Of a DNA stretch of 29,189 nucleotides, positions 1-29,189 are shown in pieces; position 1 is the stretch's first letter, and every line of letters begins with the position of its first letter. This DNA is from a virus. The notes under the pieces were generated by a model. The model was not told the origin of the DNA. It saw only the letters and a list, made by a program, of their open reading frames with translations, and did no database searches. Position numbers and translations under genes: made by a program. Location: positions 1 to 29,189 of the IMG/VR virus record IMGVR_UViG_3300023223_000443, one strand, 5' to 3'.

Positions 1-17
1 GATGTGGTGGTCCTGAT
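1..17 (+). repeat. 17-bp direct repeat, copy 1
   Basis: GATGTGGTGGTCCTGAT is identical to bases 762-778. Both copies cover a MWWS-stop gene end and the start of the next gene. The repeat may extend beyond the window start. It fits either a duplicated gene junction or a recombination scar around the sulfotransferase gene. Confidence 0.8.
2..16 (+). CDS. C-terminal end of an upstream gene (partial)
   Basis: The first bases read ATG TGG TGG TCC TGA, giving the residues MWWS and a stop. The sulfotransferase-like gene that follows ends with the same MWWS-stop from nearly the same DNA (762-778). The simplest reading is that an upstream gene with a related C-terminus ends here. Only four codons are visible, so its function cannot be judged. 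Confidence 0.35.
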   Translation: MWWS

Positions 18-777
18 TTATTGTCTGACCCAACACCACACAGGAACCTGGTCCACCCTGGCATGGCTTCTGAATCACCAGGGGGTCCAGGGATGCCTGA
101 CAACGGAACACATCTTTGACATCCTGGAACCAAGTGAACCTGACCAGGAGTCTGGGGTCTATCCCGTCCACCCAATGGAGAGTGGTGAGTTGGTGGAGGA
201 GTTCCACCCCTCAATGGTCTACCATGAACACATCAGATTGGACCCTGAGAAACCAAAGAGGATTGACAGGACACAGGTTTTGATTGCAACGGTGACACCC
301 ACGGTGATCCCGATCCGTGACCCCCTTGCAGCATTGATCAGTTACCAGAGGAGGGCAGAGAAAGCCAACAGGACCCCAGAGAACGGGTTTGCACCACGGT
401 CCCATGTGGACTCCTGGGTTGCCCTGGCAGAGACGTCCAGAAAAACTCTCTGCAACTTTGCACACGTCAAGTTCATCTGTTGGGATCTCATGGAGAGATT
501 CCCCCTCAAGACAAGATCTTTGAGACACCTCCTGGAGGTTGCATCTGCCTTGGGGTTGGGGGGTGACGTGGGTCCTTCTTTTGATTGTGTGGAGGATCTG
601 ATTCACAACAATGACGGTGGAGACTATGACCTGAAACGGGCATATCAGGACGGGGATCTGGAAACCGTCAGGGAGGGTGTCTCAGAGGGTGCAGTCAATC
701 TCCTGATCTCCAAACGTGGACTCCTCATCCCGTTCCTGGAGTCCTTGGGATATTCAGACCTGATGTGGTGGTCCTGA
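4..777 (+). CDS. Sulfotransferase-like P-loop protein
   Basis: Predicted to move a sulfuryl group from PAPS to a glycan or other acceptor. What is visible: an N-terminal beta strand and P-loop-like turn (YCLTQHHTGTWSTLAWLL, about residues 6-23), where sulfotransferases bind the 5'-phosphosulfate, and a PIRDPLAALISYQRR segment (about 101-115), typical of the 3'-phosphate loop RDP..A..SY. The 257-aa length suits a compact bacterial or phage sulfotransferase. The start is uncertain: GTG at 4 or 7 fits, while ATT at 16 sits where the next gene has its ATG. It is followed by a glycosyltransferase with a 1-base overlap, which suggests both act on the same surface glycan. The acceptor is unknown. 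Confidence 0.62.
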   Translation: MVVLIYCLTQHHTGTWSTLAWLLNHQGVQGCLTTEHIFDILEPSEPDQESGVYPVHPMESGELVEEFHPSMVYHEHIRLDPEKPKRIDRTQVLIATVTPTVIPIRDPLAALISYQRRAEKANRTPENGFAPRSHVDSWVALAETSRKTLCNFAHVKFICWDLMERFPLKTRSLRHLLEVASALGLGGDVGPSFDCVEDLIHNNDGGDYDLKRAYQDGDLETVREGVSEGAVNLLISKRGLLIPFLESLGYSDLMWWS

Positions 778-778
778 T
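762..778 (+). repeat. 17-bp direct repeat, copy 2
   Basis: Second copy of the repeat at 1-17. It lies across the stop of the sulfotransferase-like gene (TGA 775-777) and the start of the glycosyltransferase (ATG 777-779). Confidence 0.8.
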
Positions 779-1439
779 GTTGACGGTGGTCTGTGTCTGC
801 AAGTCAGGAGGTGACTTTGACAGATCCTTTGTTGACCATCTGGAGAGGTCAATTTTCAACCACCTCCCAGGATTCAATCAGTTTGTCTGTCTGACAGATG
901 ATCCATCCATCCAGGGACCGTTCATCAAGACTGTCCTGTTGGAACACGGGTGGAGGGGTTGGTGGTCCAAGATTGAACTGTTCAGACCAGGACTGTTCCA
1001 GGAGGGCAGACCCGTCCTCTACATTGACCTGGACACGTTGGTCACCAGGGACATCTCTCATCTGTTTGGGGCAATAGATTGTGACCTGGTTCTCCTCCGT
1101 GACTTCTACCGTCCACAGACCCACAGGGCAACCGGCATGATGGGGTGGACGTCCGGTCAGTTCCATGAAATCTGGGAGACGTTCCAGGCAGACCCAGACA
1201 CGTTCATGAGGAAATATAGGAGTGACCAGGAGTTCATCCACTGGTTGGTCCCCACCGGACTGGTGAGGTTCTGGCAAGATGAGTTCCCAGGTCACGTTGT
1301 GTCCTACAAAGTCCACTGCATGAAGGCACTCCCAGGAGATGCCCATGTGGTTTGTTTCCACGGTCAACCAAGACCCAACTCAGAACGGGTGAGACTGGAG
1401 TCTCCCTGGATGATTGAAAAGTGGGGAGTTGATGTCTGA
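777..1439 (+). CDS. GT-A fold glycosyltransferase (DxD, GT8-like)
   Basis: Predicted nucleotide-sugar-dependent glycosyltransferase of about 220 aa. The N-terminus (LTVVCVCKSGGDFDRSFV) gives the first Rossmann-like strand. GWWSKIELFRPG (about 61-72) precedes the metal-binding DLD in VLYIDLDTLVT (DLD 84-86), and a C-terminal VVCFHGQPRP resembles the closing FHG..KPW element of GT8-type enzymes. A GTG at 765 would extend the frame, but ATG 777 is preferred because it overlaps the preceding stop as TGATG, the rule in this genome. Likely works with the sulfotransferase upstream to modify virion or host glycans. The family call is firm; donor and acceptor cannot be read. Confidence 0.78.
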   Translation: MLTVVCVCKSGGDFDRSFVDHLERSIFNHLPGFNQFVCLTDDPSIQGPFIKTVLLEHGWRGWWSKIELFRPGLFQEGRPVLYIDLDTLVTRDISHLFGAIDCDLVLLRDFYRPQTHRATGMMGWTSGQFHEIWETFQADPDTFMRKYRSDQEFIHWLVPTGLVRFWQDEFPGHVVSYKVHCMKALPGDAHVVCFHGQPRPNSERVRLESPWMIEKWGVDV

Positions 1440-1746
1440 TCAATTTGGGGACATTGGTCCAGGGTGTGTCAGGTCAGGATATTGTTGCAAACAGGCACCC
1501 TGCCCGTTTGGAAAATGGGACCCAGAGAAACACCAGTGTGTTCACCTGGTGGGTGAGGAACCTGGTCACTATTCTTGCGGGATATATGATGAGATTCTGG
1601 GTCAACCTGGTGCAGATCTTTGCCCTGCATTTGGGGCAGGATGTTGCAGTCCGTTGAACACTGACAGGAGAGTGGTTCAGTTGATGACCTATGGGGAGAT
1701 CAGCAATGAAGATTGGCCCAACAACTTCACGGGGAATCAAGGATGA
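1432..1746 (+). CDS. YkgJ-like cysteine-cluster protein
   Basis: Small protein of 104 aa, rich in cysteine. The N-terminal GPGCVRSGYCCKQAPCPFG (Cys12, 18, 19, 24) resembles the start of the YkgJ family, thought to bind zinc or an iron-sulfur cluster. Further cysteines follow in KHQCVHL, HYSCGIY and DLCPAFGAGCC, enough for one or two metal sites. ATG 1432 is chosen because it overlaps the glycosyltransferase stop; an upstream in-frame ATG at 1414 lies inside that gene. Biochemical role unknown; its place after two glycan-modifying enzymes suggests an accessory part in the same pathway. Confidence 0.6.
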   Translation: MSDQFGDIGPGCVRSGYCCKQAPCPFGKWDPEKHQCVHLVGEEPGHYSCGIYDEILGQPGADLCPAFGAGCCSPLNTDRRVVQLMTYGEISNEDWPNNFTGNQG

Positions 1747-2075
1747 GTAGAAACATTGGACACCTCCTGATCCACACGGTTGACATCACCAGGTCAACAC
1801 GGGTGAAAACCGGACGGGGTGGATGGACCAAGACCCAAAAGTCTCAGGGCAAGGTCAGTGGACGGGTGTGGCCCGTCAACCAAAAGGATCTGGTGGTTGC
1901 TGCACAAGACCAGGCAAGGGTGACTCACTCAGTGATTTTCCGTCCAGGTGTGGACGTGAGGATTGCAGATGAACTCCTCTTTGAGGGGAGGAAATTTGTG
2001 GTCAGGGTCAGGAACATCACCCCATCAATTCCGATTTATCACAAGGTCCTGGCAGAGGAGATCCAGATCAACTGA
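1743..2075 (+). CDS. Head closure / head-tail adaptor protein
   Basis: 110-aa protein of the phage head-tail joining family (SPP1 gp16 / HK97 gp7-like), which forms a ring under the portal and adaptor and closes the DNA channel. Visible signs are the family's small beta-barrel pattern: an N-terminal strand (HLLIHTVDITRST), a central GRVWPVNQKDLVVAAQDQARVTH segment, and the C-terminal VRIADELLFEGRKFVVR ending in a YHKVLAEEIQ strand. The ATG overlaps the previous stop as ATGA. Its position just before gp10-like and tail terminator genes matches the usual siphovirus connector order. Confidence 0.8.
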   Translation: MSRNIGHLLIHTVDITRSTRVKTGRGGWTKTQKSQGKVSGRVWPVNQKDLVVAAQDQARVTHSVIFRPGVDVRIADELLFEGRKFVVRVRNITPSIPIYHKVLAEEIQIN

Positions 2076-2221
2076 TGGTCCCGTCCTGCCTCTATTGTGG
2101 ACACACCGGAAAAGGATTGTGGAAACCTCCTGGGTTCAGGATCTTTCTCTGCATCAACCCGTTCCAGTGTTTTCTGAGGACCAGAAAAAATGGCAGTAGG
2201 ACTGAAGATCAACATCAATAA
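2075..2221 (+). CDS. Small zinc-ribbon-like protein
   Basis: A 48-aa reading frame starting at an ATG that overlaps the head-closure stop (TGATG) and ending 32 bases inside the gp10-like gene. It carries CLYCG near the N-terminus and a second cysteine pair in FLCINPFQCF, with basic residues after it, so it could bind one zinc ion. The stop-start overlap and the paired cysteines argue that it is translated; its short length and overlap with the next gene are against. No family recognised. Confidence 0.45.
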   Translation: MVPSCLYCGHTGKGLWKPPGFRIFLCINPFQCFLRTRKNGSRTEDQHQ

Positions 2222-2597
2222 GTTGGCATTCACGGACAGGGTGAAAAAAAGGGTTGAGTTCAACCTGGGAACCGTGGGTGCATTCTTGGTCAGACGTCTC
2301 CAGGCCCAGGTTGGAGTTCCGTTCCCACCGGCATCCAGAGTTGGGGAATCCCCCCACCGGAGAAAGGGGATGGCAGGAGGACTCCAGGGGTCTTTCAAAT
2401 TCATTGTCAGGAGACGGGCAACGGGCATCACATTGACCGTGTTCACTGATCAGGTCTATGCCCTCAGACTGGAGTTTGGGTTTGTGGGGACGGACACTCT
2501 GGGCAGGAACATCAACCAAGGACCAAGACCCTATTGGAGGGTGGTCATGGGTGCAAACAAACGGATGATTGGGACGGGGGTTGCAAGAGATCCATAA
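2190..2597 (+). CDS. HK97 gp10-like neck / tail completion protein
   Basis: 135-aa protein of the HK97 gp10-like family, part of the connector between head and tail. The N-terminal helix (FTDRVKKRVEFNLGTVGAFL) is followed by VPFPPASRVGESPHRRKG, matching the family's P..tG.L..S pattern. The C-terminal FGTDTLGRNINQGPRPYWR-type segment (here FVGTDTLGRNINQGPRPYWR) is characteristic. It lies between head closure and tail terminator genes, as in many siphoviruses. Confidence 0.75.
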   Translation: MAVGLKININKLAFTDRVKKRVEFNLGTVGAFLVRRLQAQVGVPFPPASRVGESPHRRKGMAGGLQGSFKFIVRRRATGITLTVFTDQVYALRLEFGFVGTDTLGRNINQGPRPYWRVVMGANKRMIGTGVARDP

Positions 2598-3013
2598 TGG
2601 CAGATGAAACAACCCAGGCAATCTTTGATGTGATGAATGCAGACACACTCCTGGTGGGACTGGTTTCTCAGTTTGAGGGAGAACCGGCAATCTTCACAAT
2701 GAAAGAAGTCCCACCGGATGCCAAACGTCCCTATATTTGGTCCTATGGTGACATCACCAACACCCCGTTTGAGTCCAAGACTCAGTTGGGCAGGGACGTC
2801 ACCAGAGACATCTGGTGTGTTGCTGATGACGTTGGGGATGAGGACCTGGTGATGAGCATTGCCAACCGTGTCAGAGACATCTTTCACCGGACGGTCATGT
2901 CCATTGGAATTGGCAACATGAGGACCGTGGCATTGGGTCCCAGAGTTGGAATGTCAGGGGATGACATCACTGCCAGGATCGTCACCCTTGAGTTTGTCTA
3001 TCAGATTTCATGA
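2597..3013 (+). CDS. Tail terminator / tail completion protein (DUF3168-like)
   Basis: 138-aa protein expected to cap the tail tube at the head-proximal end and stop tube growth. The layout fits the gpU/DUF3168 type: an N-terminal helix (TQAIFDVMNADTLLVGLV), the PPDAKRPYIWSYGDITNTPF strand-turn, then a conserved strand and helix (RDIWCVADDVGDEDLVMSIANRVRDIFH, split here only for description) and a C-terminal edge strand (TLEFVYQIS). ATG 2597 overlaps the previous stop as TAATG; longer upstream starts fall inside the gp10-like gene. It ends the first late operon and is followed by a terminator. Confidence 0.7.
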   Translation: MADETTQAIFDVMNADTLLVGLVSQFEGEPAIFTMKEVPPDAKRPYIWSYGDITNTPFESKTQLGRDVTRDIWCVADDVGDEDLVMSIANRVRDIFHRTVMSIGIGNMRTVALGPRVGMSGDDITARIVTLEFVYQIS

Positions 3014-3016
3014 TCT

Positions 3017-3047
3017 TGGTCAGGGGTTTGTAATCTTGCCCTGACCA
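3017..3047 (+). promoter_or_regulatory. RNA hairpin upstream of terminator
   Basis: TGGTCAGGG (3017-3025) pairs perfectly with CCCTGACCA (3039-3047) across a 13-base loop, starting 4 bases after the tail terminator stop. It has no T-run and sits just before a true terminator hairpin, so it may protect the mRNA 3' end or affect termination. Confidence 0.55.
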
Positions 3048-3051
3048 GGTT

Positions 3052-3100
3052 GACCCCCCATGTGGTGACTCTCACAAGTTTCAGGTGGGGGGTCTTTTTT
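3052..3100 (+). terminator. Rho-independent terminator
   Basis: GACCCCCCA (3052-3060) and TGGGGGGTC (3086-3094) form a perfect 9-bp GC-rich stem with a 25-base loop, followed at once by six T (3095-3100). It separates the neck operon from the tail tube gene. Confidence 0.82.
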
Positions 3101-3193
3101 ATCCCAACGGGGTGAATAGGGTGGACACGTCCATCCTCAATTTTCTCACTCCACAAGTTCCATAATTCAAAACCAGTAGGAGGGCATAGAACT
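3101..3193 (+). promoter_or_regulatory. Leader region of the tail tube gene
   Basis: Non-coding stretch between terminator and tail tube start. It is AT-richer than its surroundings. It contains an imperfect inverted repeat around GGTGGAC-A-C-GTCCATC (about 3120-3136), a CATAAT that could serve as a -10 element without a convincing -35, and a strong ribosome site TAGGAGGG about 10 bases before ATG 3194. A promoter here is inferred from the terminator just upstream and the high demand for tube protein. Confidence 0.4.
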
Positions 3194-3604
3194 ATGTCTG
3201 GAATCAACGGTGCAGACGTCCTGATCATTGTGGACGTTGGTGCATCAACACCCAATTTTGTTGTTGCTGCCGGTCAGCGAGACGTGACGTTTGATGAGTC
3301 CAACAACATCATTGACATCAGTTCCAAAGACACGGGACGGATTGAGGAGGTCCTGGTTGGACGTCTCACCCAGAACGTCACTTTGGATATGCTGTTTATC
3401 AATGGTGATGCAGGACTGATTGCCCTGAGAGATGCCTCAAGGAATGGGACTGAGATTTCCATCAGGAGACGTTTCCAGGGTCAGGACATTGAACAGGTCA
3501 CGGCATTTGTTGAGACAAGATCTGAGTCATTCCCTGACCAGGATGCCGGTCTTGTTTCCCTGAGTTTCAGGTTGTCTGGATCATGGGGGACCGTCAGTCC
3601 ATAG
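3194..3604 (+). CDS. Major tail tube protein (TP901-1 family-like)
   Basis: 136-aa protein predicted to polymerise into the non-contractile tail tube. The pattern matches the TP901-1-type tube protein: an N-terminal strand (GADVLIIVDVGASTPNFVVA), the QRDVTFDESNNIIDISSKD segment that starts the beta-sandwich, a VTLDMLFINGDAGLIALRDA strand-helix, and the closing LVSLSFRLSGSWG. A strong TAGGAGGG ribosome site precedes it, and it is the first gene after a terminator, consistent with a highly expressed virion protein. Confidence 0.82.
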   Translation: MSGINGADVLIIVDVGASTPNFVVAAGQRDVTFDESNNIIDISSKDTGRIEEVLVGRLTQNVTLDMLFINGDAGLIALRDASRNGTEISIRRRFQGQDIEQVTAFVETRSESFPDQDAGLVSLSFRLSGSWGTVSP

Positions 3605-3613
3605 GAGGACTGA

Positions 3614-4084
3614 ATGAGTACACCAGAGTTTGTTCTCAAGGGGAAAACCAAGAACTATCCCATCCTGATCACCCACCAATCCATCATGGCAATGGAGATT
3701 GAAACGGGTGTGAAGATCACTCAACTGTTCACCCATGTGGGTGCAGCATCAGAGTTGAATCTCCTGAAAAGGAAAAAGGACAGGGAAAGAAAAATGCAGG
3801 AGTTGGCATTGACCATTGGTCTGACTGAGATCATGTCATTACTCTTTGCAGGACTTGAAGGGTACAGGAGAAAGTTCAGGACCCAGATTGATCCTGTCAG
3901 CATGGATGATGTTGACAGAGTTCTCACTGACTGTGGTGGGATTCCTGGGGTTCAACAACCGTTGGCAGATTGTTTCTCAGCATACTTTCCAACGGCAATG
4001 GGTTTGAACCTTGAGGACGGTTCTGGTGACGCAAAAAAAAAGACCGGACGTCAGAGAAAATCAAAGATTTCTCAGAGTTCCTAG
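3614..4084 (+). CDS. Tail assembly chaperone G (0-frame product)
   Basis: 156-aa chaperone equivalent to lambda gpG, expected to coat the tape measure protein during tail assembly and be absent from the virion. The N-terminal part (FVLKGKTKNYPILITHQSIMA) gives the family's short beta strands; the middle is helical. The ribosome site TAGGAGG lies 6 bases before the ATG. Near the C-terminus the codons GCA AAA AAA AAG form a slippery run, after which the 0 frame soon ends in a polar Ser/Lys-rich tail. Placement between tube and tape measure genes is the standard gpG position. Confidence 0.82.
   Translation: MSTPEFVLKGKTKNYPILITHQSIMAMEIETGVKITQLFTHVGAASELNLLKRKKDRERKMQELALTIGLTEIMSLLFAGLEGYRRKFRTQIDPVSMDDVDRVLTDCGGIPGVQQPLADCFSAYFPTAMGLNLEDGSGDAKKKTGRQRKSKISQSS
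4033..4042 (+). other. Programmed -1 frameshift site
   Basis: Nine A then G (4033-4042), read in frame as A AAA AAG, the best-known bacterial -1 heptamer. Slipping back one base moves ribosomes from the G frame into a frame open from the slip site to 4398. This is the conserved position of the G/G-T frameshift before a tape measure gene. Confidence 0.85.
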
Positions 4085-4398
4085 ACAAACTGATGTCATG
4101 GTCCGTCAGGATTGGCATCAGTCCAGAGTCATTCTGGGACATGACACTCAGGGAGAATCTTCTCCTGATTGACGGTTTCCTATTTCGGCAGCAGTTGTCC
4201 ACTGAACAACGGGTGTCCTCTGCCTGGTTGATGGCAAACTGGTCCAGGGCAAAAAGAATGCCCTCACTGAAAAGCATCCTCTCCAAAATCAAACAACGGA
4301 AACCCAAGGGTCAAGTTGAGACGGAAAAAGCAAAGAGAGATTTCCAGAAAATGGCAGAGGAAATGACCAAGGATCTGAACATCAAACCGCAGGAGTGA
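4042..4398 (+). CDS. Tail assembly chaperone T extension (G-T fusion by -1 frameshift)
   Basis: The downstream part of the G-T chaperone. After the slip at 4033-4042 the protein continues DRTSEKIKDFSEFLDKL and on to the stop at 4396-4398, giving a fusion of about 261 aa (3614-4042 joined to 4042-4398). The segment ISPESFWDMTLRENLLLID is typical of T-type domains, where an FW..T..EL motif starts a helix that binds the tape measure. The C-terminus is highly charged (QRKPKGQVETEKAKRDFQK). Internal ATGs such as 4093 exist, but no ribosome site supports separate translation. It ends one base before the tape measure ATG. Confidence 0.82.
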   Translation, partial: DRTSEKIKDFSEFLDKLMSWSVRIGISPESFWDMTLRENLLLIDGFLFRQQLSTEQRVSSAWLMANWSRAKRMPSLKSILSKIKQRKPKGQVETEKAKRDFQKMAEEMTKDLNIKPQE

Positions 4399-4399
4399 C

Positions 4400-7300
4400 A
4401 TGGCAGATTTTGGAAATATCGGTGAGGCTTTTGTTGACATTCGTGCCAACTTTGGGACATTCCAAAAAGACCTCAGTAAGTCAACACAAAGACTAGGACG
4501 ATCCCTCCAGAGCATTGGTGGTGGGTTCCAGGACGTGGGGTCAAAGTTGACGTTAGGGTTGACCCTGCCCCTGGTTGCAGCAGCAGCAACGGCAGTGAAA
4601 TTTGGGTCTGACTTTGAGAGTGGTTTTGCAGGAGTCAGAAAGACCGTTGAGGCAACAGAGAGACAGTTTCAGGACTTGTCCAAAGGGTTCCGTGACGTTG
4701 CCAAAGCAACAGGAACCTCAGTGGTTGAGATCCTTGCCATTGGTGAGGCAGCAGGACAACTTGGAATTGAGACAGACAACATCCTTGCATTCACCCGTGT
4801 CATGGCAGACCTGGGTGTCACCACCAACCTTTCCTCCCAAGAGGCAGCAACGGCACTTGCCCGTCTTGCCAACATCACCCAACTCCCCCAAGACCAGTTT
4901 GACCGTCTGGGTTCCACCATTGTGGACCTGGGAAACAACCTTGCCACAACAGAGGCAGAGATTGTCCAGTTTGGTCTGAGGATTGCAGGAACAGGGAAAC
5001 AGGTGGGTCTGTCAGAGGCAGACATCCTTGCCTTTGGTGCAGCACTTTCCTCCGTGGGCGTCAATGCAGCAGCAGGAGGAACGGCAATCTCCACGGCATT
5101 CAGAAAGATTGCCATTGCCACTGAGGAGGGTGGTTCAACTCTCCAGAGGTTTGCTGAAATTGCAGGGACATCAGCAGAGGAGTTTGCAGAGAAGTTCAGG
5201 ACGGATGCTGCCGGTGCAACCGTGGATTTCATTGAGGGTTTGGGCAGGGTCAGTGATGCCGGTGGGAGTGTCTTTCAGGTCCTTGAGGATCTGGGACTCC
5301 AAGAGAAACGTCTCAGTGATGCCCTGTTGAGATCTGCCGGTGCAGGGGACACCCTCCGTGAATCCCTGGTGATTGCCAATAGAGCATTTGAGGAAAACAA
5401 TGCCCTGACCAAAGAGGCAAACCAGAGATATGAAACTTTTGAGCGTCAAGTGGGGATGTTGGGGGAGGAGTTCAAGGACATTGCGGTCACCATTTTCAAC
5501 TCTCTCCGTCCGGTCATTGTTGACCAGATCATTCCCCTGACCAGGACCCTCCTGGAGTTTGTGGGGAGAATGGCAGAGGGGTTTGCCCGTCTGCCTGGTC
5601 CAATCAAGACCCTGGTGATTGGACTCCTGGCACTCCTGGCAGCACTTGGACCCATTGTTGTTGTGGTGGGAACCGTGATCAGTTCCCTTGGTTCCATTGT
5701 CCTGGTGTTTGGTGGTCTTGGTGCCACTGCCGGAATTGCAGGAACCGGTGTCCTCACCTTTGGGACAATCATGGCAGGACTCCTCCCCATCCTTGCATCC
5801 ATTGGACTTGCCCTGGTGACTCTGACGGTTGCCTTGGTTGCATTCAAAGTGGGTCTTGACCTTGCAGATGCCCTGATCCAGTTCTCTCTGATTGGTGATC
5901 AGATGGAACGGGTTGCAGTTGAGGCAAAGACCAACGTCCTGGGTGCATTCAACGCCTTGAAAAAGGCAGCAACAGGACCGGAGTTCAAAGAGTTTGCAGA
6001 TGAGTTGGACCGGATCTTTGAGACATTCCAACAGACGGGTGACCTTGAAATTTTCAGGGCAGAACTGGACCGTGTTGGACGGGGAATGGCAGAGGTCCAG
6101 ACTGCTATTGCAACCACCGTTGAGGCAGAGGAAATTCTGGAGGAGACAACTGAGGATCTGGCAGCAGCACAGGCAGAGGCAAAAAAATCAGCAGATGAAC
6201 TGGCAGAGGCAGCAAAGGCACTTGCAACACAACAGAAGGCAGCAGCAGAAGCAACCCAGAATGCCCTCCAACCGTTCCGGTCCATCACTGAACAGTGGAA
6301 ACTGGCAAGAGAGGAATCCACCACGGCAACAGAGTTTGTCCTGGCATTCAAGGACCAGATTCTTGCTGCCGGTCTGAGTGCAGAATCATCTGCACGTCTG
6401 TTTGCTGCAATGGGAATTGAGATTGACCAACTCCCAGAAGAACTCCAAGAGGCAGTGACGGAACTGAAGAATGCACAACGGGAGATTGACAACACCAACA
6501 TCTCCATCCTTGCCCTGCAATCAGGAATCCTGCCACTGGCACAGGACACCAGACGGTTTGAGGAGGCATTGGCAAACGTGGGAGGACCGGCAAGACTCGC
6601 TGCCGAAAATGCCCAGAGACTTGCAAAGTCAACGGATGAACTTCAAAAGGAAACCAGGGACGCAACCATTGAGATCAGACGCCTGGAAATTGAGGTCACT
6701 GATTATCAAAAGGCAGGGGCAACGGCAGAACAGGTCCAGGCAAAATTTGGACAGAGGATTGAGGAGTCATCCAGAAAGGGGAAACTGTTTGGAGTTCAAC
6801 TTGGGAAGAACACCAGACAGTTTGTCCAGTTCCAGAAAGAGGCAAAAGAGAGTGCTGATTTTGCCAAGAATTTTCAGAAGCAATGGAACACTGCCATTGG
6901 GAACGTGGTGGGTGCATTCATCCAGTCCATTGCAGACATGGACTTTTCATTCAAGGGGTTTGCCCGTTCCCTGGTTGACACGGTGAAGAACCTGGGCAAG
7001 ACCATTGTCTCCACGTTTGTGGGGTCCCTGTTCAAACCGGTCCTTGCCTTGGGTCAAAGGTTTGCAGAAAACCTCTCAGGGACGATCCTGGCAGGATTAA
7101 CGGGGCAAGAGGGTCCTGCCGGTGGTGTCTTTGGAGGTCTGGATTTCGGTGGTTCATTCAAAGGGATTGGGACCCAGATCAAAGGGGCATTTGCAAAGGC
7201 ACTCCCGTTCCTGACCAACCCCATCACCCTTGCCATTGCAGGGATTGGTGCAGCAATTTTTGGGGCATTCAAACTGTTCACGGCAACCCCTCTTGAGGCA

Positions 7301-8047
7301 GGGGTCAAAGAGGTCACCAGGGACTTTGGGGTCAAGGTTTCAGAGGACACCCTCAAGGGATTCACTGAGGGTCTGGGTCTGTCAGAGGAACAATTCAAAC
7401 CCATCAGGAAAGACATCCTCTCATCCCCCCAGGCATTCAAGAATGTCCTCCTCCCTGCTGCCCAGGCAACCGGTTCCGTGGATGAATTGGTTGCCAGTTT
7501 CGGACGTCTTGAGGCATTCGGTCAGGTCTTTGATCTGAGTTCAGAGGCAGCACAGGCAGCGGAGGGAAATTTTGATGCCCTGAACCAGGCTTTTGTGGAC
7601 ATCTTTGGGGACTCTGCTGCCCTCACTGCCAGGTTTGGAGAGGACTTGAGTGGACTCCTGGTGGAGACACCTGAGTCAGTGGCAGATGCAGTGGGAGGAG
7701 AACCCAGGACAGGGGAACTCCTGGGTGACATCTTTGTGGACAGACTGGACACCCTCATTGAAACCTTTGGGATGGGGTTTGAGGTCCTGGCAGAGAAACT
7801 GACAGAGATTGTTGACAGACTCACGGCATTGATTGAGGGACCGGCAGCAATGGACGGACTTGCAGCAACGCCTGGTGGGATTCAGGGTGGGACATTCAAC
7901 ATTTTCATTGATGCCCTGGATGCAGATTCATTCAGGGACTTTCTTGCAGGAGGTGGTGGGGATGCCCTGATCAATGAGTTGTTTCTCAGGAGACAGGAGC
8001 AAATGGTTGAGTTGGTGAACACCGGATCAAAGGGAACCCAGGAATAA
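4400..8047 (+). CDS. Tail tape measure protein
   Basis: 1215-aa protein that sets tail length and is ejected with DNA into the host. Residues about 1-300 resemble the phage tail minor protein domain: FGSDFESGFAGVRKTVEAT, then the repeated helical IGEAAGQLGI and VMADLGVTT signatures. A long hydrophobic stretch (about 400-490, several possible membrane helices) could insert into the host membrane. An Ala/Glu/Lys-rich coiled coil follows (about 575-650), and a second hydrophobic segment near 940-960 (NPITLAIAGIGAAIFGAF). At about 1.5 angstrom per residue the length suggests a tail near 180 nm. No lytic transglycosylase or peptidase domain was recognised. Confidence 0.92.
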   Translation: MADFGNIGEAFVDIRANFGTFQKDLSKSTQRLGRSLQSIGGGFQDVGSKLTLGLTLPLVAAAATAVKFGSDFESGFAGVRKTVEATERQFQDLSKGFRDVAKATGTSVVEILAIGEAAGQLGIETDNILAFTRVMADLGVTTNLSSQEAATALARLANITQLPQDQFDRLGSTIVDLGNNLATTEAEIVQFGLRIAGTGKQVGLSEADILAFGAALSSVGVNAAAGGTAISTAFRKIAIATEEGGSTLQRFAEIAGTSAEEFAEKFRTDAAGATVDFIEGLGRVSDAGGSVFQVLEDLGLQEKRLSDALLRSAGAGDTLRESLVIANRAFEENNALTKEANQRYETFERQVGMLGEEFKDIAVTIFNSLRPVIVDQIIPLTRTLLEFVGRMAEGFARLPGPIKTLVIGLLALLAALGPIVVVVGTVISSLGSIVLVFGGLGATAGIAGTGVLTFGTIMAGLLPILASIGLALVTLTVALVAFKVGLDLADALIQFSLIGDQMERVAVEAKTNVLGAFNALKKAATGPEFKEFADELDRIFETFQQTGDLEIFRAELDRVGRGMAEVQTAIATTVEAEEILEETTEDLAAAQAEAKKSADELAEAAKALATQQKAAAEATQNALQPFRSITEQWKLAREESTTATEFVLAFKDQILAAGLSAESSARLFAAMGIEIDQLPEELQEAVTELKNAQREIDNTNISILALQSGILPLAQDTRRFEEALANVGGPARLAAENAQRLAKSTDELQKETRDATIEIRRLEIEVTDYQKAGATAEQVQAKFGQRIEESSRKGKLFGVQLGKNTRQFVQFQKEAKESADFAKNFQKQWNTAIGNVVGAFIQSIADMDFSFKGFARSLVDTVKNLGKTIVSTFVGSLFKPVLALGQRFAENLSGTILAGLTGQEGPAGGVFGGLDFGGSFKGIGTQIKGAFAKALPFLTNPITLAIAGIGAAIFGAFKLFTATPLEAGVKEVTRDFGVKVSEDTLKGFTEGLGLSEEQFKPIRKDILSSPQAFKNVLLPAAQATGSVDELVASFGRLEAFGQVFDLSSEAAQAAEGNFDALNQAFVDIFGDSAALTARFGEDLSGLLVETPESVADAVGGEPRTGELLGDIFVDRLDTLIETFGMGFEVLAEKLTEIVDRLTALIEGPAAMDGLAATPGGIQGGTFNIFIDALDADSFRDFLAGGGGDALINELFLRRQEQMVELVNTGSKGTQE

Positions 8048-8051
8048 AATC

Positions 8052-8792
8052 ATGCCTGATATTGTCGCATTGACCTTGGACAAGGTTGCAAGAGGAGGGG
8101 ACGCAACCAACTTCAACACTGACTCATTCTCTCCTGCACCCAACAGGACCATCCTCCTCTTTTGTCAGGGAGTGGGTCTGGTTTCTCCACCTCCCATCAT
8201 CCCTATTGTCACTGGAAACGGTCTGCCCTGGACGATTGTTGCAACCAGACTCTATGATTTCGCGGGGGTGGATCGTGCAAGACTCTCAGTGTTCCGTGGG
8301 GTGAGTGCCAGTCCAACGGCAGGGACAACAAATGTTGCCTATGCTGCAACTCAATTCAGACAGGCAATCACCGTCATTGAGTTCTCCAACACGGACATTG
8401 GGAACCTGGGTGCAAATGCCATTGTGGGAAGTCCTCCAAGTCTCAAGATTGCATCAGGGGGAGGACTCAATCCGTCTGTGACTTTACCGGCAGGGGAAGA
8501 TCCTGCCAACTCTGTCATTGGGGTCCTGGGGTCAGCGGAACCTGACCCTGGAGTGAACCCAGGAATTGGATTCATCATCCTGGAAAAGAACCCTGGTGCA
8601 GAACAAGGGGGTGGTCATTTCATTGAGTTCAGTCAGGTGGTCTTGACCACGGTGGATTTCAACATCTCTGCTGATCCTGACCTGGCAATCATGGGGATTG
8701 AGTTGAGAAACGCAACACCGGCACCAGTAGGACCAGAACCCCAAATTGTTGGACGTCCTGCATTCCTATCAGGGAACCTGATCACACCATAG
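8052..8792 (+). CDS. Putative distal tail / virion beta-sandwich protein
   Basis: 246-aa protein directly after the tape measure. It is built of alternating hydrophobic strands and Gly/Pro/Asn turns with very few charged helices: FNTDSFSPAPNRTILLFCQG at about residues 20-40, ITVIEFSNTDIG, then PANSVIGVLGS. This resembles jelly-roll virion proteins of environmental phages that open with a PTANRLLL-like strand. It is probably a distal tail or adsorption component. No enzymatic motif is visible and the exact role is not known. Confidence 0.55.
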   Translation: MPDIVALTLDKVARGGDATNFNTDSFSPAPNRTILLFCQGVGLVSPPPIIPIVTGNGLPWTIVATRLYDFAGVDRARLSVFRGVSASPTAGTTNVAYAATQFRQAITVIEFSNTDIGNLGANAIVGSPPSLKIASGGGLNPSVTLPAGEDPANSVIGVLGSAEPDPGVNPGIGFIILEKNPGAEQGGGHFIEFSQVVLTTVDFNISADPDLAIMGIELRNATPAPVGPEPQIVGRPAFLSGNLITP

Positions 8793-8801
8793 GAGAAACC
8801 A

Positions 8802-9542
8802 ATGTCACTGATCACAATTCCAACCGGTGGGGAGGACGTGAACTTTCCCAAAGAGAACCTGATTGACCAGGACTATTCCAACCCGTTCAGGTTCAACAGT
8901 CTCATTGGTGGGATCATTGAGATTGATTTCCTCACCCCCACGTCTTTTGACACCGTGTTCATTGGGAACCACAACTTTGATCTCACGGCATTGGTCACAA
9001 TCAAGGTGGGGGCATCCTCCCCACCAGGGACCACCATCTCCTCCCCTGCATTCAAACTGAAAAACATCCTCTCCAAGTTTGCAACCCAGACTTTCCAATT
9101 CCTGAGTGTGGAGGTCATTGATTCAAACTTTCAACCAACCCAGATTGGTGAGTTGGTGGTTGGACTCAAGACGATCCTCCCACGGGGGATCAGGTTTGGG
9201 TTCACACCTGGCATCCTACAGGAGGTCATCCTGGAGAGGACCAACAGGGGCAAGAGATATGCATTGGAACTTTTCAGACTGGAACGGAGGACCTATTCAT
9301 TCAGATTCCTGGACAGTGAGAGGGAAACATTCAGGAACTTCTGGGAGGGTGTCAATGGATCTGTTGACCCCTTTGTCTGGATTGAGAATGACAGTGAAGC
9401 TGATCCCGCTGAATCCCTCTTTGTTTCCATTGAGTCTCCTGGGTTTGATCCCCAGGAACTTGATGAACCGGCAGCAGATTCATTCTTTGACTACACCACC
9501 ACCCTCATTGAGGAGGGTCTTGGTGGAGAGATTGCACTCTGA
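8802..9542 (+). CDS. Distal tail / minor tail protein
   Basis: 246-aa protein with two parts. The N-terminal half looks like a discoidin-type beta-sandwich (ENLIDQDYSNPFRF, IEIDFLTPTSFDTVFIGNHN). The second half holds RLERRTYSFRFLDSERETF followed by FRNFWEGVNGSVDPFVWIEN, a pattern seen in minor tail proteins that join tube and hub (DUF2460- or Dit-like), where a helix carrying L..F......G..dPF is followed by an edge strand. The ribosome site TAGGAGA precedes the ATG. Position between tape measure and hub genes supports a baseplate-ring role; the specific family is inferred. Confidence 0.58.
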   Translation: MSLITIPTGGEDVNFPKENLIDQDYSNPFRFNSLIGGIIEIDFLTPTSFDTVFIGNHNFDLTALVTIKVGASSPPGTTISSPAFKLKNILSKFATQTFQFLSVEVIDSNFQPTQIGELVVGLKTILPRGIRFGFTPGILQEVILERTNRGKRYALELFRLERRTYSFRFLDSERETFRNFWEGVNGSVDPFVWIENDSEADPAESLFVSIESPGFDPQELDEPAADSFFDYTTTLIEEGLGGEIAL

Positions 9543-9553
9543 GGAGATGACCA

Positions 9554-10054
9554 ATGGCATTGCACAGACTCCCCATTCTTGGGGTCAACACAAAACCAAA
9601 TGATCCCGTGTTTCCAGAACCTTACTCAGTGAAGGCAACCAACAAAAACTGGAGACACTATGGGTTCATATTTCCAGACACAGCATCCAGGGATGGGATC
9701 TCAGGAATGTTCACCGTCCCCAAGGGATACATTGCCCAGGCCAATCTTGTCATTGCCTGGACCTCCATTGTCACTGCCGGTGTCCTTGGTTGGGAGTTTG
9801 ACTATCGTGCAGTGGGTGGGGATGACGCTGAATCCTATGACCAGTCAACTCCCCAGGAAACCATCCTCCTCACTGACAATGCCCCCACCTCTGTCAACAA
9901 TAGACTGGTGGTGATTGGGTCCTTGACTGACGGAAATTTCTCACCAGATGATGACGTGGAGTTTGAACTTTTCAGGAACGGGTCTGGGTCCATTGACACC
10001 CTGGTGGGTGCCGGTATTCTCAAACGTCTTTTCTTTCAATATTCGGACATCTAA
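9554..10054 (+). CDS. Putative virion beta-sandwich protein
   Basis: 166-aa protein without recognised enzyme motifs. After a short N-terminus, KNWRHYGFIFPDTASRDGIS leads into a single beta-sandwich: FTVPKGYIAQANLVIAWTS, a WEFDYRAVGGDDAESYDQST strand pair with acidic turns, and a final LVGAGILKRLFFQYSDI. This arrangement is common in small tail-tip or decoration proteins of marine and other environmental phages. It overlaps the following hub gene by one base (TAATG), so they are probably co-translated and assembled together. Confidence 0.5.
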   Translation: MALHRLPILGVNTKPNDPVFPEPYSVKATNKNWRHYGFIFPDTASRDGISGMFTVPKGYIAQANLVIAWTSIVTAGVLGWEFDYRAVGGDDAESYDQSTPQETILLTDNAPTSVNNRLVVIGSLTDGNFSPDDDVEFELFRNGSGSIDTLVGAGILKRLFFQYSDI

Positions 10055-12999
10055 TGGGCAGACTATTCAACGGAACCACTGACAAGATTGACATCTCTGT
10101 CAACCCAGATCTGGGGACAGAATATGCAATGTGGTCATGGGTCAGAGTCCCCTCCATTGCCGGTGGACTTGGTGGACTCATCCTCAATTCGGACAACGGA
10201 GGGGGCAGAAATTTCCAATTCAAACGTCTGAGTGGGGATGACCTCCAGTTCATTGGGTTTGTTGGTGGGAGTCCACAATTCAAAAACCTGTTGAGTGTCT
10301 TTGCAGCAGACACCTGGACCTTTGTGGGTTGCACCCGTAGGGGTGGGACCCTGTTCATGATCACCGGAACAGAGGCAGGGGAACTGACTGAGACAGACCT
10401 GGGGTCAATCGGTGTCAATGACCAGGATGCCCAGAACATTGAGATTGGTGCCAGGGGATCAGGTGAGTTCCTGGACGGAGAGATTGCCTGGTCTGGACTG
10501 ATCAATGATGACTCCCTGACCCTGGCACAGTTCAATGAGATCAGCAGACGGGGATGGAGAAACCCTGCCCTGTTCAACCTCCCACTGTACGGTGAGGACT
10601 CCCCTGAACCTGACATCTCAGGGAACGGGAACACGGGTGCATTGACGGGGACATCTCAGGGTGAGAACCCTCCAATGGGTCCCCCGTTTGGGTTTGATGA
10701 GACGCAACCCACGGACCCAGGTGAACCATTCTTTTTCCCCACTGCCAGTGACACCGTTGGACTTGAGGTCACAGAGTCTCCTCCTGCCCTGCTGATTGAG
10801 AACCCAATCCTGTTTGACCTCAGTGACCCCATTGTTCTGGGGGACTCTGCTGAAATTGGTCCAGAGGTTCAGGTCAAGTTGATTGAGACACCGGCAGAGG
10901 CAATGGTCCTGACAGACTCCGTGGACACGGCATTCAGTCAGGGTCCATTTGGGACCGGCAAGACTCTGATGATTGGGGAGTTCAAGTTGGCAGGGGGGAC
11001 CCTGTTCAGGGCAGGAAAAGGGATCAGGCATCCATCCAGATTCTACCGTGGAAAGATCATTTCATTTGGGACCATCATCAAGTCAATTCCTATACCGGCA
11101 GGACTCCCACAGATCAGTGATGCAATCGTCACCTTTGCAGACACGGACGGTGAACTCAGACAGTTGATGTCAATAGACCCACCACAGAACCGTGAGGTGG
11201 TCCTCAAGATTGGGGATGAGGATGCAAGTGAGGCAGTATTCCAGACCGTCTACACTGGAGTGATCACCCATGTTTCTTTCCCACCAGGACAGGCAAAAGT
11301 TTTCCTCCGTGACATCTCATTCCAGTTCCTCAGTGAACAGTTGCCCAACCTCTTGACCAGGGAGAATTTCATTGCAGATCCGTTCTGGGCAAAGAACCTC
11401 ATTGGCAGATCTGAGGGACGGTTTGATGAGGCAGAAATTTTCAGTCCCATTGTCTTTGGGATCGTGAACTCCGTTGGACTGGACACACCTGGTGCAATCA
11501 ACACCGTCCGGTTGGACTCCACAACTTTCAACTTGGCCCAACACCCCATCAATCAGTCTGAGGTGAGGTTGTTCAAACGGGACCCACAACGCAATGAGAC
11601 AACTTTCACGGAGATCACTGGTGGGTTCTCCATTGTTGAGATCAGCAAGACCATTGACGGGGTGGATTTTATTTTCACCCATGCAGTCTTTGGGTCTGCC
11701 AGGTCTGACGGATATGAACTGAGGTGGGATGGACGGGGACTGACGGATGACGGAACCAAGGACGGTGCCGTTCTCAGGAATCCCATTGATTGTCTGAGGG
11801 CATACCTGGTGAGGATTGCCCAGAGGGACCTCTTTGATGACCTGGATGTCACAGAGTTCATTGACCAGGCAGAGATCATGGCAGCAGTGACCACAGGAGG
11901 TCCCACAGAGGGACTTTTCTGTGATGGTGCCATTGCCCAACGTATGACTCACAGAGAGGCAATCACAAGGATTCTCACGTCATTCAACATTTTCCTGTTC
12001 ACCAACAAAGTTGGGAAACTTTCCCCCAGGTATATTGGAGCAAGTGATCCCAACAGACCTGTCCTGACTGACGTCCAGGACATCTACCGGCAATCAGAAA
12101 CCCATGCCCTGGCAAGACCCATCATCAATGACATCAACCTCCAGTATTTCAGGACCTATTCTGATCAGTCCTGGAACAAACAACTGACCGTTGAGAACAC
12201 AGATGAAATCACCGTCCTGGGACGGAGGGAGAAACGGGATCTCAAACTGTTCTTTGTGAGGGATGACTTTGTTGCAGACAGGGTTGCCAGGGATTTTCTC
12301 CAGTTCTCCTCATCCAACAGTTTCAGGATCGTGTTCACGGCACCAGGTCACAGAGACATCCAGGGCATTGATCTTGCAACACTGGTTGGGATCACTTCCT
12401 ATTCAGGACCGGACCCGTCCGGTGAGGGATATGACAACCTGGAGTTTCTGATCCACAAGTTGGAGTTCAACACCAACAACAAACAGTTGAAGGTTCATGC
12501 CATTGCCAGGGTCACCCCTCCAAGTCTGGGACTCACGGAGTCCACCAGTCTGGAGTTGGTCAACGGACCACCGGACAGTTTAGAGGCAGCAGATGGGATC
12601 TTTGTTCCAGGAGAGTGGGTGGAGATCACCGGACGTCCTGCAAGGGATCTGGGGTTTGCCAATCCTGTGGTCCTCCCGTTTGCACCCAAGTGGATCACCA
12701 TCATGGTTGCACAGGGATATGGTGGGTTCCCAGGTGTGCCTTCCCCAACCATCAACATCCTGGAGTTTGGAGTTGGAACCACCCCCACCACCATTGAGAC
12801 AATCTTGGATGACATTGCGGTCATCTTTGACACAACTGGGGTGGATTCATTTGCGTCCAGAATGTACTCTGCCCCCTTTGCAGGGTTCAAACAGGGTGAC
12901 CGGTTGTGGGTCAGGGCAAGGGACAATCTGTTGTTGAGAGATCCCCTCAGTCTCCCTGACGTTCACAGGGTTGACTGTGACATCACCATGTGGAGATAA
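10054..12999 (+). CDS. Tail hub protein with N-terminal LamG-like domain
   Basis: 981-aa multidomain tail protein. Residues 1-190 look like a LamG/concanavalin-like carbohydrate-binding sandwich (LFNGTTDKIDISV, WSWVRVPS, TWTFVGCTRRGGTLFM, LDGEIAWSGLINDDSLT). A Pro/Asp-rich linker follows (about 190-300). Residues about 305-830 resemble tail hub or minor tail proteins (YRGKIISFGTIIKSIP, DAIVTFADTDGELRQL, VFLRDISFQFLSEQLPNL). The last 135 residues form a beta-domain that recurs in the next two genes. Probably the central tail-tip structure with built-in glycan recognition. A GPFGTGKT sequence at the linker end only mimics a P-loop. Confidence 0.65.
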   Translation: MGRLFNGTTDKIDISVNPDLGTEYAMWSWVRVPSIAGGLGGLILNSDNGGGRNFQFKRLSGDDLQFIGFVGGSPQFKNLLSVFAADTWTFVGCTRRGGTLFMITGTEAGELTETDLGSIGVNDQDAQNIEIGARGSGEFLDGEIAWSGLINDDSLTLAQFNEISRRGWRNPALFNLPLYGEDSPEPDISGNGNTGALTGTSQGENPPMGPPFGFDETQPTDPGEPFFFPTASDTVGLEVTESPPALLIENPILFDLSDPIVLGDSAEIGPEVQVKLIETPAEAMVLTDSVDTAFSQGPFGTGKTLMIGEFKLAGGTLFRAGKGIRHPSRFYRGKIISFGTIIKSIPIPAGLPQISDAIVTFADTDGELRQLMSIDPPQNREVVLKIGDEDASEAVFQTVYTGVITHVSFPPGQAKVFLRDISFQFLSEQLPNLLTRENFIADPFWAKNLIGRSEGRFDEAEIFSPIVFGIVNSVGLDTPGAINTVRLDSTTFNLAQHPINQSEVRLFKRDPQRNETTFTEITGGFSIVEISKTIDGVDFIFTHAVFGSARSDGYELRWDGRGLTDDGTKDGAVLRNPIDCLRAYLVRIAQRDLFDDLDVTEFIDQAEIMAAVTTGGPTEGLFCDGAIAQRMTHREAITRILTSFNIFLFTNKVGKLSPRYIGASDPNRPVLTDVQDIYRQSETHALARPIINDINLQYFRTYSDQSWNKQLTVENTDEITVLGRREKRDLKLFFVRDDFVADRVARDFLQFSSSNSFRIVFTAPGHRDIQGIDLATLVGITSYSGPDPSGEGYDNLEFLIHKLEFNTNNKQLKVHAIARVTPPSLGLTESTSLELVNGPPDSLEAADGIFVPGEWVEITGRPARDLGFANPVVLPFAPKWITIMVAQGYGGFPGVPSPTINILEFGVGTTPTTIETILDDIAVIFDTTGVDSFASRMYSAPFAGFKQGDRLWVRARDNLLLRDPLSLPDVHRVDCDITMWR

Positions 13000-13002
13000 G
13001 CA

Positions 13003-13857
13003 ATGGCAGAGATCAAGAGTTCAGGATCAGGACCCCTGGAGATTGACTCAGATGCCGGTGGTGTCTTTGGTCCTTGGTTGGCTGCATTCATGGGTGTGGA
13101 CCAGGCAACTCATCCCATCACTTTTGACTCATCCTGGATGATGTTGGTGGTGGGGACGGACACCATTGGTGGGATCTCAATGGGGAGGTTACATGACATG
13201 GAGATTGGGAAGGGTCCCACCTCCCCACCGGCAGAGATCATCTGGGGTCCCATGAGGTATCACTGGTTGAATGCAGGAGGAGGGAGAGGGAATCACGTCA
13301 ATTATTCATTCCCCATGCTCCTCAAGGCAGGGGATCAGTTGTGGGTGAGGCACAAGAACAACACCGGATCAGACTTTCCCATCACCATGTTCATCACGGT
13401 GACGGATCAGATCCAACCAATTAGACCGGCAATCACAACTTTTGGAACCAGGCAGATCACTGCCGTGGTCACCCCTGCCGGTGTCCTCTTTGGGACAACA
13501 AACACCTTGGGTCTTTGGTACATCATGGGCAGGGACGGGACCGGTGCAGGGATGCCTTTGCAGTTCAATGCATCCTGGTTGTCCATCAACATTGGACTCA
13601 TTGGAATTGGAACCACAAAGGCACGTTACCAGTTGGGGGCATCCAGAGATGGGAACCCACCGGATCTGCCAGAGGTGATTGATCTTGGGTTCCAGTCCAC
13701 TGGTGGGTCAGGGAGTCACAATGCCTACTTAGGGGACGTGATCAACTTCCCTGTGAATTGGGAAAAGGGAGACACCGTGTGGGTGAGGGGTGCCAACATT
13801 GTCCCTGGAACTCCCAGGACTTTTCACATGACTGCAAACTTTTGGGGGAACCCATGA
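13003..13857 (+). CDS. Tail-tip protein with two tandem beta-domains
   Basis: 284-aa protein made of two copies of one roughly 135-aa beta-domain. Copy 1 runs from W-A-A-F through DSSWMMLVVGTD to LKAGDQLWVRHKN; copy 2 runs from NASWLSINIGLIGIG to EKGDTVWVRGAN. The shared signature is a SW...I strand, a GIG-type turn with Pro-Glu after it, and a closing GD.vWVR strand before the last strand. The same domain ends the preceding hub protein and forms the next protein. Likely receptor-binding or tip-decoration modules; the ligand is unknown. Confidence 0.6.
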   Translation: MAEIKSSGSGPLEIDSDAGGVFGPWLAAFMGVDQATHPITFDSSWMMLVVGTDTIGGISMGRLHDMEIGKGPTSPPAEIIWGPMRYHWLNAGGGRGNHVNYSFPMLLKAGDQLWVRHKNNTGSDFPITMFITVTDQIQPIRPAITTFGTRQITAVVTPAGVLFGTTNTLGLWYIMGRDGTGAGMPLQFNASWLSINIGLIGIGTTKARYQLGASRDGNPPDLPEVIDLGFQSTGGSGSHNAYLGDVINFPVNWEKGDTVWVRGANIVPGTPRTFHMTANFWGNP

Positions 13858-14234
13858 TCCAGACAAATGACCCCGTTGTTACTGTGGTTGGAACGGGGGC
13901 AGGAAACAACCTGATGGGGGCATGGTTGGAGGTGATTCCTGTTGTCCTGGCAACCTCAGTCTGGTGTGTCATGTTTGTGTCAAGGGTCCTGCCCGTGGGA
14001 CCTTTTGGGGCAATCAATCTGGAGTTGGGAATTGGTGACCCTGGACTTGAGAGACGGGTCTGGAAATCCATGTGTCTGATCTTGGGTGGTGGGAATAACT
14101 TGGAATATGATGATTCCTTTTTCTCTGTTTATTGCCCATTCAATTTCCAGAAAGATGTCAGGATCAGTGTCAGGACTGCAAGGTTGTCCAGTACAGGTCA
14201 AACAATGGCAGTCCAGTTGCAGTTGTATTCTTGA
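13854..14234 (+). CDS. Single beta-domain tail-tip protein
   Basis: 126-aa protein starting at an ATG that overlaps the preceding stop (ATGA). It has the same domain plan as the two-domain protein before it: VWCVMFVSRV strand, INLELGIGDPGLERRVW turn, SVYCPFNFQKDVRISVR closing strand. The WVR of the closing strand has become ISVR. It appears to be a free-standing divergent copy of the repeated tail module, probably a minor adsorption component. Confidence 0.55.
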   Translation: MIQTNDPVVTVVGTGAGNNLMGAWLEVIPVVLATSVWCVMFVSRVLPVGPFGAINLELGIGDPGLERRVWKSMCLILGGGNNLEYDDSFFSVYCPFNFQKDVRISVRTARLSSTGQTMAVQLQLYS

Positions 14235-14247
14235 ACGGAGGAGTGTG

Positions 14248-15024
14248 ATGGAATCAGTCAAAATTGGGTGGGGGTTTGAGATCCAAAGATTCAAGATCCT
14301 CCCCAAGTCAATGGTCAAAATTGAGAGGGGTCAGACGTTCACGGCACCAGAGGGTTCAAGGTTCTCCAAAGAGGGGGACCTCTGGGTCCCGTCCTCCAGG
14401 TTGATCACGGGACAGAACGTCATCATTGATCTGGCCCAAATAGAACTCATCAAGATCTGGAGGGCAATCCAGGGATCAGTCCGTCAGATTGAGGACATTG
14501 CCGTGGGAGACGGACTCACTGATCCAACGGACAGTGACACCACTCTGACCAATGAACTGGAGTCCAAGAATATTGACTCCTGGGATGATGCCCTGATTGT
14601 CCCTGACTCTGGTGGTCTGTCCTTGGTCAAGGCAACGGTCACCTGGTTGAGTCTTGAGGCAAATGGAACCCTGTCAGAGTTGGGTCTGAAGTTTGACAAC
14701 GGTGACCTGGTGACCCATGCCCTGTTCAAGAAACTTGGAATCTCCAACATCACCCAGGCCAATCCTGCCGTGGTGACAACCACTCAGTCTGCCCACCTAC
14801 TGACCACCGGAGATGAAATTCACATCATCAATGTGGTGGGAATGACGGAGGTCAATGACCTGACGTTCACCATCACCGTGGTGGACGCTGATGAATTTTC
14901 CCTTGACGGGATTGACTCAACTTCTTTTGGTGCATATATTTCAGGAGGGGATGCCTTTCTGGTGATCACCAAGACCGTCAGTGATGTTGTCCAGACCAAC
15001 TATATTTTGACAGTTCAGAACTGA
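14248..15024 (+). CDS. Tail protein with FCCH-like domain
   Basis: 258-aa protein. The N-terminal half is an unassigned region (VKIGWGFEIQRFKILPKSM). Residues about 172-235 match the small beta-domain often labelled ubiquitin-activating E1 FCCH in phage tail proteins: NPAVVTTTQSAHLLTTGDEI, then INVVGMTEVNDLTFTI and a DEFSLDGIDSTSFGAYISGG end. In phages this domain is structural and has nothing to do with ubiquitin. ATG 14248 is chosen because it follows a GGAGG ribosome site; the frame is open further upstream inside the previous gene. Probably a tail fibre or tip component. Confidence 0.6.
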   Translation: MESVKIGWGFEIQRFKILPKSMVKIERGQTFTAPEGSRFSKEGDLWVPSSRLITGQNVIIDLAQIELIKIWRAIQGSVRQIEDIAVGDGLTDPTDSDTTLTNELESKNIDSWDDALIVPDSGGLSLVKATVTWLSLEANGTLSELGLKFDNGDLVTHALFKKLGISNITQANPAVVTTTQSAHLLTTGDEIHIINVVGMTEVNDLTFTITVVDADEFSLDGIDSTSFGAYISGGDAFLVITKTVSDVVQTNYILTVQN

Positions 15025-15491
15025 TGAACAGACTCACCCTGGCACGTTTCTCAGAATCAAAAGAGGACACCCTTGGACTCCTGTTCTGGGACGGGAGGTT
15101 CAAGTGTTTCACCCTGGAGGATGAGTTTAGGGCAGTGAAGGTCATGGGTGAGACAAGAATCCCAGAAGGGGAATATAAACTTGATCTGAGAAAGGCAGGG
15201 AGACTCCACAAGATCTTTTCTGAACGGTGGGAGTGGCACCAACACGGGATGATCTGGTTGAGGGCAGTCCCCAATTTCAAGTGGATTTATCTCCACCCAG
15301 GTGTCAACTCTGGACACACGGAGGGATGCATCCTGGTTGCCAACAATGCAACGGTCAATTTCCTGGAACCTGGTGGGGACAACGTGGGTCAATCCAGGAA
15401 TGCCTATGCCAGAATTTATCCCAAGATCACAGAGATGATTCTCCAGGATGAGACGTTCATCAGAATCCAAGACAACCTCAGATTGTGGTGA
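15024..15491 (+). CDS. DUF5675-family protein, probable lysis-related enzyme
   Basis: 155-aa protein of the DUF5675 type. Matching landmarks are DTLGLLFWDGRFKCFTLEDE near the N-terminus, TRIPEGEYKLDL, the central WHQHGMIWLRAVPNFKWIYL, and HPGVNSGHTEGCILVANN, where His, the SGHTEGC stretch and the Cys resemble an L,D-transpeptidase-like site. The family is common in phages close to lysis genes and is suspected to act on peptidoglycan, but its activity is not established. It starts with a TGATG overlap and is followed within 300 bases by a holin-like gene, so a cell-wall role is plausible. No other endolysin is visible. Confidence 0.65.
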   Translation: MNRLTLARFSESKEDTLGLLFWDGRFKCFTLEDEFRAVKVMGETRIPEGEYKLDLRKAGRLHKIFSERWEWHQHGMIWLRAVPNFKWIYLHPGVNSGHTEGCILVANNATVNFLEPGGDNVGQSRNAYARIYPKITEMILQDETFIRIQDNLRLW

Positions 15492-15515
15492 AAACAAAGG
15501 ACTTTGACAAAAAAC

Positions 15516-15531
15516 GGCATCTGAGGATGCC
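15516..15531 (+). terminator. Hairpin after the DUF5675 gene (weak terminator candidate)
   Basis: GGCATC and GATGCC form a perfect 6-bp stem with the tetraloop TGAG. An A-run precedes it (15509-15514) and GGGGTTTT follows 9 bases after the stem, so it is not a textbook intrinsic terminator. It lies in the only sizeable gap (15492-15580) between tail and lysis genes. A TTGACAA at 15504-15510 has no matching -10 element. Confidence 0.4.
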
Positions 15532-15580
15532 TCTCACGGGGTTTTCTGCCAGGGGTTGATGCTATGACTAGGGGTGGTTT

Positions 15581-15778
15581 ATGAGTGGAACCAATCTCCT
15601 CAGATGCAAATGTCCCCATTGTAAAAACTGCCCCAATCAGGGTGTTGTCTGTGGTGACGGTGGACCCACGGTGTGTCAAGAATGCACACGGGGACTCCAT
15701 GCCAAAGATCCTGAGTGGGAGTTTCACAAGACGGTTCAGTTCATCCCAGAGTTTGAATTTCCTGGAGGTGGGTCATGA
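15581..15778 (+). CDS. Cysteine-rich zinc-ribbon protein
   Basis: 65-aa protein with many cysteines in the first half: RCKCPHCKNCPNQ, VVCGDGG and VCQECTRGLH, enough for one or two zinc sites. The C-terminus is acidic and hydrophobic (FIPEFEFPGGG). A GGGGTGG stretch 3-9 bases before the ATG could be its ribosome site, and its end overlaps the holin-like start (ATGA). A second frame, 15585-15782, overlaps almost fully but lacks the paired cysteines and was rejected. The function is unknown; it may regulate the lysis genes that follow. Confidence 0.55.
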   Translation: MSGTNLLRCKCPHCKNCPNQGVVCGDGGPTVCQECTRGLHAKDPEWEFHKTVQFIPEFEFPGGGS

Positions 15779-15987
15779 CTGATTTCAAAAAATGGGTGAG
15801 GGGTTTGTTGGGTGCATTTATTCAGGGATTCACCGTGGTGATTTCCACCATGATTGTGGACCCTGACACATTCAACATTCAGGATGGGTTGGGCAAGGTC
15901 TTGATGGTTGCCCTGGTATCTGGGGGAGTGGCAGCAGCACTTTTCCTCCACAAGAAACCTCTGCCTGGATGGTTGGGAGGTGGATGA
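15775..15987 (+). CDS. Holin-like small membrane protein
   Basis: 70-aa protein with two predicted membrane helices: about residues 9-28 (GLLGAFIQGFTVVISTMIV) and 42-61 (KVLMVALVSGGVAAALFL), joined by a short acidic loop and ending in a basic tail (HKKPLPGW). Size, two helices, and position between a putative cell-wall enzyme and a lipoprotein match a class II holin, which would open the inner membrane at lysis. A holin role is inferred from topology and context, because holins share little sequence. Confidence 0.62.
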   Translation: MTDFKKWVRGLLGAFIQGFTVVISTMIVDPDTFNIQDGLGKVLMVALVSGGVAAALFLHKKPLPGWLGGG

Positions 15988-16394
15988 TGAGAGGAACAAT
16001 TCCCAAGTTTGAATGGACACCGGCACTTGCAGGGATGGTCACACCGTTTCTGATTCTGTTTCTGTTGACGGGGTGTGCAGGGAGGAATCCCCTCACCATC
16101 TACCGTCCAAATGCCAGGACTCCCCTGGAGGAAAAAGTCTACAATGCCCTGAAGGTTTCAGAGAGACTGATCACAGAGGCAGAGAAAAGCAATGAGGCAG
16201 GAACCCTCCCTGAGTTCATGCGTCCCATCATCAACGGTCTGATTGATGCCCATGAGTTGGTCCTCAATTCCTTTGAAATCTATGCCCTGGTGATTGGGAC
16301 ACAGGATGAGTTGGAGAAGGGTCAGGACTTGGACACTCTGTTGGTGGATCTTGACCGGACGATCACTGCATTTTTCCAAAGGGGGTCCCCATGA
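15984..16394 (+). CDS. Phage lipoprotein, possible spanin-type lysis factor
   Basis: 136-aa protein starting with MMRGTIPKF, a hydrophobic helix (about 13-31) and a clear lipobox LTGC, so signal peptidase II would cleave before Cys32 and the protein would be lipid-anchored. The rest is mainly helical (LEEKVYNALKVSERLITEAE, DELEKGQDLDTLLVDLDRTI). The ATGA overlap with the holin-like gene puts it in the lysis unit. Outer-membrane spanins are lipoproteins too, but this one is longer than Rz1 and not proline-rich, so a spanin role is a guess. ATG 15984 or 15987 are both usable. Confidence 0.6.
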   Translation: MMRGTIPKFEWTPALAGMVTPFLILFLLTGCAGRNPLTIYRPNARTPLEEKVYNALKVSERLITEAEKSNEAGTLPEFMRPIINGLIDAHELVLNSFEIYALVIGTQDELEKGQDLDTLLVDLDRTITAFFQRGSP

Positions 16395-16672
16395 ATCCAC
16401 TCTTGATGATTCTGTTGCAGTCAATTTTGAGCATTGCCAAGGCACACGTCTCCAACGCCACTGGAGGGGAGGTCCTGGACACCTCCAGTTTCATCCTGGA
16501 TGCAGCAAAGGCAGTTGATGATCTTTACCAGGAGGAGAACGGGGAACCCCTGGACTGGTCCACGATCCGACACCACCAACATCTCCCACCCCCAGGAGAA
16601 TCATCCCCAGACATTCCGTCATCCACGGGACCGGACCCAACAACTGCACCAGAGGAACCACCAGGTGAGTGA
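16391..16672 (+). CDS. Small protein with hydrophobic N-terminus and proline-rich tail
   Basis: 93-aa protein beginning with a hydrophobic segment (NPLLMILLQSILSIA), then an amphipathic middle (GGEVLDTSSFILDAAKAVDDL) and a C-terminal tail of mostly Pro, Ser, Asp and Glu (PPPGESSPDIPSSTGPDP). It has an ATGA overlap with the lipoprotein gene. The N-terminal helix may be a membrane anchor or pilot segment. No family recognised; the location suggests lysis or envelope association. A proline-rich periplasmic stretch is also seen in some spanins, but evidence for that role is thin. Confidence 0.5.
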   Translation: MNPLLMILLQSILSIAKAHVSNATGGEVLDTSSFILDAAKAVDDLYQEENGEPLDWSTIRHHQHLPPPGESSPDIPSSTGPDPTTAPEEPPGE

Positions 16673-16678
16673 ACTCTG

Positions 16679-17350
16679 ATGCCCATGACCAGGGAACTCA
16701 AAAAAAGGTTCATGGAGGTGGAGGACCGGATCTCCAAACTGGAGAAACGGGGCAAGACCCAGGTCCAGAAAACCAACGGTGAGGACCTGGACACCGGCAG
16801 TCCAAGTGACCTGGAGTCCAGACTGGAAACCATTGAGATGGTTCTCCAGATCCCAGGACCAACGGACGGAGAAACAGAGGTCTTGTCTGCCTGGAGACAG
16901 ATCATTGAGAACAAGTTGGACAACATTGAGACGGTCCTGGTGATGCCAGGGGAGGACGGTTTCCTCTCTGGGTTTGCAAACAAAGTGGACAAGGTGGTGA
17001 CCAGTCTCAAGGAACGGGTCCTGAAACTGGAACAGATCCCAGACCCTTCAGCAACCGTCCTGGAGTTTGATGACCGTCTTGCAAAACTGGAGAAACGGGT
17101 CAAGACATTTCCCCACACGGTCCACGGGAAACCTCTCATTTCCTGGGTCACCTCAGTGGAGGAACGGGTCCTTGAACTGGAGGTCAAACCAGTGGCAGGG
17201 ACATTGAGCAACATCATGCAGGGCGTCAATCAGGATATAGAGGGAACCAACAGAGAGGTGAAAGAACTCCGGTCCAGACTCCGGTGGACCACCTGGTTGT
17301 CCCTCTGCCTCTTTGCCCTGATCATCCTCACCATCATCACCCTCCTCTGA
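16679..17350 (+). CDS. Coiled-coil protein with C-terminal membrane anchor
   Basis: 223-aa protein, mostly coiled coil, with an internal duplication. DRISKLEKRGKT leading to SDLESRLETIE (about residues 17-54) is echoed by DRLAKLEKRVKT leading to SVEERVLELE (about 128-164). A single hydrophobic segment at the very C-terminus (WLSLCLFALIILTIITLL) would anchor it in the membrane, with the coiled coil facing the cytoplasm or periplasm. It ends the late operon; the 1.2-kb non-coding region follows. Role unknown: an envelope-spanning lysis factor or a membrane scaffold are both possible. Confidence 0.6.
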   Translation: MPMTRELKKRFMEVEDRISKLEKRGKTQVQKTNGEDLDTGSPSDLESRLETIEMVLQIPGPTDGETEVLSAWRQIIENKLDNIETVLVMPGEDGFLSGFANKVDKVVTSLKERVLKLEQIPDPSATVLEFDDRLAKLEKRVKTFPHTVHGKPLISWVTSVEERVLELEVKPVAGTLSNIMQGVNQDIEGTNREVKELRSRLRWTTWLSLCLFALIILTIITLL

Positions 17351-17446
17351 CCCATTCCTGGGTCACCCCAAAAAACAGATCCATTTCCTGGAACCCAACA
17401 ACCACGGGAGTTCTGTGTCCAACGATCAATGTGGGGTCAAGACCCT

Positions 17447-17498
17447 TTGTCAAGAGAAATGAGAAAGTCTTGACAAGTTTGTCAATTATAATTGACAG
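17447..17498 (+). promoter_or_regulatory. Nested TTGACA palindromes, probable operator
   Basis: TTGTCAA (17447-17453), TTGACAA-GT-TTGTCAA (17470-17485) and the perfect 18-bp palindrome TGTCAATTATAATTGACA (17480-17497) share the half-site TTGACA, four copies in all. The larger palindrome contains a perfect -10 hexamer TATAAT (17487-17492), but no good -35 lies 16-18 bases upstream. A dimeric repressor or activator covering a promoter is the likely reading. Confidence 0.6.
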
Positions 17499-17617
17499 AC
17501 CTGGACCGTCCCGTCAGCTATTGTGGACACCGGCAGGGGACCGTGGACGGGCGCACAGAGTTCAGTCCGGTGATGGCAGGGTCCTGACCCCAGAACCGGC
17601 AGGACAGGTCAAGAATT

Positions 17618-17905
17618 TTGCCCGTTTCGGATGGAGACAGGCTGGATTATGCACCCCTTTTTGGACCCCAAGATGACCTCAAGTGGAACCCTTTTGGAAG
17701 GGGGGGGACCCCTGGCCCAGGACCCCCTCCCTGTAGGGGACCCTCCCTGGAGGACACCCTCCCTCCAGGGGACCCTCCCTCCAGGGGACCCTCCCTGGAG
17801 GACCCCCTCCCTGTAGGGAGCCACCCCTGGGAAGAAGAAGAAGAAGTAGAAGTAGAAGAAGAAGAAGAAGAAGAAGCAAGAACCTACCAGGGAGAAGATA
17901 TTTGA
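17618..17905 (+). CDS. Doubtful acidic low-complexity ORF
   Basis: A 95-aa frame from a TTG start with no clear ribosome site. It runs through both the 16-bp repeats and the GAA tract, giving RGPSLED twice and a tail of 13 glutamates broken by two valines and an alanine-rich end. The repeats explain the open frame without any coding role, since their 16-bp period shifts frame at each unit. Listed only because it is the longest forward frame in the region. Confidence 0.15.
   Translation: MPVSDGDRLDYAPLFGPQDDLKWNPFGRGGTPGPGPPPCRGPSLEDTLPPGDPPSRGPSLEDPLPVGSHPWEEEEEVEVEEEEEEEARTYQGEDI
17725..17820 (+). repeat. Six 16-bp tandem repeats (iteron-like)
   Basis: CCCTCCCT recurs at 17725, 17741, 17757, 17773, 17789 and 17805, an exact 16-bp period. 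The rest of each unit varies in a mirrored order: GTAGGGGA, GGAGGACA, CCAGGGGA, CCAGGGGA, GGAGGACC, GTAGGGAG. A 16-bp period is not a multiple of three, so selection on DNA rather than protein is likely. The complementary strand carries GGGAGGG in every unit and could form G-quadruplexes. Confidence 0.88.
17831..17875 (+). repeat. GAA triplet tract
   Basis: Fifteen triplets: five GAA, GTA, GAA, GTA, then seven GAA. Apart from two T bases it is pure purine on this strand and directly follows the 16-bp repeats. Such tracts can form triplex DNA or ease unwinding near origins. If translated in the frame of 17618-17905 it gives a glutamate run. Confidence 0.85.
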
Positions 17906-18031
17906 GGAAAGAGGGGGACCTCAGAACGGACGGAAAATTTCCTGTTGTGTTTGTGATCCTGTGATTGTAAGATGACCCCACTGTGAGAGAGACACGGAAA
18001 ATCAAAACAGACTTTCCCAGGTTGACGGGGT

Positions 18032-18046
18032 GGGGAATGTTTCCCC
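18032..18046 (+). promoter_or_regulatory. Palindromic element GGGGAA-TGT-TTCCCC
   Basis: Perfect 6-bp inverted repeat with a 3-base centre. A close relative, GGAA-TG-TTCC, lies at 18114-18123. Both are next to a CAG(G)TTGAC sequence (18018-18026 upstream of this one, 18123-18130 downstream of the other). The pair may bind a regulatory protein. Confidence 0.4.
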
Positions 18047-18113
18047 TCAGTTGTGTGACTTGCACCAACTGACTTCATAGGTGACCCACGGGAGACTGTT
18101 TTCATCTCCCTTG

Positions 18114-18123
18114 GGAATGTTCC
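18114..18123 (+). promoter_or_regulatory. Palindromic element GGAA-TG-TTCC
   Basis: Perfect short inverted repeat, related in sequence to 18032-18046, about 80 bases downstream. A short hairpin GGGAGA/TCTCCC (18090-18110) lies just before it. Confidence 0.4.
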
Positions 18124-18368
18124 AGTTGACCTGGGGATTCACCCTCCCTCTCCCACGGGTTGATAGCGGTGGTCTGATCACCTCCTCTGTGTGTTGGGAG
18201 ATGGGTGTCCAGGGGGAGTCAGACGGGGGTTCTTGTCTCCATTCTCTCCCCCGTTGGCACAAGGTCACACCAGAGGACATTGAACGAGATGGGCAAGGAC
18301 GGATGCAATCAGACTGTGAACACGGACGCAGGACAATCCGTCACGGTGAGTGACACGGGGTGGTCCCT

Positions 18369-18398
18369 TTGACAACCTCAGTCTGGGGATCGTATGGG
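18369..18398 (+). promoter_or_regulatory. Weak promoter candidate before the replication operon
   Basis: TTGACA (18369-18374) is a perfect -35 hexamer; 18 bases downstream is TATGGG (18393-18398), only a partial -10. It points toward the zinc-finger and ERF genes. The TTGACAA also matches the half-site of the operator cluster at 17447-17498, so regulation by the same protein is possible. Confidence 0.35.
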
Positions 18399-18442
18399 GT
18401 GACCTCACCAAAAGAATTGAAACAATGAACTTGAGTTGTCAG

Positions 18443-18473
18443 GTCCCAAGAACTCTGACTGAGAGTCTGGGAC
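18443..18473 (+). promoter_or_regulatory. Two-part RNA hairpin, possible attenuator
   Basis: GTCCCA (18443-18448) pairs with TGGGAC (18468-18473), and inside it ACTCT (18452-18456) pairs with AGAGT (18462-18466). The bases GGTCCCAA (18442-18449) can instead pair with TTGGGACC (18518-18525), which is followed by six T (18531-18536). Two competing folds upstream of an early operon resemble an attenuation or antitermination switch. Confidence 0.45.
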
Positions 18474-18555
18474 GGATCTTTCACGGACCTAAACGGATGA
18501 CAGTGAGGGTGTGTCCTTTGGGACCTGGCATTTTTTAGGCAGAGAGGGGAGTTGA

Positions 18556-18849
18556 GTGGACCCCAGGCAAACCGGCAAAGTCAGACCAACCCTGGAGGTC
18601 ATCCCTCCAAAATCCAAAAAACTGAAGGTGGACAAAGCCAAACCTGGCAGTGATGTTGTCCGGTTCTGGTGGAAGTGCAAGACCTGTGGGGCAACTGGAG
18701 TGATTGCCCTCCCAGGACGGTCAAGGTCTGACCGTCTCATCACCGGCATGGAGGAACAACACAAACGGGCGTCACCGGATTGTCCAAAAACCAGGGGTCA
18801 GATCCAGGATGAGTTTTGGGGAGAGAAAGGGACACTCAGAATTGAATGA
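18556..18849 (+). CDS. C2HC zinc-finger protein, first gene of the replication operon
   Basis: 97-aa protein from a GTG start preceded by GAGGGGA. After a basic N-terminus (PPKSKKLKVDKAK) it shows WWKCKTCGATGVI, then EEQHKRASPDCP: two cysteines, a histidine and a cysteine spaced to hold one zinc. The same pattern occurs in the protein at 21046-21300, so the two are paralogues. It probably binds nucleic acid or protein within the replication machinery; no characterised family recognised. Confidence 0.62.
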   Translation: MDPRQTGKVRPTLEVIPPKSKKLKVDKAKPGSDVVRFWWKCKTCGATGVIALPGRSRSDRLITGMEEQHKRASPDCPKTRGQIQDEFWGEKGTLRIE

Positions 18850-18855
18850 GAAAGA

Positions 18856-18886
18856 GAGGGGTCCTGAGTCAGTGAGAGAACCCCTC
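18856..18886 (+). promoter_or_regulatory. Hairpin between zinc-finger and ERF genes
   Basis: GAGGGGT (18856-18862) pairs with ACCCCTC (18880-18886), and the loop holds the small palindrome CTGA-G-TCAG. No T-run follows, so it is not an intrinsic terminator. It lies in a 134-base gap and may affect mRNA stability or translation of the annealase gene. A 25-codon frame (18906-18982) in the same gap has no ribosome site. Confidence 0.4.
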
Positions 18887-18983
18887 CCTGAGAGACACAA
18901 GTCAATGGAATTTAATCACCTGGGAGATGACTTTGGGTTTCACCCCGTTCCATCACCTCCCAAAATAGCATGGAGGTCCTGAC

Positions 18984-19838
18984 ATGGCAACACGGCAGAA
19001 GAAAGAAAAAGAGAAAACCCCACCAGTTGAATCCAAGGAAAAGAAAAAAGACACCCCATCAAAAGACCCAGAGGTTGCCAACCCCCATGAGGGTGACTCA
19101 TCCACAATGGGTTGGAAACTTGCAAAGGTTTTGGGTGAGATCCACACCATTCCAAAAGAGGGATACAACCCACACTTTGAATATCACTATGTGAAAGAGG
19201 ACACCCTGACTGAACACATCCGTCCCCTCCTGGCAAAGTGGGGGATGTCATTGGTGTTTGGTGCAGAGAGGATTGAGGACCTGGCAACCGGTGATGACCG
19301 TGGGACCTGGACCAGGGTGTGGTGCCGGTTCACTCTCTTTGACTGTGACGGTCATGAGTTCTCCGTCCTATGCCCAGGTGAGGGGACGGATGCCAAACAC
19401 CCAGACAAAGCCCTCTATAAGGCAATGACGGGTGCCACAAAATATTTCCTATATAAGACTTTCCTGGTGTCCACGGGTGACGATCCTGAGAGGGATGATG
19501 ACCCAAACTCAACCACCCCACCAAAGGGAGGAAAGAAAAAACAGTCAGCAAAGAAGAACACCCAGACACCACAGACCCAGGATGCAAACACCCCAGACAT
19601 GATGACCTCAGATCAGTTGGAGGAGTTGGAAAAGTTCCAGAAGAATCAAGACAATTTCAGTGAGCAACTGGTCAAGGTCCTGGATGACATCTTGAAACGT
19701 GGTGGGACTGAGGGGTCTGCCGGTAGAATAATTGCAGAGTGCAAACGTCAGAACAAAGATGTGGAGGACAAGGAAAAGCAAGAGGAGAAAACACCTGGAG
19801 AGACACCCCAAGAACCTGATGAGGAGGTCCCCTTTTGA
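18984..19838 (+). CDS. erf: ERF-family ssDNA annealing protein
   Basis: 284-aa single-strand annealing recombinase of the ERF family, used for phage DNA recombination and replication restart. A charged N-terminal extension (1-40) precedes the ERF core (about 42-165): LAKVLGEIHTIPKEGYNPHF, YHYVKEDTLTEHIRPLLAK, and the hallmark GEGTDAKHPDKALYKAMTG followed by ATKYFLYKTFLVSTGDDPE. A Lys/Thr/Gln-rich linker (175-205) and a C-terminal helical part follow. The extreme C-terminus EPDEEVPF looks like the acidic tip of SSB proteins. AGGTCCTGAC precedes the ATG. Next to Gp157-like and replication genes, as is usual. Confidence 0.88.
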   Translation: MATRQKKEKEKTPPVESKEKKKDTPSKDPEVANPHEGDSSTMGWKLAKVLGEIHTIPKEGYNPHFEYHYVKEDTLTEHIRPLLAKWGMSLVFGAERIEDLATGDDRGTWTRVWCRFTLFDCDGHEFSVLCPGEGTDAKHPDKALYKAMTGATKYFLYKTFLVSTGDDPERDDDPNSTTPPKGGKKKQSAKKNTQTPQTQDANTPDMMTSDQLEELEKFQKNQDNFSEQLVKVLDDILKRGGTEGSAGRIIAECKRQNKDVEDKEKQEEKTPGETPQEPDEEVPF

Positions 19839-20017
19839 AACCCAGGAAACCCCAAGATCTTTTATACCTTGCCGTTTATAGTTGCATCATCTCCGGTTTC
19901 ACCACGGGTGTTGCCTGGAGTGGTGTGTGGTTGATCAACCATGACCATCTTTGGTGGGCAGTCTTTTTCTGGGGGGTGGTCATTGCCTGGATTGTGGAGG
20001 TGAGCAAAGATGAATGA
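19835..20017 (+). CDS. Small two-helix membrane protein (TTG start)
   Basis: 60-aa protein with two hydrophobic segments, about residues 9-30 (LLYLAVYSCIISGFTTGVAW) and 38-54 (LWWAVFFWGVVIAWIVEV). The start is TTG at 19835, overlapping the ERF stop as TTGA; a strong ribosome site GAGGAGGT lies about 6 bases upstream inside the ERF gene, which supports real translation. A membrane protein inside a replication operon is unusual. Superinfection exclusion or membrane attachment of the replisome are possible, neither shown. Confidence 0.6.
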   Translation: MKPRKPQDLLYLAVYSCIISGFTTGVAWSGVWLINHDHLWWAVFFWGVVIAWIVEVSKDE

Positions 20018-20570
20018 GGAAATTGAGAGAGGTGGATTGGAAAAGGAAATTGAACTTGATGGACCAATGGACATTGAGAAGTTGTTGGAGGAGAACGGTG
20101 GGGAATTGACCCCAGAGATTGAGGCAGAGTATGACCGGATTCACGGTGATGATTTCCCCAAGATCGTGGAGGACAGAATTAGGTTCATCAAACGGATGGA
20201 GGCAATGTCTGACGGACTCAAGGCAGAGGCAGGAGCAATGACACTGATTGCAAAATCAAAACTGGCAGCAGCAGACCAGGTGAAAAGAACTCTGGTTGCT
20301 GAAATGGGACTCAAGGGTCAGAGGAAAATTCTGACAGGACCCTGGACTGTTTCACTGGCAAAGAAACCACCACGGATCACTCTGAAAGAGGGGACTGATC
20401 TCAAGAACATTGAGTCCAGTTTGAAACGGCACATCCCAGAGACGTGGGAACTTGACAAGATGGAGGTCAGGAAATCTCTCAAGAACAGAGGACTGATCCC
20501 AACAGAGATTGGACGGTGGGAGGTTGAGGATTTTGACGTGGAGATTGCAGAACGTCTGAACATCAGATGA
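20010..20570 (+). CDS. Siphovirus Gp157-like protein
   Basis: 186-aa helical protein similar to the Gp157 family found beside annealases and SSBs in siphoviruses, where it may assist recombination or give resistance to other phages. The expected layout is seen: an acidic N-terminus, long coiled helices (DRIRFIKRMEAMSDGLKAEA, then LAAADQVKRTLVAEMGLKG), a small beta region (KILTGPWTVSLAKKPPRI) and a C-terminal part with ETWELDKMEVRKSLKNRG. The ATGA start overlaps the membrane protein gene. Confidence 0.7.
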   Translation: MNEEIERGGLEKEIELDGPMDIEKLLEENGGELTPEIEAEYDRIHGDDFPKIVEDRIRFIKRMEAMSDGLKAEAGAMTLIAKSKLAAADQVKRTLVAEMGLKGQRKILTGPWTVSLAKKPPRITLKEGTDLKNIESSLKRHIPETWELDKMEVRKSLKNRGLIPTEIGRWEVEDFDVEIAERLNIR

Positions 20571-20587
20571 GATCAGGAGGGGGTTCA

Positions 20588-21049
20588 GTGAGAAAGAGAT
20601 ACATCCACACCAAGTTTTGGTATGACAAGAAAGTGAGGCAGTGTCACTGGTTGGAGAAACTGATCCTCCTCCACCTCCAGTTGAGAGAGGAGATGACAAC
20701 CATTGGTGCAATCACCACAACGGTGACCATGATCTGCACCCTGCTGAATGGAGAACGGGGCAGGAACACCCTGACACCTGAACTCCCAAAGATCACAGAA
20801 AAACACGTCACCAAATGTCTGAAGTCAATCAAGAAACGGGGCATTGTGGACATCCAGAACAGGGCAGGGGTCACCATCTATTTTTACAATTTTCTGAGGT
20901 ATAACAACTGGAGTCCGTCCGTTTATAATTCATTTCCATTGGTGGTCAGAGAGAAGATCCCAGAGGGTCCAATCCAAGAGGTGGTCAGAGAAAACACCAT
21001 TGGGTGGATGGAGGACAACGGCATCATGATCCCCCAGGAGTGGCAATGA
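20588..21049 (+). CDS. Winged-helix replication initiation protein
   Basis: 153-aa protein resembling N-terminal domains of phage replisome organisers. KRYIHTKFWYDKKVRQC is the common opening strand-helix, followed by WLEKLILLHLQLREEMTT and a winged-helix pattern ending in ITEKHVTKCLKSIKKRGIVD and a beta wing. It lacks the helicase-loader domain of longer relatives, so it may act with the next genes or with host DnaB. GTG 20588 is preferred: AGGAGG lies 7 bases upstream. An upstream ATG at 20567 has no ribosome site but overlaps the Gp157-like stop. Confidence 0.6.
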   Translation: MRKRYIHTKFWYDKKVRQCHWLEKLILLHLQLREEMTTIGAITTTVTMICTLLNGERGRNTLTPELPKITEKHVTKCLKSIKKRGIVDIQNRAGVTIYFYNFLRYNNWSPSVYNSFPLVVREKIPEGPIQEVVRENTIGWMEDNGIMIPQEWQ

Positions 21050-21300
21050 AACACCCCCTGGATGACAAACCTGGAGTGGACAAAAAACTCCTAGACCAGG
21101 CAAAGCAAATGGTGATGGAGGAGTTTCTTAAAATGGCAGAGGAGAGAGGTCAGACGGTTGTGGTCTGGGGATGTCTGAGTTGTGGAGGTGATGGGGTTGT
21201 GTTGATTGACAAAGGGTTTGAAAACTTTTCAAATGCCGTTGAGGAGGATCACAAATTGGACAGTCCATCCTGTCAAGACTTCCGTCCAAGGGATCTGTGA
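21046..21300 (+). CDS. C2HC zinc-finger protein, paralogue of 18556-18849
   Basis: 84-aa protein. A helical N-terminus (LLDQAKQMVMEEFLKMAEE) leads into VVWGCLSCGGDGVVLIDKG, then EEDHKLDSPSCQDF. The order W-C..C-G, ...EE.HK..SP.C matches the protein at 18556-18849 and would hold a zinc ion. ATG 21046 is chosen for its ATGA overlap; an earlier in-frame start at 21004 would lie inside the replication protein gene. Its position between replication initiator and helicase suggests a helper in replication. Confidence 0.6.
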   Translation: MKHPLDDKPGVDKKLLDQAKQMVMEEFLKMAEERGQTVVVWGCLSCGGDGVVLIDKGFENFSNAVEEDHKLDSPSCQDFRPRDL

Positions 21301-22862
21301 TGAGATCCCTGATGTCTCAACTCCTCCCAGATGAGGAGATCATTCTCAGACCCTACCAGGTCCAGGCAGTTGAGGATCTGAGGGATTCATTCAGAATGGG
21401 CAACAGGCGTCTCCTCCTCCAGTCAGGAACAGGATCAGGCAAGACCATCATTGCATCAGAGATCATCAAGTCAGCGGTCCTGAAGGGCAAGTATGTCCTG
21501 TTTCTGGCACACCGGAGGGAGTTGATTGACCAGTGTTCTGACAAGTTGGACAGGTTTGGAGTCCACCACGGGATGATCATGGCAGGGAGGAAACGGGCAA
21601 TGGCAGAGAGGGTCCAGGTGGGGTCTGTCCAGACCATCACAACCAGGGCAGTGAAATCAGACAAGATGCCACTCCCACCGGTTGATCTCCTGGTCCTGGA
21701 TGAGTGTCACCGGTCACTCTCCAAGTCCTATCTCCACCTGATTGATCACTTCCTGGATTGCAATCCCAAGGCAGTGGTCCTGGGGATGACTGCAACGCCG
21801 GTCAGAGGTGACGGACGGGGATTGGGTGAGGTCTACCAGGACATGATCTGTTGTCCCACGATCCGTGAACTGACCAAGGATGGGTTCCTGGTTCCCATCA
21901 GATATTTTGCCCCATCCTCACCGGATCTGGAGGGTGTCCACACCAGGATGGGGGACTATGTTGAAAAGGAACTTGAGGAAAGAATGGACAAGACCCCACT
22001 CATTGGAAACATAGTTGAGAATTGGGGCAGGATTGCAGATGGGAGACAGACGGTTGTCTTTGCAACGGGCGTCAAACACTCCGTCCACATTGCAGATGAG
22101 TTCAAGAAAGCGGGTGTCCAGGCAGCACACATTGACGGGAACACACCAGACCATGAGAGGGAGGTGATTCTCTCTGATCTGTGGAAGGGGAACCTCCAGG
22201 TGGTGTCCAACTGTATGGTCCTGACTGAGGGTTGGGACTGCCCTCCCGTGTCCTGCTGCATCCTGGCAAGACCCACCAAGTCCATTGGACTTTACCTCCA
22301 GATGTGTGGGAGGACACTGCGTCCTTGGCAGAAGAAAGATGACTGTCTCCTGGTGGATCACTCCGGTTCAGTTTACACTCACGGGTTTGTTGACGGTGAG
22401 ATCCCGTGGGACCTGGACTCCAGAAGAAAGATCCAGGAGAGAATCCAGGACACAAAGAAAAAAGAACCAAAACCCGTCACCTGTCCTGAGTGTCAGTTTG
22501 TTTTCCAATCCCTTGCAGAGTGTCCAGAGTGTGGGTGGAAACCCAAGGTCAGGGGTGAGGAATATCACTGGATCAAGGGTCAACTGGTGGAGGTGAACAA
22601 GGAAAAAGAATTTCAGTATTCCCAGAGGATGAGGAAAGAGTGGATCAGGCAACTGATGTGGATTGCCCATGAAAAGGGATACAGGAGAGGGTGGATCTCA
22701 CACACGTTCAAAAAGAAATTCAAGGTCTATCCTGACGGGTTGGGGTATCTGGAAATGGAACCGGCAGGACCAGAGGTCAGGGCATACGTCAGACACCTCC
22801 AGATCAGGTATGCCAAAGGAAAAGCAAAGGCAGCAAAAGAGGCAGAGGGGAGGGCAGGGTGA
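21300..22862 (+). CDS. SF2 DEAD/DEAH-type helicase with zinc ribbon
   Basis: 520-aa ATP-dependent helicase of superfamily 2. Motifs seen: Q-motif-like RPYQVQAV (17-24), Walker A GTGSGKT (43-49), Walker B DECH (134-137), motif III TAT (164-166), and motif VI QMCGRTLRP (334-342). After the RecA-like lobes comes a CPEC...CPEC zinc ribbon (395-411) and a basic helical tail. This arrangement is typical of phage ResIII-type helicases near annealase and primase genes, probably acting in replication restart or branch processing. ATG 21300 overlaps the previous stop; a GTG sits one codon earlier. Confidence 0.9.
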   Translation: MRSLMSQLLPDEEIILRPYQVQAVEDLRDSFRMGNRRLLLQSGTGSGKTIIASEIIKSAVLKGKYVLFLAHRRELIDQCSDKLDRFGVHHGMIMAGRKRAMAERVQVGSVQTITTRAVKSDKMPLPPVDLLVLDECHRSLSKSYLHLIDHFLDCNPKAVVLGMTATPVRGDGRGLGEVYQDMICCPTIRELTKDGFLVPIRYFAPSSPDLEGVHTRMGDYVEKELEERMDKTPLIGNIVENWGRIADGRQTVVFATGVKHSVHIADEFKKAGVQAAHIDGNTPDHEREVILSDLWKGNLQVVSNCMVLTEGWDCPPVSCCILARPTKSIGLYLQMCGRTLRPWQKKDDCLLVDHSGSVYTHGFVDGEIPWDLDSRRKIQERIQDTKKKEPKPVTCPECQFVFQSLAECPECGWKPKVRGEEYHWIKGQLVEVNKEKEFQYSQRMRKEWIRQLMWIAHEKGYRRGWISHTFKKKFKVYPDGLGYLEMEPAGPEVRAYVRHLQIRYAKGKAKAAKEAEGRAG

Positions 22863-23092
22863 CAACAAAATTCAAGGTCCCCAAAGACCAGGCAATGGGA
22901 TCAATCAAGTGGTTGTGGGATGAGTTCTGGAAAGATGATGGGATTGAATCGGGCGTCTCAATCCTGGAGGACTTGCCTGTTTCACACACCAAACAACTGG
23001 TCAATTTTTTCCATTACTTGGTTGAGACAGGAGACAGGTCACTGACCAGATCTGACATGGATGACATTGAGGAATCAGAGGGGGTGACGTGA
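22859..23092 (+). CDS. Hypothetical small acidic protein (GTG start)
   Basis: 77-aa protein from a GTG that overlaps the helicase stop as GTGA. It contains an aromatic helix (AMGSIKWLWDEFWKDDG), HTKQLVNFFHYLVETGD and an acidic C-terminus (SDMDDIEESEG). No conserved motif or family recognised. The tight overlap on both sides shows it belongs to the replication operon; it could be a small adaptor for helicase or primase. Confidence 0.6.
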   Translation: MTTKFKVPKDQAMGSIKWLWDEFWKDDGIESGVSILEDLPVSHTKQLVNFFHYLVETGDRSLTRSDMDDIEESEGVT

Positions 23093-23379
23093 CCAGAATT
23101 TCAACTCAACAGATCAGAGATTTTCTGGTGGACCTGGTGAGGGTTCAGAAAAAACATGACCTCTGGATTGATGCAGAGGAGAACTCTCCACTGTTTGTCA
23201 CCAATGATGAAATGGACGGGGAGGTTCAGGTGTTCTGGGAACCTGTTGGTGATGGGAAACCAGTGGAACACTTGTGTGGAAAGTTGGAACCGGAGACAGT
23301 GACAACTCAGAACCCAGAGGAGGAAAAATCCCCACACTCATCCGTCAGTTTGAAAGGCACCACACCAGATGATCAGTGA
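23089..23379 (+). CDS. Hypothetical protein (GTG start)
   Basis: 96-aa protein from a GTG overlapping the previous stop (GTGA). The N-terminal helix (TQQIRDFLVDLVRVQKKHD) is followed by short strands (VQVFWEPVGDG) and a polar disordered-looking tail (NPEEEKSPHSSVSLKG). No family recognised. The primase start lies within its last 11 bases. Confidence 0.55.
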   Translation: MTRISTQQIRDFLVDLVRVQKKHDLWIDAEENSPLFVTNDEMDGEVQVFWEPVGDGKPVEHLCGKLEPETVTTQNPEEEKSPHSSVSLKGTTPDDQ

Positions 23380-24337
23380 CCAGTTAAAGCAACAGACCAA
23401 GGGGAGGTGGAGGTCAATCCTGATCTCAATGGGGGTCCCTGAAACGATCCTCAACGGAGAACACCAACCCTGCCCGTTCTGTGGTGGGACTGACCGGTTC
23501 AGGTTCACTGATCATGAGGGGCAGGGGTTCTGGTGGTGCAATCAATGTGGGAACGGGACGGGGTTTGATCTGGCAGCAAAGATCCTGGACAAGTCTTTTG
23601 CAGAGGTCTGCCAGGACATTGAGAAGATCCTGGGCAAGGGTCCAATTCCACAGACCTCATGGGACACAACCGTGGACACGGCAGAACGGAATGCAGTGAA
23701 CAAGATCTGGGGGGATTCTGTCCTGATCAAAAAGGGAGATCCCGTCTGTTGTTATTTGCTGCACAGAGGACTTTCCAAGGGATCACCGATCCTGAAATTT
23801 CACAAGGGTGTGTTTGATGGGTTCTCAGGGAAACGGATTCCCTCAATGGTTGCCCCCATCACAGACGCAAAGGGTGAGATGAGTGGGATTCACATCACAC
23901 ACCTGGGACTGATCAAAGGGAATTGGGAAAAGTCTCCTCTGGTCAAGGCACAAAAGAAGCAACGGAAACTGTCCAGGACAATCTCTGGTGGGTCCATCAG
24001 ACTGTTCAAGATGGACCTTGAAAACCTGGGGATCTCAGAAGGGATTGAGACTGCCCTTGCAGTCAGAGAATCCCGTGGAGTTCCCTGTTGGTCCGTGATG
24101 AATGCAAACGGCATGGAGAAGTTCCAACTCCCTGATCCACGTCCGTTGAGGTTGACTATCTTTGCAGACAATGACCTGAATTTCACCGGACTCAAGGCAG
24201 CATTTGTCCTGGCAAACCGGTTGTCAATCAAGGACAAGTTCTCCAACGTGTTCATTGAAAAACCAATGGCAACGGGAGACTTTTTGGATCAGTTGAATGC
24301 CTATGCCACAAGAAAAATCACTCAAGAGTTGGTATAG
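23369..24337 (+). CDS. DNA primase (zinc ribbon plus Toprim)
   Basis: 322-aa primase of the phage T7/P4-like type that makes RNA primers for lagging strands. The zinc ribbon is HQPCPFCGGTDRFRF with WWCNQCGNG (Cys 35, 38, 57, 60). The catalytic Toprim part carries the acidic loop LGISEGIETALAV (Glu 224) and TIFADND (Asp 267, 269), the expected metal-binding residues. No C-terminal helicase domain is present, so unwinding would need the host helicase or another phage protein. The start ATG at 23369 overlaps the previous gene by 11 bases. Confidence 0.88.
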   Translation: MISDQLKQQTKGRWRSILISMGVPETILNGEHQPCPFCGGTDRFRFTDHEGQGFWWCNQCGNGTGFDLAAKILDKSFAEVCQDIEKILGKGPIPQTSWDTTVDTAERNAVNKIWGDSVLIKKGDPVCCYLLHRGLSKGSPILKFHKGVFDGFSGKRIPSMVAPITDAKGEMSGIHITHLGLIKGNWEKSPLVKAQKKQRKLSRTISGGSIRLFKMDLENLGISEGIETALAVRESRGVPCWSVMNANGMEKFQLPDPRPLRLTIFADNDLNFTGLKAAFVLANRLSIKDKFSNVFIEKPMATGDFLDQLNAYATRKITQELV

Positions 24338-24632
24338 GTTCATGAGTGAACGGAACTGCCTGGGGTGTCAGACCTGGCCCGTCCAGTTGGCACACATTAA
24401 ACTCCTGATCTCTCCCAAGACAGGGGCAATGTTGCCCAGGAGGGAGGGCATCAATGAGTGGGCAGTGATCCCACTGTGCAAGGGATGTCACCTGAACCGG
24501 ACGGACTCCATCCATGAGGTTGGGGAGACAAGGTGGTTTGAAAACAATGAGTGGACCCAGGAGAGATTGGTGAGGTGGTGGACCAGTTGTTTCCTGGACT
24601 GGTTCACCAATCGTGATCCAGGAAAAGAATGA
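24297..24632 (+). CDS. HNH-like nuclease (DUF968/Ref-like)
   Basis: 111-aa protein with CLGCQTWPVQLAHIK, then IPLCKGCHLNRTD and an aromatic helix with RWFENNEW. The order CxxC, AH, C..CH resembles phage HNH-type zinc nucleases of the DUF968/Ref group linked to recombination and crossover DNA. The start is uncertain: ATG 24297 overlaps the primase by 41 bases but supplies the SWYRFMSERN strand usual before the first CxxC; ATG 24342 would start just before it. Confidence 0.65.
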   Translation: MPMPQEKSLKSWYRFMSERNCLGCQTWPVQLAHIKLLISPKTGAMLPRREGINEWAVIPLCKGCHLNRTDSIHEVGETRWFENNEWTQERLVRWWTSCFLDWFTNRDPGKE

Positions 24633-24641
24633 GGAGAAAAG

Positions 24642-25289
24642 ATGGGAATGTTTGATGCTGAAACGTGTGAGGATTTCATCAAGAAAAAGAGTGGGTTCCT
24701 GATGAGGACCCAGGACGGAGGTCAAACACTGGTCCTCCCCACCCACGTTGCACACATCCAACGGGTCCCTTGGGAACAGATGAGAGATGGGGGTCACTGT
24801 GGTGTTGACCGGAGATGCCAGTCCAGGATTGATGGACTCAAGGACAGACTCCAGAGAGGGGTTGAGGTTTGGCAGACAGAGGTGGAGAGTTCCTGTGGTG
24901 AGATTGCCGTGGGTCTGTTCACGGGACTGGAATGGGAGTGTGCAGTTGGCAAGTTCAAGAGAGGTGGTGACATTGGGAACTGGACCCAGGTCAGACACAG
25001 TGTCAACAACAGGTCAGATCTGATCATCAGACCAAATGATGAAAAGAGCATCAGGAAACCTTGGGTCCTTGTCACTGGATGTCTGAGTTGGTATCTGATC
25101 CACGGATGGTTGTGGGGATATGAGGCAACGGAAAAGAGGGAGGACGGATCATTCAAGTGGGGGGCATGGCAGGACACTGATTCACCGGCATGGACGGTTC
25201 CCCAGGAACATCTCCACCCAATGGAAACCCTCCCAACTGAACCGGCACATGAGGTTGGTGAGGAGGTCAAAGAGGGGGACGTCTCCTGA
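24642..25289 (+). CDS. Conserved phage protein, possible PD-(D/E)XK-type nuclease
   Basis: 215-aa protein with a clear ribosome site (GAGGAGA) 4 bases before ATG. Residues about 88-194 carry a pattern common in phage early proteins: LEWECAVGKF, GGDIGNWTQVRHS, LIIRPND, WVLVTG, IHGWLWGYEA, and a final WTVPQEHL. The order helix-E, D-x-strand with QVR fits a restriction-like nuclease core, but catalytic residues cannot be assigned with certainty. The N-terminal 85 residues are unique and cysteine-containing. It precedes a true PD-(D/E)XK protein. Confidence 0.5.
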   Translation: MGMFDAETCEDFIKKKSGFLMRTQDGGQTLVLPTHVAHIQRVPWEQMRDGGHCGVDRRCQSRIDGLKDRLQRGVEVWQTEVESSCGEIAVGLFTGLEWECAVGKFKRGGDIGNWTQVRHSVNNRSDLIIRPNDEKSIRKPWVLVTGCLSWYLIHGWLWGYEATEKREDGSFKWGAWQDTDSPAWTVPQEHLHPMETLPTEPAHEVGEEVKEGDVS

Positions 25290-25756
25290 ACAAAACTGAG
25301 GAGAGATATGCCTGGTTTTTGGAGATGGAGAAACGGCAGGGAAAAATCCTGGAGTGGAACTTTGAACAGATGAGATTGCAACTGACCAAACCCACACCAG
25401 GAACCAAGGTGGTCACCTACACCCCAGATTTTTTGGTGGTCCTCCCTGACGGGTTCATGAGGATTGATGAGGTCAAGGGTGGGTTCATCAGGGAGGACAG
25501 TGAGATCAAGTGGAAACTGGCAGCAGATCTTTTCCCTTGGTTTGAGTGGAGACTGGTGCAATTAAAATCAGGTTCCTCCACGGTGGATCTGCTAAGGTGG
25601 GTTCCCAGGAGACTTGGTGGAGAATTTTCTCAAACTCATGACAGAATTGTGGAGACTGAACGGGTCTGGGTTTCGGGGTCAGGTGGTTGTGAACTTCAAC
25701 GGCAAGGGAGTCCAGGACCTCAAGACGATCCACCACCAGATCATCCAGGAAATTGA
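25286..25756 (+). CDS. PD-(D/E)XK endonuclease (DUF1064-like), likely CTG start
   Basis: 156-aa protein resembling DUF1064-type phage nucleases. The core YTPDFLVVLPDGFMRIDEVKG holds PD (47-48) and EVK (62-64), the metal-binding catalytic pattern, followed by SEIKWKLAADLFPWFEWRL. Family members normally begin NKTE..Y, and here NKTEERYAWFLEM is reached only if translation starts at CTG 25286, which overlaps the previous stop as CTGA and has GAGGGGG upstream. A later TTG (25319) would drop this conserved start. The last 47 residues overlap the next gene and look non-conserved. Confidence 0.68.
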   Translation: MNKTEERYAWFLEMEKRQGKILEWNFEQMRLQLTKPTPGTKVVTYTPDFLVVLPDGFMRIDEVKGGFIREDSEIKWKLAADLFPWFEWRLVQLKSGSSTVDLLRWVPRRLGGEFSQTHDRIVETERVWVSGSGGCELQRQGSPGPQDDPPPDHPGN

Positions 25757-25820
25757 AGTTGATGACAAGATGTTGGGTGACATTCAGGAGATTGCCAAAA
25801 AGGTCACGGGGTTCCAGTAG
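25617..25820 (+). CDS. Small hypothetical protein
   Basis: 67-aa protein beginning ENFLKLMTELWRLN, then FRGQVVVNFNGKGVQDL, resembling short phage proteins with a helix and small beta hairpin, and ending in an amphipathic helix. GTG 25617 lies 5 bases after AGGAG; TTG 25614 is also possible. It overlaps the C-terminal 140 bases of the nuclease frame, far more than other junctions here. No function recognised. Confidence 0.5.
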   Translation: MENFLKLMTELWRLNGSGFRGQVVVNFNGKGVQDLKTIHHQIIQEIEVDDKMLGDIQEIAKKVTGFQ

Positions 25821-25902
25821 AGTGATTGAGTCAGGAGGTGATTTCTGGGTGGTCAATTCTTCTGCTGCCTGGTTGCTTTTTTCTTCTGACTTCTTTCTGC
25901 CT

Positions 25903-25930
25903 GGGGTGATTCACTTGCCTGGGTCACCCC
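25903..25930 (+). promoter_or_regulatory. Hairpin before the radical-SAM-like gene
   Basis: GGGGTGA (25903-25909) pairs with TCACCCC (25924-25930) over a 14-base loop. It ends 7 bases before ATG 25938, so a stable fold would hide the translation start. A pyrimidine-rich stretch (25870-25900, including six T) precedes it. No T-run follows the stem. Confidence 0.5.
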
Positions 25931-25937
25931 CTTTCCC

Positions 25938-26513
25938 ATGTTGAAAATCAATGGTCCGTTCTTCATGTCCAGACCCCCACTCCTGGGGATGAAATGTGTC
26001 TCTGTGATTGAACTCCCCAAGTCCACCTTGGAGGAGATCTCCCCCAAACTTTTTGGAGTGGTCAAACCTGAAACCCTGATCCTCCTGGGAGATCCAACTG
26101 AGATCCTGGACCGGTGTCCAATGGAACACATCATCAAGTTGGGAGGGTCAAAGGGGATGAGGTTTGGACACTATGCAATGACCGGTGAGTTCCCTGGTTG
26201 GTTGCAATATCTTGACCACCTCATCATCCACATTGACAACCCCAAGGCATTCAGAAACTCAGACCAATTCAATGAGGCAATCCAGGCACTCTGGTTTGGC
26301 AGGGGACGGGTTCACATCCGTTGTGTTGTCCGTCACAGGGATGACCTGGACATGACCCAACTCCTCTATTCCTACACCCCCAATGACCTGGACTTTTGGA
26401 TTGAACTCCAGACCACAAATGACAGTGACACCAACCACCTCCGTGGTGAGTTTTTGACCAGAAAATTCTCCACCGTCCGTCTCTCCATCCCCTCAGATCC
26501 ACTCCAAAAATGA
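25938..26513 (+). CDS. Divergent protein with radical-SAM-like architecture
   Basis: 191-aa protein, no certain family. Its strand order recalls QueE/NrdG-type radical SAM proteins: VKPETLILLGDPTE where those have TGGEPLLQ, YAMTGEFPG where they have ETNG, LDHLIIHIDNPKA like the D.K segment, and VHIRCVVRHRDDLDMTQLL like the ..VV....D...I..L helix. But the CxxxCxxC iron-sulfur motif is missing; only three scattered cysteines exist. It might be a degenerate partner or an unrelated barrel. It ends in a stop inside a hairpin and is followed by a promoter. Confidence 0.4.
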   Translation: MLKINGPFFMSRPPLLGMKCVSVIELPKSTLEEISPKLFGVVKPETLILLGDPTEILDRCPMEHIIKLGGSKGMRFGHYAMTGEFPGWLQYLDHLIIHIDNPKAFRNSDQFNEAIQALWFGRGRVHIRCVVRHRDDLDMTQLLYSYTPNDLDFWIELQTTNDSDTNHLRGEFLTRKFSTVRLSIPSDPLQK

Positions 26514-26529
26514 CCCCAAAAAGGGTCAT
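26510..26529 (-). terminator. Hairpin at gene end, terminator-like on the minus strand
   Basis: ATGACCC (26510-26516) pairs with GGGTCAT (26523-26529); the loop is CAAAAA. The stop codon of the preceding gene lies in the stem. On the plus strand no T-run follows, but on the minus strand the stem is followed by five T. It may block antisense transcription or protect the mRNA 3' end. Confidence 0.45.
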
Positions 26530-26592
26530 GTCCACGTTTCCCCCAAAAAAAAGTGAAAATAATTTAGAAACCCTTGCTGTGCCTGGGTTGCA

Positions 26593-26610
26593 GGGCAAAA
26601 ATAATTGCCC
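26593..26610 (+). promoter_or_regulatory. Hairpin GGGCAA/TTGCCC upstream of promoter
   Basis: Perfect 6-bp inverted repeat around AAATAA, 6 bases before the -35 hexamer of the following promoter. It could be an operator or an incomplete terminator. Confidence 0.45.
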
Positions 26611-26616
26611 AAAACC

Positions 26617-26646
26617 TTGATCAGGAACCCAACATAATGGGATAAT
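26617..26646 (+). promoter_or_regulatory. Sigma-70-like promoter for the small-gene cluster
   Basis: TTGATC (26617-26622) and GATAAT (26641-26646) are spaced by 18 bases in an AT-rich gap. Transcription would start near 26653, giving a leader of about 44 bases before the strong ribosome site AGGAGGT and ATG 26697. It probably drives the run of small genes to the end of the window. Confidence 0.6.
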
Positions 26647-26696
26647 AGTATTAGATGAAAACAACGTCAACCGCAACCAAACAGGAGGTCAATTCA

Positions 26697-26963
26697 ATGA
26701 CAGAAAAAACCCGTCAAGTTGGTTCCTTTTCCTATGATCACCAGACCGGTCAGATTGCCGGTCCTGCTGACTACATGGGCAGCAGATTCCAGGACAGAAT
26801 GTCTGACATCTATGCAGGGAGGGATGCCGTTTTCAATTATGGATCTGCCAACCCCGTCCAGGGTGGACCGGATGCCGTGACCCTGGTCCTGGTCAGTCTC
26901 CAGACTGACTATGCAGCATTCCTTGGCATGAGACAGTTCAACACAATGAGAGGTGATGCATGA
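26697..26963 (+). CDS. Hypothetical small protein, first gene of the right-hand cluster
   Basis: 88-aa protein. ATG 26697 is chosen because AGGAGGT lies 7 bases upstream; an in-frame ATG at 26655 would sit at the predicted transcription start with no ribosome site. The protein starts TEKTRQVGSFSYDHQTGQIA, continues with ADYMGSRFQDRMSDIYAG and ends in a helical VLVSLQTDYAAFLGMRQ. No family recognised. As first gene of its own transcription unit it may be made early. Confidence 0.62.
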   Translation: MTEKTRQVGSFSYDHQTGQIAGPADYMGSRFQDRMSDIYAGRDAVFNYGSANPVQGGPDAVTLVLVSLQTDYAAFLGMRQFNTMRGDA

Positions 26964-27466
26964 AAACCCTGATGGAAAAAGTGATCAAGACCCTGAGATA
27001 TACCTTTGATCTGACCACGGATGAGAACGGCATGGTCAGACGTTCAGACGGTTCCATCATCTCCCATGAAATCAATTTTCAGATGGTGATGAAACTGAGA
27101 CACGTCATCAATGAGGATGCCCATGATGTGGACCATGCCATTGACTGGACAGAGGCACAAAGGACACTGAGAATCCCCAAGGTCCTCTCCCCCCTGCCTG
27201 GTGAATCCACTGCCAAGACTCACGGACCCAATGATGAGTTCAAGAACATCCTGGTGAGAGGTGGAAGGACCGGACGGAAAATTCACCTGGCATCTGATGG
27301 TGGATCTGGTTCCTATTGTGGACACTGGTTCAAGGCACACACATCCCATTTCAAAGTGTCTGATGACACCCCTGAGAACAGGGCAAAATATCACCGGAAC
27401 CTCTGCACCAAATGTTTCTCAGAGAACTCCATTGCAAGGGCAATCTCAACCTTTAACAACAACTAA
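26960..27466 (+). CDS. Hypothetical protein with putative zinc site
   Basis: 168-aa protein with an ATGA overlap to the previous gene. The N-terminal half is helical and histidine-rich (LRHVINEDAHDVDHAID). The C-terminal half has GSYCGHWFKAHTSHF and then NLCTKCFSEN, giving C-x-H and CxxC ligands for one zinc ion. The stop is followed by AACAGGAG, the next ribosome site. No function recognised; possible nucleic-acid binding or host-takeover role. Confidence 0.58.
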   Translation: MKTLMEKVIKTLRYTFDLTTDENGMVRRSDGSIISHEINFQMVMKLRHVINEDAHDVDHAIDWTEAQRTLRIPKVLSPLPGESTAKTHGPNDEFKNILVRGGRTGRKIHLASDGGSGSYCGHWFKAHTSHFKVSDDTPENRAKYHRNLCTKCFSENSIARAISTFNNN

Positions 27467-27484
27467 AACAGGAGAACAAAACCA

Positions 27485-27766
27485 ATGAAAAAAATCACGC
27501 AAAAAACCCTGGCCCACTATGCAACCCTGGTCAACCAGATTCAGTCCCTCAGTGATGAGGCAAAGGAAATCAAGGGTGACCTGATTGACTCTCTCAACAA
27601 AGGGATCAAGGTTGAGAACGGTCCCAGAATTGCCAAGGTCACGGCAGTTGAGAAACGGTTTGTCTCATGGAAAAATGTTGTCATCAGACTGAAGTCTGTT
27701 GGATACATTGAGCAAGTCTTGGCATCCACCAAACCCTCCACCTCTTTCAAACTGGTGGTGAAATAA
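27485..27766 (+). CDS. Hypothetical helical protein
   Basis: 93-aa protein with ribosome site AGGAG 11 bases before ATG. A long N-terminal helix (TLAHYATLVNQIQSLSDEAK) precedes a beta part (GPRIAKVTAVEKRFVSWKNV) and a final KPSTSFKLVVK. This layout is typical of small phage early proteins whose function is not known. It shares a TAATG junction with the next gene. Confidence 0.55.
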   Translation: MKKITQKTLAHYATLVNQIQSLSDEAKEIKGDLIDSLNKGIKVENGPRIAKVTAVEKRFVSWKNVVIRLKSVGYIEQVLASTKPSTSFKLVVK

Positions 27767-28137
27767 TGACGGTTTACATTGAGATGAATTGGGTCATCTA
27801 TAGGGCAGACACCAAAGAGATCATTGGGTGTTTTGAGAGAGAGGACGGGGGGATGACCCCCGTCATGACCGTTGGGACCTGGGAGGAGAGACTTGAGACA
27901 GGACGGTTCCTTGCCACTCTCAATCTTGATGGTGTCATCACCAGGTCCAGTGGAGAAAGTCTTGCTGACCTGAGAGATGAAGTTGTCAAGGAACTCAAAC
28001 GGTTCCATGAGGACCATGTGAGATGTTCCCACTGTGAGGGTTCTGGACTCTTTGCAACGGCAACCTGGCATGAACCTGAGATCCCGTGTGACTACTGTGA
28101 CGGGGGTGAAATCAACCTTGAGGGGGTGACTGAATGA
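27766..28137 (+). CDS. Hypothetical protein with DnaJ-type CxxC zinc motifs
   Basis: 123-aa protein. A beta-rich N-terminus (VIYRADTKEIIGCFERED) and a helix (ADLRDEVVKELKRFHEDH) lead to CSHCEGSGLFATATW and IPCDYCDGGE. The pair CxxC-x-GSG and CxxC-x-G matches the zinc repeat seen in DnaJ-like cysteine-rich domains. It could bind zinc and act as a small chaperone-like or regulatory protein. The ATG overlaps the preceding TAA. Confidence 0.58.
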   Translation: MTVYIEMNWVIYRADTKEIIGCFEREDGGMTPVMTVGTWEERLETGRFLATLNLDGVITRSSGESLADLRDEVVKELKRFHEDHVRCSHCEGSGLFATATWHEPEIPCDYCDGGEINLEGVTE

Positions 28138-28760
28138 ACCAGAAGAAACTCAAGAGTGCCATTGCAAAGATGGTCAAGTCAGTGATGGGTCCCAGGATGA
28201 TTGAGGTGGGAGAGTTCACCAGGACAGACGGGGTGGACCTCACCTCATTCAACCTGGATGAATTGGGTGACCCCAACAACACTGATCTGTCTGACCCCTG
28301 CAAACTCTGGGACAAGACCACGGTCCTCCCAGAGAATGGTCTGGTGGATCTGTATCTCTACACCCACGGGTTCCACGGGGAACTGGACACAAACCTCCTG
28401 GTGAGGATCGTGGATGCCAGGGTCATCCAGATCTGGGAGAACAGTGAGTCCCCCAAGAATGAAATCCCCCTGGTTCACAGGAACCCCGTGACCCTGGAAC
28501 CATTCACCGTGGAACAGGCAAGGGAGTTCCTGGGAATCTCAGGGGATGTGGTCCCTCCTGTGAGGACGTTCCTGGCAGTGACCAAGGGTGCAGGGTGTCA
28601 ACCGGTCACCATCCTGGATCATCTCTGGTATGACCTGAGTGAACTGGCAACTGGTTTTGCAAACTCAACACGGGTGCAAGGTCATGAACTCAAGGACGGT
28701 CAGTCAGTCCACATCCTTGGGACCGGATGGGCAAACCTGATTGGGGAGGTGGGTGAATGA
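28134..28760 (+). CDS. Hypothetical protein
   Basis: 208-aa protein with an ATGA overlap to the gene before and after. A basic N-terminus (KKLKSAIAKMVKSVMG) is followed by an acidic region rich in beta strands (NLLVRIVDARVIQIWEN), EPFTVEQAREFLGISGD, and a C-terminal segment with DHLWYDLSELATGFA and VHILGTGWANLIGEVGE. No known domain recognised. Codon use matches the rest of the phage. Confidence 0.55.
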   Translation: MNQKKLKSAIAKMVKSVMGPRMIEVGEFTRTDGVDLTSFNLDELGDPNNTDLSDPCKLWDKTTVLPENGLVDLYLYTHGFHGELDTNLLVRIVDARVIQIWENSESPKNEIPLVHRNPVTLEPFTVEQAREFLGISGDVVPPVRTFLAVTKGAGCQPVTILDHLWYDLSELATGFANSTRVQGHELKDGQSVHILGTGWANLIGEVGE

Positions 28761-28936
28761 GTTGGACAACCAAAGAACTTGGTCAACTGGAACCCGCACA
28801 AAGGAAAGTGCATTCCTATTGTCAGGTGTGTCACCAGTGGTTCTGGAATCGTGTCATCACCAGACACAGGAGAGCCTGTGCAAAGAGAAGAAACAAAGCA
28901 TGGAGACTTGGCAGGGTGCCAGGTCTGAAACCCTAA
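28757..28936 (+). CDS. Small C2HC zinc-finger protein
   Basis: 59-aa frame from an ATG overlapping the previous stop as ATGA. It contains YCQVCHQWFWNRVITRHRRAC, that is two cysteines two residues apart, then a histidine and a cysteine at zinc-finger spacing, followed by a very basic segment (KRRNKAWRLGR) that could bind nucleic acid. A ribosome site for the next gene (AGAGGAGG) follows its stop. No named family; it may be a small transcription factor. Confidence 0.58.
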   Translation: MSWTTKELGQLEPAQRKVHSYCQVCHQWFWNRVITRHRRACAKRRNKAWRLGRVPGLKP

Positions 28937-28954
28937 ACAAGAGGAGGAAAGAGA

Positions 28955-29189
28955 ATGAAAAAACAACCGGAAAAATGGTTGGCAACGTGTGTCCTGACAG
29001 ACGGACCTCACAAGGGGAGGACGGTCCTGGGCAGGACGATCCTGGACAGGGTGGGTCCCCAGAGATGGAGCAACTGGTCCCTTGCAGTTGCCAAGGCAGG
29101 AGAGATTGAGTGGGACCACGACGGGATCAAGACAGAGGTCCTGGAGGAGAACAGAGAAGTCACCGGACGGAAACCTGGACCGGTGTTTT
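28955..29189 (+). CDS. Partial hypothetical protein running off the window
   Basis: Open frame from ATG 28955 to the window end without a stop (78 codons visible). AGGAGG lies 7 bases upstream, an ideal ribosome site. Visible protein: KKQPEKWLATCVLTDGPHKG, a repeated GRTVLGRTILDRV stretch, WSNWSLAVAKAGEIEWD, and an acidic-basic end. No family recognised. Its codon choice matches neighbouring genes, which supports it being real. Confidence 0.6.
   Translation, partial: MKKQPEKWLATCVLTDGPHKGRTVLGRTILDRVGPQRWSNWSLAVAKAGEIEWDHDGIKTEVLEENREVTGRKPGPVF

Follow-up and report, generated by a model that had tools for sequence, protein, structure and literature searches.

A mirror-ordered array of six 16-bp repeats in a positionally conserved non-coding interval of an uncultured tailed phage is probably an ordinary tandem-repeat expansion

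In the oriR replication origin of the Bacillus phage SPP1, direct repeats and an AT-rich element lie in a long intergenic interval (PMC6316719). This gp38-type repeat cluster is located outside the replication and initiator genes, and SPP1 also has oriL, with the same repeats, in gene 38. The plasmid iteron origins of RK2, F, and R6K and the lambda ori contain several direct repeats in tandem as well, and half-turn changes between plasmid iterons disturb the binding of Rep (PMC10797057). Minisatellite and microsatellite arrays in non-coding DNA are likewise built of head-to-tail units of fixed length, with an exact period above chance. Here, we describe an array that resembles each of these systems in part and that is probably a real, unusual-looking tandem-repeat expansion of an ordinary sort.

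The analyzed window was the whole virus record IMGVR_UViG_3300023223_000443 (29,189 bases), which derives from an uncultured tailed phage. In this window, the largest non-coding interval separates the lysis and coiled-coil genes from the recombination and replication genes, all of which are on the plus strand (Table 1). In the codon-usage test, the ORFs inside this interval scored 0.01–0.26, compared with 0.32–0.63 for the conserved genes. The array and the adjoining GAA tract do lie inside open frames, and they could be translated in a plus-strand ORF (17618–17905), whose product would have a Glu-rich tail preceded by two 16-residue repeats, or in a minus-strand ORF (17679–18068). These two ORFs scored 0.12 and 0.09, respectively, and have TTG starts, and the plus-strand frame showed no similarity to known families; a coding array is thus highly improbable and was rejected on the codon score.

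Table 1. Coordinates of the features in and around the non-coding interval.
Feature	Position	Strand	Basis or remark
Predicted coiled-coil protein gene, left flank	16679–17350	+	Codon score 0.51
Largest non-coding interval	17351–18555		
Four TTGTCAA/TTGACA half-sites as dyads	17447–17497		Candidate operator, promoter, or unwinding element
Complement rich in G runs, with canonical G-quadruplex motifs	17709–17820	-	G4 motif search
Six 16-bp tandem units, core order GT-GG-CC-CC-GG-GT	17725–17820	+	Sequence comparison, shuffles
Perfect 9-bp inverted repeat, units 2 and 3	17745–17770		Inverted-repeat search
Perfect 9-bp inverted repeat, units 4 and 5	17778–17801		Inverted-repeat search
Interrupted GAA trinucleotide tract	17831–17882	+	Read from sequence
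Small gene, possible zinc-ribbon protein, right flank	18556–18849	+	Weak gene call; codon score 0.28; Cys pattern in translation
Erf-like single-strand annealing protein gene	18984–19838	+	PF04404, E 3.6e-12; phrog_155, E 1.3e-30
Predicted helix-turn-helix (HTH) protein gene 5′ of helicase, candidate initiator	20567–21049	+	HxlR HTH match, E 7e-4, weak, below cut-off

The product of the left flanking gene gave a weak match to CCDC-167, which was below the cut-off. On the right, the predicted proteins of 18556–18849 and 21004–21300 share a Cys-x-x-Cys-Gly ... His ... Ser-Pro-x-Cys pattern in their translations, and they may be paralogous zinc-ribbon proteins. The Erf-like gene is the first clear gene of a DNA-metabolism module, which comprises genes for Erf, a Gp157-like protein, the HTH protein, a helicase, and a primase. 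An Rfam search of the interval returned no family match, and a known RNA element was rejected on this ground; furthermore, promoter and terminator consensus matches in the interval did not exceed chance. The dyad cluster in the left part of the interval ends in TGTCAATTATAATTGACA (17480–17497), which is unique in the window as a perfect 18-bp palindrome, and is accompanied by a TATAAT, one of two such sites on the plus strand of the window. The AT-rich stretch at 17446–17495 shares with one other stretch the highest AT content of any 50 bp in the window, and it lies 230 bp to the left of the array.

The six units of the array start at 17725, 17741, 17757, 17773, 17789, and 17805 and continue without gaps to the end of the sixth. 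In order, they read CCCTCCCTGTAGGGGA, CCCTCCCTGGAGGACA, CCCTCCCTCCAGGGGA, CCCTCCCTCCAGGGGA, CCCTCCCTGGAGGACC, and CCCTCCCTGTAGGGAG. All six share the first eight bases, CCCTCCCT, and AGG at positions 11–13, whereas positions 9–10 and the last three positions vary. With the AG that follows, the variable cores read GTAG-GGAG-CCAG-CCAG-GGAG-GTAG, which is, unit by unit, the 1-2-3-3-2-1 order described in the original prediction. Identity is complete only between units 3 and 4; units 2 and 5 are one base apart, and units 1 and 6 are two bases apart. Each unit contains the near-dyad core CCCT-NN-AGG, with the changes falling at the dyad center and in the tail, and the array has a GC content of 72%. 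A candidate degenerate seventh copy at 17821 matched 8 of the 14 consensus positions, compared with only 6 of 14 in the stretch 5′ of unit 1.

The best lag-16 self-match in the array was 64 of 80 positions, compared with at most 42 in local dinucleotide shuffles (n = 2000) and at most 39 of 80 in shuffles of the whole window (n = 30). The predicted exact 16-bp period, followed by a GAA tract, is therefore real and far above the shuffled expectation. Under scattered mutation, changes confined to at most five columns had a P of 0.15, and a run of eight unchanged columns had a borderline P of 0.04; the changes among the units are thus compatible with scattered mutation. The array was absent from the viral contigs searched with two patterns, a search of phage records with the whole spacer gave no array match, and the array was not found in plasmid records. 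The adjoining tract consists of approximately 17 GAA triplets with two GTA interruptions and, at 17854, contains a homopurine run of 23 nt, longer than any other in the window. The presence of a trinucleotide tract beside the array suggests a slippage-prone stretch.

We further assessed how readily the mirrored order could arise. Among the permutations of a set in which three types are each present twice, 6 of 90 (6.7%) are mirror symmetric, so the order, which was spotted post hoc, is weak evidence by itself. In simulations of uniform slippage, in which every unit was equally likely to duplicate and new types arose by mutation, the mirrored order appeared in 0.1–0.4% of the arrays with two copies of three types. 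Plain uniform slippage was thus rejected as a common source of this order, and a preference for identical neighbors, which is the expectation for homology-dependent slippage, has to be assumed if the array grew by expansion. When this preference was strong, the mirrored order appeared in 17–23% of such outcomes, and when it was weaker, in 3–4%; duplication at the array center or of the newest unit gave 3–31%. The earlier statement that simple slippage does not make a symmetric arrangement therefore applies to uniform slippage but not to slippage among identical neighbors (3–23%). The mirrored order could come from ordinary growth of the repeats and does not prove a function. It is very unlikely that the order was selected, with units 1–3 and 6–4 as symmetric half-sites around a center at 17772/17773 that would be read by a phage protein assembling outwards, for example, in starting replication or in bracketing the late/early boundary.

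Two perfect inverted repeats were found in the array, CCCTGGAGG/CCTCCAGGG in units 2 and 3 and CCTCCAGGG/CCCTGGAGG in units 4 and 5. Two or more such repeats occurred in 33 of 3000 shuffles, compared with 192 of 720 arrays in which the six units were reordered, indicating that they follow from the unit types. The fold energy of the array was no better than that of shuffles, either as RNA (z 0.02) or as DNA (z -0.65), and strong secondary structure at the array was rejected. The expectation of a G-quadruplex-prone complement was correct in location, since the only two canonical motifs of the window (loops up to 7) both lie on the minus strand of the array, but shuffled sequence contained 4.0 per window on average. 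The many C and G runs in the region are in line with the genome-wide dinucleotide bias.

An operator or nucleoprotein site for early transcription, or a barrier between late and early transcription, was considered as an alternative to an origin. The array is located at the boundary of two modules transcribed in one direction, and its dyad cores, together with the hairpin and G-quadruplex potential of the minus strand, would suit such a site. However, no intrinsic terminator (a GC-rich hairpin followed by a T run) was present at the array on either strand, which led us to reject a terminator there; the fold energies equal those of shuffles, and the TTGTCAA dyads are better operator candidates. 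We consider this role of the array doubtful.

Word usage was also unusual on the scale of the genome. Across the whole window, self-complementary dinucleotides are extremely depleted (TA, CG, and GC at 0.15, 0.32, and 0.42 of expectation, respectively), whereas AT is normal, and the same depletion was observed in the fragments L033 and L034 and partly in L035. T|A across codon junctions was seen 37 times compared with 400 expected, and the depletion extends to synonymous choice, with GTA accounting for 5 of 409 Val codons. The collinear relative described below does not show the TA, CG, and GC depletion, and it avoids GTAG/CTAC (0.07 of the Markov expectation) and GTTC/GAAC (0.16). These patterns look like lineage-specific word avoidance at the DNA level.

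Searches with the helicase, Erf, and lipoprotein yielded only one collinear contig that covers the interval, and a scan of genome contigs added nothing of use; the nearest fragments, L033 and L034 (74–83% DNA identity), end before it. This relative, IMGVR_UViG_3300038548_000183 (48.5 kb), matches the window collinearly from the tail genes to a point past the primase, with protein identities of 31–82%. Its matching non-coding interval (L010 8690–9931, 1.24 kb) is at the same place and of nearly equal length. The 16-bp array is absent from the relative; its interval contains five GATAnCCTATC sites in AT-rich DNA (three exact and two with one mismatch, with spacings of 21, 18, 25, and 18 bp), which are clustered nowhere else. 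The comparison with relatives thus gave a divided answer, in that a repeat cluster was present at the same place but no array of this kind. Because the relative has an interval at this place with other repeats, the place and length of the interval appear to be kept while the repeated sites are replaced. TTTACGA palindromes and a 12-bp inverted repeat (ACGTTATCGGAT/ATCCGATAACGT, with 50 bp between the arms) were also observed in the interval of the relative. The relative further encodes a fusion of a ParB-like protein and a DNA methyltransferase (L078 3712–4926, minus strand; phrog_498, E 5e-103) and a phage topoisomerase (phrog_6247), both far from the replication genes.

The relative also bears on the prediction that the array is a DNA packaging signal, either a pac site or a cos-associated one. 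The presence of repeats in non-coding DNA of a tailed phage would be in keeping with such a signal. Packaging sites are usually at or near the terminase genes, and the relative has its large terminase gene at 45.2–46.4 kb and the interval at 19.5–20.7 kb. This distance of approximately 25 kb makes a packaging signal extremely unlikely, and a pac or cos site was rejected.

An origin is a less remote reading, in which the six units would be iteron-like sites for a phage initiator, perhaps the HTH protein of 20567–21049, and DNA melting would occur in the TTGTCAA/TATAAT stretch or in the GAA tract. As in SPP1 oriR, direct repeats of one word (six units) are clustered and an AT-rich element is present in a long intergenic interval that lies apart from the replication and initiator genes. 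Repeats are also clustered at the matching place of the relative, in AT-rich DNA, and the near-dyad core is retained in all units. The HTH protein is kept in the relative at 31% identity, although the confidence of its structure model was too low for a fold search to identify the fold. The GAA tract alongside reaches at best 62% AT. Unlike in SPP1, the AT-rich element lies 230 bp from the array, which is GC rich and strictly tandem; all matches to CCCTCCCTNNAGG in a whole-window search fall inside the array, and the repeats have no second site of the oriL type. Among the genes scanned, no Rep-, O-, or gp38-like initiator family was recognized, with only the weak HTH match as a candidate, and neither a helicase loader nor a DnaB-type helicase was recognized. 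Unlike in RK2, F, R6K, and lambda, the array lies outside an initiator gene, and its exact 16-bp period corresponds to approximately 1.5 helical turns, so adjacent units lie on opposite faces of the helix and lack the helical-phase spacing of iteron origins. GC skew showed no sign change in either the window or the relative. Taken together, an origin at this interval with the six units as its iterons is a tentative and rather unlikely reading; a direct role of the array as initiator-binding iterons is possible, but the case for the array itself as iterons is weak.

The interval at 17351–18555 is probably a positionally conserved, sequence-labile control region that contains early operators and possibly an origin. 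The original prediction is partly supported: a place-conserved, repeat-filled non-coding interval suits a control or origin region, whereas nothing in the evidence needs an element of an undescribed kind. With moderate confidence, we regard the interval as the main non-coding control region of the phage, in which the array and the GAA tract are tolerated tandem-repeat expansions. Late transcription of the structural and lysis genes would end in this interval, and the early recombination and replication operon would start there; its regulatory sites would change fast between lineages, while the place and length stay. The array and the tract would most likely be local expansions tolerated in the spacer, with no essential role for the array. 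A GC-rich 16-bp word may have been duplicated again and again, and the identical central units 3 and 4 would duplicate more readily than the diverged outer ones, giving the nested 1-2-3-3-2-1 order. The partial complementarity of units 2/3 and 4/5 would be happenstance and would give small hairpins. The identical center, the diverged outer units, and the possible degenerate copy at the right end resemble tandem arrays that are homogenized at the center. As in minisatellite-type arrays, a second slippage-prone tract adjoins the array, and the array is not seen in the relative; unlike in those arrays, the core order is mirror symmetric, which uniform slippage seldom gives.

Unless a protein that reads it is demonstrated, the array alone is of little importance, and the control region is a more worthwhile subject than the mirrored order. 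If the interval is an origin or an early control region, collinear sister phages would keep its place and exchange all of its repeated sites. If this is true, such regions in uncultured phages would be findable by position rather than by sequence.
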